Origin: Caulobacter vibrioides
GTDB lineage: Bacteria; Pseudomonadota; Alphaproteobacteria; Caulobacterales; Caulobacteraceae
Length of the DNA: 64,000 nt
Direction of reading: 5' to 3'
Assembly (NCBI GenBank): GCA_001449105.1
Contig: LNIY01000081.1
Location: forward strand, 1-64,000
The position numbers and the translations under genes are program-made. A model generated the notes under the pieces. It was not told the DNA's origin. It ran no database searches and worked only from the letters and a program-made list of their open reading frames with translations. Below, piece by piece: positions 1 to 64,000 of the stretch; within the stretch, counting starts at the first letter, position 1; every line of letters starts with the position of its first letter.

Positions 1-97
1 CTCCGGGCCACCTCCCCCAGAGGGGGAGGATCTATAAGCGCCGCGCCCAGAAGATGCTCCCCCTCTGGGGGAGCTGTCGCGGAGCGACTGAGGGGGC
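1..97. repeat. Family A inverted-repeat pair, cut by the window edge
   Basis: Two copies of the CTCCCCC-AGA-GGGGGAG hairpin in opposite orientation (about 11-28 and 58-73). The second is followed by a GTCGC-GGA-GCGAC hairpin and GAGGGGG. It lies just downstream of the stop codon of the DUF72 gene on the minus strand. An almost identical pair is at 46116-46213. Confidence 0.75.
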
Positions 98-108
98 CGC
101 GCCAGCGG

Positions 109-906
109 CTACTTCACCTTCCCGATCAGCGCCATCGCCCCATGCGGGGCGTTCACCTTGCCCTCGTGGATGATGAAGGCGAAGACGTCGCGCTTGTCGG
201 CGGCGGGGGCCGAGGCCTTGTCGATGCGCGGCAGGTCGCCGGGACGCTCGCCCCGCGACCAGGTCTTCAGGCGGCCCGCCCAGGCGTCGAGCTCGGGCTC
301 GGGATAGGCGGTGGCCACCTCGTCCGAACCCGTCTGCAGGCGGGCATAGACGAAGTCGGCCGTCTCGTCGGCGAACTCCGGATAGTCGAAATGCTTGGCG
401 TAGACGCCGGCCACGCCGTGCTCGCGCAGCAGCGCCGGGAAGGCCGGGGTCATGAAGGTGTCGTTGCGCACCTCCACCGCGTGGCGCAGGCGGACGCCGT
501 CCTTCTCCTTGGGCAGCAAGCCTAAGAACGCGCCGAAATCGGCCTCGTCGAACTTCTTGGTCGGCATGAACTGCCAGACGATGGGACCCAGCTTGTCGCC
601 GAGCTCCGTCAGGCCCTGGTCGAGGAACTTCCCCACCGACTCACCGCCTTCGGCCAGCACCTTGCGGTTGGTGGTGAAGCGCGAGGCCTTCACCGCGAAC
701 ACGAAGTCGTCGGGGGTCTCGTCGCGCCACTTCCGCCAGCTGTCGGGCTTGAAGCTGGAATAGTAGGTGCCGTTGATCTCGATCGCCGTCAGCTGGCGGC
801 TGGCATAGGCCAGCTCCTCCTTCTGCTTCAGGTCGGAGGGATAGAAGTGGCCGCGCCAGGGCTCGAAGGTCCAGCCGCCGATGCCGATGCGAATGTCGCC
901 GCCCAT
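109..906 (-). CDS. DUF72 (YecE-like) family protein
   Basis: The 265-residue product fits the DUF72 family, a TIM-barrel-like group of unknown biochemical role. The N-terminal GIGGWTFEPWRGHFYP is the family opening, followed by the EINGTYYSSFKPDSW motif and FVFAVKASRFTTNRK. The length is typical and it looks complete. It is a single gene on the minus strand, with a family A repeat just after its stop and a second family A variant upstream. No signal peptide or membrane segment is seen. The family call is firm. Nothing in the sequence or the neighbours (ribosomal protein S21, COQ9) points to a particular substrate. Confidence 0.88.
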   Translation of the reverse strand: MGGDIRIGIGGWTFEPWRGHFYPSDLKQKEELAYASRQLTAIEINGTYYSSFKPDSWRKWRDETPDDFVFAVKASRFTTNRKVLAEGGESVGKFLDQGLTELGDKLGPIVWQFMPTKKFDEADFGAFLGLLPKEKDGVRLRHAVEVRNDTFMTPAFPALLREHGVAGVYAKHFDYPEFADETADFVYARLQTGSDEVATAYPEPELDAWAGRLKTWSRGERPGDLPRIDKASAPAADKRDVFAFIIHEGKVNAPHGAMALIGKVK

Positions 907-997
907 GCGCGCGTTCCCTTCTTGTTCCGCGCGAACCTAGGCGAGCTTTCAACGCCCGTCGAGCCTTTAGCGAGGGCTGCGGGCCTCGTTCGCCAAA

Positions 998-1139
998 CTC
1001 CTCCCTCGTAGCGAAGCGTGCGGGGGAGGTGGCGCGGCGCCATCGGCGCCGTGACGGAGGGGGCGACGGCCGGCACGGCGCCCAGTCTCGCCCCCTCCAC
1101 CCCTTCGGGGTCCCCCTCCCCCGCAGGCGGGGGAGGAGC
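998..1139. repeat. Family A variant inverted-repeat element
   Basis: A long imperfect inverted repeat: CTCCTCCCTCG..CGGGGGAGGTGGCGCGGCG..GTGACGGAGGGGGCGA on the left, and TCGCCCCCTCCACC..GGTCCCCCTCCCCCGCAGGCGGGGGAGGAG on the right. The same version recurs at 13482-13623, 20197-20333 and 56283-56640. It is noncoding and lies between the DUF72 gene and the end of rpsU. Confidence 0.7.
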
Positions 1140-1176
1140 ATGTCCGCCGCCGCCCAGCCTGAATTCACGCAAAACA

Positions 1177-1206
1177 AAACCCGCGCCGGTCGCCCGGCGC
1201 GGGTTT
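1177..1206 (-). terminator. Rho-independent terminator of rpsU
   Basis: A perfect 13-bp stem (AAACCCGCGCCGG / CCGGCGCGGGTTT) has a 4-nt loop. Read on the minus strand, it is followed by TTGTTTTG. It lies 60 nt after the rpsU stop codon. Confidence 0.85.
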
Positions 1207-1265
1207 CGTCTGTTTTCGGGTGCGTGGAACGCGGAGGCGCGAAAATCCGCGCCTCGACGGCGCTC

Positions 1266-1499
1266 TTAACGCGAAGCCTTCTTCGGCATCGGCAGCAGGC
1301 CTTCGCGCTGAGCGCGCTTGCGGGCCAGCTTGCGGGCGCGACGGACGGCTTCGGCCTTTTGACGGGCGCGCTTTTCCGAGGGCTTTTCGTAGTGGACGTG
1401 GCGCTTCATCTCGCGGAACGAGCCTTCGCGCTGCATCTTCTTCTTGAGGGCCTTCAGGGCTTGATCGACGTTGTTGTCGCGGACGAAAATCTGGACCAG
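1266..1499 (-). CDS. rpsU: Small ribosomal subunit protein bS21, probable CTG start
   Basis: This encodes ribosomal protein S21 of the 30S subunit: [20 protein letters not shown] followed by the basic tail [37 protein letters not shown], about 77 residues and typical of alphaproteobacteria. The only in-frame ATG is 144 nt further upstream and would add 48 residues unlike any S21. The Shine-Dalgarno sequence GGAGAG (1506-1511, minus strand) lies six bases before a CTG at 1499-1497, directly ahead of GTC CAG ATT TTC. I therefore place the start at CTG. The terminator at 1177-1206 follows. The gene is divergent from the COQ9 gene, and the 182-bp region between them should hold both promoters. 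Function is certain; the start codon is inferred from the SD spacing. Confidence 0.93.
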
Positions 1500-1681
1500 G
1501 GGTGACTCTCCATTCGACGGCCCGACCAATTTCCCAAGTCCCTCTTGAGGGGCCGGGCGGGCGAATAAAAACCTTACGCCCTGGAAGGGGTGCTTCCGGG
1601 CGACGAGGGGCGGCAGATAGCAGAGCCAAGGGCGCGTGTCCATGCGCGACGAGCGCTAAACACCGGTGTAGACTCGGATTC

Positions 1682-2341
1682 ATGAGCCAGACCGCCGCCG
1701 AAGCAACGCAGGATTGGGCCGACAAGGCCGAACAACGGGTTCTGGACGAGGCCCTTCGCCTGTCGCCGCGCCTGGGCTGGAACGCCGGCCTGGTCCGCGC
1801 GGCCGCCGCCGCGGCCCAGCTGTCGCCCGGCGAGACCGACCTGCTGCTGCCCCAGGGTCCGCGCGACCTGGCCGCCATCCTGGCCCGCCGCCACGACGCC
1901 AAGGCGATGGAATCGCTGGGCAAGCTGGATCCGGCGGCCCTGAAGATCCGCCAGAAGATCCGCGAGGGCGTGATCGCCCGCATCGACGCGGCCGCCCACG
2001 ACAGCGAGGCCGTGCGCCGCTGGGCCGCCTTCCTGGCCTTCCCGACCAACCTTCCGCTGGCGCTGTCTCTGCTGTGGGAAAGCGCCGACCAGCTGTGGCG
2101 CTGGGCCGGCGACACGGCCACCGACGAGAACCACTATTCCAAGCGCGCCATCCTGTCGGGGATCCTGGTCTCGACCCTGGCCGTCGACCTGGCCTCGGGC
2201 CGCGAGTCGGCCCTCAAGCACCTGGACGCCCGCATCGAGGGCGTGATGGCGTTCGAGAAGTGGAAGGCGGGCGTCAAGGCCCCCAGCCTGGCGGCGGAGT
2301 TCCTGAGCGCGCTGGCGAAGATGCGGTACGCGCGGGGGTAA
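1682..2341 (+). CDS. COQ9 family protein, ubiquinone biosynthesis
   Basis: The 219-residue protein of the COQ9 family contains LSPRLGWNAGLVRAAAAAAQ near the N terminus. The conserved tryptophan-rich stretch SLLWESADQLWRWAGDTATD and then NHYSKRAILSGILVSTL follow. COQ9 proteins have a TetR-like fold, bind isoprenoid lipids and assist the hydroxylation steps of ubiquinone synthesis; this is family knowledge. The start is the ATG after GATTC. Longer starts would read through the rpsU leader. It is transcribed away from rpsU, and a family A element follows the stop. Confidence 0.9.
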   Translation: MSQTAAEATQDWADKAEQRVLDEALRLSPRLGWNAGLVRAAAAAAQLSPGETDLLLPQGPRDLAAILARRHDAKAMESLGKLDPAALKIRQKIREGVIARIDAAAHDSEAVRRWAAFLAFPTNLPLALSLLWESADQLWRWAGDTATDENHYSKRAILSGILVSTLAVDLASGRESALKHLDARIEGVMAFEKWKAGVKAPSLAAEFLSALAKMRYARG

Positions 2342-2345
2342 AAAG

Positions 2346-2478
2346 ACCCTCCCACCTCTGGGAGAGGTGTCGGCGAAGCCGACGGAGAGGGGAGTAACTG
2401 ACGACTCCCAACCGCTCCGAAAGCTGAAAACGTCCCCCCCCCGGCCCTTCGGGCCACCTCCCCCAGAGGGGGAGGATC
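2346..2478. repeat. Family A inverted-repeat pair
   Basis: The left unit has hairpins CCTCCCACCTCTGGGAGAGG and GTCGGCGAAGCCGAC. The right unit, inverted, has GGCCCTTCGGGCC and CCTCCCCCAGAGGGGGAGG. It fills the gap between the convergent COQ9 and racemase genes and could act as a two-way terminator. Confidence 0.75.
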
Positions 2479-2479
2479 T

Positions 2480-3175
2480 TTAGCCCAGCGCCCGGTCCAC
2501 AGCCGCCAGCGCATGCAGGGTCGTGGTGTCGAACACCGGCACGGGGCTGTCGTCGGCGCCGACCAGCAGCATGATCTCGGTGCAGCCCAGGATGATCCCC
2601 TCGGCGCCGGCCGCCGCCAGACGTCCGATGACCTCGCGATAGGCCTGGCGCGAGTCGTCCCGCACGACTCCGGCCACCAGTTCCTCGTAGATCACGCGAT
2701 GCACCAGGGCGCGGTCCGCCTCGCCGGGCGCGACCACCTCCAGCCCGAACCGCTCTTCCAGCTGCCCGCGATAGAAGGCGTGCTCCATGGTGAAGGCCGT
2801 GCCCAGCAGGCCGACCTTGCGCAGGCCCGCGGCCCTGATCGCCTCGCCGGTGGGATCGGCGATGTGCAGCAACGGCAGGTCGACGGCGGCCTGCAGCTCT
2901 CCGGCCAGGCGGTGCATGGTGTTGGTGCAGAGCACGATGAAGTCGGCCCCGGCCCGCTCCAGCGCCTTGCCGGCGTCGGCCAGGCGATCGGCCAGCTCGT
3001 CCCAGCGGCCGGCGTGCTGCAGCGCTTCGATCTCCGAGAAATCGAACGACCACATCAGGCATCGGGCCGAAGCGGTCGGCCCGCGCCGCGCGCGCACAGC
3101 CTCGTTGATAAGCCGATAGTAATGCGCCGAGCTTTCCCAGCTCATGCCGCCGATCAGGCCGATGGTGAGGGTCAT
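2480..3175 (-). CDS. Aspartate/glutamate racemase family protein
   Basis: The 231-residue product begins IGLIGGMSWESSAHYYRLIN, the signature of the Asp/Glu/hydantoin racemase family. It carries both catalytic cysteines: FIVLCTNTMH in the first half and GIILGCTEIMLLV in the second. These enzymes remove and re-add the alpha proton of an amino acid without a cofactor. The version with GGMSWESS and CTNTMH groups with YgeA/aspartate-racemase-like proteins rather than cell-wall MurI. It is a single gene; a family B element lies between it and the purK stop. The substrate (aspartate, glutamate or broader) cannot be read from sequence. Confidence 0.88.
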   Translation of the reverse strand: MTLTIGLIGGMSWESSAHYYRLINEAVRARRGPTASARCLMWSFDFSEIEALQHAGRWDELADRLADAGKALERAGADFIVLCTNTMHRLAGELQAAVDLPLLHIADPTGEAIRAAGLRKVGLLGTAFTMEHAFYRGQLEERFGLEVVAPGEADRALVHRVIYEELVAGVVRDDSRQAYREVIGRLAAAGAEGIILGCTEIMLLVGADDSPVPVFDTTTLHALAAVDRALG

Positions 3176-3211
3176 GGGGCCTCGCTAGGGGCTGGGCGCT
3201 CGATAAACGCT

Positions 3212-3324
3212 CGTCATCCCGGCCGAAGGCCCGCCTTGCGGGCCGCAGAGCCGGGACCCAGGGGAACCGCAATGCGCCGGCCCCTGGGTCCCGGCTCTCC
3301 GCTTCGCTGCGGCCGGGAGGACGA
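3212..3324. repeat. Family B inverted repeat
   Basis: The arms CGTCATCCCGGCCG..GAGCCGGGACCCAGGGG and CCCCTGGGTCCCGGCTC..CGGCCGGGAGGACG face each other. Other copies are at 14022, 19953, 34041, 41115, 49349 and 62427. It is noncoding, between purK and the racemase gene. Confidence 0.8.
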
Positions 3325-3386
3325 ACACGGGAAGCTTAAAGCTAGGATCTTTCTGGCCAGGGACAATCGTGTAACCCCGCTCCCCC

Positions 3387-4481
3387 TCAGCCCTCCAGCG
3401 GCCGCAGGCGGTTGACGTGGCCCATCTTGCGGCCGGCGCGGGCCTCGCCCTTGCCGTAGAGGTGGATGCGGGTCTCGGGCTCGGCGGCCAGCTTCTTCCA
3501 GGCGTCGACCTCGGGGCCGAGCAGGTTGGTCATCTCCACCCGGGCCAGCGGCGCGGTGGGGCCCAGCGGCCAGCCGGCGACGGCGCGGATGTGCTGCTCG
3601 AACTGGTCGACCTCGCAGCCGTCCTGGGTCCAGTGGCCGGTGTTGTGGACGCGGGGCGCGAACTCGTTGACCAGCAGCTTGCCGCCGGCCAGCTCGAACA
3701 GCTCCACCCCGATCACGCCCACATAGTCCAGGGCGGTGAGGATCTTGGCGGCGATGGCCTCGGCCTGGTCGCGCTCGCCGGGCGTGGCCTTGGCGGGCGC
3801 GATCGTGCGGCGCAGGACGCCGCCCTCGTGGTGGTTGTCCGACAGCGGGTAGCAGACGATCTCGCCGTTGCGGCCGCGCGCGGCGATCACCGACAGCTCG
3901 CGGCCGAAGTCGGCCGGGGCCTCGAGGATGGCCGGCTGGCGGCCGATCTTCTCGAAGGCGGCGAGCGCGTCGCCCGGACGCTGGATCCACGCCTGGCCCT
4001 TGCCGTCATAGCCCTCGCGACGGGTCTTCAGCAGGCTGGGCGCGCCGATCTTGGCCACGGCCGCCAGCAGGCTTTCCTCGTCGTCGACCGGGGCGAAGGC
4101 CACGGTGGGCACGCCGATCTCGGCCAGGAAGGTCTTTTCGGCCACGCGGTCCTGGGCGGCGGCCAGGGCGCGGGCGCCGGGGGCGACCTCGCAGCCCAGG
4201 GCCGTCAGCTCGGCCACGGTGTCGGCCGGGACGTTCTCGAACTCGTAGGTGACGACGTTGCAGGCCTCGGCCAGGCGCTTGAGCGCCCAGCGGTCGTCAT
4301 AGGCGCCGACGATCTGGCGCGCGGCGACGCGGCCGGCCGGGCTGTTCTCCTCGGGATCGAGGATCACCACGTCGAAACCGAGCCGCGAGGCGGCCTGGGC
4401 CAGCATCCGGCCCAGTTGCCCGCCGCCGAGGATCCCGAGGGTGGAGCCGGGGGGCAGAGGAAGAGCCGGAGAGGCGGTCAT
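3387..4481 (-). CDS. purK: 5-(carboxyamino)imidazole ribonucleotide synthase PurK
   Basis: The 364-residue ATP-grasp enzyme converts AIR, bicarbonate and ATP to N5-CAIR in purine synthesis. It begins with the nucleotide-fold LGILGGGQLGRMLAQAA and continues through DPEENSPAGRVA, VTYEFENVP and the ATP-grasp residues SLLKTRREGYDGKGQ, GRELSVIAARG, and VNEFAPRVHNTGHWT. The ATG at 4481 follows purE by five bases. Its SD (GAGGA) overlaps the purE stop region, so the two are translated in tandem as an operon. Length and motifs are complete. Confidence 0.97.
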   Translation of the reverse strand: MTASPALPLPPGSTLGILGGGQLGRMLAQAASRLGFDVVILDPEENSPAGRVAARQIVGAYDDRWALKRLAEACNVVTYEFENVPADTVAELTALGCEVAPGARALAAAQDRVAEKTFLAEIGVPTVAFAPVDDEESLLAAVAKIGAPSLLKTRREGYDGKGQAWIQRPGDALAAFEKIGRQPAILEAPADFGRELSVIAARGRNGEIVCYPLSDNHHEGGVLRRTIAPAKATPGERDQAEAIAAKILTALDYVGVIGVELFELAGGKLLVNEFAPRVHNTGHWTQDGCEVDQFEQHIRAVAGWPLGPTAPLARVEMTNLLGPEVDAWKKLAAEPETRIHLYGKGEARAGRKMGHVNRLRPLEG

Positions 4482-4486
4482 GATCT

Positions 4487-4978
4487 TTAGTCCTCGACGC
4501 TTTCGGCGACGCTGTCGGTCTGGGCCGCGCGCTGGGCGTCCAGCCGCTGGGCCAGGGCCGGATCGGCCAGGGACAGGATCTGGGCGGCCAGCAGGCCGGC
4601 GTTCCTGGCGCCCGCCTCGCCGATGGCCAGGGTGGCGACGGGAATGCCGCCGGGCATCTGCACGATCGACAGCAGGGAATCGAGGCCGCTGAGGGCCTTG
4701 GACTGCACCGGCACGCCCAGCACCGGCAGCGGCGTCATCGACGCGACCATGCCCGGCAGGTGCGCCGCGCCGCCGGCCCCGGCGATGATCACCTGATAGC
4801 CGGCCGCCTTGGCGCCGGTGGCGAACTCGACGAGGCGCTGGGGCGTGCGGTGGGCCGAGACGACCTTGGCCTCGTAGGCCACGCCCAGCTCGTCGAGGGC
4901 GTCGGCGGCCTTCTTCATCGTCGGCCAGTCTGAGCGGCTGCCCATGACGATGGCGACGGGCGGCGCGGACGTGGTCAT
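4487..4978 (-). CDS. purE: N5-CAIR mutase PurE
   Basis: The 163-residue class I PurE rearranges N5-CAIR to CAIR, the step after PurK. The start [21 protein letters not shown] contains the SRSDW loop. [12 protein letters not shown] and [17 protein letters not shown] are the other active-site loops, including the catalytic histidine. [22 protein letters not shown] is the usual helix. It is first in the purE-purK operon; the 252 bp upstream to dgcA should carry the promoter. The C-terminal tail of about 20 residues ([19 protein letters not shown]) is polar and probably disordered. Confidence 0.97.
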
Positions 4979-5230
4979 CGGCGTCTTCCTCGAACGATAA
5001 AGGGTATACCAAGGACCCTGGGGCGGCCCCTTGAATCGCGCGCCTTATAGCGGGTCGCCTGCCCGGGCCAAAGCCCGTTCTCGGACGTTTTCGACCAGCG
5101 TTCCGCCGGCGCCCCCTGCCCCCTCCACCTGCGGCTTATTGGCGCCGGGTTACCACCGGCATTGTCATGGTTAACGAGAAAACGCAGATTTCCAGTTCAG
5201 CTTGACCAGAAGTGATTCGCCGCCCCTCCG

Positions 5231-5956
5231 ATGAAGATCTCAGGCGCCCGCACCGAAACCTTCTCCGCCATCCGCCGCCGGGCGCTGGCCGACGCCGCCG
5301 GCGTCTCGGCCGCGCCGCGCGGAACCGTGCCCGTCGACAAGGCCGGGTTCCTTGGACTGGAGCCCGCCGACCTGACGCCCAAGGTGCAGGCCGCCCTGCA
5401 GACCCTGATGTCGGAGGTCGAGGACCTGCGCACCGAGGTCTCGCGCCTGAAGTATCGCCTCAACGAGGCCGAGACCCTGGCCGACATGGACGTGCTGGCC
5501 CCGGTGCTGAACCGCCGCGCCTTCCTGCGCGAGGTCCGCCGCGTCTCGGCCTTCGCCCAGCGCTACGGCTCGCCGGCCAGCCTGGTGTTCTTCGACCTCG
5601 ACAACTTCAAGGCCGTCAACGACCGCTTCGGCCACGCCGCCGGCGACAGCGCGCTGAAGGCCGTGGCCGAGCGCCTGCTGGCCAATGTGCGCGAAAGCGA
5701 CATCGTCGGCCGCATGGGCGGCGATGAGTTCGCGGTGCTGCTGGTCCAGGCCGACAAGGCCACCGCCGAGATGAAGGGCGAGAGCCTGGCCGGCGCGATA
5801 CGCGGCGTTCCGGTGCAGTTCGGCGAATGGAGCGCGCCGCTGCACGTCTCGTTCGGCGTGCGCGAGATCGAGGCCGGCGCCGAGCCGGAGACCTCGCTGG
5901 CCGAGGCCGACGCTGCGATGTTCCTCAAGAAGCGCACGCGACTGGCTGCGGGTTAG
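5231..5956 (+). CDS. dgcA: Diguanylate cyclase, DgcA-like
   Basis: The 241-residue soluble protein makes cyclic di-GMP from two GTP. The C-terminal GGDEF domain spans roughly residues 80-238, with the active loop MGGDEF at 162-167. An inhibitory site RESD at 154-157 sits exactly five residues before it, so product inhibition is expected. An N-terminal region of about 75 residues includes a coiled-coil-like helix (VQAALQTLMSEVEDLRTEVSRLKYRL). There is no sensor or membrane domain. These traits, especially the RESD I-site and bare architecture, match C. crescentus DgcA, and the Caulobacter setting agrees. Another small coiled-coil GGDEF paralogue (DgcB) cannot be fully excluded. It is divergent from purE. 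A family C repeat and a CheW gene follow. Confidence 0.85.
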   Translation: MKISGARTETFSAIRRRALADAAGVSAAPRGTVPVDKAGFLGLEPADLTPKVQAALQTLMSEVEDLRTEVSRLKYRLNEAETLADMDVLAPVLNRRAFLREVRRVSAFAQRYGSPASLVFFDLDNFKAVNDRFGHAAGDSALKAVAERLLANVRESDIVGRMGGDEFAVLLVQADKATAEMKGESLAGAIRGVPVQFGEWSAPLHVSFGVREIEAGAEPETSLAEADAAMFLKKRTRLAAG

Positions 5957-5970
5957 CCTCCGGGACCGAA

Positions 5971-6058
5971 AACCCCGCCCTTCGACAAGCTCAGGGTGAG
6001 GTTTTCGACTGAACCGCCCCGGCCCTGGTCCTCATCCTGAGCCTGTCGAAGGACGAGG
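5971..6058. repeat. Family C inverted repeat
   Basis: CCCTTCGACAAGCTCAGGGTGAGG faces CCTCATCCTGAGCCTGTCGAAGGACGAGG about 25 bases on. The second copy is at 47022-47112. It lies between dgcA and the cheW-like gene. Confidence 0.8.
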
Positions 6059-6130
6059 ACCACGCACTGCGCCTGGATTTTGGCCCGCGACAATCGGTCT
6101 CGCCCTCGCGGGCCCTCGGAAACTTCAGCA

Positions 6131-6144
6131 TTAACCGTTGTTAA
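6131..6144. promoter_or_regulatory. TTAAC/GTTAA palindrome upstream of the CheW gene
   Basis: TTAACCGTTGTTAA is a perfect palindrome 74 bases upstream of the chosen start. It resembles paired CtrA half sites (TTAA-N7-TTAA) but with six rather than seven spacer bases, so the CtrA reading is weak. Confidence 0.3.
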
Positions 6145-6217
6145 ACGGCGCCCGGGCTCTTGTGGCAGGCGAGCGGAGACGTCCGCGCCAGCCTTCCAGA
6201 CCCCCGGGGATTTCCTG

Positions 6218-6670
6218 ATGACCGAACACGCCGAACCGGCCCTCGAGCTGATCTCGTTCTGCATCGGCGAGCAGGAGTTCTGCATCGACGTGAAGACGGT
6301 CCGCGAAATCCGCGGCTGGACCCCGGCGACCCCGATCCCGCATGCGCCCGGCTTCCTGAAGGGCGTCATCAACCTGCGCGGCGCGATCATGCCGGTCATC
6401 GACCTGCGCAACCGCCTGGGCCTGGGCGTCACCATCCCCGAGACCCGCCACGTCATCGTCGTCGTCGAGTGCCACGACCGCCTGGCCGGGATCCTGGTCG
6501 ACGCCGTGTCGGAAACCTTCACCATCACCCGCGACCACCTGCAGCCGGCCCCGGACATGGGCGCCGACGAGCTGCGCTTCGTGCAGGCCATCCTGTCGGT
6601 CGACACCCGCCTGATCACCTACCTGCGCATGGACGACGTGTTCCCGCCGCAGGTCAGCCAGGCGGCGTAA
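6218..6670 (+). CDS. CheW-domain protein, orphan
   Basis: The 150-residue protein is a single CheW domain: ELISFCIGEQEFCIDVKTVREI, then the diagnostic PGFLKGVINLRGAIMPVIDLR and VVVECHDRLAGILVDAVSET. CheW couples chemoreceptors to CheA. The start ATG at 6218 is preferred over longer upstream starts, which would run into the promoter area. No receptor, CheA or CheR/CheB gene is in the window. It either serves chemotaxis arrays encoded elsewhere or another function; the neighbour dgcA hints at a motility/adhesion link, which is inference only. Confidence 0.92.
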   Translation: MTEHAEPALELISFCIGEQEFCIDVKTVREIRGWTPATPIPHAPGFLKGVINLRGAIMPVIDLRNRLGLGVTIPETRHVIVVVECHDRLAGILVDAVSETFTITRDHLQPAPDMGADELRFVQAILSVDTRLITYLRMDDVFPPQVSQAA

Positions 6671-6675
6671 TCTAA

Positions 6676-6812
6676 ACCCTCTCCCTGAAGGGGGAGGTGT
6701 CGGCGAAGCCGACGGAGGGGGACGTAACGTTCCACGCCGTCGGCTTTTGCATGTTCGGAAGGAACTTCCCCCTCCGGCCCTCCGGGCCACCTCCCCCTTC
6801 AGGGGGAGGGTC
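6676..6812. repeat. Family A inverted-repeat pair
   Basis: The left unit has CCTCCCTGAAGGGGGAGG then GTCGGCGAAGCCGAC. The right unit has GGCCCTCCGGGCC then CCTCCCCCTTCAGGGGGAGG in reverse. It fills the gap between the convergent CheW and transglycosylase genes. Confidence 0.75.
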
Positions 6813-6821
6813 TCGCGCGCC

Positions 6822-8120
6822 CTAAGAAATCGCCGCCTGGGCCTTCAGCTTCACAACCATGTCCGACGACAGGTAGCCGTCGGCCGGCAGCTGGCGGCTC
6901 TGTTGCCAGGCGCGCAGGGCCTTGCGGGTGCCGGCGCCGATGACGCCGTCGGCCGGCCCGGGATCGAAGCCCAGGCGCGAGAGGGCGATCTGGGCGGCCA
7001 TGCGGTCGCCCAGCGACAGCGGCTGCTCCACCGGCCAGGCCGCGACCAGCGGCCCGCCGCCGCCGAAGCGGTCGGCCAGCAGGCCGATGCCCAGGGCGTA
7101 GGAGGTGGAGTTGTTGTACTTGCGGATCGCGAAGTGGTTGGGCAGGGCCAGGAAGGCCGGGCCGGCCGCGCCGGCGGGCAGGATCAGCCCGGCCGGCTGG
7201 GCGGCGTCGGCGGCCGTCCAGGGCAGGCCGTCGGCTCTTTTTACGCCCTTGGCTTCCCACCAGGCGGGAACCTCGCGCGGGCCTTCGGCCAGGCTGTAGT
7301 CGAAGCCGGGCGGCAGCACGACTTCCTTGGCCCAGCCCACGCCGGGCTTCCAGCCGCCCTTGGCCAGCAGGTTGGCGGCCGAGGCCAGGCTGTCGGCGTC
7401 GCTGCGCCAGATGTCGCGGCGGCCGTCGCCGTCGAAATCGACGGCGGTCGACAGATAGTTGGACGGCAGGAACTGGGTCTGGCCCATGGCGCCGGCCCAC
7501 GAGCCCTTCAGCTGGTCGCGGGTGTCCTCGCCCGAGGCGATGATCTTCAGGGCGGCGATCAGCTCGCCCTCGGCCCAGGCGCGACGGCGGCCGTCGGCGG
7601 CGAGGCTGGCCATCGAGCGGACCACGTCGAAGTCGCCCTGGATCTTGCCGAAGGCCGATTCCATCGCCCAGACGGCCAGCAGGATGTCGCGCGGCACGCC
7701 ATAGCGCTGCTCGACCGACGGCAGGAACGGCAGGGCGTCGCGCTTGCCGCGGCCCACGGCCACGCGGTCGTCGCTGATCACGCCCTTGATGTAGTCGCCC
7801 ACCGGCTTGGAGAACTCCGGCTGGCGGCCGTCCAGCGAAATGACGCGGGGATTGGGCGTCAGGCCGTTCAGCTCGCGGTCGACCACCGCCTGGGGCACGC
7901 CGGCGGCGACGGCCTTGGGCTTGAACTGCGCCAGCCAGGCGTTGAAGGCGGCGACCTGGCCGCCGGTCTCGGCCGCCGTGACCGCCGACGGCGGGGTCGG
8001 GGCGGCGGGCGTCGAGACGGCGGGCGGCGGCGCGACCGGGGTCGACGGGGCCAGCGGGGCGTTGACGGTCGTGTCGGCGCAACCGGCCAGCAGCAGAACG
8101 AGGAATACGCGTCTATCCAT
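6822..8120 (-). CDS. Lytic murein transglycosylase lipoprotein (MltB/SLT_2 type)
   Basis: The 432-residue periplasmic lipoprotein cleaves peptidoglycan glycan strands to give 1,6-anhydro ends. The N terminus has a short hydrophobic stretch and lipobox LLAGC (Cys14), then a Pro/Thr/Ala-rich linker. The catalytic domain runs from about 55 to 350 and contains the MltB-type AVWAMESAFGKIQGDFDV with the catalytic glutamate, and GSWAGAMGQTQFLPSNYL. The C-terminal segment SLGDRMAAQIALSRLGFDPG..TRKALRAWQQSRQLPADGYL is a peptidoglycan-binding type 1 domain. This architecture is common in alphaproteobacteria. It is single and convergent with the CheW gene. Confidence 0.93.
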   Translation of the reverse strand: MDRRVFLVLLLAGCADTTVNAPLAPSTPVAPPPAVSTPAAPTPPSAVTAAETGGQVAAFNAWLAQFKPKAVAAGVPQAVVDRELNGLTPNPRVISLDGRQPEFSKPVGDYIKGVISDDRVAVGRGKRDALPFLPSVEQRYGVPRDILLAVWAMESAFGKIQGDFDVVRSMASLAADGRRRAWAEGELIAALKIIASGEDTRDQLKGSWAGAMGQTQFLPSNYLSTAVDFDGDGRRDIWRSDADSLASAANLLAKGGWKPGVGWAKEVVLPPGFDYSLAEGPREVPAWWEAKGVKRADGLPWTAADAAQPAGLILPAGAAGPAFLALPNHFAIRKYNNSTSYALGIGLLADRFGGGGPLVAAWPVEQPLSLGDRMAAQIALSRLGFDPGPADGVIGAGTRKALRAWQQSRQLPADGYLSSDMVVKLKAQAAIS

Positions 8121-8260
8121 CGGGGCAGGCTACCGGGGTTCGTGCGAAAGCTTCAATCACAAGGACGCCAGGACAAAGTGAGTTCCCGGTTCGCATCGCC
8201 TCTCCACAAGCTTTGCTCTAAGACGCTGAAAGCAATCGAAGTCGGGACGAGAGGTTCGAC

Positions 8261-8668
8261 GTGCATCTTCTGAAAGCCCGCCTCAACCGCGCCAGCTACT
8301 GGGTCATCGTCGGGGTGGCGATCCTGGCGACCCTGGTCTCGGCCCTGGTGTTCAAGCGCCCGCTGCCGGCCGCCCTGGTGGTGATGCTGATCGCCGCGAT
8401 CCCGCGCCTGCATGACCTTGGCCGCAGCGGCTGGTGGGCCGGCGGGGTGTTCATCGCGCTGATGGCCCTGTTCTTCGGCGGCGGCTTCGTCCTGCCGCCC
8501 CACGCCTTCCAGAACGCCCTGGGCGTGGCGGTGCTGGTGCTGCCGGGCCTGCTGGTCTGCCTGGGCGCCCTGCCCGGCCAGAAGGCCGACAACGCCTTCG
8601 GCCCGCCGCCGCCCAAGGGGCTGTCGTTCAAGCCTGCGCCCCCGCCCGCATCCCCGACGGAGGCTTAG
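8261..8668 (+). CDS. DUF805 family small membrane protein
   Basis: The 135-residue inner-membrane protein has about four hydrophobic helices. It shows the DUF805 signatures ARLNRASYWV near the N terminus and PRLHDLGRSGWW after the second helix. The tail is proline-rich. The start is GTG at 8261, preceded by GAGAGG. The function of the family is unknown. It is a single gene, divergent from the transglycosylase, with rpmJ about 150 bp downstream. Confidence 0.85.
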   Translation: MHLLKARLNRASYWVIVGVAILATLVSALVFKRPLPAALVVMLIAAIPRLHDLGRSGWWAGGVFIALMALFFGGGFVLPPHAFQNALGVAVLVLPGLLVCLGALPGQKADNAFGPPPPKGLSFKPAPPPASPTEA

Positions 8669-8819
8669 GCGCCACAGGGCGCGGCGGCTGCGCGCAACAG
8701 GGCCTTGGCCGATTGACTCATGGCCCCGTCTTGCCTATACGCACGCCCTCCGAAACATCCGGATGTTCCGGCGAGCTTGATGGCGCGCCCGAACCTCTCC
8801 GCTGACAACAGAGACGGTC

Positions 8820-8945
8820 ATGAAGGTTCGCAGCTCGCTGAAGTCGCTGAAGGGTCGCCACCGCGACTGCAAGATGGTGCGTCGCAAGGGCGTCATCTAC
8901 ATCATCAACAAGACCGACCCGCGCTTCAAGGCCAAGCAAGGCTGA
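8820..8945 (+). CDS. rpmJ: Large ribosomal subunit protein bL36, zinc-free type
   Basis: This 41-codon gene is too short for many gene finders. The product [41 protein letters not shown] is ribosomal protein L36 of the YkgO-like type. It keeps one cysteine where zinc-binding forms have a full Cys3His set, and it carries the longer insert after RHRD. Alphaproteobacteria usually carry this form. A terminator hairpin lies at 9032-9061. Confidence 0.95.
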
Positions 8946-9031
8946 TGACGCGCGCCCGGGGCCCTGCCCCGGGACGTCAGCGACGTTGAAGCCGCGGCCC
9001 CGCCGGCCGCGCTCCACGCGAAGGTTCTTCG

Positions 9032-9061
9032 AAAGAACCGGTCGATCTCGGCCGGTTCTTT
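9032..9061 (+). terminator. Rho-independent terminator after rpmJ
   Basis: The stem AAAGAACCGG / CCGGTTCTTT has a 10-nt loop and a short T run at its end, 87 bases after the rpmJ stop and before gapR. Confidence 0.7.
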
Positions 9062-9189
9062 TCGCATGTCCGGACCACAGGTTTCGCGGCTCGCGAGGCG
9101 CCCGACGCTCGGAATCGGCTTTCCCTCGAAGCCCGTCCGAACTAGGTTCCGCGCCTCCGGTTTTCAGCCCCTTTTCGCGAGAGATCTCC

Positions 9190-9459
9190 ATGGCCGACGA
9201 CGCCATCCCGCACGCCGACGTTCTGAACTCCACCGCCCAGGGCCAGCTGAAGTCGATCATCGAGCGCGTCGAGCGCCTCGAGGTCGAGAAGGCCGAGATC
9301 ATGGAACAGATCAAGGAAGTCTACCTCGAAGCCAAGGGCAACGGCTTCGACGTCAAGGTGCTCAAGAAGGTGGTCCGCCTGCGCAAGACCGACCGCGCCA
9401 AGCGCCAGGAAGAGGACGCCATCCTCGACCTCTACCTCTCGGCCATCGGCGAGATCTGA
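9190..9459 (+). CDS. gapR: Nucleoid-associated protein GapR (DUF2312)
   Basis: The 89-residue product MADDAIPHADVLNSTAQGQL..ERVERLEVEKAEIMEQIKEV..YLEAKGNGFDVKVLKKVVRL..QEEDAILDLYLSAIGEI is the DUF2312 family. From memory it is nearly identical to C. crescentus GapR. GapR binds overtwisted AT-rich DNA ahead of replication and transcription forks, where it stimulates topoisomerases (established for Caulobacter). The N-terminal half is a long coiled-coil helix; the C-terminal half carries the lysine/arginine DNA-contact residues. The start ATG follows GAGAGATCTCC. A terminator at 9482-9514 follows the gene. Confidence 0.97.
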   Translation: MADDAIPHADVLNSTAQGQLKSIIERVERLEVEKAEIMEQIKEVYLEAKGNGFDVKVLKKVVRLRKTDRAKRQEEDAILDLYLSAIGEI

Positions 9460-9481
9460 TTTCTCCGAGACCTGGATTTTC

Positions 9482-9514
9482 AAGGGCCCTCTTCCTCTGG
9501 AAGGGGGCCTTTTT
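9482..9514 (+). terminator. Rho-independent terminator of gapR
   Basis: AAGGGCCCTCTTCC pairs imperfectly with GGAAGGGGGCCTT around a TCT loop and runs into TTTT, 22 bases after the gapR stop. Confidence 0.75.
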
Positions 9515-9531
9515 GATGCTAGGTTCGCTCC

Positions 9532-9879
9532 ATGCGCGCCAAGCCGCCCGATCCTCGCGCCCAAGCCCGCAAAGCGGCCCTGAACGCCCTCAAGAAGGCC
9601 AGGCGCATGGCCGACAAGGGCGGGGTCGAGCTCTCCGACTGGGAGGGCGAATTCCTCGGCTCGGTGGCCCAGCGCATCGAGACCTACGGCCGGGCCTTCG
9701 GCGACCCGGAAAAGGGCGGCGCCGGCCAGGCCCTGTCGGTCAACCAGACCATCAAGCTGAAAGAGATCACCGCCAAGGCCAAGGGCGAGCGCAAGCCGAT
9801 GAAGCGCGGCAAGGGCTTCACGCGAAAGGGCCGGACGGAGGCGGAAGCCGAGGCGGCGGAGGACGAGGGCGAGGGGTAG
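9532..9879 (+). CDS. Small basic protein of unknown function
   Basis: I recognise no domain in this 115-residue product. The N terminus (RAKPPDPRAQARKAALNALKK) and middle (KAKGERKPMKRGKGFTRKGR) are lysine/arginine-rich. The core EFLGSVAQRIETYGRAFGDP and LSVNQTIKLKEITAKAK looks helical. The tail is acidic (EAEAEAAEDEGEG). The charge pattern suggests a nucleic-acid-binding role, which is only inference. The ATG lies 17 bases after the gapR terminator, so it is a separate unit on the same strand. A family E arm starts 18 bases after its stop. Confidence 0.7.
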   Translation: MRAKPPDPRAQARKAALNALKKARRMADKGGVELSDWEGEFLGSVAQRIETYGRAFGDPEKGGAGQALSVNQTIKLKEITAKAKGERKPMKRGKGFTRKGRTEAEAEAAEDEGEG

Positions 9880-9897
9880 CGGGATCGCTCTTCTTTA

Positions 9898-10425
9898 CCC
9901 TCTCTCTTCGAGAGAGGGAGGGGCCCGCCGCGAAGCGGTGGGAGGGTGAGAGGTTTCACCGCTAGCGGGAGAAATCCCCATTCCTTCCGTTGCACCGCTT
10001 TCACGAGCGAGCCGACCCTGGCGCCATGGACAAGACCGCCAATGCCCGCAGGCTTCGCCAGAACCAGACCCTCGCGGAGAAGGCGCTCTGGAAGCTCGTC
10101 CGCAACCGTCGCCTCGGCGGCTTCAGATTCCTGCGCCAGCTTCCAATCGACCGCTACTTCGCCGATTTCGTCTGCGAGGCTGGAAAGCTGATCGTCGAGC
10201 TGGACGGCGCCGCCCATGAAGGGCGCGAGGACCACGACGAGCGCCGCACGCAGGTCCTGGAACTGTTCGGATACGTGGTCCTGAGGTTTCCCAACGAGCG
10301 GGTTCTCGCCGATCCCGGCGGCGTCACGGACGACATGCTGGCCGCGCTACGCTCTGGAAGGGTGTAACCTCTCACCCTCCCACCGCCTTCGGCGGCGGGC
10401 CCCTCCCTCTCTCCAAGAGAGAGGG
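9898..10425. mobile_element. Candidate element: family E arms flanking a DUF559 nuclease gene
   Basis: The left arm 9898-9956 and right arm 10366-10425 are about 59-base near-perfect inverted repeats. Each has two hairpins: CCCTCTCTC-TTC-GAGAGAGGG, then CCCGCCGC-GAA-GCGGTGGG, followed by AGGGTGAGAGGTT. They enclose only the DUF559 gene, whose TAA overlaps the first bases of the right arm. The unit sits between two convergent host genes, 18 bases from one stop and 4 bases from the other. The same arms occur without the gene at 41015-41352 and 62340-62649. Reading it as an element is inference; no target-site duplication is obvious. Confidence 0.45.
10026..10367 (+). CDS. DUF559 protein, Vsr-like PD-(D/E)XK nuclease fold
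   Basis: The 113-residue product begins ARRLRQNQTLAEKALWKLVRNRRLGGFRF and continues RQLPIDRYFADFVCEAGKLIVELDGAAHE, then VLELFGYVVLRFPNERVL. This is the full DUF559 signature. The family belongs to the restriction-endonuclease-like superfamily and resembles Vsr. The probable metal-binding residues are the Asp of ADFVC and the Glu/Asp of VELDG. The ATG at 10026 is preferred; a TTG 36 bases upstream would add 12 residues not typical of the family. It is enclosed by family E inverted repeats and unrelated to its neighbours. Biochemical function of the family is not established. Confidence 0.9.
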   Translation: MDKTANARRLRQNQTLAEKALWKLVRNRRLGGFRFLRQLPIDRYFADFVCEAGKLIVELDGAAHEGREDHDERRTQVLELFGYVVLRFPNERVLADPGGVTDDMLAALRSGRV

Positions 10426-10429
10426 ATTT

Positions 10430-10900
10430 CTAGAACGCCCCGCCCTCGCGCAGGTTGATGCCGTATTCCAGATAGGCCTTCATCGCGGCCATCATGTGCA
10501 TCCAGCCGCCGGCGTTGCCGTGCGAGGCCTTCAGGCCCTCGGGCGTGTGCGGCCAGCCGGACTCGCCGATCTTGACCATGGTGTTTTCCGCGTCGAGCGC
10601 CACGAAGGTCATCACTACCCGGGTGTCGGGATCGCCGACGATCGCCGAGCCCCATTCCAGCACGATGCGCTGGGGGGCGACCACCTCGCGCACCACTACC
10701 GGGAAACGCTCGTCGAACTCGGGGAACTGCCACAGCACGGTGGTTCCGGCCACCAGCGGGCCGCTGCCCTCGCGCAGGAAATAGCCGTTGAGCCTCGCCG
10801 GATCGACGACGGCGTCGAACACTTCCACGGCGGGTTTGCGGATCTTCAGCTGCACCTCGAAGGCCAGCGGGGTCTTGTCGGATTGGGCGTCGCTGGACAT
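10430..10900 (-). CDS. SRPBCC/AHSA1-type protein
   Basis: The 156-residue protein of the Aha1-C-like START superfamily contains LAFEVQLKIRKPAVEVFDAVVDPARLNGYF, the usual opening helix-grip. LVAGTTVLWQFPEF, IVLEWGSAIVGDPDTRVVMTF and a C-terminal helix AMKAYLEYGINLREG follow. Members bind hydrophobic ligands; the ligand here is unknown. The ATG at 10900 is chosen because a longer start would overlap the ArsR gene. It is transcribed divergently from that regulator with 50 bp between, the usual layout of ArsR/SRPBCC pairs. The regulator very likely controls it. Confidence 0.88.
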   Translation of the reverse strand: MSSDAQSDKTPLAFEVQLKIRKPAVEVFDAVVDPARLNGYFLREGSGPLVAGTTVLWQFPEFDERFPVVVREVVAPQRIVLEWGSAIVGDPDTRVVMTFVALDAENTMVKIGESGWPHTPEGLKASHGNAGGWMHMMAAMKAYLEYGINLREGGAF

Positions 10901-10934
10901 GGCGGTCCTCCCTTGGCGAACGCCGGCATGTAAG

Positions 10935-10950
10935 GTTATAATTCTATAAC
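10935..10950. promoter_or_regulatory. ArsR operator overlapping a -10 box
   Basis: GTTATA-ATTC-TATAAC is a perfect inverted repeat ending one base before the ArsR start codon at 10951. It contains TATAAT (10938-10943), a perfect -10 hexamer seven bases before the ATG. A repressor bound here would block both divergent promoters. The ArsR mRNA may start at its ATG (leaderless). Confidence 0.6.
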
Positions 10951-11280
10951 ATGTCAAGCGCCGCCCAAGACGACCTGCTGTTCAAGGCCCTGGCCGATTC
11001 CCGGCGCCGCCAGATGCTCGACCTGATGAAGGCCGCCCCGCGCACCACGGGAGAACTGTGCGAGCACTTCGCCGGAACGCTGGACCGCTGCACCGTCATG
11101 CAGCACCTGGGCGTGCTGGAACGGGCCGGGCTGATCGTCGTGCGGCGCGAGGGCCGGGTGCGCTGGAACCACCTCGACGCCGGCCCCTTCCAGGACATCC
11201 ACGACCGCTGGATCGGCCCCTACGCCCTGGCCGCCGCCGACCTGCTGAACCGCCTCAAGCACGACCTCGAAGGCGCCTGA
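10951..11280 (+). CDS. ArsR-family transcriptional regulator
   Basis: The 109-residue winged-helix protein contains LLFKALADSRRRQMLDLMKA, then TTGELCEHFAGTLDRCTVMQHLGVLERAGLIVVRREGR (helix-turn-helix plus wing). The C terminus (HDRWIGPYALAAADLLNRLK) matches the subgroup that accompanies SRPBCC proteins. No CxC metal site of arsenic or zinc sensors is present, so it probably senses an organic signal or a partner protein. The operator at 10935-10950 suggests autoregulation and control of the divergent SRPBCC gene. Confidence 0.9.
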   Translation: MSSAAQDDLLFKALADSRRRQMLDLMKAAPRTTGELCEHFAGTLDRCTVMQHLGVLERAGLIVVRREGRVRWNHLDAGPFQDIHDRWIGPYALAAADLLNRLKHDLEGA

Positions 11281-11338
11281 TTGCCGAACGGCGTTCACCG
11301 GACTAGCCTCGCCGCCGACAACGGGGAGGAGCCGTCCC

Positions 11339-11824
11339 ATGGCCGTCGAACGCGGCGCCGCGCGACCCATCCTGCTCGTCATCGCCGCGGCCACCCTGCT
11401 GGCCGGCACGCTCGACATCCTCGACGCCTTCACCTTCTGGGGCGTGACCAGGGCCGTGCCGCCCGAGCGGATCCTGCATGCGATCGCCAGCGGCCTGCTG
11501 GGCAAGGCGGCCTTCCAGGGCGGAACCGCCACGGCGGCCCTGGGCCTCTTCCTGCACTATTTCATCATGTCGGTGATGGCCGCGCTGTACGTGCTGGCCG
11601 CGCGGCGCCTGCCGGTGCTGGCCCGACGGCCGCTGCTGATGGGCCTGGCCTATGGCGCGGCGACCTATGTGGTCATGAACCATGTCGTGCTGCCGCTCAG
11701 CGCCGTGGGCCCAGCTGCCGCCTTCGCCTGGCCGCGCTTCATTAACAATCTGGGGGCGCACCTGGTGCTGGTCGGCGTGCCGATCGCCCTGGTCGCCCGC
11801 TGGGGCCAAGGCCGGAGGACATAG
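11339..11824 (+). CDS. Four-helix membrane protein of unknown function
   Basis: The 161-residue product has four hydrophobic stretches: about 9-31, 60-87 (ALGLFLHYFIMSVMAALYVLAARRL), 97-120 (LLMGLAYGAATYVVMNHVVLPL) and 134-155 (NLGAHLVLVGVPIALVARW). Histidines inside helices 2, 3 and 4 are notable. I do not recognise the family with certainty; it resembles small conserved inner-membrane proteins of alphaproteobacteria. GGGAGGAG precedes the ATG. It follows the ArsR gene by 58 bp on the same strand, so the two may share a transcript. It is convergent with tacA. Confidence 0.75.
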   Translation: MAVERGAARPILLVIAAATLLAGTLDILDAFTFWGVTRAVPPERILHAIASGLLGKAAFQGGTATAALGLFLHYFIMSVMAALYVLAARRLPVLARRPLLMGLAYGAATYVVMNHVVLPLSAVGPAAAFAWPRFINNLGAHLVLVGVPIALVARWGQGRRT

Positions 11825-11842
11825 CCTTCCGGCCTCTAGCCC

Positions 11843-13306
<1,464 letters not shown>

Positions 13307-13416
13307 TGAAGGCCATCCACCAGAACCGGCCGCGCCCACGTGGAGAGCGACTCTTGTTGGTTCAGAGTGATACAGCGCGGGGGTAAACACCGGCTTTCGG
13401 AGAGGTGTCGCAGACC

Positions 13417-13444
13417 TTAACAGTGAGCCTTAACAACGGTTTAC
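13417..13444. promoter_or_regulatory. Possible CtrA binding sites upstream of tacA
   Basis: TTAA at 13417-13420 and TTAA-N7-TTAC at 13430-13444 (one mismatch from the CtrA consensus TTAA-N7-TTAA) lie 110-140 bases upstream of the tacA ATG. CtrA is known to control tacA in C. crescentus. The site assignment here is from the motif alone. Confidence 0.4.
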
Positions 13445-13481
13445 GCTGTTGGCGAGATGAGGGCGCACAAGACCGCCAACA

Positions 13482-13623
13482 CCCTCTCCTTCCCCACTTG
13501 CGGTGGAGGGGGACCGCGAAGCGGTGGAGGGGGCGAGACTGGGCTCGGCGCCCTGTCCCTCGCCCCCTCCGTCACGGCGCGTATCCGCGCCGCGCCACCT
13601 CCCCCGTTGCACGGGGGAGGAGA
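13482..13623. repeat. Family A variant inverted-repeat element
   Basis: CCCTCTCCTTCCCCACTTGCGGTGGAGGGGGACCGCGAAGCGGTGGAGGGGGCGA faces TCGCCCCCTCCGTCACGGCG..GCGCCACCTCCCCCGTTGCACGGGGGAGGAG. The rest of 13307-13641 holds the tacA upstream region and no gene. Confidence 0.7.
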
Positions 13624-13641
13624 AAGGCGCCTCATCCCTTC

Positions 13642-14007
13642 ATGGTCGATGACGACACCCTGCGCACCCTGGCCACGGCGCTTCCCGAGGTCGAGGAAGG
13701 CCTGAACGGCCAGCAGATCGCCTACTCGGTGCGCGGCAAGGGCCTGGCCTGGGGCTATCTGGCGCGGCCCGCGCCGAAGGCCAGGCGCGTGCTCGTCCCC
13801 GGCGTCATCGCCGTGCGCTGCCTGATCGAGACCAAGCAGATGCTGATCGAGGCCGCGCCCGACCGGTTCTTCGACGACGACCATTATCGCGGCTATCCGG
13901 CGGTGCTGGTGCGGCTGGCGGCGGTCGAGGCCGACGAACTGGCGGGCCTGTTGCGCACCGCCTGGATGATCGTGGCGCCGAAAAGCCTGGTGAAGGCTCA
14001 GAAGTAG
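13642..14007 (+). CDS. MmcQ/YjbR family protein
   Basis: The 121-residue product fits the MmcQ/YjbR family, a small alpha/beta fold sometimes called DNA-binding. It contains LRTLATALPEVEEGLNGQQI, then KGLAWGYLARP, and the C-terminal FFDDDHYRGYPAVLVRLAAV with DELAGLLRTAWMIVAPKSLV. The Y/H..GY..V..RL motif is diagnostic. The ATG at 13642 is chosen because longer frames run through the family A repeat. It is a single gene; a family B repeat follows. Confidence 0.85.
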   Translation: MVDDDTLRTLATALPEVEEGLNGQQIAYSVRGKGLAWGYLARPAPKARRVLVPGVIAVRCLIETKQMLIEAAPDRFFDDDHYRGYPAVLVRLAAVEADELAGLLRTAWMIVAPKSLVKAQK

Positions 14008-14021
14008 ACGCCAAACCAAGT

Positions 14022-14136
14022 TCGTCATCCCGGGCGGAGGACCGCGAAGCGGGCCGCAGACCCGGGACCCAGGGGCCGCTTCGTTGCGCTTGGCCCCTGG
14101 GTCCCGGATAGCCGCTGCGCGGCTTCCGGGATGACG
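14022..14136. repeat. Family B inverted repeat
   Basis: CGTCATCCCGGGCGG..GACCCGGGACCCAGGGGCC faces GGCCCCTGGGTCCCGG..TTCCGGGATGACG. It lies between the convergent MmcQ and penicillin-binding protein genes. Confidence 0.8.
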
Positions 14137-14150
14137 ATGAGTTTACGAGG

Positions 14151-16124
14151 TCAGTACGGCAGTTCCGGCGCCGTCTGCTGCGGCGGGGTTCCGGCCGGGG
14201 GCGGTGTGGCGCCCGGGTCGGCGGGGGGATGGTCGCCGCCGCCCAGGATGTCGCCGATCGGATCCTCGACCGGCGGCGGGGGCTGCGCCGTGCCGCCGGG
14301 GATCGGGGTGGCCTTCAGGCGCGGCAGGGCCGAGCTCATGAACACCTTCCAGATCTCGGCCGGGGGGCCGCCGCCGCTGACGCGCTTCATGGCGGTGTTG
14401 TCGTCCTTGCCGGTCCACACCGCGGCGACGAAGCCGCCGGTGTAGCCGACGAACCAGGCGTCCTTGTAGTCGCTGGTGGTGCCGGTCTTGCCGGCGATGT
14501 CGTAGCCGGCGACCTTGGCGCGGCCGCCGGTGCCGCCGTTCACCACCTGGCGCATCATCTGGTTCATGTACTGCAGCGACGGCGAGCCGATCACCGACGG
14601 GCGCGGCTGCCGGTCGACGCTGTGGTCATAGAGAACCTTGCCCGAAGCGGTGCGGATGCGCTCGATGCCGTAGCCCTTGGCCAGGAAGCCGCCGTTGGCG
14701 AACGGGGCGTAGGCCTGGGCCATTTCCAGCGGGCTGACCTCGACCGCGCCCAGCGCCATCGACGGGTCGAGCTGGATCTTGCTGGTGATGCCCAGACGAC
14801 GGGCCGTGGCCGCCACGTTGCTGGTGCCCACCTCGTTGGCCAGGCGCGCGGCGACCGTGTTGATCGACTGGGCCAGGGCCGTCTGCAGGGTCATGGAGCC
14901 CAGGAACGTGTTGGTGTAGTTGCGCGGCTCCCAGTTGCCGATCTTCACCGGCTCGTCGACCACCATGACGCTGGGATTGCGGCCCTGGTCCATGGCGGTG
15001 AGATAGACGAACGGCTTGAAGGCCGAGCCGGCCTGGCGGCGGGCGCTGGTGGCGCGGTCGAACTGGCTCTGGCCGTAGTCCTCGCCGCCGACATAGGCGC
15101 GGATGCGGCCCTCGCCGTCGATGGCCACCAGGGCGGCCTGCTGGACGCCCTGCTTGATGTGGCCCTCGACGCCCAGTTGCACGGCGCGCTCGGCCGCCAC
15201 CTGGATCGGCAGGTCTAGCGTGGTCTCGACGACCAGGTCTTCGGTCGGTTCGCCGACCAGCGAGCGCACCTGGGCGTCGACATAGTCGGTGAAGTACTGG
15301 GCGCGCTGGTTGGCCAGGGTGGCCGACACCTGCACCGGGGTCTTGAAGGCCTCGTCGCGCTGCTCGGGGGTGATGGCCTTCAGGCGCACCATCTCGTCGA
15401 GCACCACGGTGGCGCGGCGGGCGGCGCGCTCGCTGGCGCTGACCGGCGAGTAGCGGGCCGGGCCCTTCATCATGCCGGCCAGCAGCGCGGCCTCGCCGAT
15501 GGTCAGGTCCTTGGCGGGCTTGTTGAAGTAGCGCTGCGAGGCGGCCTCGATGCCGTAGGCGCCGGCGCCGAAATAGACCCGGTTCATGTACAGGGCCAGG
15601 ATCTGCTTCTTGCTGAACTTCAGCTCCAGCCAGACCGCCAGGATCAGCTCCTGGGCCTTGCGCTTGTAGTTCTGGGCCGGGCTGAGGAACAGGTTGCGGG
15701 CCAGCTGCTGGGTGATGGTCGAGCCGCCGCGCTGGGGGCCGCCGTCATGGGTTATGTTCCAGATCAGCGAGCGGGCGATGCCCCAGGGGTTGAACCCGAA
15801 GTGGTGGTAGAACTGGCGGTCCTCGATGGCGACGAAGGCGGCCGGCACGTATTCGGGCAGGGCGTCGATGTCGACCGGCGGCGCATACTGGCTGCCGCGC
15901 ACGGCAAGGAGCGCGCCCGAGCGATCCAGGTAGTTGATCGAGGGCTGGCGGGTGACGTCGTACAGCTTGGAGGTGTCGGGCAGGTCGCGCGCGAACACCG
16001 CGAAGAAGGTGACCACGAAGATCAGCCCCCAAACGCCCAGGACCGTCGTCCAGTACAGCAGCGCCTGGAGGGGCGTGCGTTGAGTCTTCGCCGGCTTGTT
16101 TCCGCCGAAGGCGCCGTTAGCCAT
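14151..16124 (-). CDS. Class A penicillin-binding protein (PBP1A type)
   Basis: The 657-residue inner-membrane peptidoglycan synthase has one transmembrane helix at about 22-45. A GT51 glycosyltransferase domain (about 60-250) contains the catalytic glutamate in FVAIEDRQFYHHFGFNP, GGSTITQQLARN and KILALYMNRVYFG-like helix KKQILALYMNRVYFGAGAYG. A transpeptidase domain (about 310-590) has SxxK in GSAFKPFVY, SIN in ALAQSINTVA and KTGT in IAGKTGTTSDYKDAW. The C-terminal 60 residues are proline/glycine-rich and disordered. It polymerises and cross-links the cell wall. Which of the several Caulobacter paralogues this is cannot be decided here. Confidence 0.95.
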   Translation of the reverse strand: MANGAFGGNKPAKTQRTPLQALLYWTTVLGVWGLIFVVTFFAVFARDLPDTSKLYDVTRQPSINYLDRSGALLAVRGSQYAPPVDIDALPEYVPAAFVAIEDRQFYHHFGFNPWGIARSLIWNITHDGGPQRGGSTITQQLARNLFLSPAQNYKRKAQELILAVWLELKFSKKQILALYMNRVYFGAGAYGIEAASQRYFNKPAKDLTIGEAALLAGMMKGPARYSPVSASERAARRATVVLDEMVRLKAITPEQRDEAFKTPVQVSATLANQRAQYFTDYVDAQVRSLVGEPTEDLVVETTLDLPIQVAAERAVQLGVEGHIKQGVQQAALVAIDGEGRIRAYVGGEDYGQSQFDRATSARRQAGSAFKPFVYLTAMDQGRNPSVMVVDEPVKIGNWEPRNYTNTFLGSMTLQTALAQSINTVAARLANEVGTSNVAATARRLGITSKIQLDPSMALGAVEVSPLEMAQAYAPFANGGFLAKGYGIERIRTASGKVLYDHSVDRQPRPSVIGSPSLQYMNQMMRQVVNGGTGGRAKVAGYDIAGKTGTTSDYKDAWFVGYTGGFVAAVWTGKDDNTAMKRVSGGGPPAEIWKVFMSSALPRLKATPIPGGTAQPPPPVEDPIGDILGGGDHPPADPGATPPPAGTPPQQTAPELPY

Positions 16125-16254
16125 CTGTAACCCTAGGTCTCGTTAGCCCCGCCCGCGTGGCGGTGTCATAGCTCACAGCGACCAAACACGCGACAAGATT
16201 GACGACAGGTGAACGCGGTTTAACCAAGCGGGGGAGAACCGTCTTCGCCTCGCC

Positions 16255-16947
16255 CTAGGTGCGATCCGGATCGGTGCGCCACACCCGCCAGCTCTCGAAG
16301 CCGGCGGCCAGGCCCGAGGCGATCAGGGCGCCCATCAGCACATGGAAGCCGACCGGCTGGGGAACGGCCGGCGCAGTCACCAGGCCGGCCAGGCCCACCA
16401 GGGTCATCAGCCGCCCGGCCAGGCGGTTGGACTTGTCCCAGGCCAGGCGGCTGCGCAGCGCCCAGTAGGTGCGCACCCCGACGATCGGGTTGGGCTTCAC
16501 CCGCCCCAGGAACGCGCCCAGGCCCAGGAACAGCAGGGACATGCCGCCCATCATCAGGCGCAGGAAGGCCTCCTGGCCGCCGTCGCGCGGCAGCAGGCCG
16601 AAGGCGACGAAGGTCAGCATGGCGGCGGCGAAGGCGGGCGCGGCCAGGCCGACGATCCGCCCCAGGCGATAGGTGAAGCGCTCGGCCAGCGGGTCGCGGA
16701 CCTGGCGCTCCATCACCGCGCACAGCCCGGCCACGCCGCCCGCCACCAGGGCGATGACGCCGATGGCCGCGGCCATCTCGGCCCGGTCGCCCCAGCGGTC
16801 GACCTGGCCGGCGACGTTGAAGTGCATCGGCATCGGGCCGCTCGGACCCAGGCGCCAGACGGCCAGGGCCGCGCCGGCGATGCTCGCCGTGGTGAGGATC
16901 GACGCGCCGTCCAGCGGCGTCAGGCCGCGCTTGATCGGGTTGCTCAT
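16255..16947 (-). CDS. DUF1648/SdpI-family membrane protein
   Basis: The 230-residue protein has about six transmembrane helices. The N terminus fits DUF1648 (PMPMHFNVAGQVDRWGDRAEM). The C-terminal half carries the SdpI signature PNPIVGVRTYWALRSRLAWDKSNRLAGR. SdpI is the Bacillus immunity protein against the SdpC toxin and a signal transducer that sequesters SdpR. Its ATG overlaps the stop of the upstream ArsR gene by four bases (ATGA), so the two are co-translated, as sdpR-sdpI are. No toxin gene is nearby, so here it may be orphan immunity or have another envelope role. Confidence 0.88.
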   Translation of the reverse strand: MSNPIKRGLTPLDGASILTTASIAGAALAVWRLGPSGPMPMHFNVAGQVDRWGDRAEMAAAIGVIALVAGGVAGLCAVMERQVRDPLAERFTYRLGRIVGLAAPAFAAAMLTFVAFGLLPRDGGQEAFLRLMMGGMSLLFLGLGAFLGRVKPNPIVGVRTYWALRSRLAWDKSNRLAGRLMTLVGLAGLVTAPAVPQPVGFHVLMGALIASGLAAGFESWRVWRTDPDRT

Positions 16948-17252
16948 GCCTTGGTCTCCCCTCCTGCGGCGGGGGCCGTCGCCTCGGCGGCCTCCCCCGT
17001 TCCCATCAGCTCCATCATGAAGGCCACCGCCTCCTCGACCGCCGAGATCACCAGGCGATAGCGGACCGAGGCTCCGTCCTTCTCGGCCTCGACCAGCCCC
17101 GCCGCCTTCAGCGCCGCCAGGTGGGCGGTGACCGTCGGCCAGGCCATCTCGAACCGCGAGGCGATCTCGCCCGACGCCAGCGGCCCCTCGCGCAGCATGG
17201 CGACCATGCGGCGGCGGGCGGGATGCGACAGGGCCTTGAAAACCTCGTTCAT
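16944..17252 (-). CDS. ArsR-family repressor, SdpR-like
   Basis: The 102-residue winged-helix protein contains VFKALSHPARRRMVAMLREG, ASGEIASRFEMAWPTVTAHLAALKAAGLVEAEKDG and SVRYRLVISAVEEAVAFMMELM. The W-PTVTAHL recognition helix is that of SdpR-type autorepressors. It is first in a two-gene operon with the SdpI-like gene. The GACTAA half-site array at 17262-17283, just upstream of its start, is the likely operator. Confidence 0.9.
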   Translation of the reverse strand: MNEVFKALSHPARRRMVAMLREGPLASGEIASRFEMAWPTVTAHLAALKAAGLVEAEKDGASVRYRLVISAVEEAVAFMMELMGTGEAAEATAPAAGGETKA

Positions 17253-17261
17253 GAGCCAGGA

Positions 17262-17283
17262 GACTAATTAGTCAGATGACTAA
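17262..17283. promoter_or_regulatory. Operator of the SdpR-like repressor
   Basis: There are three hexamer half sites: GACTAA (17262-17267), TTAGTC (17268-17273) and GACTAA (17278-17283). The first two form a perfect 12-bp palindrome; the last two are an inverted pair with a 4-base spacer. They start 9 bases upstream of the repressor ATG, as expected for autorepression. Confidence 0.65.
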
Positions 17284-17327
17284 GAGTCAAGGCCGCGCCT
17301 CTCGCTCTGACCTGGACGCCCCCAATC

Positions 17328-17427
17328 CGTAAAATCCCCGCGAAAGCGGGGACCCAGGTGTTTTATCGTCGAGCGCCGTTGGGTTTCAGAAAAGCCTGGG
17401 TCCCCGCTTTCGCGGGGATTTTACGGG
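17328..17427. repeat. Family D inverted repeat
   Basis: CCGTAAAATCCCCGCGAAAG..GGGGACCCAGG faces CCTGGGTCCCCGCTTTCGCG..GGGATTTTACGG, with about 30 bases between the arms. The second copy is at 58370-58470 and shares the inner sequence TTTTATCGTCGAGCGC in inverted orientation. Confidence 0.85.
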
Positions 17428-17451
17428 TGAGAAGCGCAGGTTTGCTTCCAG

Positions 17452-17498
17452 GCCCCTCCGTCGGCCTCGCCGACACCTCCCCCTTTGGGGGGAGGATC
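17452..17498. repeat. Family A single unit
   Basis: CCCCTCCGTCGGCCTCGCCGACACCTCCCCCTTTGGGGGGAGG is a lone half of the paired element, just upstream of recQ. The remaining DNA of 17253-17556 is the operator and the family D repeat, with no gene. Confidence 0.65.
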
Positions 17499-17556
17499 TG
17501 AAAAATCCCCCGTTTCCGGCCTTGGCGCGGAGTCGCGCCCCTGCCAAAAGAGCGCC

Positions 17557-19404
<1,848 letters not shown>

Positions 19405-19580
19405 GGCCGGAGCGGCCGGGCGAGGCGGCCCGACTGGAGCCAGACGACCGATACGCGCAAAACGCGCATGACGGCCTCTTGCTCGAACCAAACCGGCTCG
19501 CCAGGTGTTAGTCTCCAGACGCCCGGCGTGCGCCTCGTTTCGCGCGCCGTGACCATGCCCTTTCACACCGGGAGACGCCG

Positions 19581-19895
19581 ATGACCGACGCCACCATCAA
19601 GACCGACCTCGCCGGCGGCGCCGCTGAAGCCAAGAACGGGGCCCGCAAGGCCGCCTCCAAGGCCACCGCCGCGGTCAAGAAGGCCGCCGCCACCCTCGCC
19701 GAGACGACCGCCGAAAAGACCCAGGTCGCCCGCGAGTACGTGCACGACAAGACCGACGCCGCCGTCGCCTGGTCCAAGCCCAAGGCCGAGGCCGCCCACA
19801 AGGCCGCCGAGGAGCATCCGCTGGCCCTGGCCCTGGGGACCTTCGTGGCCGGCGCGGTGTTCGGCTTCCTGCTGGCCCGCAACTTCGACCGCTAG
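19581..19895 (+). CDS. DUF883/ElaB-like membrane-anchored helical protein
   Basis: The 104-residue product is alanine/lysine-rich and helical (ARKAASKATAAVKKAAATLA) over residues 15-80. A C-terminal membrane anchor LALALGTFVAGAVFGFLLAR ends in a short basic tail. This matches the layout of the ElaB/YqjD/DUF883 family of inner-membrane proteins, some of which bind ribosomes in stationary phase. The assignment is by architecture. The stop codon TAG lies inside a 19-base inverted repeat that flanks the following family B element. Confidence 0.75.
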   Translation: MTDATIKTDLAGGAAEAKNGARKAASKATAAVKKAAATLAETTAEKTQVAREYVHDKTDAAVAWSKPKAEAAHKAAEEHPLALALGTFVAGAVFGFLLARNFDR

Positions 19896-20104
19896 GGTTC
19901 GGACTCAATTGTCCGGGAGTGAAAAACCCTTTAAAACCAACGCTCTATAAATCGCCATCCCGGAAAGCGCGAAGCGCTTATCCGGGACCCAGGGGCCGGC
20001 GCACTGCCGGCGTCCCCTGGGTCCCGGCTCTGCGGCCCGCTACGCGAGCCTTCGGCCGGGATGACGACCTTTATCGAGCCTAGGTAATTGAGTACGGACC
20101 CTAG
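19892..20104. repeat. Family B element nested in a 19-base inverted repeat
   Basis: CTAGGGTTCGGACTCAATT (19892-19910) and AATTGAGTACGGACCCTAG (20086-20104) are inverted with two mismatches and enclose a family B pair at 19953-20066. The left arm includes the stop codon of the DUF883-like gene. Confidence 0.7.
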
Positions 20105-20109
20105 CCCCC

Positions 20110-20182
20110 GGGCGCGGACGCCGCGCCCTGAAGGCCTGAAGCAGCAAACGCCCGGCGGGTTCGTCCCGCCGGGCGTTTTGTT
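20110..20182 (+). terminator. Hairpin plus strong Rho-independent terminator
   Basis: A perfect 8-bp hairpin (GGGCGCGG-ACG-CCGCGCCC, 20110-20128) is followed by a perfect 14-bp terminator stem (AAACGCCCGGCGGG-TTCGT-CCCGCCGGGCGTTT, 20146-20178) running into TGTTTTG. It lies 250 bases after the DUF883-like gene, past a family B element. It either ends that transcript or belongs to a short untranslated RNA. Confidence 0.75.
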
Positions 20183-20196
20183 TTGCGGTCGCAAGC

Positions 20197-20333
20197 GCCT
20201 CCCCCGTGCAACGGGGGAGGTGGCGCGGTGCGGATACGCGCCGTGACGGAGGGGGCGACCGCCGACCCGGCGCCCAGTCTCGCCCCCTCCACCGGCTTCG
20301 CCGGTCCCCCTCCCCCCGCTTCGCGAGGGAGGA
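20197..20333. repeat. Family A variant inverted-repeat element
   Basis: CGCCTCCCCCGTGCAACGGGGGAGGTGGCGCGG..GTGACGGAGGGGGCGA faces TCGCCCCCTCCACCGGCTTCGCCGGTCCCCCTCCCCCCGCTTCGCGAGGGAGG. No gene is seen in 19896-20398. Confidence 0.7.
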
Positions 20334-20343
20334 ACAGACAAGG

Positions 20344-20377
20344 AAAGGGCGGCGCCGTCGCCGGCGCCGCCCCCTTT
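20344..20377 (-). terminator. Terminator of the giant autotransporter gene
   Basis: On the minus strand AAAGGGGGCGGCGCCGG pairs with CGGCGCCGCCCTTT, followed by CCTTGTCT, 22 bases after the gene's stop codon. Confidence 0.65.
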
Positions 20378-20398
20378 AGTTCAGGTCTTCGCCTTCGA

Positions 20399-23300
20399 TC
20401 AGAAGGGCGACTGGATCGAGAGCCTGACGCCCTGACTGTCGCTGTCCTTCGTGACCATGTTGTCGAAGTCCAGGCCGAACCGGATGCCGTTCTTGATGGT
20501 CAGGTCGGCCCCGAGCTCCAGCCGCAGCTGGTCGCGGTCGATCGGATCCACCGTCAGGCGGTAGGTCGGCCCGCCCACCCAGTCGGTGTAGCTGAGCAGG
20601 GCGTCGTTGGCCTTCTCGAAGTCGTGCGAGTACTCGACCCGGAAGCGCGGAGCCAGCAGGCCGGCCGCCGTCTTGCGGAGGAACTCGCCGCGCAGGCCGA
20701 GCGTGCCGGTGAGGCTTTGCACGGTCTGGGCGTGGTAGGTCAGGCCGTAGGGCCCGCCGCCCGTTTCCGAGAACGCATCCAGCTGCGAGCGGCTGTAGGC
20801 GACCCGGCCGTAGGGCGAGAGCAGGCTGGTGGGGGTGCGGTGCTCCATCCCGAAGGTCAGAGCGCCGAACACCTGGTCGCCGTCACGCTGGCCGTTCACC
20901 AGCTCGCCCGTCGAGGTGACGTAGCGGCGGGTGTCGAAGTCGAGCGTGCCGTAGCCGAGGACCCCGTCGATGAAGGTCTTCTCGCCCGTCTTCAGGCTGG
21001 CGTAGAGGCCGGCGCTGTAGCTTTCGGCCCGGCTCTTGGTGCCCGACTTGCCGACCCGGCTGGAGTCTCGGCCGTAGCCGACACCCAGGCCGAAGGCGAA
21101 GTCTTCGTTCACCCGGTAGTCGACGCCGCCGGTGAGGCCGTCGGTGGTGAAGCGGAAGCCGCTTTGCTGGCCGACCGCGTCACGCATCCCGAAGTCCGCC
21201 GAACCGGCCGCCCAGACGCCCCAACGCTTGGGACCAGCCTGGCCGTCCTCGCCGTCGTCCTTGGCCGTGTAACCGGCCTCCGTCGCGGGCAACAGGGGCT
21301 CGGACGGATCGGCGGCGTCGTTCATGCCGAGGCTGGCGTACTTGCGGAACCGCTCGCGCGCTTCCAGGCCGTCCTCGCGCTCGGTGACGCCGCCGCTGAC
21401 GCTGACCCCGAACCCGCGACCCGCGCCGCCGCCGTTGTGCAGCTGCTCGAGGCGACGGTTGAAGTTGCTGATCTGGGCGTCGGCGAAGCGGATGGCCGCT
21501 GCGTCCTGGGCCGCGATCAGACCCTTCACTTCCGGATCCTTCGACGGATCCGGGCGAGCCGTGACGATCACGTTGATCCGGCCGGGGGCCGAAGTCGCGA
21601 AGGCGTTGCTCAGGGTGTAGCTCACCACCGCCGTGCCCGCGAAGGCGTTGTCGGGGGTGTAGGTCAGGGTGTAGGCGCCCGACGAGGGGTTGGTCACCAC
21701 GGCCGCGCCGGAGTTGGCGGGCGTGATCGACACCACCGCCGCGCCGATGAACGGCCCGCCGCTGGCCCCGGTCACCAGGTTAACGACCGCCTTCTGGCCG
21801 GCGAGGATCTCGACGGTGATCGGCGGCGCCGTCAGCGGCGCGGGGTTGACGGTGACGGTCACCGGAACCGGAGCGGACGAACCGAACGGATTGTTGATCC
21901 GATAGGTGAAGCTGTCCGAACCGGAGAAGCCGGTGGCCGGGGTGTAGACGATGGTCTCGCCGTTGACGACGGCCGTGCCCTTGGTCGGGGCCGTGCCCAC
22001 CGCCACGCCCGTGAACGGGCTGCCGGTCGCGCCTTGCGTAGCCGCCAGGGTGACCGACTGGCCGGCCAGGACGGTGAGCGTCTGGGCCGACTGGGTCGGG
22101 ACCGCCAGCGGGTTGACCGTGACGGTGACCGTCGCCGGACCGCCCGTGCCGCCGTCGCCGGTGGCCGTGTAGGTGAAGGTGTCCGTGCCGAAGAAGTTGG
22201 CGGCCGGAACATAGGTGACTTGGAGGCCCGAAACCGTCGCCGTGCCGTTGGCCGGAGCCGAGGCGACCGCGATGGTCGAGATCGGGCCGGTGTCGTTGAC
22301 GGTCACCGGGATGACCACCGACGCGTTGGCGTTGACGGTCGCGGTGTCGTTGACGACGACCGGAGCCGGGGCGGCGACGGCCACGCTGATCGCGGCCGGC
22401 GTCGAGGTGCCCCCGGGGCCCGAGGCCGCGTAGGTGAAGCTGTCCGGACCGTAGTAGCCCGGGTTCGGGGTGTAGGTGATGGTCACCGTGCCCGAGCCGC
22501 TCTGCGAGCGCATCCGCGAGGCCGAGCCGTTGACCACGGCGGTCCCGTGTTGCGGCGGATCGACGATGACCACCGAGTCGTAGAACCCGTCGATCAGGTT
22601 CGAGACGTCGATCGTCGTCGGCGAGCCGGCCGGCGTCGTGGTGCTGGTCGGGTCGACCACCGGCGCGGCGGCCTGGTTGATCGCCAGGGTGACGTTGACG
22701 CTGGTCGAGTACGGGCCCGTACCACCGGCCGAGTCCGTGACCGTGACGGTCAGCGGGAAGCTGCCGGCCTCGGTCGGCGTGCCCGAGAGCTCGCCGGTCG
22801 AGGGATTCAGCGTCACGCCGGTCGGAAGCGCGCCGGTCACCGCGTAGGTGTAGGGCAGCGCCCCGCCCGAGGTCTGGAAGGTCTGGCTGTAGGCCACGCC
22901 GTAGTCACCGGCCGGCAGCGAGGTCGGCGTCAGCGACAGGGTCGGGCTGGCGATGGTGATCGAGAACGTGGCCGAACCCGTGGCGCCGTAGGTGTCGGTC
23001 GCCGTGATCACCGCGTTGAACGTGCCGCCCGCGGTCGGGATCCCCGAGAGGACGCCGGCCGTGTTGAGCACCAGGCCCGGAGGCAGGCCGGTCCCACTGA
23101 AGGTGTAGGGAACCGTGCCGGTCGAGGCGATGAAGGTCGTGTTGGTATAGACGACGCCCACCGTGCCGCCGGCGGGAGCGCCGGTGACCACGAGGGTCGG
23201 CGCCGTGACGGTGATCGTGACCGTGGCCGCAGCCGAGGTCCCGCCGGCGTTGGTGGCCGTGTAGGTGAAGGTGTCCGTACCCGAGAAGCCGGGCGTCGGA

Positions 23301-26300
23301 TCGTAGGTGAAGGCCATGCCGCTGACCGTGGCCGTCCCGTGGGTCGGCGGGGTCGCGACGGTGACCGAGGTCGCCGGCACGCCGCTCAGGGCGGGGTTGA
23401 TCGTGTTGCCGGTGCTGTTGGCGGCCACGGTCACGGAGACCGCGCCCGGGGTCGGCGGCGCCGGCACGTTCACGACCAGACCGTAGCCTTGGTTGACCGA
23501 GAACGGACCCGTGCCGGTCGAGCTGTCGGTGGCGCGGATGGTGAAGTTGAACGTGCCCGGGGCCGTCGGCGTGCCCGAGAGCTCGCCGGTGGCCGGATCC
23601 AGCGTCAGGCCCGGAACTGGCGTTCCGATCAGGGCGTAGCTGTAGGGCGCGGTGCCGCCGGTGGCGACGACCGTGGCGCTGTAGGCCGAGTGCTGGGTCG
23701 CGGCCGACAGCGAGGTCGGGTTCAGCGCCAGGGTCGGATCAGCGACCGTGACGTTATAGACCTGCGCCGGGCTGAAGAACGGCGCGCCGGTTCCGGTCGA
23801 GGAGTCCTGCGCCCGGATTTGGAAGCTGAAGCTGCCGCCGGCGGTCGGCGTACCGGAGATCTGGCCCGTCGGGGACAGTGTCAGACCGGCAGGCAGGACC
23901 GTGCCGCCGAACAGGGCGTACTGGTAGGGCGCCGTGCCGCCGCTGGCGGTCAGCGTCGTCGTGTAGGACGTCGCCACCGACATGGCCGGCAGGCTGGTCG
24001 AGGTGATCGCCACGGCCGGAGCCGCGATCGTGATCGTGTAGGGGGTGCTGCCCATGAAGGGGCCGCCGCCCGTCGTCGAGTCCGTCGCGGTGACGGTGAC
24101 GTTGAACGAACCCGCCTCCGTCGGCGTGCCCGAGAGCGTGCCGCCGGGCGACAGGGCCAGGCCGTCGGGCAGGTTGCCCGAGACGGCGTAGCTGTAGGGC
24201 GCCGTACCGCCGCTGGCGTTCAGGCTGTGGCTGCCGTAGGCGACGCCGGCCTGGCCGTTGGGCAGCGTGCCCGCGACCGTGATCGCCGGAGCGCCGATGG
24301 TCAGGCTGTAGGTGCGCTGGCCCGTATAGGGACCCGCTCCGGTGGTGGAGTCCTGGGCCGTGATGGTGAAGGTGAAGGTCCCCACGGCGGTCGACACGCC
24401 CGACAGGGTGTCGCCCGACAGGGTGACGCCCGGAGGCAGGCCCGAGCTCACCGAGTAGGTGTAGCCGCTGGTGCCGCCGGTGGCGCTGAACTGCGCGTTC
24501 ACCGCCACGCCGGCCGCGACCGGGGTCAAGGTCGGATTGGTCGGCGACACGACGATCGTCGGCGCGTCGACCGTCAGGCTGTAGGTGCGCGTGCCGGTGA
24601 ACGGCGCGCCCGCGCCCGTCGAGCTGTCGGTGGCGGTGACGTCGAAGTTGAAGCTGCCGCTGGCCGTCGGCGTGCCCGAGACGACGCCGCTGGCGGCGTT
24701 GATCGTCAGGCCGGCCGGCAGGCCGGTGGCGGCATAGCTGTAAGGCGAGGTGCCGCCGCTGGCGGTGATCGGCGAACCCGACGCGTTGTAGGCTTGAGCT
24801 ATCGCGGCGTTGGGCAGCGACGTCGACGACAGGGTGATCGTCGGCGCGTTGATGACCAGGGTATAGGCCTGGCTGGCGAAATAGGAGCCGCCGGTGGTCG
24901 AGTCAGTGGCCCGGATGGTGACCGGGAACGACCCCGCCTGCGTCGGCGTGCCCGAGATCTGGCCGTTGGGAGCCAGGCTCAGGCCGAGCGGCAGTTGCGT
25001 GCCGCCGTCCAGGGTGAAGGTGTAGGGCGCCGTGCCGCCGGAGGCGGTCACGGTGTGGTTGTAGGCGCTGGCGACAGCGCCGCTCGCCAGCGGCGTCGTC
25101 GACACCACGATCGACGGCGCGGCGACCGTGATGCTGTAGGCGGCCGAGCCGGTATAGGCGTTGCCGCTGCTGTCCGTGCCCGTGACGGTGAAGTTGAACG
25201 TGCCCGTCGCCGTCGGCGAGCCGGAAATGACGCCGCCGCTCAGGGTGAGGCCCGGAGGCAGGTCGCCCGGAGGCGCGCTGTAGGTGATCGGCGCGACGCC
25301 GCCCGTGCTGGTGAAAGTCTGGCTGTAGGCGACGCCCGCCTGGCCGCCCGGCAGGGCGCCCGAGGCCGGCGACAGGTTGATGGTCGGCGCGGCGATGGTC
25401 AGCGTGGCCGAGGCCGTGCTGGTGTAGCTGCCGTTGCCGCCCGAGCTGTCGGTGACGGTGACCACGACCGTGGCGGTGGTCGCCGTGGTCGGGACGCCGC
25501 TGATGACGCCCGAGCTGTCCATCGTCAGGCCGGCGGGCAGGCCCGTGGCCGAGAAGTTGTTATAGGGCGGGTTGCCGCCGCTGATGGTCACGGCCGAGGC
25601 GCCGCTGTTGTAGGCCTCGCCCACCGTGCCGGTGGAGGCCGGCAGGGTGACCGAGAACACCGGGTCGTTCACGGTCACGAAGACCTGGCCGATGTTCGAC
25701 GTGCCGCCGGCGTTGGTGGCGACGTAGTTGAAGGTGTCGGTGCCGCGGAAGCCGACCGGCGGGGTGTAGCTCATCAGGCCGGCGCTATCGACGCTGACCG
25801 TGGCCCCGTATTGCGACGCGCCGACCTGGTAGCCGGTCGGGCTTTCGGTGGCGTGCGAGGCCGCGCTGAACGTCGTCGCCGTGGCCGAACCGGTGTTGTA
25901 GGTCAGGCCGCTGATGGAGAAGGACGAGACCACCGGGGCCGGCGGCAGGCTGACCGTCAGGGTCGCCGTGGTGTTGGCGTTGTAGGGACCAGCGCCCAGC
26001 GAGCTGTCGGTGACGTTGACGGTGACGGTGAAGACGCCGTTGGCCGCAGGCGTGCCGCTGATGACGCCGCCGCCGGCGTCGGTCAGGCCCGAGGGCAGAC
26101 CGTTGATGCTGTTGACGGTGTAGGTCGCGCGGCCGCCCGAGAAGGTCACGGGGCTGTTGCCGGCGTTGTAGACCCGCTCGACCGTGGCCGTGGCCGACGG
26201 CAGGGTCAGCGAGATCGTCGGATTGCCGATCGTCAACGTAACCGTGGCCGGGCTGGACGTGCCGCCGACGTTGCTGGCGGTGTAGGTGAAGCTGTCGTTG

Positions 26301-28129
26301 GCGTTACGGAAGCCGACAGGCGGCGTATAGGTGGCGATGCCGCTGCTGTTGACGCTGACGCTGCCGCCCTGGGCCGTGGTGGCCGAACCGACCGCGTAGT
26401 TGGTCGGCGTGCCGCCCCCAGTAATATAGAGCGACAGGTCGATGTTCGTCGTCAGGTTCGCGCCGGTGTTGTAGGCGACGATCGAGCCGTAGGTCTGCGA
26501 GCTGGCGACCGGCGGCGCGACGAAGGTGAACTGGTCGGCCGCACTGGTGGCGCTGGTCCCGCCGGCGGTGGTGACGCGGATATCCACCGTGCCCGAACCG
26601 GCCGGCGAGGTCGCCGTGATCTGGGTCGCGCTGTTGAAGGTGAAGCCCGTCGCCGCCGTGCCGCCGAACGTCACGGCCGAAACGCCCGTGAAGTTCGTGC
26701 CGGTGATGGTCACGCTCGTGCCGCCCGCGGTCGGGCCCGCCGTCGGCGAGACCGAGGTCACGGTCGGAGCCGGGACGTAGGTGAACTGGTCGGCGGCGCT
26801 GGTGGCGCTCTGGCCGCCAGGCGTGGTGACGCGGACGTCGTAGGTGCCCGCCGAATTGGCCGGCGAGATCGCGGTGATCTGGGTGTTGCTGTTGATGGTG
26901 TAGGTGGCGCCGGCCGCGCCGAACACCACCGCACCCGTGCCCGGCGCGGCCGCGAAGCCCGTGCCGGTGATGATCACCGACGTGCCGCCGCCCGTCGGGC
27001 CGGAGGTCGGCGAGATCGAGGTCACCGTCGGCGCATTGATATAGGTGTACTGGTCGTTGGCGCTGACGGCGCTCTGGCCGCCCACCGTGGTGACACGGAC
27101 GTCGATCGTGCCGGCCGAACCGGCCGGGACGGTGGCCGTGATCTGGGTGGGGCTCACGACGGTGTATCCGGTCGCGGCGGCGGCGCCGAAGGTGACGGCC
27201 GTGGCGTTGGTGAAGTTCGTGCCGGTGATGGTCACCGAGTTGGTTCCGCCCGTGGGGCCGGCGCTCGGCGAGACCGCCGTCACGGTGGGGGGCGCGACGT
27301 AGGTGAAGCCGGTCGTGGCCGTGCCGCCCGCGGTGGTGACCGCGACGACGACGCCGCCGGCGGCGTGGGCGGGAGTGTTGAAGGTGATCGTGGTGTCGTT
27401 CAGCAGCGTGGGCGTCACGGTGGAGCCGTCGACCGTCAGGGTCGCGTTGGTGAAGTTCAGGCCGGTGAGCGTCACGCTGGTGGAGCCCGTGGTGGGGCCT
27501 TCGGTCGGCGTGGTGTTGGTGATCGCCGGCGGAGCGACCACGCACGAGGCGGTGACCGTGACCGTGCCGTCAGACGTGCCCGAGCCGACGATGCGCGTCT
27601 CCAGCGCGTACTCATTGGCCGTCAGCGTGTAGGACACGCTGCCGCTGGCAGTCAGCTGGCTGCCGGTGACTAGGTTGCCGATCGAGGCGCTGGTCGTGCC
27701 GCGATAGAGGCGCGACTCCAGGACCGTGCCGGTGATCGTGGTGGTGACCGTGATCACCTCGCCGGGGTTGTCGTCGTATTTTGCCCCGCCGTTGTACCAA
27801 CTGGCTCTGGCCCCGTGGGTCGAGGCGTCGGTGAGAAGACCGTTCAGCGTCTGGAGACTGGAGGTCATCCGAGCGTTGGTGGAGTTGATCGTACCGGCGA
27901 CGTAGACCGTCTGCTGGTCGAGGGCGCCGGCGTTGACCGCGTCGCAGAACGCCGAGGCGAAGGCGGCCGAGGGACCGACCGCGGCCGCCAGCAAGGCGAC
28001 CATGGCCATGACCAGATAGCGCGCGCGCTGCATGACCGTGCGCTCACGGCCACGCTGCACTTGCGCCTCGCCGGACTGCACTGCAGTCGCGTTACCCCGC
28101 ATGACGCGGGTCAGCCACCCCTGGAACAT
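20399..28129 (-). CDS. Giant Ig-repeat autotransporter (about 2,576 residues)
   Basis: This is a predicted surface protein. The N terminus has a signal segment (ARYLVMAMVALLAAAVGPSA) preceded by a polar 35-residue extension. Four IPT/TIG domains follow (motif TGTNFTNATAVTFG). Then come about eleven He_PIG-type repeats (LPxGLTL..SGTPTxxGSFxFTVTATDSSTG) interleaved with about seven Big_9/cadherin-like repeats (YTPxxGFxGTDTFTYTATNAGGTS). A helical linker (AAIRFADAQISNFNRRLEQL) leads to a C-terminal autotransporter beta-barrel of about 290 residues starting near KRWGVWAAGSADF and ending in phenylalanine. It is therefore a type Va-like adhesin. ATG at 28129 is chosen because GGGGGA lies five bases upstream; a GTG at 28156 is possible. 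It is divergent from a tail-collar gene. Confidence 0.93.
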   Translation of the reverse strand: MFQGWLTRVMRGNATAVQSGEAQVQRGRERTVMQRARYLVMAMVALLAAAVGPSAAFASAFCDAVNAGALDQQTVYVAGTINSTNARMTSSLQTLNGLLTDASTHGARASWYNGGAKYDDNPGEVITVTTTITGTVLESRLYRGTTSASIGNLVTGSQLTASGSVSYTLTANEYALETRIVGSGTSDGTVTVTASCVVAPPAITNTTPTEGPTTGSTSVTLTGLNFTNATLTVDGSTVTPTLLNDTTITFNTPAHAAGGVVVAVTTAGGTATTGFTYVAPPTVTAVSPSAGPTGGTNSVTITGTNFTNATAVTFGAAAATGYTVVSPTQITATVPAGSAGTIDVRVTTVGGQSAVSANDQYTYINAPTVTSISPTSGPTGGGTSVIITGTGFAAAPGTGAVVFGAAGATYTINSNTQITAISPANSAGTYDVRVTTPGGQSATSAADQFTYVPAPTVTSVSPTAGPTAGGTSVTITGTNFTGVSAVTFGGTAATGFTFNSATQITATSPAGSGTVDIRVTTAGGTSATSAADQFTFVAPPVASSQTYGSIVAYNTGANLTTNIDLSLYITGGGTPTNYAVGSATTAQGGSVSVNSSGIATYTPPVGFRNANDSFTYTASNVGGTSSPATVTLTIGNPTISLTLPSATATVERVYNAGNSPVTFSGGRATYTVNSINGLPSGLTDAGGGVISGTPAANGVFTVTVNVTDSSLGAGPYNANTTATLTVSLPPAPVVSSFSISGLTYNTGSATATTFSAASHATESPTGYQVGASQYGATVSVDSAGLMSYTPPVGFRGTDTFNYVATNAGGTSNIGQVFVTVNDPVFSVTLPASTGTVGEAYNSGASAVTISGGNPPYNNFSATGLPAGLTMDSSGVISGVPTTATTATVVVTVTDSSGGNGSYTSTASATLTIAAPTINLSPASGALPGGQAGVAYSQTFTSTGGVAPITYSAPPGDLPPGLTLSGGVISGSPTATGTFNFTVTGTDSSGNAYTGSAAYSITVAAPSIVVSTTPLASGAVASAYNHTVTASGGTAPYTFTLDGGTQLPLGLSLAPNGQISGTPTQAGSFPVTIRATDSTTGGSYFASQAYTLVINAPTITLSSTSLPNAAIAQAYNASGSPITASGGTSPYSYAATGLPAGLTINAASGVVSGTPTASGSFNFDVTATDSSTGAGAPFTGTRTYSLTVDAPTIVVSPTNPTLTPVAAGVAVNAQFSATGGTSGYTYSVSSGLPPGVTLSGDTLSGVSTAVGTFTFTITAQDSTTGAGPYTGQRTYSLTIGAPAITVAGTLPNGQAGVAYGSHSLNASGGTAPYSYAVSGNLPDGLALSPGGTLSGTPTEAGSFNVTVTATDSTTGGGPFMGSTPYTITIAAPAVAITSTSLPAMSVATSYTTTLTASGGTAPYQYALFGGTVLPAGLTLSPTGQISGTPTAGGSFSFQIRAQDSSTGTGAPFFSPAQVYNVTVADPTLALNPTSLSAATQHSAYSATVVATGGTAPYSYALIGTPVPGLTLDPATGELSGTPTAPGTFNFTIRATDSSTGTGPFSVNQGYGLVVNVPAPPTPGAVSVTVAANSTGNTINPALSGVPATSVTVATPPTHGTATVSGMAFTYDPTPGFSGTDTFTYTATNAGGTSAAATVTITVTAPTLVVTGAPAGGTVGVVYTNTTFIASTGTVPYTFSGTGLPPGLVLNTAGVLSGIPTAGGTFNAVITATDTYGATGSATFSITIASPTLSLTPTSLPAGDYGVAYSQTFQTSGGALPYTYAVTGALPTGVTLNPSTGELSGTPTEAGSFPLTVTVTDSAGGTGPYSTSVNVTLAINQAAAPVVDPTSTTTPAGSPTTIDVSNLIDGFYDSVVIVDPPQHGTAVVNGSASRMRSQSGSGTVTITYTPNPGYYGPDSFTYAASGPGGTSTPAAISVAVAAPAPVVVNDTATVNANASVVIPVTVNDTGPISTIAVASAPANGTATVSGLQVTYVPAANFFGTDTFTYTATGDGGTGGPATVTVTVNPLAVPTQSAQTLTVLAGQSVTLAATQGATGSPFTGVAVGTAPTKGTAVVNGETIVYTPATGFSGSDSFTYRINNPFGSSAPVPVTVTVNPAPLTAPPITVEILAGQKAVVNLVTGASGGPFIGAAVVSITPANSGAAVVTNPSSGAYTLTYTPDNAFAGTAVVSYTLSNAFATSAPGRINVIVTARPDPSKDPEVKGLIAAQDAAAIRFADAQISNFNRRLEQLHNGGGAGRGFGVSVSGGVTEREDGLEARERFRKYASLGMNDAADPSEPLLPATEAGYTAKDDGEDGQAGPKRWGVWAAGSADFGMRDAVGQQSGFRFTTDGLTGGVDYRVNEDFAFGLGVGYGRDSSRVGKSGTKSRAESYSAGLYASLKTGEKTFIDGVLGYGTLDFDTRRYVTSTGELVNGQRDGDQVFGALTFGMEHRTPTSLLSPYGRVAYSRSQLDAFSETGGGPYGLTYHAQTVQSLTGTLGLRGEFLRKTAAGLLAPRFRVEYSHDFEKANDALLSYTDWVGGPTYRLTVDPIDRDQLRLELGADLTIKNGIRFGLDFDNMVTKDSDSQGVRLSIQSPF

Positions 28130-28444
28130 CAATTCCCCCAAACCCCAATTATCCACGCGCGGTAGTCCGCCCCGGACTCTACATCCGCGCGCATTAACCG
28201 CCCATTACACGTAACTGTACATTATGCACAGCCCCAAGGCGTTTCCCGTGTGAATTGTCACATCGCGCGTCAAGAGTGTGTCCCAAAGTTGAGACACCGA
28301 TACGCGTGACCGGTTTTCAAGGGATTTCCGGGACTTGCCGCGCGCCTGGTCGGAGCTGGGGCAGCCGCATGAAACGAGCGTCTTGCGCGCTACGGGCGTC
28401 GCTGTGTAGCCTGGCAACTCAACATTGTGGGAGGGCCTGACGCC
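28130..28444. other. Divergent promoter region, giant autotransporter and tail-collar genes
   Basis: These 315 bases lie between two start codons facing outward. The part at 28190-28330 is AT-richer than its surroundings (TTACACGTAACTGTACATTATGCACA). No gene or repeat family is seen. No promoter can be assigned with confidence. Confidence 0.5.
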
Positions 28445-29062
28445 ATGGACTTTTATATGGCTATGATCGTGCAGTTCGCGGGTAACTTCGCCCCGCGCAA
28501 CTTCATGTACACCAACGGACAACTGATCGCGATCTCGCAGAACACCGCGCTGTTCTCGCTGCTGGGGACCACCTTCGGCGGCAACGGCCAGACCACTTTC
28601 GGCCTGCCGGACCTGCGCAGCCGCACCTTCGTCGGCCCGGGCCAAGGCCCCGGCCTGCCGTCTTACGTCCAGGGCGAGATGGCCGGCACGCCGACCACCA
28701 CCCTGAACATCACCAACCTGCCGGCTCACAACCACGCCGCCGTGTTCACCCCGACGGGTTCGCCGACCGTGAACGTCTCGGCTCTGGCCAACGTCGCCAA
28801 CGGCTCGCAGATCGTCCAGCCGACGGCCGGCGCGCACCTCTGCAACGCCTATGACCCCATCAACCTGACCGAGGCCGGCGTCTACGCCCCGGCCGCCGCC
28901 ACGGGCACCGCGGTCAACCTGGCCGCCGGCAGCGTCACCGGCATCGGCGGCAGCGTCACCGTCGGCATCACCGGCAACAACGCGCCGTTCGACAACATGC
29001 AGCCCTACCTCGGCCTGCAGTCGATCATCTGCGTCGCGGGCATCTTCCCCTCGCGCAACTAA
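28445..29062 (+). CDS. Phage tail-collar domain protein (MdpB-like)
   Basis: The 205-residue product contains FYMAMIVQFAGNFAPRNFMY, NGQLIAISQNTALFSLLGTT, FGGNGQTTFGLPDLRSRTFV and LPAHNHAA, the hallmarks of the tail-collar domain found in short tail fibres and microcystin-dependent protein MdpB. The C-terminal half is a Gly/Val/Ala-rich beta region ending NNAPFDNMQPYLGLQSIICVAGIFPSR, also typical. ATG at 28445 follows GGGAGGG. No phage structural genes are nearby, so it belongs to the chromosomal MdpB-like group, whose role is unclear but probably extracellular. Terminator at 29079-29110. Confidence 0.9.
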   Translation: MDFYMAMIVQFAGNFAPRNFMYTNGQLIAISQNTALFSLLGTTFGGNGQTTFGLPDLRSRTFVGPGQGPGLPSYVQGEMAGTPTTTLNITNLPAHNHAAVFTPTGSPTVNVSALANVANGSQIVQPTAGAHLCNAYDPINLTEAGVYAPAAATGTAVNLAAGSVTGIGGSVTVGITGNNAPFDNMQPYLGLQSIICVAGIFPSRN

Positions 29063-29078
29063 TCGGCGGAAACGAAAG

Positions 29079-29110
29079 ACGCCGGCCCGTGGCTTCCCAC
29101 GGGCCGGCGT
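29079..29110. terminator. Terminator between convergent tail-collar and DUF6916 genes
   Basis: The perfect 13-bp stem ACGCCGGCCCGTG / CACGGGCCGGCGT with a 6-base loop is followed by TTTCTATTT on the plus strand. Confidence 0.85.
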
Positions 29111-29151
29111 TTTCTATTTCGGGTCGGACTTTGCGGCCGAGCCGGCAGACG

Positions 29152-29436
29152 TCAGTTGAAGACCGCCTGGTAGACCCGGGCGCCCGGCAACGGCTTCAGC
29201 TGGGTGATCACGATCGTATGCGGACCGCCCTTGCCGCAGTCGAACTCGTAGGCCCCGTCGATCAGGTTGATGTTCATCGGCGCCTCGAACATCAGCGAGA
29301 AGGGCTCGCGGATGTCGTGCGCGAACCCGGGACGGAAGATGGCCGCCAGGGTGATCTCCACCGGATGCGGAATGGTCGCCACCCGCACCTGCTTTCCCAC
29401 CCAGGCTTCGAAATCTTCCGGCTTCAGCAGCAGCAT
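29152..29436 (-). CDS. DUF6916 family protein
   Basis: The 94-residue product contains LKPEDFEAWVGKQVRV, then ITLAAIFRP, REPFSLMFEAPMN, and the ending VITQLKPLPGARVYQAVFN. This pattern matches DUF6916, small beta-rich proteins usually encoded beside tail-collar/MdpB-like genes, as here. ATG at 29436 is preferred; GAGGGGG precedes it, and a longer frame extends into the upstream gap. Function is unknown. It faces the tail-collar gene and is divergent from the GNAT gene. Confidence 0.7.
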   Translation of the reverse strand: MLLLKPEDFEAWVGKQVRVATIPHPVEITLAAIFRPGFAHDIREPFSLMFEAPMNINLIDGAYEFDCGKGGPHTIVITQLKPLPGARVYQAVFN

Positions 29437-29532
29437 GGCGTCCCCCTCGTCGCTCTTGAACTCATCTTGGCGGGTCACGCGCGGAGCGCAACCTATGCGT
29501 CGATCTAGCCCATTCACCCGCGAGTCGTCGCG

Positions 29533-30057
29533 ATGAAATCACCGTCCGACATGCCGCCCCTGCCCGCGGCCCTCATGGCCCGCGACGTTGGCGTCCGCGC
29601 GATCGAGGACGACGATGCGCCGCTGGTGGCGCGCTGGCACGCGGCCTTCCGGGGCGCGTCGTTCCTGGCGATGGGATGGCCTCAGGATCAGGTGGTCGCG
29701 ATGATGGCCGACCAGCTGCGCCTGCAGCAGATCCACATCGCCGGCGCCTATCCCGGGGCCGATCGCTGGCTGGTGCTGGCGGCCGGCGTTCCGGCCGGGC
29801 AGCTGCTGCTGGACCGCGACCGCGCCGACTGGCGCCTGATCGACCTGCTGCTGGCGCCGGAGGCCCGGGGCCTGGGGCTGGGCTCTGGCCTGATGGCATG
29901 GATCCAGGACGCGGCCGCCAGGGCCGGCGCCGCGTCGATCACGCTGGACGTCGGGTTCGACAACGCCCCGGCCCAGGCGCTCTATCGCAAGGCCGGCTTC
30001 GTCGAGGAGGCCTCGGAGACCGAGATCGCCGTGGCCATGCGCTGGCGCCCGGACTGA
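29533..30057 (+). CDS. GNAT-family N-acetyltransferase
   Basis: The 174-residue product has the GNAT fold. LIDLLLAPEARGLGLGSGLMAWIQ is motif A with the acetyl-CoA pyrophosphate loop (R-x-x-G-L-G-S-G form). SITLDVGFDNAPAQALYRKAGFVE is motif B with the usual ALY-KAGF. The N terminus begins VRAIEDDDAPLVARWHAAFRG. The acceptor is unknown. Its place beside the tail-collar and DUF6916 genes is a recurring arrangement as I recall it, so it may act on that system. Confidence 0.88.
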   Translation: MKSPSDMPPLPAALMARDVGVRAIEDDDAPLVARWHAAFRGASFLAMGWPQDQVVAMMADQLRLQQIHIAGAYPGADRWLVLAAGVPAGQLLLDRDRADWRLIDLLLAPEARGLGLGSGLMAWIQDAAARAGAASITLDVGFDNAPAQALYRKAGFVEEASETEIAVAMRWRPD

Positions 30058-30821
30058 TCCGGCAAGGCTTTCCCGGGCGCGCCATCCCGGGGCATGTCGT
30101 TCGGCGGCGCACAAACAAAAACCGCCACGCGCAGTTCAATCCAGTTCCGTGAAGTCCGCCGGCGCCGCCGCGCGCGCTCTTGCGCGCCTTGCGAGGCCGA
30201 TGATCCTGGTCCTCCCGTTTCCCCTTCCCAGACAGGCCCGCCTCGCGGACGGGACCTGCCGCCTGGCTCAGTCCCCTAGGCGCGCGACGCCGTTCTGGCA
30301 AGTCGAATCCCGCTTTCTGCAATGTAGTTCCATAAGTTGAGAATAGTGCGTATCGATATTTTCAAGACTGCAACAATCGGAAATCGAGATGTTCGATTGA
30401 TTTTCACAAAAGCAAATATCTTTGAATACGCGGTTATATTGTAAAAACTCAGACCAGTGACGTTGACAGAACGGTCTTTTACATAAGATTTTTGACGACA
30501 GCCGCAGAGATCAAAGATCCGCGGCGACCGTGAAGACCGCTCACCATCCGCGACGGCGCGAACCCCCGCCCGGTCGCGACACGCCGAAGCCCGCCGCCGG
30601 ACAGACCCGGCGACCGGCCAGCGCTCCGACGCCCGCCGCGCGTCGCCCGAGCCTCGGCGCTTGCGCAAGCCCGCATCGACACCCGTCCCGTCGCGCCCTG
30701 CCGGTCGCGCCGCCGGGCTCGCCGCGCCTTGCCTCCAGCCATCCACCAACACGCCCAGGGGCCACGCGGCCCGGCGGCGAAAGAAGGCGGGTCACCGCCA
30801 GTCTCTCATCGGAGGAAACCC
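30058..30821. other. 764-base gene-free region with an AT-rich island
   Basis: No convincing gene is seen on either strand. The stretch 30310-30505 is strikingly AT-rich for this genome (for example GATATTTTCAAGACTGCAAC, ATTTTCACAAAAGCAAATAT, TTATATTGTAAAAACT). The following 300 bases are GC-rich and lead to the SD and start of a TonB receptor gene. It probably holds the receptor promoter, a long leader or an older insertion. No repeat family used elsewhere in the window is present. Confidence 0.5.
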
Positions 30822-33800
30822 ATGAAACACCAACTGCTGGCGACCACGGGCCTGGCCCTCGCCATCGCCGGGATCGGCGCGAGCGCCGCCCTGGCCCAGA
30901 CCGCCCCACTGGCCGCCGCCCCCTCCCCCACCGCTACGGTCGAGAACAAGGTCGACGAGGTCGTCGTCGTCGGCACACGCGCCAGCCTGCAGTCGGCCAT
31001 GGGCCGCAAGAAGCGCGCCGGCACCATCTCGGACTCCATCGTCGCCGAGGACATCAGCCAGTTCCCCGACAAGAACGTCGGCGAGGCCCTGGGCCGGGTG
31101 ACCGGCGTGCAGCTGGCCCGCGACTTCGGCGAGGGCAACGCGGTGTCGATCCGCGGCGTCGAACCCGACCTGAACCGGGTCGAGATCAACGGCATGAGCA
31201 CCCTGTCGACGGCCGGCAACCTGCAGGTCTACGGCGGCGGCGGCCGTTCCAACGACTTCCGCGAACTGGCCTCGGAGCTGGTCAAGTCGATCGACGTGTT
31301 CAAGGGCTTCACCGCCGACATGACCGAGGGCGGCGTCGGCGGCACGGTCAGCGTCACCACCCGCAAGCCGCTGGACTTCAAGAAGCCCACCCTGTCGTTC
31401 ACCGGCTCGATGCAGAACCTCGACACGGTCGACGGCTGGAAGCCGCGCGGCAACGTCTTCGCCGCCACCCAGCTGTTCGAGGGGCGCCTTGGCCTGATGG
31501 CCAACGTCACCTACGACAAGGTCAACACCCGCGGCGACTATGTCCGCAACTCGTCTTGGGGCCGCTTCGCCGACTTCGACAACTCGGCCGACAAGACCGT
31601 CGACTACTATTCGACCTCGTACAGCCAGGACATCGTCGACTTGGCCAGCGGCGTCAGCACCTATGCCGGCTGCTCGTCGCTGGTGACGCCCGACGCCACC
31701 CAGATCTCGACCAGCAACCTGCGCACCGCCTGCCAGAGCCAGTGGTACGACTACGCCCCGCGCGTGGCCCGCTACGGCGTCTGGACCCGCACCGACGAGC
31801 GGATCTCGGCGGAGTTCACGGCCCAGTACAAGTTCACCGACAAGATCGACGCCTGGGTCAGCTACAACCGCAATGAGCGAAGCCAGCGGCTGAACGACAT
31901 CAACTACGGCACCGACTTCACGTCGGCGACCAGGCTGCGCAACACCGCCGCCAACGGCACGTCGTGCTCGAGCACCGACACCACGGCCGGCTCGGTGGTC
32001 ACCGACGCCAACCACAACGTCATCCAGTACACCCTGGGCAACTGCCTCACGACCTCGGGCAGCGGCGGCTACAACGGCTTCGGCATCAGCGCCCGCGACT
32101 TCGCCTACGAGTCGACCAGCGACTACTACAACATCGGCGCCAACTACCGCGGCGACCGCCTGCAGATCGAGTTCCAGGCCTCCAGCGCCGAGACCTCGAC
32201 CGTCTCGCAGACCAACAACGTCAGCGTCAGCTTCGACACCCCCGGCATGACGGTGACGCTGGACCCATCGACCGGCAATCCGTCCTTCACCTTTGCATCC
32301 GGCTACAGCCCCTCGGACGCCTCGGCGATCCGCCAGTGGCAGATCCAGTACCGTCCGTCGAACTCGCAGTCGGAAGAGAAGCAGTACAAGATCGACTTCG
32401 ACTACGAGGTCGACCTGCCGTTCCTGAAGAAGATCGAGTTCGGCGGCCGCGCCACCGACTTCTCGACCTCGGGCTACGGCTACGGCGGCTACATCATCGA
32501 CGGCGGCGCCAACGCCTATTCGACCACCGACGACACCGTCATCTACAGCAACGCGGTGAACTCGACGGCGACGATCCTGGCCAGCCAGACGGCCGACCAG
32601 ACCAACCCGACCAACGCCTCGGCCGCCTACACCACCGGCTACTGGTCGACGAGCGAGACCTGGTCGCGGGCGTTCTCCAACGCCGTCTTCGCCCAGGCCA
32701 TGACCCAGCTGCCCTCGGCCTTCTACTACGGCGGCGGCAACCTGCCCTCGACCTGGCTGTATCCGGACTTCAACAAGGTCGCCCAGTACCTCGACACGTC
32801 GCACTTCAACCTGAACAACCTGACGACCATGACGGGCAACGACGGCAACACCTACGAGCAGATCCCCTACCGGATCCAGGAACAGACCGACGCCCAGTAC
32901 ATCAAGTTCAACTACGCCTTCCCGCTCTTGGGCTACGACGTGAACGGCAACTTCGGCTGGCGTCGGGTTCACACCAAGACCTCGGGCACCGGGGCCCAGA
33001 CCCGCAGCGAGACCTATGCGGCGACCAACGGCGGCGCCTCGACCACCTATGTGCTGAGCAACAGCATCGCCACCATGACCAAGGACTACACGGTGTGGCT
33101 GCCCAGCTTCAACGTGGGCCTGTGGCTGTCGCCCAACAAGCTGGCGGCCCGCGCCGGCTTCGCCCAGCTGATGGCGCGTCCGCGCATGGACTACCTGATG
33201 CCGACGGTGGCCTGCACCACCGACAACTCGCCCGACGCCAACGGCGAGTTCGACGAGCCCAGCTGCACGGCCGGCAATCCGGAGCTGAAGCCCTATCGCG
33301 CCAACCAGTACGACCTGTCGTTCGAGTACTATCCCAACAGCGACACCCAGATTTCGCTGGGCCTGTTCTACAAGGACATCGAGTCGTTCTACGTCTCGTC
33401 GCGCACGCTGATCGGCAAGGTCGACGTCTACGGCGACGGGGTGCTCTACAACTACAACACCTACATCAACGGCGACGGGGCCAAGATTTCGGGCGTGGAG
33501 CTGACCGGCAAGACGGCCTTCACCTGGCTGCCGGGCGCGCTGTCGGGCCTGGGCGTCGACGCCAACTACACCTACCAGGAAGCCAAGGACGTCGAGCTCT
33601 ATTCCACCCTCGACGGCTCGCCCCTGCCCTTCCCCGGCCTGTCCAAGAGCAGCGCCAACTTCACGGTCTGGTACGACAAGGGCCCGATCAACGCCCGCCT
33701 GGCCTACAACTACCGTTCCAAGTACCTGGTCTCGGCCGCCGACACCTCGGGCCAGCCGGTGTTCCGCGACCCGACCGGCTACCTGGACGGCAAGATCACC

Positions 33801-33950
33801 TGGAAGCCGGGCCCCAGCGGCCTGTCGGTCTTCGTGGAAGGCAAGAACCTGACCAAGGAGGAGGAACGCTCCACAGCCGGCGACATCCGCCTGACCGAGC
33901 TGGGCTACTTCGGCCGCCGGTTCTTCATGGGCTTCACCTACAAGTACTGA
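30822..33950 (+). CDS. TonB-dependent receptor, Xanthomonas/Caulobacter type
   Basis: The 1,042-residue outer-membrane transporter has a signal peptide at 1-26 (TGLALAIAGIGASAALAQ). A TonB-box-like segment VDEVVVVGTRASLQSAMGRK and plug domain SIVAEDISQFPDKNVGEALG..RVTGVQL..VSIRGVEPDLNRVEINGMS follow; this is the TonB-Xanth-Caul family signature. A long 22-strand barrel ends in aromatic FFMGFTYKY. In Caulobacter such receptors import sugars, polymers or other scarce nutrients; the substrate here is unknown. ATG at 30822 has GGAGG seven bases upstream. The terminator at 33997-34029 follows. Confidence 0.95.
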   Translation: MKHQLLATTGLALAIAGIGASAALAQTAPLAAAPSPTATVENKVDEVVVVGTRASLQSAMGRKKRAGTISDSIVAEDISQFPDKNVGEALGRVTGVQLARDFGEGNAVSIRGVEPDLNRVEINGMSTLSTAGNLQVYGGGGRSNDFRELASELVKSIDVFKGFTADMTEGGVGGTVSVTTRKPLDFKKPTLSFTGSMQNLDTVDGWKPRGNVFAATQLFEGRLGLMANVTYDKVNTRGDYVRNSSWGRFADFDNSADKTVDYYSTSYSQDIVDLASGVSTYAGCSSLVTPDATQISTSNLRTACQSQWYDYAPRVARYGVWTRTDERISAEFTAQYKFTDKIDAWVSYNRNERSQRLNDINYGTDFTSATRLRNTAANGTSCSSTDTTAGSVVTDANHNVIQYTLGNCLTTSGSGGYNGFGISARDFAYESTSDYYNIGANYRGDRLQIEFQASSAETSTVSQTNNVSVSFDTPGMTVTLDPSTGNPSFTFASGYSPSDASAIRQWQIQYRPSNSQSEEKQYKIDFDYEVDLPFLKKIEFGGRATDFSTSGYGYGGYIIDGGANAYSTTDDTVIYSNAVNSTATILASQTADQTNPTNASAAYTTGYWSTSETWSRAFSNAVFAQAMTQLPSAFYYGGGNLPSTWLYPDFNKVAQYLDTSHFNLNNLTTMTGNDGNTYEQIPYRIQEQTDAQYIKFNYAFPLLGYDVNGNFGWRRVHTKTSGTGAQTRSETYAATNGGASTTYVLSNSIATMTKDYTVWLPSFNVGLWLSPNKLAARAGFAQLMARPRMDYLMPTVACTTDNSPDANGEFDEPSCTAGNPELKPYRANQYDLSFEYYPNSDTQISLGLFYKDIESFYVSSRTLIGKVDVYGDGVLYNYNTYINGDGAKISGVELTGKTAFTWLPGALSGLGVDANYTYQEAKDVELYSTLDGSPLPFPGLSKSSANFTVWYDKGPINARLAYNYRSKYLVSAADTSGQPVFRDPTGYLDGKITWKPGPSGLSVFVEGKNLTKEEERSTAGDIRLTELGYFGRRFFMGFTYKY

Positions 33951-33996
33951 CGACGAGCGGGCTCCCGGGCGACCGGGAGCCTAGTTCTGGATGCGG

Positions 33997-34029
33997 AAAG
34001 GGCCTCCCGAGGATCTCGGGAGGCCCTTT
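33997..34029 (+). terminator. Terminator of the first TonB receptor gene
   Basis: The perfect 15-bp stem AAAGGGCCTCCCGAG-GAT-CTCGGGAGGCCCTTT is followed by TT. A second hairpin, GCTCCCGGG-CGA-CCGGGAGC, lies just upstream at 33961-33980. Confidence 0.9.
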
Positions 34030-34040
34030 TTCATTTCACG

Positions 34041-34197
34041 TCGTCATCCCGGCCGCAGCGCAGCGGAGAGCCAGGACCCAGGGGCGAGCGGCAATGCCTC
34101 GGCCACGCCCTGCTGGCGGCGAACCCAACCACCGCGCCCAGTCGCCTGGGTCCCGGGTCTGCGGGCCGCTGCGCGACCCTCCGCCCGGGATGACGAA
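34041..34197. repeat. Family B inverted repeat, long-spacer version
   Basis: TCGTCATCCCGGCCGC..AGGACCCAGGGG faces CCTGGGTCCCGGGTCT..CCGCCCGGGATGACG with a spacer containing GCGGCGAACCCAACC. A similar spacer occurs in the copy at 41115. It lies between the convergent TonB receptor and divL genes. Confidence 0.8.
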
Positions 34198-34215
34198 GGG
34201 GGTGGGATGGGTCGC

Positions 34216-36525
34216 CTAGAACCCGAATTCCGGCTGGGCCGCGCCAGGATGCTGGGTCTCGGGCAGGTGGCAGGTGAAGGTCGAACCGGCGCCCGGCTCG
34301 CTCTCCAGGGCCACCCAACCGCCGTGCAGCTCGACCAGCGCCTTGACCAGCGCCAGGCCCAGGCCCGGGCCGCCGCGGTCGCGGCCGACGAAACGGTCGA
34401 AGATGTGGGCCTGGACGTGGAACGGCACGCCCCGGCCGGTGTCGCGCACGTGCAGCTTGACCTCGCCCAGCGCCCGCTGGGCCGAGATCGTCACCTTGCC
34501 GCCCGGAGGGGTCTGGCGCAGGGCGTTCTCGACCAGGTGGTCGACGGTCTGGTTCAGGCGCTTGGCGTCGCCGCGGATCAGGCCGACGTCGTCGTCGCAG
34601 ATCACCTCCAGCGTCACCCCGCCGATCTCGGCGTCCTTGCCGCCGCGCTGATGCGCGCCCTGCAGCAGGTCGACCACGCGGATGTCCTCGATCTCCAGCG
34701 CCATCTCGCCGGCGTCGATCTGGGCCATGTCGAGCACGTCGTCGATCGAGCGGGCCAGCTGGGTGGCGGCGGCGCGCACGGCGGCCACGTGGCCCTTGCC
34801 GCGCTCGTGCAGCCCCTCGGCGCGCTCCAGGAGCTCCGAATAGCCGATGATCGTCGTCAGCGGCGTGCGCAGCTCGTAGGAGACGTTGCCGACGAAGTCG
34901 CGCTTCAGCCGCTCGGCCTCGGCCAGAGCCGCCGAGCGGTCGGCCAGGGCGCTTTCCAGGTGGCGGGTGTCGGTGACGTCGGCGAAGGCGATCAGGGTGG
35001 CGCCGTCGGGCAGCGGCCGGCTCTGGTAGACGACGATGCGGCCGTCCGAGGTGCGCACCTCGCCCGAGGTCGGCGCGCGCATCTGCGGATCCGGATCGGC
35101 GACCCGGCCCTTGAGCTCGCGCCAGAAGGAAAGGTCGTGCAGGCGGCGCACGCACAGCTCGACCACGCCCTCGAAGTCGCCGGCGGCCTGCAGGGCCTGG
35201 GGCGTGACGTTCCAGAAGGTCTCGAAGGCCTCGTTGTGCAGGCGCAGGCGGCCGTCCGAGCCGAACACGGCCACGGCGTCGTTCAGCTTGTCGAGCGTGG
35301 CCTGCTGCACCTGGATCAGGGCGTTGTACTGGGCCTTCAGGCGCAGCTCGCCGGTGATGTCCGAATAGAGCAGCAGCATGCCGCCCAGCGGGTGGGGCTG
35401 GCGCACCACCTTGAGCGTGCGGCCGTCGGGCAGGTCCCACAGCTCGTCGGCCTGGGGACCCAGGTCCTCGTAGCGCGCCAGCTCGGCCGCCTTCCACTTG
35501 GCGTAGTCGACCGTTTCGGGCAGGCGGCGGCGCTGGCGCAGGCGATCCAGCACCTCGCCGTGGGTCGGGCGCTCGGCCAGCCAGGCCGGCTCCAGACCCC
35601 AGAGGTCGGCGAAGGCGGTGTTGTGGAACGACAGGCGGCGGCTGGCGCTGAAGATCGCCACGCCGTCGGCGATGTGGTTGAGGGTCTCGTCGTGGGCGGC
35701 GACGTGGTTCTTCAGGGTCTCGCGGACGTCCTCGACCTCGGTGACGTCGGCGCTGAACACCCCGGCTCCGCCGCCGTCCAGCGGCTTGACGTTGAAGCGG
35801 AAGGCGCGGCGGCGGCCGTCGATCGGCGTCCAGCGCACGGTCTCGCGGCGCTCGGCCTTGCCGGCGGCCTCCACGGCCAGGGCGTCGACGGCGCGGTCGA
35901 AGGTCTTGCCGGCGCGGGCGGCTTCTCCGGCGTTGTCGACGCCCACGGCGCGCAGATAGGCGGCGTTGGCCCAGGTGGGCGCGCCGTCGGCGGCCGCGAT
36001 CCAGGCCGGCTCGGACAGGCCGTCGACGAAGGCGGCGAAGCGGGCGGCGCTGGGCAGACCCAGGTCGCCGGTCTGGGCGGCCAGGCGAAGCCAGGCCAGG
36101 GCCCCGGCCGCGCGCCCCTCGACGACGACGCGGCCGCCGGGACCGCGCGCTTCGAAGACGCAGGCCTCGCCGCGCTCGAACAGCGCCTTCAGGCGGGCGG
36201 CGTGGTCGGGATCACCGGCGGTCAGCGCCTCGACCAGGGCGTCGGGCGTGGCCTCGACGTTCAGCACGTGGGCGCAGGCGGTCAGGCTGTCCTCGCCAGA
36301 CACCAGGCGGGCCGCGCCGTCCTCGACCGCCACCAGGGCGTTGTCGAAGGCCTCGGCCGAAGCCTGGGCGGCCACCGAGCCGCTTTCCAGCGCATCGAGG
36401 CGCAGCCTCATGCCGGCGAGGCGCGCGTCGAAGGCGCGCCTCTGGGCCAGGGCCCACAGCGTGGCGCAGATCGCCAGGCAGACCGCGCCGGCCGTCGCGG
36501 CCAGGATCAGATCGAGCGAAGTCAT
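34216..36525 (-). CDS. divL: Atypical histidine-kinase-like protein DivL (Tyr550)
   Basis: The 769-residue membrane protein has an N-terminal transmembrane helix at about 5-27 and several PAS-like domains (about 165-265, 285-395, 400-515). A DHp helix reads LKRDFVGNVSYELRTPLTTI, with tyrosine at residue 550 where kinases have the phospho-acceptor histidine. A complete-looking ATP-binding domain follows (VENALRQTPPGGKV, HVRDTGRGVP, GGPGLGLALVKAL). Length and Tyr550 coincide with C. crescentus DivL, the essential polarity factor that binds DivK-P and tunes CckA and hence CtrA. Tyr in place of His was read directly. It is a single gene, convergent with the TonB receptor. Confidence 0.97.
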   Translation of the reverse strand: MTSLDLILAATAGAVCLAICATLWALAQRRAFDARLAGMRLRLDALESGSVAAQASAEAFDNALVAVEDGAARLVSGEDSLTACAHVLNVEATPDALVEALTAGDPDHAARLKALFERGEACVFEARGPGGRVVVEGRAAGALAWLRLAAQTGDLGLPSAARFAAFVDGLSEPAWIAAADGAPTWANAAYLRAVGVDNAGEAARAGKTFDRAVDALAVEAAGKAERRETVRWTPIDGRRRAFRFNVKPLDGGGAGVFSADVTEVEDVRETLKNHVAAHDETLNHIADGVAIFSASRRLSFHNTAFADLWGLEPAWLAERPTHGEVLDRLRQRRRLPETVDYAKWKAAELARYEDLGPQADELWDLPDGRTLKVVRQPHPLGGMLLLYSDITGELRLKAQYNALIQVQQATLDKLNDAVAVFGSDGRLRLHNEAFETFWNVTPQALQAAGDFEGVVELCVRRLHDLSFWRELKGRVADPDPQMRAPTSGEVRTSDGRIVVYQSRPLPDGATLIAFADVTDTRHLESALADRSAALAEAERLKRDFVGNVSYELRTPLTTIIGYSELLERAEGLHERGKGHVAAVRAAATQLARSIDDVLDMAQIDAGEMALEIEDIRVVDLLQGAHQRGGKDAEIGGVTLEVICDDDVGLIRGDAKRLNQTVDHLVENALRQTPPGGKVTISAQRALGEVKLHVRDTGRGVPFHVQAHIFDRFVGRDRGGPGLGLALVKALVELHGGWVALESEPGAGSTFTCHLPETQHPGAAQPEFGF

Positions 36526-36643
36526 CCGGCGTGTCGCTAAGCCCCAGGGGGTAAGGGTCGAATCAGATTTGGCAGCTTAGACCGCGCGTGGCGAGAGCGC
36601 GATCAGCCCTTCCCCGCGCCACGGATCACGCTATTTCAGGTTC

Positions 36644-37045
36644 ATGACCTGGACCGACCGCCTCGCCCCCTCGCTGGACGACTTCGCCGCCCTGGCCAAG
36701 GCCGCCTTCGACGCCCTGCCCGAAGAGTTCCGCCGCCTGAGCGGCGACGTGGTCTTCCGCATCGACGACTTCGCGCCCGACGAGGTGCTCGACAGCCTGG
36801 GCATCGAGGATCCGTTCGAGCTGACCGGCCTCTACCAGGGCGTTGACCTGTCGCGCCGCTCGGTGCTGGACGTCGGCGCCCAGCCCTCGATGGTCTTCCT
36901 CTACCGCCGGCCGATCCTGGACGAATGGTGCGAACGCGGCGATGTCGCCCTGGGCGCGCTGATCGAGCACGTGCTGGTTCACGAGATCGGCCACCATTTC
37001 GGGCTGTCGGACGACGACATCCACCGCATCGAGGACGAGGCATGA
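36644..37045 (+). CDS. Metallopeptidase-like protein (zincin, DUF1025)
   Basis: The 133-residue product has the HExxH zinc motif in LVHEIGHHFGLSDDDIHRIE near the C terminus. This is the signature of the small DUF1025 / Zincin_1 family, cytosolic proteins of unknown substrate. The N-terminal half APSLDDFAALAKAAFDALPE and SVLDVGAQPSMVFLYRRPIL is also family-like. Its stop overlaps the next start codon by four bases (ATGA), implying co-translation with the SWIM-zinc-finger protein. It is divergent from divL. Confidence 0.9.
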   Translation: MTWTDRLAPSLDDFAALAKAAFDALPEEFRRLSGDVVFRIDDFAPDEVLDSLGIEDPFELTGLYQGVDLSRRSVLDVGAQPSMVFLYRRPILDEWCERGDVALGALIEHVLVHEIGHHFGLSDDDIHRIEDEA

Positions 37046-37452
37046 GCCTTTTCGACACCGAGACCTGGCGCGAGCGCATGGACGAGCGCTGGTTCGAAAG
37101 CGGCGTGGCCATCGCCGACAAGGGCGACGTCGACCTGGTGTCGATCGAGGACGACGCGGTGACCGCCCACGTCACCGGCAGCGCCGGCGACCTCTATGTC
37201 GTCGAACTGCGCAGCCCCGCCGGCGAAGGCCGCTGCGACTGTCCGGGCTTCGAGAAGTTCGGCGCCTGCAAGCACCAGGCCGCCGTGGTCGTGGCCGCCA
37301 ACGCGCTGGACGAAGCCGGCGCGCAGACCGTACGGGACCGCATGGCGAGGCTTCGCGACGGCTTGGCGCTCGACAGCCGTGAAGCTTTGGTCGAACGCCT
37401 GGTCGATCTGGCCCGCCGCGATCCGAAAGTGCTCGCGACGCTCGAAGGCTGA
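37042..37452 (+). CDS. SWIM zinc-finger domain protein
   Basis: The 136-residue protein contains a SWIM motif, CxC..CxH, read as GRCDCPGFEKFGACKHQAAV in the middle. It is preceded by a beta segment (SIEDDAVTAHVTGSAGDLYV) and followed by a helical C terminus. SWIM domains bind DNA or proteins and occur in SNF2 helicases and recombination mediators. This stand-alone small form has no known function. It overlaps the zincin gene by four bases, so the two probably form a functional pair. Confidence 0.87.
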   Translation: MSLFDTETWRERMDERWFESGVAIADKGDVDLVSIEDDAVTAHVTGSAGDLYVVELRSPAGEGRCDCPGFEKFGACKHQAAVVVAANALDEAGAQTVRDRMARLRDGLALDSREALVERLVDLARRDPKVLATLEG

Positions 37453-37454
37453 TC

Positions 37455-37640
37455 AGCGATACTCAAAAGATATGAGGCAATACTTTCCAGATATACCTGG
37501 AGGGCGGTCCATATTTTGCCTCAAAATTCGCGCAACGAGCGGTGCGTAAATACACAATATCCCCCGTCGCGGGAGTTTGCGATTGAATATTACGGATTCT
37601 GCGCAATACTTCCCGCAGATTCGTCGGAGGTCGATGCAAC
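37455..37640. other. AT-rich intergenic island with inverted repeats
   Basis: The DNA here is unusually AT-rich for the window (GATATGAGGCAATACTTTCC, TAAATACACAATAT, GATTGAATATTACGG). It contains the inverted repeats TGAGGCA/TGCCTCA (37473-37479 and 37517-37523) and TCCAG-ATATAC-CTGGA (37486-37501), and a repeated GCAATACTT(T/C)CC. No gene is convincing. It may be a regulatory region, a small RNA or a remnant insertion. Confidence 0.4.
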
Positions 37641-37715
37641 ACCGCTGACGACTGGCCTGGATGCGCTCGCTCGCCGTGCGCAGTCTTGCCAGCCGCGTTG
37701 CGAAAGATTGCGTCA

Positions 37716-37907
37716 GTGTCCATCCCGCCGCCCAAGGCCAGCAAGCCGGAGAACAAGGCCCTCGTGGTCGCGTTGTCCGTACTGCAACTGACGGTCGTGG
37801 TTCTGGTATGGTTGGTTGCGCTCATTCCGGCGGCGCTGGCGGCTCTGGCCGTGCTCCTCTGGAAAAGCGCCCGCCCGTCTGTCCGGGGCAAGTTTCCGCC
37901 CGCCTGA
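37716..37907 (+). CDS. Small membrane protein, uncertain
   Basis: A possible 63-residue protein starts at GTG 37716, with a proline/lysine-rich cytoplasmic start (PPPKASKPENK). A long hydrophobic stretch ALVVALSVLQLTVVVLVWLV and ALIPAALAALAVLLW has a central proline and could form a membrane hairpin. A basic tail follows. No family is recognised and the SD is weak. It ends 24 bases before a LysR regulator gene on the same strand. It could be a chance frame, but the hydrophobic pattern and clean fit argue for a real gene. Confidence 0.45.
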   Translation: MSIPPPKASKPENKALVVALSVLQLTVVVLVWLVALIPAALAALAVLLWKSARPSVRGKFPPA

Positions 37908-37931
37908 CCTGCCGTCGAGTCCCGCCGCTCC

Positions 37932-38825
37932 ATGGAACTGCGCCACGTCCGCTATTTCGTCGCCCTCGCGGAAGAGCTGAATTTCACGCGGGCGGCCGCG
38001 CGCCTGGGCATCGGCCAGCCGCCGCTGAGCCAGCAGATCCGCGACCTGGAGACCGAGATCGGCTACCCGCTGTTCCTGCGCCGCCCGCACGGCGCGGAGC
38101 TGACCGAGGCCGGCCGCGCCTTCCTGGCCGAGGCCCGCCTGATCCTGGAGCAGGCCGAACGCGCCAAGGAGGCCGCCCGCCGGGCCGGCGGCGGCCATGT
38201 GGGCGCGCTGCGGGTGGGCTTCACCTCGTCGGCCAACTTCCACCCGGCGGTGACCGAGGCCTTCGCCGTCTTCCACTGGAAGTATCCGGACGCCAGCCTG
38301 ATCGTCGAGGAGAGCCACTCGGCGCGCCTGGCCGAGCGCCTGCTGCACTCGGAGCTGGACGCGGCCTTCGTGCGCCCGGGCAATGTCGCGATCGAGGGCC
38401 TGGACCTGCTGGCGCTCGGCGAGGAGCCGCTGATCCTGGCCCTGCCGGCCGGCCATCGCCTGGCCGCACAGGCCCGCGTGCCGGTGGCGGCGCTGAGGCA
38501 CGAGCCGTTCGTGATCTTCTCGCAGGGGATCGGCCGCACGTTCCTGGGCCTGATCCGCGAGGCCTGCGCCCAGGAGGGCTTCGAGCCGATCGTCGGCCAG
38601 GAGACCCCGCACATCGTGGCGATGATCAACATGGTCTCGGCGGGCCTGGGCGTGGCCATGGCTCCCGGCTCGATCGCCCAGCTGGCCGTGCGCGGCGTCG
38701 TCTACCGCCCGCTGGACGGGGCCGTGCCCAAGGTGCCCCTGGCCATCGCCACCCGCGCCGGCGACGCCTCGCCCCTGGTCCGCAACTTCCTGGCCCTGAT
38801 CCCGCCGCCGCCGGCCGAGGACTAG
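37932..38825 (+). CDS. LysR-family transcriptional regulator
   Basis: The 297-residue product has an N-terminal helix-turn-helix: LRHVRYFVALAEELNFTRAA, then ARLGIGQPPLSQQIRDLETE, IGYPLFLRR. The substrate-binding domain is of the CatR/BenM type (VGFTSSANFHPAVTEAF, DAAFVRP, SQGIGRTFLGLI, MINMVSAGLGVAMAPGSI). Such regulators often control aromatic-compound or acid degradation, but no metabolic operon adjoins it. Upstream on the same strand is only the small putative membrane protein. An inverted repeat (family F) follows its stop. Confidence 0.93.
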   Translation: MELRHVRYFVALAEELNFTRAAARLGIGQPPLSQQIRDLETEIGYPLFLRRPHGAELTEAGRAFLAEARLILEQAERAKEAARRAGGGHVGALRVGFTSSANFHPAVTEAFAVFHWKYPDASLIVEESHSARLAERLLHSELDAAFVRPGNVAIEGLDLLALGEEPLILALPAGHRLAAQARVPVAALRHEPFVIFSQGIGRTFLGLIREACAQEGFEPIVGQETPHIVAMINMVSAGLGVAMAPGSIAQLAVRGVVYRPLDGAVPKVPLAIATRAGDASPLVRNFLALIPPPPAED

Positions 38826-38858
38826 GGCGGATCGACATTCGGCTCGCCCCACCATCTC

Positions 38859-38991
38859 CCGTCATTCCCGCCCTTGTGGCGGGAACCCCTGGTTCCACCG
38901 ACACGTGAGATGCAAGCGGATCGCCAGCGGTCCGCCACGCCTGCTCTTGCGGCGGACAGAGAGGTTCCCGCCACAAGGGCGGGAATGACGG
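38859..38991. repeat. Family F: perfect 29-base inverted repeat
   Basis: CCGTCATTCCCGCCCTTGTG..GCGGGAACC (38859-38887) and its exact reverse complement (38963-38991) enclose 75 bases. They resemble family B arms (GTCATTCCCG versus GTCATCCCGG) but end differently. They lie between the convergent LysR and sirtuin genes. Confidence 0.85.
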
Positions 38992-39007
38992 GAAGAGGGG
39001 TGACCGG

Positions 39008-39727
39008 CTACCTCAGCACCGCCTCCACCCAGCGCGGCACGACCTCGCTGGCGGGACCGTAAAGGCGCTCGTCGAAGGCGCGGGCGTTGTCGGAAGGTTC
39101 CAGATTGATCTCGCAGGTCCTGATCCCCATCCGCCGGGCCTCGGTCACGAAGCCGGCGGCCGGATAGACCGAACCCGAGGTGCCGATGGCGACGAAGAGG
39201 TCGCTGTCCTCCAGGGCCTCGAAGATTTCGTCCATGAACAGCGGGACCTCGCCGAACCACACCACGTGCGGCCGCGCCATGCCGTGCGCCCCGCAGGCGG
39301 CGCAGACCGCCTCGGCGTCGAGCGGACCGGGATCGGGACGGGTCGCCCCGCAGGCGTGGCAGCGGGTGACGGCCAGCTCGCCGTGCATGTGGACCACGCC
39401 GCTCGCTCCGCCCTTTTCGTGCAGGTCGTCGACGTTCTGGGTGCAGAGGAACAGGCGCCCGCCCCGCGCCGCCAGTTCGCGCTGCAGCCGGGCCAGGGCG
39501 AAGTGGGCGGCGTTGGGCGCGGCGGCCGCCAGGTTGGCCCGGCGGGCGTCGTAGAAGGCCCGCACCTTGGCCGGATCGCGGGCGAAGCCCTCGGGCGTGG
39601 CGACCTCCGAAAGGTCGTACTGCGTCCATACCCCGCCTTCGTCGCGGAAGGTGCCCAGCCCGCTCTCGGCGGAGACCCCCGCGCCCGTCAGCACAAAGAC
39701 GTTCAACGCCATGGCGCGGTTTCCCAT
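39008..39727 (-). CDS. NAD-dependent protein deacylase, sirtuin class III (CobB/SIRT5 type)
   Basis: The 239-residue sirtuin has TGAGVSAESGLGTFRDEGG (NAD loop), LCTQNVDDLHEKGG, catalytic histidine in VVHMHGEL, and four zinc cysteines (C123, C126, C142, C145). The substrate pocket carries Tyr59 and Arg62 (AFYDARRANL), the YxxR pair that lets class III sirtuins remove succinyl and malonyl groups as well as acetyl. The start is ATG 39727, or 39712 (MALNVF), which would be five residues shorter. It is a single gene. Likely targets include acetyl-CoA synthetase, as in other bacteria (family knowledge). Confidence 0.94.
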   Translation of the reverse strand: MGNRAMALNVFVLTGAGVSAESGLGTFRDEGGVWTQYDLSEVATPEGFARDPAKVRAFYDARRANLAAAAPNAAHFALARLQRELAARGGRLFLCTQNVDDLHEKGGASGVVHMHGELAVTRCHACGATRPDPGPLDAEAVCAACGAHGMARPHVVWFGEVPLFMDEIFEALEDSDLFVAIGTSGSVYPAAGFVTEARRMGIRTCEINLEPSDNARAFDERLYGPASEVVPRWVEAVLR

Positions 39728-39821
39728 TCCGGTTCAAGCGGCTGCGGCAAAGGTGACGGGTCCGTCATTTTTAATTTGACCGTACCGGAAGTTTGAGTGG
39801 ACAGTGTTCACTCGACGAGAG

Positions 39822-39844
39822 GCCCGCGCCAGACGGGCCCTTTT
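39822..39844 (+). promoter_or_regulatory. Terminator-like hairpin in the leader of the diiron-protein gene
   Basis: GCCCG-CGCCAGA-CGGGC followed by CCTTTT lies 37-60 bases upstream of the start codon. A second small hairpin, GAGTG-GACAGTGTT-CACTC, lies at 39795-39813. This could be an attenuator or the end of an upstream transcript. Confidence 0.4.
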
Positions 39845-39880
39845 CGAGCAGCCGAGAGGCCTTGAGGAGAGGAGCCGACC

Positions 39881-41005
39881 GTGACGGACAAGAACATCAC
39901 CAAGGACGCCATGTACGACGCGGTGGCGCCCGACGACTTCGAGTCCATGCTCGAACTCGACCGGTACGGAAACCGATCGAGCGCCTTCGACAAGATCATC
40001 TCGGCCACCCACGACCACTTCTGGGACCCGCTCGACAAGGCCTATATCGATTTCGACGAGCCGTTCGACATGGAGAACCAGCCGCTGGTTCCCGAAGACC
40101 TCGTCATCGCCCTGTCGACCGACTACGTCTCCAATCACCTCTCCGACCCCAAGCAGCGCACCCGCTTCATCAACCAGTCGGTGCTGCGCAGCTTCTCGTC
40201 GATCCTGCACGGCGAGCAGGGCGCGCTGAACCTGTCGGCCAGCCTGTGCCACGTGCTCAAGGACCAGGGCGCGCAGGAGTACGCCGCCAACCAGACGCGG
40301 GAAGAGGCGCGCCACGTCACCGCCTTCGCCAAGTACATCAAGGCCCGCTGGGGCAAGCCGGTCGAATGCGGCCCGGCCCTGAAGAGCCTGCTGGTCGAGA
40401 TCATCGCCGCCCCCGAGGTCTACAAGAAGATCATCGGCATGCAGATGCTGGTCGAGGGCCTGGCCATGGGCGCCTTCGCCACCTTCTTCAAGGAAATCCA
40501 TGATCCGCTCGGCAAGAAGCTGCTGCAGCTGGTGATGACCGACGAGGCCTTCCACCACAAGTTCGGGAAGATCTGGGCCGACCGCACGGTGCCCAAGCTG
40601 TCGCCCGAGGAACACGCGATCATCGAGGACTGGGCGGCCCACTGCTTCCAGACCCTGCTGTTCAACCTGGTCTCGCCGCACCAGCAGCTGGACCTCTATC
40701 GCGAGTTCGGCCTGGACCCCGACAAGGTGGTCGAGGAGTACGGACAGATCATGACCGACGACCTGCGTCGCGAGCACATGAAGGAACAGACCAACATCTT
40801 CCGGGTGCTGGTGAAGACCCTGCTCAACGCCGGCATCATCACCGACCGCACCAAGGCGTTCTACGCCATGTACGTCGACCTGGAGGAACTGAAGGCCGAG
40901 GGCGACCGGATGGTCGGCGACGACATCGCCGAGGAAGGCATCCGCCACCTGCAGGCCATCAACTTCAAGGACCGCGTCGTCCCGGTGACCATCGCCGCGG
41001 AGTAA
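39881..41005 (+). CDS. Ferritin-like diiron protein, ribonucleotide-reductase-like superfamily
   Basis: The 374-residue helical protein has a complete four-carboxylate, two-histidine diiron site: Glu in LHGEQGALNLSAS, ExxH in REEARHVTAFAKY, Glu in MLVEGLAMGAFATF, and ExxH in TDEAFHHKFGKIW. This places it in the ferritin-like/R2-like superfamily, which includes oxygenases, oxidases and R2 subunits. It is not a canonical NrdB: the radical tyrosine context is not recognised. The start (GTG at 39881) is preceded by GGAGAGGAG. Substrate is unknown; neighbours give no pathway. It is a single transcription unit with a hairpin-containing leader. Confidence 0.8.
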   Translation: MTDKNITKDAMYDAVAPDDFESMLELDRYGNRSSAFDKIISATHDHFWDPLDKAYIDFDEPFDMENQPLVPEDLVIALSTDYVSNHLSDPKQRTRFINQSVLRSFSSILHGEQGALNLSASLCHVLKDQGAQEYAANQTREEARHVTAFAKYIKARWGKPVECGPALKSLLVEIIAAPEVYKKIIGMQMLVEGLAMGAFATFFKEIHDPLGKKLLQLVMTDEAFHHKFGKIWADRTVPKLSPEEHAIIEDWAAHCFQTLLFNLVSPHQQLDLYREFGLDPDKVVEEYGQIMTDDLRREHMKEQTNIFRVLVKTLLNAGIITDRTKAFYAMYVDLEELKAEGDRMVGDDIAEEGIRHLQAINFKDRVVPVTIAAE

Positions 41006-41014
41006 GCCGTAGAG

Positions 41015-41352
41015 CCCCTCTCTCTTCGAGAGAGGGAGGGGCCCGCCGCGCAGCGGCGGGAGGGTGAGAGGTTTCACCGCCAGCAGGCAAACCTCACTCC
41101 CTGCCCTTTTCCGCCGTCATCCCGGCCGGACACCCGCGAAAGCGGGTGGTAGAGCCGGGACCCAGCGGCCGCCGCATTGCATCGGCCAGGGCTCGGCGGC
41201 GAACCCAGCCACAGCGCCCAGTCTCCTGGGTCCCGGATAAGCCCGGCGGGCTTTCCGGGATGACGGTGCTTGGGGGCATCCAGACAGCTTGTAACCTCTC
41301 ACCCTCCCACGCCTTGCGGCGCGGGCCCCTCCCTCTCTCACTGAGAGAGGGG
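41015..41352. repeat. Family E arms enclosing a family B element
   Basis: The left arm 41015-41073 (CCCCTCTCTCTTCGAGAGAG..GGAGGGTGAGAGGTTT) and right arm 41292-41352 (AACCTCTCACCCTCCCACGC..GAGAGAGGGGG) are inverted. A family B pair occupies 41115-41266. Same order and spacing class as 62340-62649. It starts 9 bases after the diiron gene stop. No gene lies in 41006-41453. Confidence 0.8.
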
Positions 41353-41453
41353 GTCGGTGCGTGGAACACCCGCACATCCCCTTGCGTTTGCCTCCGTTCG
41401 GGGGATGAACTTGAGCAGGGCGCAAAGCCCGCCAAGCAGAGCAAGGTGTCGGC

Positions 41454-41978
41454 ATGCGCGTAAGCCTGATCCTGTCCCTGGCCGCGAGCCTGGCCGCGAC
41501 GCCCGTCCTCGCTCTGGCCGGCGCCCAGTCGCCCTCCAAGCCCGTGGCCGCGGCCTTCTATACCGGCAAGTGGTACGAGATCGCCCGCACCCCCAATTCC
41601 GGCCAGCGCAACTGCGAGGCCCCGACCACCGAGTTCACGGCCAAGACCGCCGAAAGCTTCTCGGTGCGCCAGGTGTGCCGCCGCGACAGCGCCACCGGCA
41701 AGGCCAAGACCTTCAACACCAGCGGCAAGATCGTCGCCGGCTCCGAGAACGCCAAGTTCTCGATGAACTTCCTGGGCGGCCTGAAGAAGCAGGAATACTG
41801 GGTGCTCGACCACGCCGATGACGCGTCTTGGGCGATCATGGCCACGCCCGGCGGCAACTTCGTGTGGCTGCTGTCGCGCAAGCCCGTGATGGACGAGGCC
41901 GCCAAGGCCGCCGCCCTCTCCCGGGTCAAGGCCCTGGGCTACGAGAAGCTGGTCTTCCCGCAGCAGCCGGAGGCCTGA
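41454..41978 (+). CDS. Lipocalin family protein, periplasmic
   Basis: The 174-residue product has a signal peptide at about 1-22 (LILSLAASLAATPVLALAG) and the lipocalin motif FYTGKWYEIARTP. It continues through EFTAKTAESFSVRQVCRRDS, FLGGLKKQEYWVLDHADDAS and WAIMATPGGNFVWLLSRKP, the bacterial Blc-type barrel. Blc-type lipocalins bind fatty acids or lysophospholipids. It has no lipobox cysteine, so it should be soluble in the periplasm. It ends two bases before a second lipocalin gene, forming a tandem operon. The paralogues differ clearly in sequence. Confidence 0.92.
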   Translation: MRVSLILSLAASLAATPVLALAGAQSPSKPVAAAFYTGKWYEIARTPNSGQRNCEAPTTEFTAKTAESFSVRQVCRRDSATGKAKTFNTSGKIVAGSENAKFSMNFLGGLKKQEYWVLDHADDASWAIMATPGGNFVWLLSRKPVMDEAAKAAALSRVKALGYEKLVFPQQPEA

Positions 41979-41980
41979 AC

Positions 41981-42535
41981 GTGCGCCGACGCCACCTGGC
42001 CATGGCCGGCGCGATCGTGCTGACCCTCGGCGCGGCGACCGCCTGCGCGGGCGCGGGGCCGACGGGCAATCCCCGACCGCCCCAGCCGGCCAAGCGCGTC
42101 GAGCTCAGCAAGTATCTGGGCCTGTGGTACGAGGCCGCCCGCTACGACTTCCGCTTCGAGAAGGGCTGCGACGGCGTCACCGCCGAATATTCCCTGCGCC
42201 CCGACGGCCTGGTCGAGGTGCGCAACACCTGCCGCAAGGGCGGCCCCGAGGGCATCGAGAAGGTCAGCCTGGGCAAGGCCAAGGTGGTCGACAAGGCCAC
42301 CGGGGCCAAGCTGAAGGTGTCGTTCTTCGGCCCGTTCTTCCTCGGGGACTACTGGGTTCTGGACCACGCCGACGACTACAGCTGGGCGATCGTCGGCGAG
42401 GGCAGCGGCCGCTATCTCTGGCTGCTGACCCGCGACAAGCCCACCCCCGGCCTGACCCAGAACCTCACCGACCGGGCCAAGGCCATGGGCTACGACGTCT
42501 CGCGCCTGCGGGTGACCAGGCACGCCCGGGGATGA
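41981..42535 (+). CDS. Lipocalin family lipoprotein
   Basis: The 184-residue product begins at GTG 41981 with a signal segment (MAGAIVLTLGAATACAGAG) whose Cys21 may be lipidated (ATAC lipobox). The lipocalin fold follows: LSKYLGLWYEAARYDFRFEK, DGVTAEYSLRPDGLVEVRNT, SFFGPFFLGDYWVLDHADD, YSWAIVGEGSGRYLWLLTRD. It closely follows the Blc family and is co-transcribed with the preceding periplasmic lipocalin (two-base gap). One soluble and one membrane-anchored member would suit lipid transfer or storage between membranes, which is inference. Confidence 0.92.
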   Translation: MRRRHLAMAGAIVLTLGAATACAGAGPTGNPRPPQPAKRVELSKYLGLWYEAARYDFRFEKGCDGVTAEYSLRPDGLVEVRNTCRKGGPEGIEKVSLGKAKVVDKATGAKLKVSFFGPFFLGDYWVLDHADDYSWAIVGEGSGRYLWLLTRDKPTPGLTQNLTDRAKAMGYDVSRLRVTRHARG

Positions 42536-42543
42536 GAGGCTGA

Positions 42544-42680
42544 TCCTTCTCCCCTTGCGGGAGAAGGTGGCGGCCGAAGGCCGACGGATGAGGGGTCGAA
42601 AGACCTCTCCCCAGACTTCTGAGAGACCCCTCACCCGACCTCCCTCCGGGAGGCCACCCTCTCCCGCAAGGGGAGAGGGA
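42544..42680. repeat. Family A-like inverted repeat, AGAAGGTGGC version
   Basis: TTCTCCCCTTGCGGGAGAAGGTGGCGGCCGAAGGCCGACGGATGAGGGG faces CCCCTCACCCGACCTCCCTCCGGGAGGCCACCCTCTCCCGCAAGGGGAGAGG. It has the same two-hairpin design as family A. It separates the lipocalin operon from mmcB. Confidence 0.75.
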
Positions 42681-42695
42681 TCGCACTTGAATAGC

Positions 42696-42710
42696 GAACA
42701 AAGATGGAAC
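42696..42710. promoter_or_regulatory. LexA (SOS) box of mmcB
   Basis: GAAC-AAAGATG-GAAC is a perfect alphaproteobacterial SOS box (GAAC-N7-GAAC). It ends directly before the ATG at 42711. This matches the known mitomycin C and LexA control of mmcB in C. crescentus. Confidence 0.8.
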
Positions 42711-43196
42711 ATGGTGAAGACCATGGACGTCGTCGTCGACATCACCCTCACCCCTTCCGCCATGGGGCGTCCCGAGACCACCCTGGCCGTCACCCGCGGC
42801 GCGGCGCGGCTGCTGGTCGACCTGGGCTATGCGCCGCTGGCCGAGGTGACCCTGCCCAACGGCCGCCGCGCCGACCTGATGGCCCTGGGTCCCAAGGGCG
42901 ACATCGTCATCGTCGAGGTGAAGTCGGGGCTGGAGGACTATCGCGTCGACCGCAAGTGGGGCGAATACGCGCCCTATTGCGACGCCTTCCATTTCGCCGT
43001 CGCGCCCCATTTCCCGGAAGGGATCCTGCCCGAGGAGCCGGGCCTGATCGTCGCCGACGGCTTCGGCGGGGCCGTGGTCCGCGCCGCGCCCGTCACGCCG
43101 CTGGTCGGCGCCCGCCGCAAGGCCCTGACCCTGGCCTTCGCGCGGCTGGCGGCCCTGCGCGCGGCCGGCGTCGCCGCCGAACGCCTTTCGCTTTGA
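42711..43196 (+). CDS. mmcB: MmcB family DNA repair protein
   Basis: The 161-residue product fits the MmcB/DUF1052 family: ETTLAVTRGAARLLVDLGYA, LAEVTLPNGRRADLMALGP, GDIVIVEVKSGLEDYRVDRK and WGEYAPYCDAFHFAVAP. GRRADL..IVEVKS is a PD-(D/E)XK nuclease-like core. C. crescentus mmcB is SOS-induced and protects against mitomycin C. The start is uncertain: TTG 42687, ATG 42711 and ATG 42723 are all in frame. The SOS box at 42696-42710 favours one of the two downstream ATGs, with a very short or absent leader. It is a single gene. Confidence 0.9.
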   Translation: MVKTMDVVVDITLTPSAMGRPETTLAVTRGAARLLVDLGYAPLAEVTLPNGRRADLMALGPKGDIVIVEVKSGLEDYRVDRKWGEYAPYCDAFHFAVAPHFPEGILPEEPGLIVADGFGGAVVRAAPVTPLVGARRKALTLAFARLAALRAAGVAAERLSL

Positions 43197-43451
43197 ACAG
43201 ATCGGCGATTTGAAAATAAATTCCCGACTGCGACATTCTGTCCGAACACAACTCAAGATGACGCCAGAACAGGGGCGACCCCCGCCCTGCCCCAGGGTCA
43301 TGCGCAGACCTGAAGTTGTCTCAAGGTCGGGTAGCCGACCAGTGCAAAGGTTTGCAGAACGCCGTCACCTCATCGGCGTTACGTCTTCTTTACATCCGCC
43401 GCGCCATCACCCTGCCCATAAGCCCAACAAAGGGCAGGGGATTTCAACAGA

Positions 43452-43976
43452 ATGTCGAAGAAGAAACCCGTCGTGGCGCTGGCCGCGGCGCTCCTCGCTA
43501 TCGCGCCGATCAGCGCCCACGCCGACGCCGCCAAGGACGTGCAGATCGCCGGCCGCGCGCTGACCTTCCTTGAGAACGGTCCCACCGGCAAGGCCGTGCT
43601 GGGCATCGTGTTCGATCCGTCCAAGCCGGCCTCCGTCGCCGAAAAGAACGCCGTCATGGCCGCCATCGGCGGCGGCCTCAACACCGGCGCACTGACCCTG
43701 ACGGCCCGTCCGGTCGAAGCCGGCGCCGTCTCGGGCGTCAGCGGCGTGGCCGCCCTCTACGTCACCACCGGCGTCAACGCCGCCCCCGTAGGCGCGGCCG
43801 CCAAGGCCAAGAAGATCATCACCATCGGCTCGGACGCGTCCTGCGCCGCCAGCGGCGCCTGCGTCATGAGCGTGTCGGCCGACCCGAAGGTCGAGATCAT
43901 CGTCAACCGCGGCGCCGCCGCGGCCGTGGGCGCGGTCTTCAAGTCCGCCTTCCGCATGATGATCCGCGAAGTCTGA
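43452..43976 (+). CDS. YfiR-like (DUF4154) periplasmic protein
   Basis: The 174-residue product has a signal peptide (ALAAALLAIAPISAHA, cleavage near residue 23). The mature part contains AGRALTFLENG, VLGIVFDPSKP, IITIGSDASCAASGACVMSV and PKVEIIVNRGAAAAVGAVFK..FRMMIRE. This arrangement, with a close cysteine pair (C-x5-C) and a hydrophobic C-terminal strand plus helix, is that of YfiR-like proteins. Pseudomonas YfiR is a disulfide-controlled periplasmic repressor of the cyclase YfiN. It lies 20 bases upstream of a TonB receptor gene, so they are co-transcribed. Confidence 0.75.
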   Translation: MSKKKPVVALAAALLAIAPISAHADAAKDVQIAGRALTFLENGPTGKAVLGIVFDPSKPASVAEKNAVMAAIGGGLNTGALTLTARPVEAGAVSGVSGVAALYVTTGVNAAPVGAAAKAKKIITIGSDASCAASGACVMSVSADPKVEIIVNRGAAAAVGAVFKSAFRMMIREV

Positions 43977-43996
43977 TCGCCGCCAGCACAAGAGAC

Positions 43997-46042
43997 ATGA
44001 CCATGAAGAAGACTCTCCTGGCCGGCGTTTCCGCGGGCCTCCTCGTCGCCGCCGCCTCGGCCGCGCCCTCGATCGCTTCGGCGCAATCCATCGACTACGG
44101 CTCGCTCGAGCAGCTGTTCAACGAACCGGTCACCACCAGCGCCACCGGCGCCCCGCAGCGCTCGACCGAAGCGCCGGTGGACATGACCATCATCTCGGCC
44201 GCCGACATCACCCGCTCGGGCGCCGTCGACCTGCCGACCATCCTGTCGCGCGTGGCCGGCCTGGACGTCACCACCTGGGGCGCCGGCGCCGCCGACGTCA
44301 GCGTCCGCGGCTACAACCAGGCCATGTCGCCGCGCCTGCTGGTGCTGATCAACGGCCGCCAGGTCTATCTGGACCACTACGGCTACACCGCCTGGGCCAC
44401 CCTGCCCGTGCAGCTGTCGGAGATCCGCCAGATCGAGGTGGTCAAGGGCCCCAACAGCGCCCTGTTCGGCTTCAACGCCGTCAGCGGCGTGGTCAACATC
44501 ATCACCGTCAACCCGAAGTTCGACGACGCCGGCGACATCGCCGTGCGCGGCGGCAACTTCGGCTACGGCGAGGTCTCGCTGGCCAAGACCTTCAAGCTGG
44601 GCGAGCGCTTCAGCGCCCGCGTCTCGGCCGGCGCCAGCCAGAGCGACGAGTTCAAGAACACCGTCGGCGGCGTGGCCAAGAGCCAGCTGAACGATCCGGC
44701 CAAGGTCTCGGCCAACATCGACACCGTCACCCAGCTGACCGACAAGGCCGAGCTGCGGGTCGAGGGCTCGTACTCGAACGTCCAGGTCAGCGACATGCTG
44801 TCCAACTACGCCTACTCGCCCAGCAAGTACCTGACGAGCTCGCTGAAGGGCACACTGACCGCCGAGACCCAGGTCGGACAGCTGCAGTTCTCCGCCTACC
44901 AGAACGACCTGACCGCCAAGCACCTGATCCTTGGCCAGAAGGCGCGCTTCGAGAACAAGATCACGGTCGTCTCGGCCCAGGACCTGTTCAAGATCGGCGC
45001 GAAGCACACGATCCGCCTGGGCGGCGAATACCGCCACAACGAGGTCAACACCGCCCCGATCGGCGGCGCGGAGGTCAGCTACGACGTGCTGTCGGCCTCG
45101 GCGATGTGGAACTGGGCGATCAGCGACAAGCTCGCCTTCACCGCGGCCGGCCGCTACGACAGCCTGGACCTGTCGCGCGACGGCGCCTTCCCGGCCGGCT
45201 CGCCGCCGCTGGGCAACGGCTACTGGGATCGCAAGATCGAAGAGCCGTCGTGGAACCTGGGCCTGGTGTGGCGCGCCACCGCCGCCGACACCTTCAAGGC
45301 CAGCGCCGCCCGCGGCGTGCAGGTGCCGACCCTCGTGGACCTGGGCGCCCTGCAGGCCCGCGTCAGCGTCGGTCCCTACACCCTGGGCCTGGCCGGCAAC
45401 CCGACCCTGGAACCGGCGATCGTCACCAACTACCAGCTGACCTATGAGCGCGCCCTGCCGGCCATCAAGGCCCAGATCAGCGCCAAGGCCTTCATCCAGA
45501 AGACCGAGGACGTGAAGGGCCAGCCGACCTCGGCCCAGATCGACGTCGCCCCGACGCTGGTCAGCCTGCCGGTGCTGAGCTACCGCAACATCGGCGAGAG
45601 CAAGATGAACGGCTTCGAGCTGGCCGCCTCGGGCGAGTTCGGCGCCGGCTTCCGCTGGAACGCCGACTGGACCCACACCGAGGTCGACGACGAGCCGCTG
45701 GCCGGCTTCTCGCCGCTCCTGCGCTCGGCCGCCTTCGGCGCGACCACGCCGGAGAACCGCGCCAACGCCTCGCTGGGCTGGACCGGCGGCGCCTGGACGG
45801 CCGACGGCTTCGTCACCCTGGTGGGCGACCACGAGGCCTACGCCCTCTACGCCGTCGGCGCCAATCCGCGCCTGGTGAAGATCGAAAGCTACGCCGCCAT
45901 CGGCGGCCGGGTGGCCCGCAGCTTCGACCACGGCGTGACCGTGGCGATCAGCGGCCAGAACCTCGGCGACAACCGCCAGCGCCAGAGCGCCGGCCTGGAA
46001 GTCGAGCGCCGCCTGTTCCTGAGCGTCAGCAAGAGCTGGTAA
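43997..46042 (+). CDS. TonB-dependent receptor, paired with YfiR-like protein
   Basis: The 681-residue outer-membrane receptor has a signal peptide (LLAGVSAGLLVAAASAAPSIASA). The plug begins YGSLEQLFNEPVTTSATGAP and has ADITRSGAVDLPTILSRVAG, VSVRGYNQAMSPRLLVLING and EVVKGPNSALFGFNAVSGVV. A barrel ends in VERRLFLSVSKSW. The opening SLEQLF..VTTSA differs from the other receptor in this window and belongs to the group found next to YfiR-like genes. The ligand is unknown. The terminator at 46068-46095 ends the two-gene operon. Confidence 0.93.
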   Translation: MTMKKTLLAGVSAGLLVAAASAAPSIASAQSIDYGSLEQLFNEPVTTSATGAPQRSTEAPVDMTIISAADITRSGAVDLPTILSRVAGLDVTTWGAGAADVSVRGYNQAMSPRLLVLINGRQVYLDHYGYTAWATLPVQLSEIRQIEVVKGPNSALFGFNAVSGVVNIITVNPKFDDAGDIAVRGGNFGYGEVSLAKTFKLGERFSARVSAGASQSDEFKNTVGGVAKSQLNDPAKVSANIDTVTQLTDKAELRVEGSYSNVQVSDMLSNYAYSPSKYLTSSLKGTLTAETQVGQLQFSAYQNDLTAKHLILGQKARFENKITVVSAQDLFKIGAKHTIRLGGEYRHNEVNTAPIGGAEVSYDVLSASAMWNWAISDKLAFTAAGRYDSLDLSRDGAFPAGSPPLGNGYWDRKIEEPSWNLGLVWRATAADTFKASAARGVQVPTLVDLGALQARVSVGPYTLGLAGNPTLEPAIVTNYQLTYERALPAIKAQISAKAFIQKTEDVKGQPTSAQIDVAPTLVSLPVLSYRNIGESKMNGFELAASGEFGAGFRWNADWTHTEVDDEPLAGFSPLLRSAAFGATTPENRANASLGWTGGAWTADGFVTLVGDHEAYALYAVGANPRLVKIESYAAIGGRVARSFDHGVTVAISGQNLGDNRQRQSAGLEVERRLFLSVSKSW

Positions 46043-46067
46043 GCGCCGGGTTCAGGTCCGAACACGG

Positions 46068-46095
46068 AAAGGGCGGCTCGCGAGGGCCGCCCTTT
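46068..46095 (+). terminator. Terminator of the YfiR-TonB operon
   Basis: AAAGGGCGGC pairs with GCCGCCCTTT around an 8-base loop and runs into TT, 26 bases after the receptor stop. Confidence 0.85.
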
Positions 46096-46115
46096 TTCGT
46101 GCTTGCGCAAGAAGA

Positions 46116-46213
46116 CCCCCTCCGGCCCTCCGGGCCACCTCCCCCAAAGGGGGAGGATCTTGGCGCTTCAGATGCTCCCCCTCTGGGGGAGCTGTCGCGG
46201 AGCGACTGAGCGG
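46116..46213. repeat. Family A inverted-repeat pair
   Basis: CCTCCGGCCCTCCGGGCCACCTCCCCCAAAGGGGGAGG faces CTCCCCCTCTGGGGGAGCTGTCGCGGAGCGACTGAG. It is nearly the same as 1-97. It ends four bases before the stop codon of the next gene on the minus strand. Confidence 0.75.
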
Positions 46214-46217
46214 GTCT

Positions 46218-46865
46218 TCACCAGTCGCTCTTTTTCTTCTTCATCAGGGCCAGCAGGCCAGGATACGGCCCCTGCCCCGTGCGGTAGAGGCACCACTCGT
46301 CGTCCTTCTTGCAGGCGCCGTCGAAGAAGTCCTTCTTGGCCTGGTCGATCACCGCGTACATCGGCGCGTCCTTGGACTTGATCCCCAGCTTGTCGTCGCA
46401 GACCGCCCGCTCGGCCTTGGTCAGACGGTAGAGGTCGGCGTGGTTGCAGCCGCCGCCCTGGCGGGCGGCCGTGCGCAGGTCGTCGCCGCCGGGCGTGGGC
46501 GTTCCCTTCGACTTGAAGCCGGGCGGAGCCGTCGCGGCGCGCGGGGCCTCGGGCGCGGCGGGCGCCGGGGCCAGAGCGGGGGCGGTCGCGACCTGGGCCG
46601 GCGGCGGAGGCGGGACCACGGCGCGGGCGCGCGGGACCGAGGGGGCCGACGGGGCGGGCGCCGGCGCGCTCGGCGCTTCCACCCGGGGCGCGGGCGGCGG
46701 AGCGGCGTCCACCAGGTCGACGATCAGGTTCTGCTCGACCAGCGGCGGCATGATCTTGATCCCCGCCAGCAAACCGACGCCCAGCAGCACGTGCAGGCCG
46801 CTCGCCACGACCAGGGCGAGGGCGAAGGGCCTCTTTCGGCGAACTGTCGATCGCCTGCCGGCCAT
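46218..46865 (-). CDS. TonB-like N terminus with a novel Cys-containing C terminus
   Basis: The 215-residue protein has a basic start (AGRRSTVRRKRPFA), one transmembrane helix (LALVVASGLHVLLGVGLLAG) and a proline/alanine-rich spacer (about 45-130). This is the layout of TonB. The last 85 residues are not the TonB domain: they contain GGGCNHADLYRLTKAERAVC, FFDGACKKDDEWCLYRTGQG and a lysine-rich end. Five cysteines suggest disulfides in the periplasm. I do not recognise the C-terminal domain. The start ATG 46865 gives a clean membrane topology. It is a single gene, convergent with the TonB receptor. Confidence 0.75.
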   Translation of the reverse strand: MAGRRSTVRRKRPFALALVVASGLHVLLGVGLLAGIKIMPPLVEQNLIVDLVDAAPPPAPRVEAPSAPAPAPSAPSVPRARAVVPPPPPAQVATAPALAPAPAAPEAPRAATAPPGFKSKGTPTPGGDDLRTAARQGGGCNHADLYRLTKAERAVCDDKLGIKSKDAPMYAVIDQAKKDFFDGACKKDDEWCLYRTGQGPYPGLLALMKKKKSDW

Positions 46866-47021
46866 CCTGGGTCCTTGCTTGCCGACGGAACGCCCGGCGG
46901 GGCTGGAGGTATCCAGGCGATGGGGCGCGGCGATGGCGGCATTGATGCGGCGACGCAAAGAAAAAGGCCCGGCGTCGCCGCCGGGCCTCCTCATTTCGCC
47001 TTTCGGGCGAACGCTGGATCG

Positions 47022-47112
47022 AGAACCCCGCCCTTCGACAGGCTCAGGGTGAGGTTCTCTACTGCGCCCGCCTAGCCATGATCCTCATCCTGAGCTCGTC
47101 GAAGGACGAGGA
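47022..47112. repeat. Family C inverted repeat
   Basis: CCCCGCCCTTCGACAGGCTCAGGGTGAGGTT faces CCTCATCCTGAGCTCGTCGAAGGACGAGG. The first copy is at 5971-6058. It lies between the fadB-like stop and the TonB-like gene. Confidence 0.8.
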
Positions 47113-47138
47113 TCACGCAAGGTCTCTGACGTCGCGCC

Positions 47139-49322
47139 TTAGGCGGCCGCCTTCTCCTTCACGCCGAAGCGGCCGTAGAAGGTCTCGCCCTTGGCGGCCA
47201 TCTCGCGCAGCAGGGCCGGCGGGGTGAAGCGCGAGCCGTAGGCGGCGGCCAGCTGGTCGAGGGTCTCGACGAACTTGGCCACGCCCACGCCGTCGATCAG
47301 GCTGATCGGGCCGCCGGTCCAGGGCGCGAAGCCCCAGCCCAGGATGGCGCCGACGTCGGCTTCGCGCGGATCGGTGATCACGCCTTCCTCGAAGCAGCGC
47401 GCGGCCTCGACGGCCTGGCGGTACAGCAGGCGGGTGCGGATCTGCTCGATCAGCGCCTTGTCGGCGTCCTTGACGGTCACTTCGACCAGGTCGGCCAGGC
47501 CCGGCCACAGGGTCTTGGGGCCGCTTTCCGGATAGTCGTAGAAGCCCTTGCCGTTCTTGCGGCCGTAGCGGCCCAGGTCCTCGACCATCTTGGCGATGAC
47601 CGCGGTGAACGGACGCTCCTCGTACTTGTCGCCGAGGTCCTTCTTGGTCTGGACGGCGATCTTGTGCGACAGGTCCAGCGCGACGTCGTCGTGCATTTCC
47701 AGCGGACCGCGCGGCATGCCGGTGGCGCGGCCGACGTTGTCGATGATCGCCGGCGCGATGCCGTCGCTGAGCAGCTCCATGCCTTCCTGCACGAAGGTGC
47801 CGAAGCAGCGCGAGGTGTAGAAGCCGCGGCTGTCGTTGACGACGATCGGGGTCTTCTTGATCTTCAGGACGTAGTCGATCGACTTGGCCAGGGCCTCCTG
47901 GCTGGTCTTTTCGCCCATGATGATCTCGACCAGGCCCATCTTGTCGACCGGCGAGAAGAAGTGGATGCCGATGAACGAGGCCGGACGCACCGAAGCTTCG
48001 GCCAGGCCGGTGATCGGCAGGGTCGAGGTGTTGGAGCCGAAGATGGCCGTGTCGGCCAGCTGGGCCTCGGCCTTCTTCGTCACGTCGGCCTTGATGTCGC
48101 GGTTCTCGAACACGGCCTCGATGACCAGGTCCGAACCCTTGACGTTGTCGTAGTCGGCGGTCGGGTGGATGAGGGCGAGGATCGCTTCGCCCTTCTCCTG
48201 GGTCAGCTTGCCGCGCGAGACGGCCTTCTTCACCAGGCTCTCGGCGTAGCCCTTGCCCTTGTCGGCGGCTTCCTGGCTCTGGTCGATCAGCACGGTCTCG
48301 ATGCCGGCCATGGCTTGGACGTAGGCGATGCCCGCGCCCATCATGCCCGCGCCCAGCACGGCGACCTTCTTGACGTCGTAGTGCGGCACGCCGGCCGGAC
48401 GACCCGCGCCCTTGCCCAGCTCCTGCAGGGACAGGAACAGGGTGCGGATCATGCCCTTGGCCTGGGGCGTCATCAGGGTCTTGAGGAAGTAGCGGGTCTC
48501 GATGCGGATGGCCGCGTCGAACGGAACCTGCAGGCCCTCATAGACGGCCTTCATGATGTTCTGCTGGGCCGGATAGTTGCCGTAGGTGTTCTTGCGCAGC
48601 ATGGCGTTGCCCATGATGAACACCTGGGCGCCGGTCGGGGTGTAGGGGCCGCCGCCGGGGATCTTGAAGTCCTTCTTGTCCCAGGGAGCGACCGGGTCGC
48701 CCTTGGTCTTGATCCAGGTCTTGGCGGCCTCGACTTCCGTGCCGGCCGGCACGACCTCGTGCACGACCTTGAAGCCCAGGGCTTCGGCCGGCTTCATCGA
48801 CTTGCCTTCGAGCAGGTACGGCGCTGCGGCCATCACGCCCATCAGGCGCGTCAGGCGCTGGGTGCCGCCGCCGCCCGGCAGCAGGCCGACCTTGGCTTCC
48901 GGCAAACCGAGCTGCAGCTTCGGCAGGTCGGCGACCACGCGGTAGTGGGTGGCCAGCACGAATTCCAGGCCGCCGCCCAGCGCCAGGCCGTTGATGGCCG
49001 CGGCCACCGGCTTGCCGCTGGTTTCCAGCTCGCGGAAGGCCTTGTTCAGCGCGAAGCCGGCGTCGAACGCGGCTTGCAGGTCACCGCCGCCCAGGCCGCC
49101 ATTGCCGCCCAGTTCACCCAGGTCCGCGCCGGCGCAGAAGCCGGTGGTCTTGCCCGAGGTGATGACCACGCCCTTGATCTCGGCGTCGGTCTTGATGCGC
49201 TCGACCAGCTCGCCGACTTCCTTGATCACCGAGGCGGTCAGGGTGTTCATCGAACGGCCGGGGACGTCGAAGGTCACCAGGGCGATGCCGTCGCCGTCGA
49301 CCTCGATCTTGAAGTTTTCCAT
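47139..49322 (-). CDS. fadB: Enoyl-CoA hydratase / 3-hydroxyacyl-CoA dehydrogenase
   Basis: The 727-residue fused beta-oxidation enzyme has an N-terminal crotonase domain ([16 protein letters not shown] for the oxyanion hole; [34 protein letters not shown] with catalytic glutamates). A Rossmann domain near 315-490 follows ([30 protein letters not shown]). The C-terminal 3HCDH domain contains [13 protein letters not shown] and [12 protein letters not shown]. It hydrates enoyl-CoA and oxidises 3-hydroxyacyl-CoA. It is last in the MerR-led cluster, separated from the thiolase gene by 139 bp that contain a family B repeat. Confidence 0.94.
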
Positions 49323-49348
49323 GTGGACTAGTCCTTCAGAAATTGGGT

Positions 49349-49447
49349 CGTCATCCCGGCCGTAGCGAAGCGGAGAGCCGGGACCCAGGTGAACCGCAGT
49401 GCGCCGGCCCCTGGGTCCCGGATCGGCCTACGGCCGTCCGGGATGAC
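49349..49447. repeat. Family B inverted repeat inside the beta-oxidation cluster
   Basis: CGTCATCCCGGCCG..GAGCCGGGACCCAGG faces CCCCTGGGTCCCGG..GTCCGGGATGACG. It sits between two genes of the same direction, so it may tune transcript levels there. Confidence 0.8.
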
Positions 49448-49461
49448 GATCTGTGCTTGGA

Positions 49462-50667
<1,206 letters not shown>

Positions 50668-50691
50668 TGAATGGCTCCTTCCTGCGATCTT

Positions 50692-51183
50692 TTAAATCGT
50701 TAGCCCCAAAGGGGATTCTTTGACCGCCGGCTCGACGCGGACGTCCGTCCGCACCGAGTTGGCGATGAAACACGCGTGGTGGGCGGCCTCGTGCAGGGCC
50801 GCCAGCTTGGCTTCGTCGGGCGCCTCGCCCTCGAAGACGATGTCGGGACGAAGGGCCACATGGCTGACCCAGTGAGCGCCATGCTCGTTCCTGGTCATCG
50901 TCCCCTCGGCCTTGTCGCGATAGGCGGAGATGTAGAATCCGGCGCGACGGGCCAGGTCGAGGAAGGTCAGCATGTGGCAGGACGACAGCGCCGCCACGAA
51001 CATCTCCTCGGGGTCGACGCCCGCCGGGTCGGACCAGGGCAGCGGCACCACCGACGGCGATGCCGAGCCGAGCGCGGTGACCCCGCCGTCGAACGACAGG
51101 GTATGGGCGCGGCTGTAGCGGCCCTTGGGGAAATCCGCCCCGGCTTCCAGCTTCCACTCCACGATGGCGACGTGGGTCGACAT
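50692..51183 (-). CDS. OsmC family peroxiredoxin-like protein
   Basis: The 163-residue protein has the two active-site cysteines of the OsmC/Ohr superfamily: ALSSCHMLTFLDLARRAG and HHACFIANSVRTDV. The opening contains RAHTLSFDGGVTALGSASPSVVP. Members reduce organic (often fatty acid) hydroperoxides. It lies inside the MerR-led acyl-CoA degradation cluster, 24 bases before the thiolase gene. Protection from lipid peroxides during lipid catabolism is a sensible but inferred role. Its start is one base after the stop of the preceding small gene. Confidence 0.9.
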   Translation of the reverse strand: MSTHVAIVEWKLEAGADFPKGRYSRAHTLSFDGGVTALGSASPSVVPLPWSDPAGVDPEEMFVAALSSCHMLTFLDLARRAGFYISAYRDKAEGTMTRNEHGAHWVSHVALRPDIVFEGEAPDEAKLAALHEAAHHACFIANSVRTDVRVEPAVKESPLGLTI

Positions 51184-51184
51184 G

Positions 51185-51538
51185 CTACTTCTTCCAGCCG
51201 CCGATCGGCGACTTGTGGATCGGCGCGCAGGACAGGCCCCGCGCCGTGGCCTTGGCCGAATAGACGACGCGCTGGCCGAACTCCGGCGCGGGCAGGCGGC
51301 AGGGCGTGAAGCCCGGCGTGTTCACCGTCAGCGTCCAGGTGGCGATCTTCGAGCGCAGCAGGTTGTTGCACTGCTCGACGCCCGGCTTCAGCGGCAGGTC
51401 GAAGGCGCCGGGCTGGGGACGCTTGCCCTCCAGCTTGCCGGAGAACTGCAGCGGGCGGCGGCCCTCGGCCTTGACGCAGACCACGGCCGAACGGGCCGTA
51501 TCGTTGGGCGGCGGGGGCGGAGCGTCGGCGAACATCAT
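51185..51538 (-). CDS. Small conserved protein of unknown function in the acyl-CoA cluster
   Basis: The 117-residue product starts at an ATG (51538) whose last two bases are shared with the TGA of the upstream dehydrogenase, so translation is coupled. After a proline-rich start (DAPPPPPNDTARSAVVCVKA) come LQFSGKLEGKRPQPG, KIATWTLTVNTPGFTPCRLP and VVYSAKATARGLSCAPIHKS. Four cysteines and alternating beta-like strands are seen. There is no clear signal peptide. I recognise no family. Operon position suggests a link to acyl-CoA degradation or to the OsmC protein. Confidence 0.72.
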   Translation of the reverse strand: MMFADAPPPPPNDTARSAVVCVKAEGRRPLQFSGKLEGKRPQPGAFDLPLKPGVEQCNNLLRSKIATWTLTVNTPGFTPCRLPAPEFGQRVVYSAKATARGLSCAPIHKSPIGGWKK

Positions 51539-52701
51539 CAGAGCGTCCTCGCGATCAGCAGCTTCATGATCTCGTTGGTGCCGCCGTAGATGCGCTGGAC
51601 GCGGCTGTCCTTGTACATCCGGGCGATCGGGTACTCGTTCATGAAGCCGTAGCCGCCGAACAGCTGCAGGCAGCGGTCGACGATCTTGTTCTCCAGGTCG
51701 GTGACCCAGTACTTGGCCATCGAGGCCGTCGAGGCGTCGAGGTCGCCCTTCAGGTGGCGCTCGATGCAGTGGTTGACGAACACCTTGGCGACGGTGGCTT
51801 CGGTCTTGCACTCGGCCAGCACGAACTGGGTGTTCTGGAAGGCGATGATCGGCTTGCCGAACGCCTGGCGCTCCTTGACGTAGGCGATGGTCAGCTCCAG
51901 CGCCCGCTCGATGGTGGCCATGCCCTGCACGGCGATGTTCAGCCGCTCCTGCGGCAGCTGGGCCATCAGCTGGAAGAAGCCCTGGCCTTCCTCGGTCCCG
52001 AGCAGGTTCTCGGTGGGGATCTTCACGTCGTTGAAGAACAGTTCCGAGGTGTCCTGGGCCTCGTGGCCCAGCTTGTCGAGGTTGCGGCCGCGCTCGAAGC
52101 CCTCGGCCCCGTCGGTTTCGACGACGACCAGCGAGGTGCCGCGCGCGCCGCCGGCCGGATCGGTCTTGGCGACGACGATGATCAGGTTGGCCGTCTGGCC
52201 GTTGGTGATGAAGGTCTTGGAGCCGTTGACGACGTACTGGTTGCCGACCTTCTTGGCCGACGTCTTGACGCCTTGCAGGTCGGAGCCCGCGCCCGGCTCG
52301 GTCATGGCGATCGCGCCGACCAGCTCGCCGGTCGACAGGCGCGGCAGCCACCGCTGCTTCTGCTCCTCGGTGCCGTAGTGGAAGATGTACGGCATGACGA
52401 TGGCGTTGTGCAGGCTGGCGCCGAAGCCGTCGACGCCCTTCTTGCCCAGCTGTTCCATCAGCACGACCTCGTGGCGATAGTCGCCGCCGGAGCCGCCGTA
52501 TTCCTCGGGCGTGGAGAGGCCGAGCAGACCGGCCTCCCCCGCCTTGTTCCACATCGAGCGATCGACGCAGTGGTTCTTGCGCCAGGTCGCCACGACGTTT
52601 TCAGGCGCGTGCTCGTCGAAGAACTTGCCCACCGCGTCCTCGAAGATCGCGATGTCTTCTTCGGCCATGAAGGCGGGTTTTGCGACGTCGAGCACGCTCA
52701 T
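51538..52701 (-). CDS. Acyl-CoA dehydrogenase
   Basis: The 387-residue flavoenzyme has GAIAMTEPGAGSDLQGVKTS (FAD/substrate loop), FITNGQTANLIIVVAKTD, the helix RQAFGKPIIAFQNTQFVLAE, and the C-terminal IYGGTNEIMKLLIARTL, where the IYGGTNEI loop holds the FAD ribityl contact. The internal sequence has LFGGYGFMNEYPIARMYKD. The 387-residue size and mid-chain motifs fit short- to medium-chain or branched-chain enzymes. It starts two bases after the stop of a second, longer dehydrogenase gene. Confidence 0.93.
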   Translation of the reverse strand: MSVLDVAKPAFMAEEDIAIFEDAVGKFFDEHAPENVVATWRKNHCVDRSMWNKAGEAGLLGLSTPEEYGGSGGDYRHEVVLMEQLGKKGVDGFGASLHNAIVMPYIFHYGTEEQKQRWLPRLSTGELVGAIAMTEPGAGSDLQGVKTSAKKVGNQYVVNGSKTFITNGQTANLIIVVAKTDPAGGARGTSLVVVETDGAEGFERGRNLDKLGHEAQDTSELFFNDVKIPTENLLGTEEGQGFFQLMAQLPQERLNIAVQGMATIERALELTIAYVKERQAFGKPIIAFQNTQFVLAECKTEATVAKVFVNHCIERHLKGDLDASTASMAKYWVTDLENKIVDRCLQLFGGYGFMNEYPIARMYKDSRVQRIYGGTNEIMKLLIARTL

Positions 52702-52703
52702 GA

Positions 52704-54497
52704 TCAGAAAGCCTCCGCAGGCAGCGCCATCAGGGTCGCCGAGCCGGTCTTCAGTTTGGCCAGATGCGCCCCTGCGTCAGGCAAGACCCGCTCGATGAAA
52801 TATCGCGCGGTGGCGACCTTGGTCGTGAAGAACGGGTCGGTGGAGCCTTCGGCGATCTTGGCGTTGGCCGACTTCACCATCAGGGCCCACATGTAGGCCA
52901 GGCCCGTCAGGCCGAAGAGGTGCATGTAGTCGGTCGAGGCCGCGCCCGCGTTGTCGGGGTTCTGCAGGCCGTTCTGCATCAGCCACATGGTGCCGTCCTG
53001 CAGCTGGCCCTTGGTCGCCGCCAGGGCGTCGATGAACGGCTTCAGCTCGGCGTCGCCGTCGTTCTCGCCGACGAACTGGTCGATCTCCTGGAAGAAGGTC
53101 ATCACGCCGCGGCCGCCCTTGGCCGCCAGCTTGCGGCCGACCAGGTCGAGAGCCTGCACGCCGTTGGTGCCTTCGTAGATCAGGGCGATGCGGCAGTCGC
53201 GCAGGTACTGGCTGACCGGGAAGTGCTCGGTGAAGCCCGAGCCGCCGTGCACCTGCACCGCGTTCGAGCAGACCTGGAAGCCGCGGTCGGTCAGGTAGCC
53301 CTTCAGGACCGGCGTCAGCAGGCCCATGTAGTCCTCGGCCTTGGTGCGCACCGCTTCATCGGGGTGGCTGTGGGCCAGGTCGCCGTGCAGGGCGGTCCAG
53401 AACAGGAAGGCGCGGCCGCCTTCGATGATGGCCTTGTTTTCCAGCAGCAGGCGACGCACGTCCGGGTGGACGATGATCGGGTCGGCCGGGCCGTCGGCGT
53501 TCTTGGGGCCCGTCAGCGAGCGGCCCTGCAGGCGGTCCTTGGCGAAGGCGATGGCGGCCTGGTTGGCCGCTTCGGCCTGGGCCACGCCCTGCAGGCCGAC
53601 GCCCAGGCGGGCCTCGTTCATCATCACGAACATCAGCTTCAGGCCGCTGTTCTCTTCACCGATCAGGTAGCCCTCGGCGTCGTCGTACTGCATGACGCAG
53701 GTGGCGTTGCCGTGGATGCCCATCTTCTCTTCGAGGCCCACGCACTTGGCGCCCTCGTTGCGCGCGCCCACCGAGCCGTCGGCGTTGGGGAAGAACTTCG
53801 GCACGATGAACAGGCTGATGCCCTTCACGCCGGCCGGGGCGCCCTCGATGCGGGCCAGGACCAGGTGGACGATGTTGTCCGACATGTCGTGCTCGCCGGC
53901 GCTGATCCAGATCTTCTGGCCGGTGATCTTGTAGCTGCCGTCGCCGTTCGGAACGGCCTTGGTGCGCAGCAAACCCAGGTCCGTGCCGCAGTGCGGCTCG
54001 GTCAGGTTCATGGTGCCGGTCCACTCGCCCGTGATCATCTTGGGCAGGTAGGTCTGCTTCTGCTCGTCGGTGCCGCCGGTGTGGATGGCCGAATAGGCGC
54101 CGTGGGCCAGGCCCGGATACATCGAGAAGGCCATGTTGGCGCTGCTCGACATTTCCGAGAACGACAGGTTCACGACGTGCGGCAGGCCCTGGCCGCCGTA
54201 GGTCGGATCCGAGCCCAGGCCCGTCCAGCCGCCTTCGCACAGCGCCTTGTAGGCTTCCTTGAAGCCCGGCGGAGTGGTGACGGTGTTGGTGACCGGGTCC
54301 AGCTTGCAGCCGGTCTTGTCGCCGATGCTGTTCAGCGGGGCCAGCACCTCGCCGGTGAACTGGGCCGCGCCCTCGACGATCTGCTCGACGACGTCGATCG
54401 AGGCGTCGGCGAAGGCCGGCAGGGCGCCGTACTGCTCGATGTTGAGCACGTCGCGCAGCAGGAACATGTGATCGCGAACGGGCGGCTGATAGGTCAT
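52704..54497 (-). CDS. Long-form acyl-CoA dehydrogenase (FadE5-like, C-terminal extension)
   Basis: The 597-residue acyl-CoA dehydrogenase has the N-terminal extension of the larger family (DHMFLLRDVLNIEQYGALPA). It continues with GTMNLTEPHCGTDLGLLRTK, KIWISAGEHDM, GKNARLGVG-type segment MNEARLGVGLQGVAQAEAAN, and VHGGSGFTEHFPVSQYLRDC..IYEGTNGVQALDLVGRKL. The last 110 residues are the acyl-CoA dehydrogenase C-terminal domain. Such enzymes often act on long-chain substrates. It is the first structural gene after the MerR gene (102-bp gap). Confidence 0.94.
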   Translation of the reverse strand: MTYQPPVRDHMFLLRDVLNIEQYGALPAFADASIDVVEQIVEGAAQFTGEVLAPLNSIGDKTGCKLDPVTNTVTTPPGFKEAYKALCEGGWTGLGSDPTYGGQGLPHVVNLSFSEMSSSANMAFSMYPGLAHGAYSAIHTGGTDEQKQTYLPKMITGEWTGTMNLTEPHCGTDLGLLRTKAVPNGDGSYKITGQKIWISAGEHDMSDNIVHLVLARIEGAPAGVKGISLFIVPKFFPNADGSVGARNEGAKCVGLEEKMGIHGNATCVMQYDDAEGYLIGEENSGLKLMFVMMNEARLGVGLQGVAQAEAANQAAIAFAKDRLQGRSLTGPKNADGPADPIIVHPDVRRLLLENKAIIEGGRAFLFWTALHGDLAHSHPDEAVRTKAEDYMGLLTPVLKGYLTDRGFQVCSNAVQVHGGSGFTEHFPVSQYLRDCRIALIYEGTNGVQALDLVGRKLAAKGGRGVMTFFQEIDQFVGENDGDAELKPFIDALAATKGQLQDGTMWLMQNGLQNPDNAGAASTDYMHLFGLTGLAYMWALMVKSANAKIAEGSTDPFFTTKVATARYFIERVLPDAGAHLAKLKTGSATLMALPAEAF

Positions 54498-54599
54498 TTT
54501 AGAGCAGTCCTGATGGGTCGGGATCGGGGAGGTGGAACCAGGACCCGCCCTGCCCCGCCGGTCTTGGCGGAATCGGGCGCGTCCCTGGAATTTCGGATC

Positions 54600-55082
54600 T
54601 TACTTGCCGAGCGCCATGTCCGCGTGACCGTCGAGGCGGGCGCGCAGAAGCTGCTCGTAGTCGGCCGAGCGCGGCAGCAGGTCGGGGCGGATCTCGGCCA
54701 GGCGCTTCTCGAGGCGATCGCAGGCCTCGCGCAGCTCGATCAGGGCGCCGTCGATGTCCTCGCGCTGCTGCTCGAGGGCCGAGGCGCGCTCGCGGAACTT
54801 CTTCAGCGACCGGGCCATCTGGGCCGCGCCGTCGTCGTTCTCATCGTAGAGGTCCAGCAGCTCGCGGATTTCCGACAGCGACAGGCCCACGCGCTTGCCG
54901 CGCAGGATCAGCTGCAGGCGGACGCGGTCCTTGTGGGAATAGACGCGGTTGAGGCCCTCGCGGGCCGGCGTCAGCAGGCCCTTGTCCTCGTAGAAGCGCA
55001 GCGCCCGGGGCGTGGCTTTGAATTCGTTGCACAGCTGACGGATCGAGAACGTGCGCTCGGGACGTCGAAGATCGGCTGCCAT
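54600..55082 (-). CDS. MerR-family regulator of acyl-CoA degradation genes
   Basis: The 160-residue MerR protein has its helix-turn-helix near the N terminus (FSIRQLCNEFKATPRALRFYEDKGLLTPAREGLNRVYSHKDRVR). A dimerisation coiled coil follows (SLKKFRERASALEQQREDID). There is no metal-binding cysteine loop. It resembles the LiuR-type regulators of branched-chain amino acid and fatty acid catabolism, as the downstream genes support. The TTACGTAAACGT-type site 90-105 bases upstream of its start is the likely operator, so it is probably autoregulated and controls the cluster. Confidence 0.9.
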   Translation of the reverse strand: MAADLRRPERTFSIRQLCNEFKATPRALRFYEDKGLLTPAREGLNRVYSHKDRVRLQLILRGKRVGLSLSEIRELLDLYDENDDGAAQMARSLKKFRERASALEQQREDIDGALIELREACDRLEKRLAEIRPDLLPRSADYEQLLRARLDGHADMALGK

Positions 55083-55161
55083 CGGTACCCTCCCAGGGTG
55101 CGGCCGGCCTTCCCGGCCGGGTCATTGGTTATCGCCGTTCACGCTAGACCGGAGCTTCCGG

Positions 55162-55187
55162 AACGTCAACGCTTACGTAAACGTCAA
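55162..55187. promoter_or_regulatory. Likely operator of the MerR (LiuR-like) regulator
   Basis: AACGTCAACGCTTACGTAAACGTCAA includes CTTACGTAAACGTCAA (55172-55187), close to the LiuR-type palindrome TTTACGTAAACGTAAA, plus a direct repeat AACGTCAA at 55162 and 55180. It lies between the divergent MerR and LexA-like genes. Confidence 0.55.
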
Positions 55188-55273
55188 CCTTGACCATTTC
55201 CCCTAGGTTTACATTCCTAGGCCGAGGGCATAATTTCCTTTTGGTCCCGTCACTTGGACGTGTGGAGGACCCC

Positions 55274-55897
55274 ATGCTCTCGCACGCCGAACTGTGGACC
55301 GCGATCGACGCCCTGGCCAAGCGGTTCGACATGAGCCCCTCGGCCATGGCCAAGCTGGCCGGCCTGGATCCCACCGCCTTCAACCGCTCCAAGCGCGGCG
55401 ACGTCGACACGCGGCCGCGCTGGCCCTCGACCGAAAGCCTGGCCAAGGTGCTGGAAGCCACGGGGGTGGGGTTCTCGGAGTTCGCCGCCCTGACCGAGAG
55501 CGCGCAGAGCCGGAGGGCGGGCATCCCGCTGATCGGCCAGGGCCGGGCCGCGCCGGGCCTGTTCGACGAGGCGGGCGCGCCGCGCGGCGCGGGCTGGGAG
55601 GAGATGGAGCTTCCAGGACCCAGGGAGGACGGGCTCTACGCCATCGAGGTCGAGGGCGACGCCCTGGCGCCGGTCTATCGCGACGGCGACCGGCTTCTGG
55701 TCTCGGCCAGCGCCGAGCCCCGGCGCGGCGACCGGGTGGTGGTGATGACCACCGATGGCGAGGTGCTGATCAGGGAGCTGGGCCGGCTGACGGCCCGGAC
55801 GATCGAGCTGACCTCGGTGCTGCGCGACGGCGACGACCGGACGCTCGACCGGATGACGGTGGCCTGGCTCGCCTGCGTGCAGTGGGTCAGCCAGTAG
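55274..55897 (+). CDS. LexA/CI-like repressor lacking the protease residues
   Basis: The 207-residue product has an N-terminal helix-turn-helix of the phage-repressor kind (RFDMSPSAMAKLAGLDPTAF, NRSKRG). The C-terminal half has the S24 peptidase/LexA fold (EVEGDALAPVYRDGDRLLVS, RRGDRVVVMTTDGEVLIREL). In active S24 proteins GDS and a lysine form the Ser-Lys dyad; here they are Ala130 and Arg167, so autocleavage should be impossible. It could be a constitutive repressor or sense something else. ATG at 55274 follows GGAGG. It is divergent from MerR with the operator between them. No phage genes are nearby. Confidence 0.85.
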   Translation: MLSHAELWTAIDALAKRFDMSPSAMAKLAGLDPTAFNRSKRGDVDTRPRWPSTESLAKVLEATGVGFSEFAALTESAQSRRAGIPLIGQGRAAPGLFDEAGAPRGAGWEEMELPGPREDGLYAIEVEGDALAPVYRDGDRLLVSASAEPRRGDRVVVMTTDGEVLIRELGRLTARTIELTSVLRDGDDRTLDRMTVAWLACVQWVSQ

Positions 55898-55971
55898 CGG
55901 CCTGACCCGGCCTTTCTTTCGAGCATTCCTTCATCCGATAACCGCTTCGCACTTATCGGGGAACGCTCGCC

Positions 55972-56181
55972 TCAGGTGCGCGGGCAGTCGGCGTGATGGC
56001 CGTTGAGCCAGTCGCGCAGGGCGGCCGCCCGGGGATCTTCGCACGACACGTCGACCCGGTAGGAGGCCCAGGTGTCGTTGTGGGCGGCCTCGATGCGGGC
56101 GCCGGGGAACTGCGAAGCGATGCCGCCGATCAGGGAGTCGAATTCCGAACGGTCGTGCGGGCGAAGGGTGAAGGAAGCCAT
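55972..56181 (-). CDS. Small protein of unknown function
   Basis: The 69-residue product (start ATG 56181 after AGGAATAG) contains MASFTLRPHDRSEFDSLIGG, FPGARIEAAHNDTWASYRVD and ALRDWLNGHHADCPRT. It is a mixed alpha/beta-looking, soluble small protein with no known domain. It looks like a real gene because of the clear start and compact length, but support is moderate. It is convergent with the LexA-like gene; the upstream area is a family A repeat cluster. Confidence 0.5.
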   Translation of the reverse strand: MASFTLRPHDRSEFDSLIGGIASQFPGARIEAAHNDTWASYRVDVSCEDPRAAALRDWLNGHHADCPRT

Positions 56182-56282
56182 CGGACTATTCCTGGTTCTG
56201 ATGGTTCCAAGGCTAGACTCCGAAGTTCGCACAAACCCTTAATTCGAAATTCAGATTCCGTTCATGAACCGAGGCACGGTGT

Positions 56283-56640
56283 CGCACCAAGCCCCCTCTG
56301 GGGGGAGGTGGCCCCAAGGGCCGGAGGGGGGACGTTTTCAGCTTCCGCCGACTTGGCTCCTCCCCCGTGAAACGGGGGAGGTGGCGCGCTGCGGATACGC
56401 GGCGTGACGGAGGGGGCGAGGGACAGAGCACCCTGCGCGCCGCCGCCCCCCCCCCCCCTTCGCGGTCCCCCCCCCCCGTTGCACGGGGGAGGAGTTGAGA
56501 CGGTAGATCCTCTCCCTCTGGGGGAGGTGGCCCGGAGGGCCGGAGGGGGACGTTTTCAGCCTCCGCTGACGTCAACCAGCTGCCGAGACACCCCCCTCTC
56601 CGTCCGCTCCGCGGACACCTCTCCCACAGGGAGAGGGTTT
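56283..56640. repeat. Family A repeat cluster with long C tracts
   Basis: There are three or more family A units: a short one at 56291-56332, the GTGACGGAGGGGGCGA variant at 56356-56490, and a two-unit pair at 56509-56640 facing the lysS stop. Within the second unit are runs of 13 C (56446-56458) and 11 C (56467-56477). No gene is present in 56182-56643. Confidence 0.75.
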
Positions 56641-56643
56641 ATC

Positions 56644-58302
56644 TCAGCCCAGCTTCTCTTCGATCAGGGCGATGGTGCGGTCGATGCCGAAGATCGCGGC
56701 GAAGGACCCGAAGCGCGGGCCCTGGCTCTGGCCCAGCAGCACTTCGTAGAGAGCCTGGAACCAGGCGCGCAGCGGGTCGAAGCCGTGGGTCTTGCCGACC
56801 TCGAACACCTCGTTCTGGATCAGCTCGGCGTCCTGCGTGCCGGCCGGCATGGCCTTCAGCTTGGCCAGCAGGTCCAGGATCGCGGCGCGTTCCTGGTCGG
56901 TGGGCGCGCGGAAGGTCTTCGTGGGCTTCACGAAGTCCTCGTAATAGTTGATCGCGTAGCCGGCCAGGCGGTCGAGCAGCGGCTGGGTCTCAGCGCTCGC
57001 GCCCGGGATATAGCGCGACAGGAAGCCCCAGAGGATTTCCTTGGTCGAGGCGTCGGCGGCCGACACCAGGTTCAGCATCAGGCTGAACGACACCGGCGAG
57101 CCCTGCTCCGGCGGCTTGCCCGAGTGGATGTGCCAGACCGGGTTGTCGAGCTGCTTGGCGGGCTCCTGGCGACCGAAGGCGTCCAGCTGTTGCAGGTACT
57201 CGTCCGTCGCCTTGGGGATGACGTCGAAATACAGCTTCTTGGCCGACTTCGGGCTCTGGAACATATAGTACGACAGGCTCTCAGGCGCGCCGTAGCGCAG
57301 CCAGTCCTCCATCGACAGGCCGTTGCCCTTGGACTTGGAGATCTTCTGGTTGTTCTCGTCCAGGAAGAGCTCGTAGTTGAAGCCTTCCGGCGGAACACCG
57401 CCCAGGGCCTTGCAGATGGCGCTGGAGGCCTTGACCGAGTCGATCAGGTCCTTGCCGCTCATCTCGTAGTCGACGCCGAGCGCCGTCCAGCGCATGGCCC
57501 AGTCGGGCTTCCACTGCATCTTCACGTGGCCGCCGGTGACCGGGACCTCGACCTTGGAGCCGTCCTCGTCCTCGAAGACGATCGTGCCCTTCTCGACGTT
57601 GCGCTCCAGGGTCGGGACCTGCAGCACCTTGCCGGTGGTCGGGCTGACCGGGAGGAACGGCGAATAGGTGGCGCGGCGCTCTTCGCCGAGCGTGGGCAGC
57701 ATGACCTTCTGGATGGCGTCGAAGCGGGCCAGCGCCGTCAGCAGCGTCTCGTCGAACAGGCCGCCCTTGTAGCACTCGGTCGACGAGACGAACTCGTACT
57801 CGAAGCCGAAGCCGTCGAGGAAGGCGCGCAGGCGGGCGTTGTTGTGGGCGCCGAAGCTGTCGTGGGTGCCGAAGGGGTCCCGAACGACGGTCAGCGGCTT
57901 GCCCAGGTCCTCGATCAGCGGCTGCTTGTTCTCGATGTTGTCCGGCACCTTGCGCAGGCCGTCCATGTCGTCGCTGAAGGCGATCAGGCGCGTGGGGATG
58001 TGGTCGTCGACCAGCGCGCGGAAGGCCTGGCGCACCATGGTCGTGCGCGCGACTTCGCCGAAGGTGCCCAGGTGCGGCAGGCCGGACGGGCCATAGCCGG
58101 TCTCGAAGATCACGGCCTTGGACAGGGCCGGATAGGCTTTCACCGCCTCGTCGGTCTTGCCGGCGTCGATCAGGGCCTTGGCGGCCTCCTGGTCGGCGCG
58201 GTCGGGAAGACGCACGCGCAGGACGCGGGCGATGGTGGCGCGCGCCTGCTCGAACGGCCAGGAGCGGGCTTCGCGGGCGAGGGGGGAAAGGCCTTCAAAC
58301 AT
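56644..58302 (-). CDS. lysS: Lysyl-tRNA synthetase, class I
   Basis: The 552-residue class I LysRS attaches lysine to tRNA-Lys. The HIGH-like motif is [19 protein letters not shown] and the KMSKS motif is [19 protein letters not shown], both of the class I Rossmann type, unlike the class II LysRS of most bacteria. The C-terminal helical domain (EEKLG end) is complete. Alphaproteobacteria and archaea share this class (also called lysK). It is a single gene with repeats on both sides. Confidence 0.97.
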
Positions 58303-58369
58303 GGCCGCGCGTATAAACCCTGCGGCGGGATGAGGCTAGGGCGTGGGTCCGAGCGTCAAGCATCCCAAT

Positions 58370-58470
58370 CCGTAAAACCCCCGCGAAAGCGGGGGCCCAG
58401 GCTTTTTCTGAAACGCGCCGCGCTCGACGATAAAACACCTGGGTCCCCGCTTTCGCGGGGATTTTACGGA
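58370..58470. repeat. Family D inverted repeat
   Basis: CCGTAAAACCCCCGCGAAAG..GGGGGCCCAGG faces CCTGGGTCCCCGCTTTCGCG..GGGATTTTACGG. The first copy is at 17328-17427, with an inverted inner core. It lies between lysS and acs. Confidence 0.85.
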
Positions 58471-58477
58471 AGAAGGG

Positions 58478-60430
<1,953 letters not shown>

Positions 60431-60692
60431 GCGTCTCCCTAACGTCTCTACAGTCGATCTTGTCGTCGTCAGCGATGTTGCCGCTGCGTCAGTCGTCGTC
60501 TTGCGAGCGGGAGTATGCGAAGCGCCGCCTCCCGCGCAAGAAGACCATTTCTGTTTCTGACGACAGAAACTTGGTCTTGTTCGATTTGTCGGTTTCGAGG
60601 CCGTCCGCGCCGCCCTTTGCGCCCGTCACCGGGCGAAAGAAAGGGCCCCCGCCGCGTCGGCGAGGGCCCAGGGGGAGGAACCGGAACGCGCC

Positions 60693-62213
<1,521 letters not shown>

Positions 62214-62308
62214 GGTTTCCTCCGTCGCGCCGTGTTCGGCGTCATGCGGAGGAGCTTGCGCCCGGTTTCTTGATCTGGAGCGGGGCGGTCGCCGCGAAAG
62301 GCGCGCGG

Positions 62309-62326
62309 TGTCTCAGGTTTGCGACA
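62309..62326. promoter_or_regulatory. Possible AcoR-type activator site upstream of the aldehyde dehydrogenase gene
   Basis: TGTCTCA-GGTT-TGCGACA is an inverted repeat with one mismatch, 96-113 bases upstream of the gene's start. It resembles upstream sites of AcoR-class activators. No convincing sigma-54 promoter was found between it and the start codon. Confidence 0.45.
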
Positions 62327-62339
62327 GGTCTCCAAACAA

Positions 62340-62649
62340 CCTCTCCCAGAGGGAGAGGGAGGGGCCCATGCGCAGCATGGGAGGGTGAGGGGTTTCGGCA
62401 TCTGCCGGAAACCCCGATCCCCTTAGTCATCATCCCGGCCGAAGGTTCGTGCAGCGGACCGTAGAGCCGGGACCCAGGAGCCGCCGCACTGCATTGGCGA
62501 CCGCTAGGGCTGTGAACCCTGGCCACGGCGCCCACTTTCCGGGATGACGGCCGTTGTTGGCTTTGGCAGCGCTTCAACAGGCCAGCTGTGAAACCTCTCA
62601 CCCTCCCACCGCTTCGCGGCGGGCCCCTCCCTCTCTCCAAGAGAGAGGG
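62340..62649. repeat. Family E arms enclosing a family B element
   Basis: The left arm 62340-62395 (CCTCTCCCAGAGGGAGAGGG..GGAGGGTGAGGGGTTT) and right arm 62592-62649 (AACCTCTCACCCTCCCACCG..AAGAGAGAGGG) are inverted. A family B pair lies at 62427-62550 between them. It ends directly at the stop codon of the AcoR-like gene. Together with the aldehyde dehydrogenase promoter it explains the gene-free stretch 62214-62649. Confidence 0.8.
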
Positions 62650-63588
62650 TCAGTTGCTCCGTCCCAGCCCCAGCCGGTTGATCTTGCGGTGCAGGGTCGC
62701 CCGGCTCACGCCCAGCGCGGTCGCGGCGGCGGACACGTTGCCTCCCGCCGCCCCCAGCGCACGGCGCACGGCGGCGCGTTCGGCGTCTTCCAGGTCGGCC
62801 CCGCGATCGGGCGAGGGCATCCCCCGTCGCAGCCTATCGTCGGTCAGCTCCAGGGCCTGGCGGGCGGCGCGGGTGGCGCCGATGACCACGTCGTCGGCGT
62901 CGACGGCCAGCATCGGGGTCGAGGCGCGGTCGGCGCGGCCGTCGGCCAGCAGCACGATGCGCGCGCCGGGGAAGGCTTCGCGGAAGGCCCGGGACTCGAT
63001 GCGGCGGGCCGCGTCGTTGACCACCGCCTCCATCAGGCCGGTCATGCCGTCCAGCCCCTGTCGGCAGGACGAGACGTCGAGCGCGCCGGCCAATCTGCCC
63101 TGAGGGTCGAACAGCGGCGCGACGGTGCAGGAAAGGCCGATGTTGCGGGTGTGGAAATGCTGGTCGCGATGGATGGTCAGGGTGCGCTGCTCGGCGATGC
63201 AGGTGCCGATGCCGTTGGTGCCCTCGCGCGCCTCGCTCCACACCGCCCCGGTCCACAGGCCCCAGCGGTGGAACACCGGATCGTCGGCCGCCGCGCCCCG
63301 CCGGTCGACCGGCACGCCGGTGCTGTCGGTCAGCAGCACGCAGGAGCCTTGCGCGCCCACGGCCTGGAACAGGGCGTCCAGCGTGTCGGACGCCGCCGTG
63401 CGCAGGGCGCCCATCCGCTCCTGGGCTTCGGCGAGTTCGCGCTGGGTGAGGGTGTCGGGGGCCTTGCGATTCTCGGGATCCAGGCCGTGCAGCACCAGGC
63501 TGCGCCGCCAGGAGGCCGCCACCGGCGACAGGGCGGGTCCCGCGCCGTCGAGCACGGCCAAGACGTCCCGGGCATGGGCTGCGGCCAT
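62650..63588 (-). CDS. AcoR-like GAF/Fis regulator without AAA+ domain
   Basis: The 312-residue product has the AcoR-type GAF domain at about 70-185 (SCVLLTDSTGVPVDRRG, WSEAREGTNGIGTCIAEQ, HFHTRNIGLSCTVAPLFD, LAGALDVSS). A short PAS-like stretch follows (MLAVDADDVVIGATRAARQA). A C-terminal Fis helix-turn-helix at 266-307 ends it (GGNVSAAATALGVSRATLHR). The sigma-54 AAA+ domain of AcoR is absent; GAF and Fis parts are joined by about 75 residues. ATG at 63588 is chosen; a longer frame is unrelated. It is upstream of the aldehyde dehydrogenase and likely regulates it. It is divergent from a creatininase-family gene. Confidence 0.88.
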   Translation of the reverse strand: MAAAHARDVLAVLDGAGPALSPVAASWRRSLVLHGLDPENRKAPDTLTQRELAEAQERMGALRTAASDTLDALFQAVGAQGSCVLLTDSTGVPVDRRGAAADDPVFHRWGLWTGAVWSEAREGTNGIGTCIAEQRTLTIHRDQHFHTRNIGLSCTVAPLFDPQGRLAGALDVSSCRQGLDGMTGLMEAVVNDAARRIESRAFREAFPGARIVLLADGRADRASTPMLAVDADDVVIGATRAARQALELTDDRLRRGMPSPDRGADLEDAERAAVRRALGAAGGNVSAAATALGVSRATLHRKINRLGLGRSN

Positions 63589-63801
63589 CAGGGGGTCTCC
63601 TCCCCGGCGTTCTGCGTGACGCCGGGCAAGCACCTTGCGCGCGGTAGACGCTCGACGGCAAGCACGCGCAAGTCGAGCGCGCCCCGGCCCGAAGCCCGCC
63701 GTTCCGCCAGATTGGGGGTCGGCGAAGCCCGACTTCGGGCGTAAAGCGCTGGAAAAGCCGGTCGCAACGCCGGCCGCCGACGTCCTTCGGAGTATTCCGC
63801 C

Positions 63802-64000
63802 ATGCTGCTCGCCCTTTCGACCTGGCCCGAGATCGAAGCCTTCCTCCAGCGTTCGAAGACGGTGATCGTGCCGATCGGCTCCAACGAGCAGCACGGCCCC
63901 ACGGGCCTCCTGGGAACCGACTGGCTGTGCCCCGAGATCATCGCCCACGAGGCCTCCAGGCGCTCGGACGAGGTGCTGGTGGCGCCGACCTTCAACGTCG
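63802..64000 (+). CDS. Creatininase family protein, 5' part only
   Basis: The first 66 codons are seen before the window ends. LLALSTWPEIEAFLQRSKTV, VPIGSNEQHGPTGLLGTDWL and PEIIAHEASRRSDEVLVAPT match the metal-binding N terminus of the creatininase (creatinine amidohydrolase) family, with Glu/His/Asp ligands in NEQHG..TDWL. The family includes creatininase and amidohydrolases of other pathways, so the substrate is open. It is divergent from the AcoR-like gene; 213 bp lie between their starts. Confidence 0.85.
   Translation, partial: MLLALSTWPEIEAFLQRSKTVIVPIGSNEQHGPTGLLGTDWLCPEIIAHEASRRSDEVLVAPTFNV

Follow-up and report, generated by a model that had tools for sequence, protein, structure and literature searches.

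A DUF559 nuclease gene between inverted triplex-type palindromes as a probable REP-like mobile element in Caulobacter vibrioides

A discrete unit of 528 bp, in which a DUF559 gene of the PD-(D/E)XK type stands between two inverted arms, has been found at positions 9898-10425 of the window, by which we mean the whole stretch of 64,000 nucleotides of Caulobacter vibrioides DNA that has been analysed. We regard this unit as probably an autonomous REP-like mobile element with DUF559 as its mobilising nuclease, a role that we infer, and a preliminary description of the same DNA that had interpreted the element in this way is supported. For the wider proposal, that the dedicated mobilisers of TM/PIT triplex-forming palindromes are the DUF559 nucleases, YcjD of E. 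coli K-12 among them, and that they act via stem-plus-third-strand recognition and nick-and-copy insertion, we see an even chance. The features of the element and of its gene-less copies in the window are the following.

9898 to 9960, forward strand: left (upstream) arm, from a local alignment score of 52 with the right arm in reverse complement.
9898 to 9918, forward strand: outer hairpin of the left arm, CCCTCTCTC-TTC-GAGAGAGGG, from the fold; a bare copy stands at the orthologous site in genome G074 and similar ones in G034 and G001.
9924 to 9942, forward strand: second hairpin of the left arm, from the fold.
9944 to 9952, forward strand: tail GGGTGAGAG, which mirrors GAGAGAGGG of the outer stem except that a T replaces one A, a candidate triplex third strand from the mirror-rule test and comparison with TM_ECO.
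9961 to 10025, forward strand: 5' leader of the DUF559 gene, whose first bases inside the arm are common to gene-less copies.
10026 to 10367, forward strand: DUF559 gene, 113 aa from the ATG, from the PF04480 match, the predicted fold and dN/dS.
10361 to 10425, forward strand: right (downstream) arm, whose inner edge bears the TAA stop of the gene, from local alignment and fold.
10405 to 10425, forward strand: outer hairpin of the right arm, from the fold.
about 41016 to 41351, strand not applicable: gene-less (non-autonomous) copy, whose core holds another palindromic repeat (CGTCATCCCGG...).
about 62340 to 62649, strand not applicable: gene-less copy whose two arms belong to different stem/tail subtypes (CCTCTCCC/GAGGGG and CCCTCTCTC/GAGAGG).

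Aligned in inverted orientation, the left and right arms are 97% identical over a core of 34 nt and 72% identical over an ungapped stretch of 61 nt. The segments 9898-9953 and 10368-10425 each fold into two hairpins, with z-scores of -3.4 and -4.3, and the conserved tail lies outside the two hairpins of each arm. The gene likely starts at the ATG at 10026, with a TTG at 9990 also open, and the homologous inner edge of the right arm includes its TAA stop at 10365-10367. Accordingly, the preliminary account of inverted arms of two hairpins each, which enclose only a DUF559 gene and overlap its stop codon on the right, has been confirmed, a single PF04480 reading frame lying between them, and the two further copies with a noncoding core that it had placed in the window have been found as well. 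An Rfam search of the window at the gathering threshold has given no match.

The arm consists of a stem and a following tail that mirrors the purine strand of the stem. Among 122 distinct arms that bear the tail motif in this genome and its relatives, whose counts within one family share descent and are hence non-independent, stems GAGAGAGGG are paired with tails G(A/T)GG in 82 of 83 cases and stems GGGAGAGG with tails GGG(G/C) in 29 of 31, the other stems numbering eight. For 73 arms from many taxa the mean mirror match is 0.917, against 0.856 (sd 0.008) when tails are swapped between loci, and 64 of the 73 reach at least 0.85; the test allows a second hairpin between stem and tail, as linkers of 1-6 nt alone undercount such arms. 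Across several arm families, A positions of the stem are mirrored by A or T in the tails. By inspection, the arms of the window show the pyrimidine stem, the purine stem and the mirrored purine third strand of TM_ECO (earlier PIT), a repeat described as having 23 copies in E. coli K-12 and relatives of its kind in more than 260 genomes (PMC4666352). In place of the 3-nt linker that joins stem and third strand in TM_ECO, a second hairpin intervenes in the window arms, as it does in Caulobacter at large and in many other taxa, and the short linker is present in many other arms (e.g., L105). The arm is thus of the intrastrand-triplex motif type as judged from its letters, and triplex folding of the window arms is putative. 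For TM_ECO itself, the portions of the original report that we draw on describe triplex formation in vitro, a stable triplex in vivo as unsupported, and transposase or integrase remnants as 'never found' in the gene contexts of its sites (PMC4666352, 2015); the words 'duf' and 'nuclease' are absent from the main text of that paper.

Within this genome (G000, 5.32 Mb in 160 contigs) the arm motif CCTCTCACCCTCCC occurs 126 times with at most one mismatch, against 14 times for the reversed pattern. Of 30 exact matches, the first to be retrieved, all but one (L012) are faced by a partner motif within 800 bp, and these 29 represent 17 distinct pairs, 14 of them beyond the three of the window, with motif-to-motif spans of 79-442 bp. 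The asymmetric inner ends, GGTTTCACCGC on one side and GTAACC or GTTACC on the other, are common to the gene-bearing copy and several gene-less ones, a pattern that would be expected of internal-deletion derivatives. In 456 kb of this genome, composed of the window and stretches picked around arms, there are 21 arm pairs and 17 single motif hits, and only 2 of the 21 pairs have a core above 300 bp, both of which hold DUF559 and no other gene. Five DUF559 genes have been found in the genome, and inverted palindromes enclose every one of them: the arms described here in three cases, with each of the other two having arms of a family of its own. For one of the five (L004) the arms have been judged by eye, its automatic score being only 16. 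At positions 3653-4091 of L186 (the same copy as L003) lies a second copy of the element, in which the DUF559 frame is shifted near the C-terminus and which is apparently a dying gene-bearing copy. The longer gene-less cores (41016-41351, 62340-62649, L010, L016, L023 and L028) contain the palindromic repeat CGTCATCCCGG...CCGGGATGACGG. Solo hairpins of the CCTCTC type without a tail stand in the window at 2348, 6678, 42658, 56509 and 56618, possibly as leftovers of deleted elements or as members of other arm families.

The recurrence of the unit has been followed by aligning window positions 9240-11300 to 75 genomes of the genus. It has been aligned without its neighbouring flanks in at least 51 rows, one of which is the second copy of this genome, and among the 51 rows listed, a set that leaves out 9 partial rows starting at 673-805, 48 start at query positions 656-661, 43 end at 1184-1193 and 41 do both. 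At the orthologous site of the element, G002 has the unit, G074, G034 and G001 are without it and retain one bare hairpin, and G009 and G003 carry a different palindromic repeat of roughly 190 bp (CGTCATTCCCGCC...). G000 and G006 share a gene-less copy (L176, about 15883-16095), and its site is hairpin-free and empty in G002, G003, G009 and G074, with one bare hairpin in G034. The comparison of filled and empty sites proposed in the preliminary description has therefore turned out in two ways: hairpin-free empty sites exist in four genomes for a gene-less copy, and the DUF559 site is without a perfectly clean joint. Neither a target-site duplication nor a clean recent insertion joint has been identified in the filled-versus-empty comparison, where the flanks are diverged or rearranged. 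The asymmetric hairpin loops of the two arms are identical as inverted repeats in 23 of 56 loci and as direct repeats in none (24 of 58 inverted with duplicate loci kept). As no loops match as direct repeats, the arms are terminal inverted repeats rather than copies of a duplicated target, and a target-hairpin duplication, with the bare hairpins as insertion target, is rejected on the same counts. A better reading of the bare hairpins at empty sites is that deletion has left them behind, comparable to the alx-sstT interval of E. coli strain Eco-15, with the direction of change presumed.

The association of DUF559 with such arms extends far beyond the genus. When 350 bp on each side of DUF559 matches have been compared for inverted similarity, arms with a score of at least 22 have been found at 80 of 102 distinct loci (82 at a score of at least 18), while of 341 control windows, shifted inside those loci, none reaches 22 and one scores 18; both thresholds were chosen after the control distribution was seen. 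The 102 loci derive from 114, of which 9 with incomplete flanks have been left out to give 105 (83 positive at 22 or above, 85 at 18 or above), and from these three duplicates have been removed. By set, 60 of 74 named loci from a public genome collection, which were picked by similarity to the DUF559 protein of the window, 16 of 23 loci of the genus and 4 of 5 of this genome are positive at 22 or above. Flanks swapped between different loci reach that score in 153 of 1000 cases, as would be expected if arms are common to different elements. In a phylum-wide sample, scored with the threshold from the 341-window control set, 35 of 60 DUF559 loci have arms at 22 or above and 41 at 18 or above; these are 60 of 63 matches with E up to 4.6e-21 from 150 genomes, with this genome excluded, some close relatives included and L253 being the same locus as L224. 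In the order of Serratia, where 15 strong loci were usable, no more than 5 have arms at 22 or above (7 at 18 or above), 17 loci having been examined and L225, with a short flank, and L227 left out. Arm-flanked examples extend to Chloroflexi, Omnitrophota and Planctomycetes. Hence the arm association that the preliminary description had predicted for related genomes has held, at a weaker level in the order of Serratia.

Scores below 18 have been obtained for 20 of the 105 loci. Nine of these low scorers have the arm motif on one side only (L040, L041, L068, L086, L116, L117, L119, L142 and L144), and two from Serratia (L060 and L135) have an arm pair just to one side; in the fetched flanks of eight others (L055, L061, L063, L064, L099, L101, L104 and L139) neither of two arm patterns has been found. 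Very strong direct as well as inverted repeats stand on both sides of DUF559 at L048, L054, L070, L113 and L256 (direct scores 106-170), where a complete arm pair may lie on either side of the gene or elements may stand in tandem.

The abundance of the arms tends to follow the presence of the gene. Across the 75 genomes of the genus, and with the relatedness of genomes ignored as in all dose and co-occurrence statistics given here, the count of CCNCTCACCCTCCC and the E-value of the best DUF559 match are correlated (Spearman 0.73, p 9e-14); this motif is present in 57 of the 75, with 4 hits overall for the reversed control. The 31 genomes with a DUF559 match of E at or below 1e-40 have a median of 39 copies and none of them has zero, against a median of 2.5 copies and 18 genomes at zero among the other 44. 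The related motif GGGNGAGGGNNRGGGTGNGGG has been found in 22 of 30 genomes from several phyla, hand-picked from 80 named ones as 24 with arms and 6 without, and the reversed control has no hit in any of the 30; its copies number 203 in one genome of the Omnitrophota, 141 in one of the Dehalococcoidia and 349 in Serratia. The last of these (G099, L060) has 349 triplex-type motifs and one DUF559 match, with the arm pair just downstream instead of flanking. Among 148 genomes of the order of Serratia, GGGNGAGGGNNRGGGTGNGGG is present in 8 of the 15 whose DUF559 match is strong, against 5 of the other 133 (Fisher p 1.4e-6), a split at E<1e-20 that was set after the list was seen and that becomes 8 of 28 against 5 of 120 when all 28 matching genomes are counted as positive. 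A profile of 91 sequences has found no stand-alone DUF559 in the motif-bearing G216, G151, G171, G233 and G244, and G028 of the genus likewise has the arm motif and no stand-alone match. In G216, of the order of Serratia, 67 motif copies accompany only a weak DUF559 match inside a frame of 1863 aa, which represents either an orphan repeat population or the work of a different enzyme. Protein and arm similarity covary modestly across taxon groups (Mantel rho 0.25, p 0.001), and a one-to-one coevolution of arm and protein is not supported by so modest a covariation.

An unlikely alternative to DUF559 as the mobilising nuclease is that another enzyme moves the palindromes in trans and that DUF559 is cargo which aids the persistence of the element. 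Gene-less copies are indeed more numerous than gene-bearing ones, some repeat-rich genomes are without DUF559, and the covariation of protein and arm is modest. A search for transposases, which covered the Y1 family PF01797, has found matches in 22 of the 75 genus genomes, among them one each in the arm-rich G017 (73 arms) and G016 (54). However, no RAYT-type Y1 match has come from the six genus genomes with the most arms (G000, G006, G020, G009, G002 and G029), and Y1 is present in G037 and G049, which have zero arms. A RAYT as the mover is therefore disfavoured, the single matches of G017 and G016 notwithstanding. Moreover, the only two of 21 arm pairs with a longer core in the 456 kb contain DUF559 alone, and mere cargo would not readily be expected to accompany several arm families, and to do so in several phyla, as DUF559 does.

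The preferred reading, with DUF559 as the mobilising nuclease, also draws on the properties of the protein. The PF04480 match has 144.6 bits against a curated cut-off of 20.6 (E 1.2e-42). R11, E18, W22, D47, F48, D60, G61, H64, G82 and R87 are invariant in 91 sequences, and E18, D47, D60 and H64 form a putative active site by analogy with the passage on VsrA in PMC12907096. For the modelled structure (mean pLDDT 87.6) the first match is 3hrl, a Neisseria protein described as putative endonuclease-like, followed by the homing endonuclease I-Bth0305I (3r3p, Foldseek E 7e-5), with Vsr further down; the sequence profile gives E 3e-38 for 3hrl and 5e-5 for 3r3p. On the basis of model and profile, I-Bth0305I is the nearest solved relative of known function. 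Among relatives DUF559 is under purifying selection, with a median dN/dS of 0.19 (range 0.08-0.32, 65 pairs), the set leaving out L037 for its in-frame stop and including both L036 and L133, which are the same locus. Few plasmids (33 of 72,556 records) and very few phages (3 of 50,697 records) encode the protein, and a search of the anti-phage defence collection PADLOC-DB with DUF559 has given no match at E up to 1. The element encodes no DDE, HUH or serine/tyrosine recombinase, the PD-(D/E)XK nuclease being the sole enclosed gene.

Quite improbable in our estimation is a function in host repair or structure processing, in which a Vsr-like or cruciform- or triplex-cutting DUF559 limits the harm of palindromes, so that linkage is favoured with no role in spreading. 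It is in line with the resemblance of the fold to Vsr, to which YcjD was tied by profile in 2005 (PMC1189080), and with ycjD being usually single in the E. coli genomes that bear it. It is also in line with published statements on VsrA of C. crescentus, which has a DUF559 domain, is proposed to be a mismatch-repair nuclease and is required for the SOS response of a Caulobacter methyltransferase mutant (PMC12907096); that VsrA in excess induces no SOS by itself, as the same source states, speaks against the preferred mobilising role. Against the repair reading, many relatives have several copies per genome, up to 13, the unit recurs as a block together with its arms, and broken copies exist (a frameshift in L003, an in-frame stop in L037). 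Multiple copies, block movement and broken copies argue for an element-like entity rather than a housekeeping repair gene. An artefact of landing sites, in which intergenic palindromes attract insertions or duplicate around genes between convergent genes and the arms are not the element's own, is already disfavoured and most improbable: the elements adjoin stop codons, and in relatives the corresponding interval can hold a different palindrome, but the ends are fixed without shared flanks, the inner ends are common to gene-bearing and gene-less copies, the loops are identical only as inverted repeats and none of the 341 controls scores as the loci do.

For DUF559 as a mobiliser of TM/PIT palindromes, E. 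coli offers a second view. The annotated DUF559 gene of K-12, ycjD (1351407-1351760), lies 168 bp from TM_ECO no. 9, which is placed at 1351204-1351239 in Table 1 of PMC4666352, and a decayed arm overlaps its 3' end as judged by eye. The chance of such proximity for 23 random copies is about 0.004, with intergenic restriction ignored. Of 5426 E. coli genomes 3365 have ycjD, and a PF04480 search of the E. coli control genome has given no match. TM pairs are polymorphic in E. coli: at fepB-entC (L316), an 801-bp query with the TM pair inside it is matched over 80% or more of its length in 2752 genomes, and among the matches listed the shorter two-piece ones are about 186 bp shorter. This polymorphic stretch of about 186 bp exceeds two TM motifs, and from its width the mobile unit of E. 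coli may extend past the hairpins. At alx-sstT, strain Eco-15 has one hairpin and K-12 two, the difference lying between two copies of CCCTCTCCC, and the single hairpin resembles the bare hairpins of Caulobacter; strain differences at hrpB-mrcB and lldD-trmL are less clean. The fabI-sapF interval has been rejected as an empty site of ycjD, as ATCC 25922 and EC-TO143, the two strains examined whose match stops before ycjD, have an efflux operon beside fabI. Positions 4700-6200 of L313 hold the TetR regulator and the RND efflux genes that adjoin fabI in these two strains.

A mechanism may be outlined as follows. The DUF559 protein, being of the Vsr/I-Bth0305I type, would recognise the folded or extruded arm and would then nick or cut DNA, at the arm or at the target. 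The break would be repaired by copying the element in, as in homing. A gene-bearing copy would act in cis and supply gene-less copies in trans, and a later deletion between the two stems would produce a single hairpin, kept as a bare intergenic palindrome. PD-(D/E)XK nucleases are not known to join DNA ends. Since such an enzyme joins no strands itself, host repair must supply the joining, and a homing-like, repair-dependent route is likelier than true transposition. The parallel with autonomous RAYT transposases and non-autonomous REP sequences, drawn in the preliminary description, stands as regards architecture, namely the discrete unit, the inverted arms and the dispersed gene-less copies, whereas mobilisation by DUF559 is what we still infer.

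Compared with known systems, the element resembles RAYT/REP/REPIN in its palindromes, which are scattered and frequently paired in inverted orientation around a copy bearing a single gene, in the rarity of that gene on plasmids and phages, and in the repeats that occur without the gene in some genomes. It differs in its enzyme, a PD-(D/E)XK nuclease instead of a Y1 HUH transposase (PF01797 has 0 matches in G000), and in arms with a mirror-repeat tail of the triplex motif instead of the GTAG or CGTC tag reported for REP in the section concerned of PMC3733652. With TM_ECO/PIT it shares a motif, many arms outside Caulobacter fitting the consensus type CCCTCNCCC-loop-GGGNGAGGG-N3-GGGNGAGGG as given in PMC4666352, and inverted pairs occur in E. 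coli too; unlike there, the motif is tied to a gene and many arms have the second hairpin before the third strand. I-Bth0305I (3r3p) and Vsr (1vsr, 1cw0) have the same fold as that modelled for DUF559, whereas the DUF559 protein described here stands alone with a length of about 113 aa, is encoded between palindromes and is not intron-borne. The Caulobacter MITEs and CIR elements are likewise short, gene-free intergenic repeats of Caulobacter and other alphaproteobacteria, and CIR elements are described, in the part of the source that treats them, by their GANTC sites and with a mode of movement not known (PMC2229807). By that description they are set apart from the present arms, which are defined by stem and mirrored tail and have gene-bearing relatives. 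The unit has terminal inverted repeats, and it would resemble classical transposons and IS in this respect if DUF559, the presumed mobility gene, has the proposed role. Among the titles and abstracts listed from the open-access literature, none links DUF559 with inverted repeats or triplex palindromes. DUF559, the TM/PIT repeats and the RAYT/REP concept are each known separately and, provided that DUF559 has the proposed role, their joining appears to be new; under the same proviso, a homing-type nuclease as sole protein together with triplex ends would fit no family compared here.

The spread of TM/PIT repeats has previously been without an agent, for which DUF559 is offered as a candidate, and the only published role of DUF559 in the literature examined, as far as the section on VsrA in PMC12907096 goes, is the proposed Vsr-like repair. 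Two unknowns, the spread of TM/PIT repeats and the role of DUF559, are thereby joined across several phyla, and the question can now be addressed in E. coli K-12, with ycjD, 23 copies of TM_ECO and strains at hand. If the proposal is true, a single small homing-type nuclease would maintain whole bacterial repeat populations, as a second and enzymatically unrelated solution to the role that RAYT plays for REP sequences, and the unit described here would represent a class of autonomous elements with a homing-type nuclease alone and triplex DNA ends.
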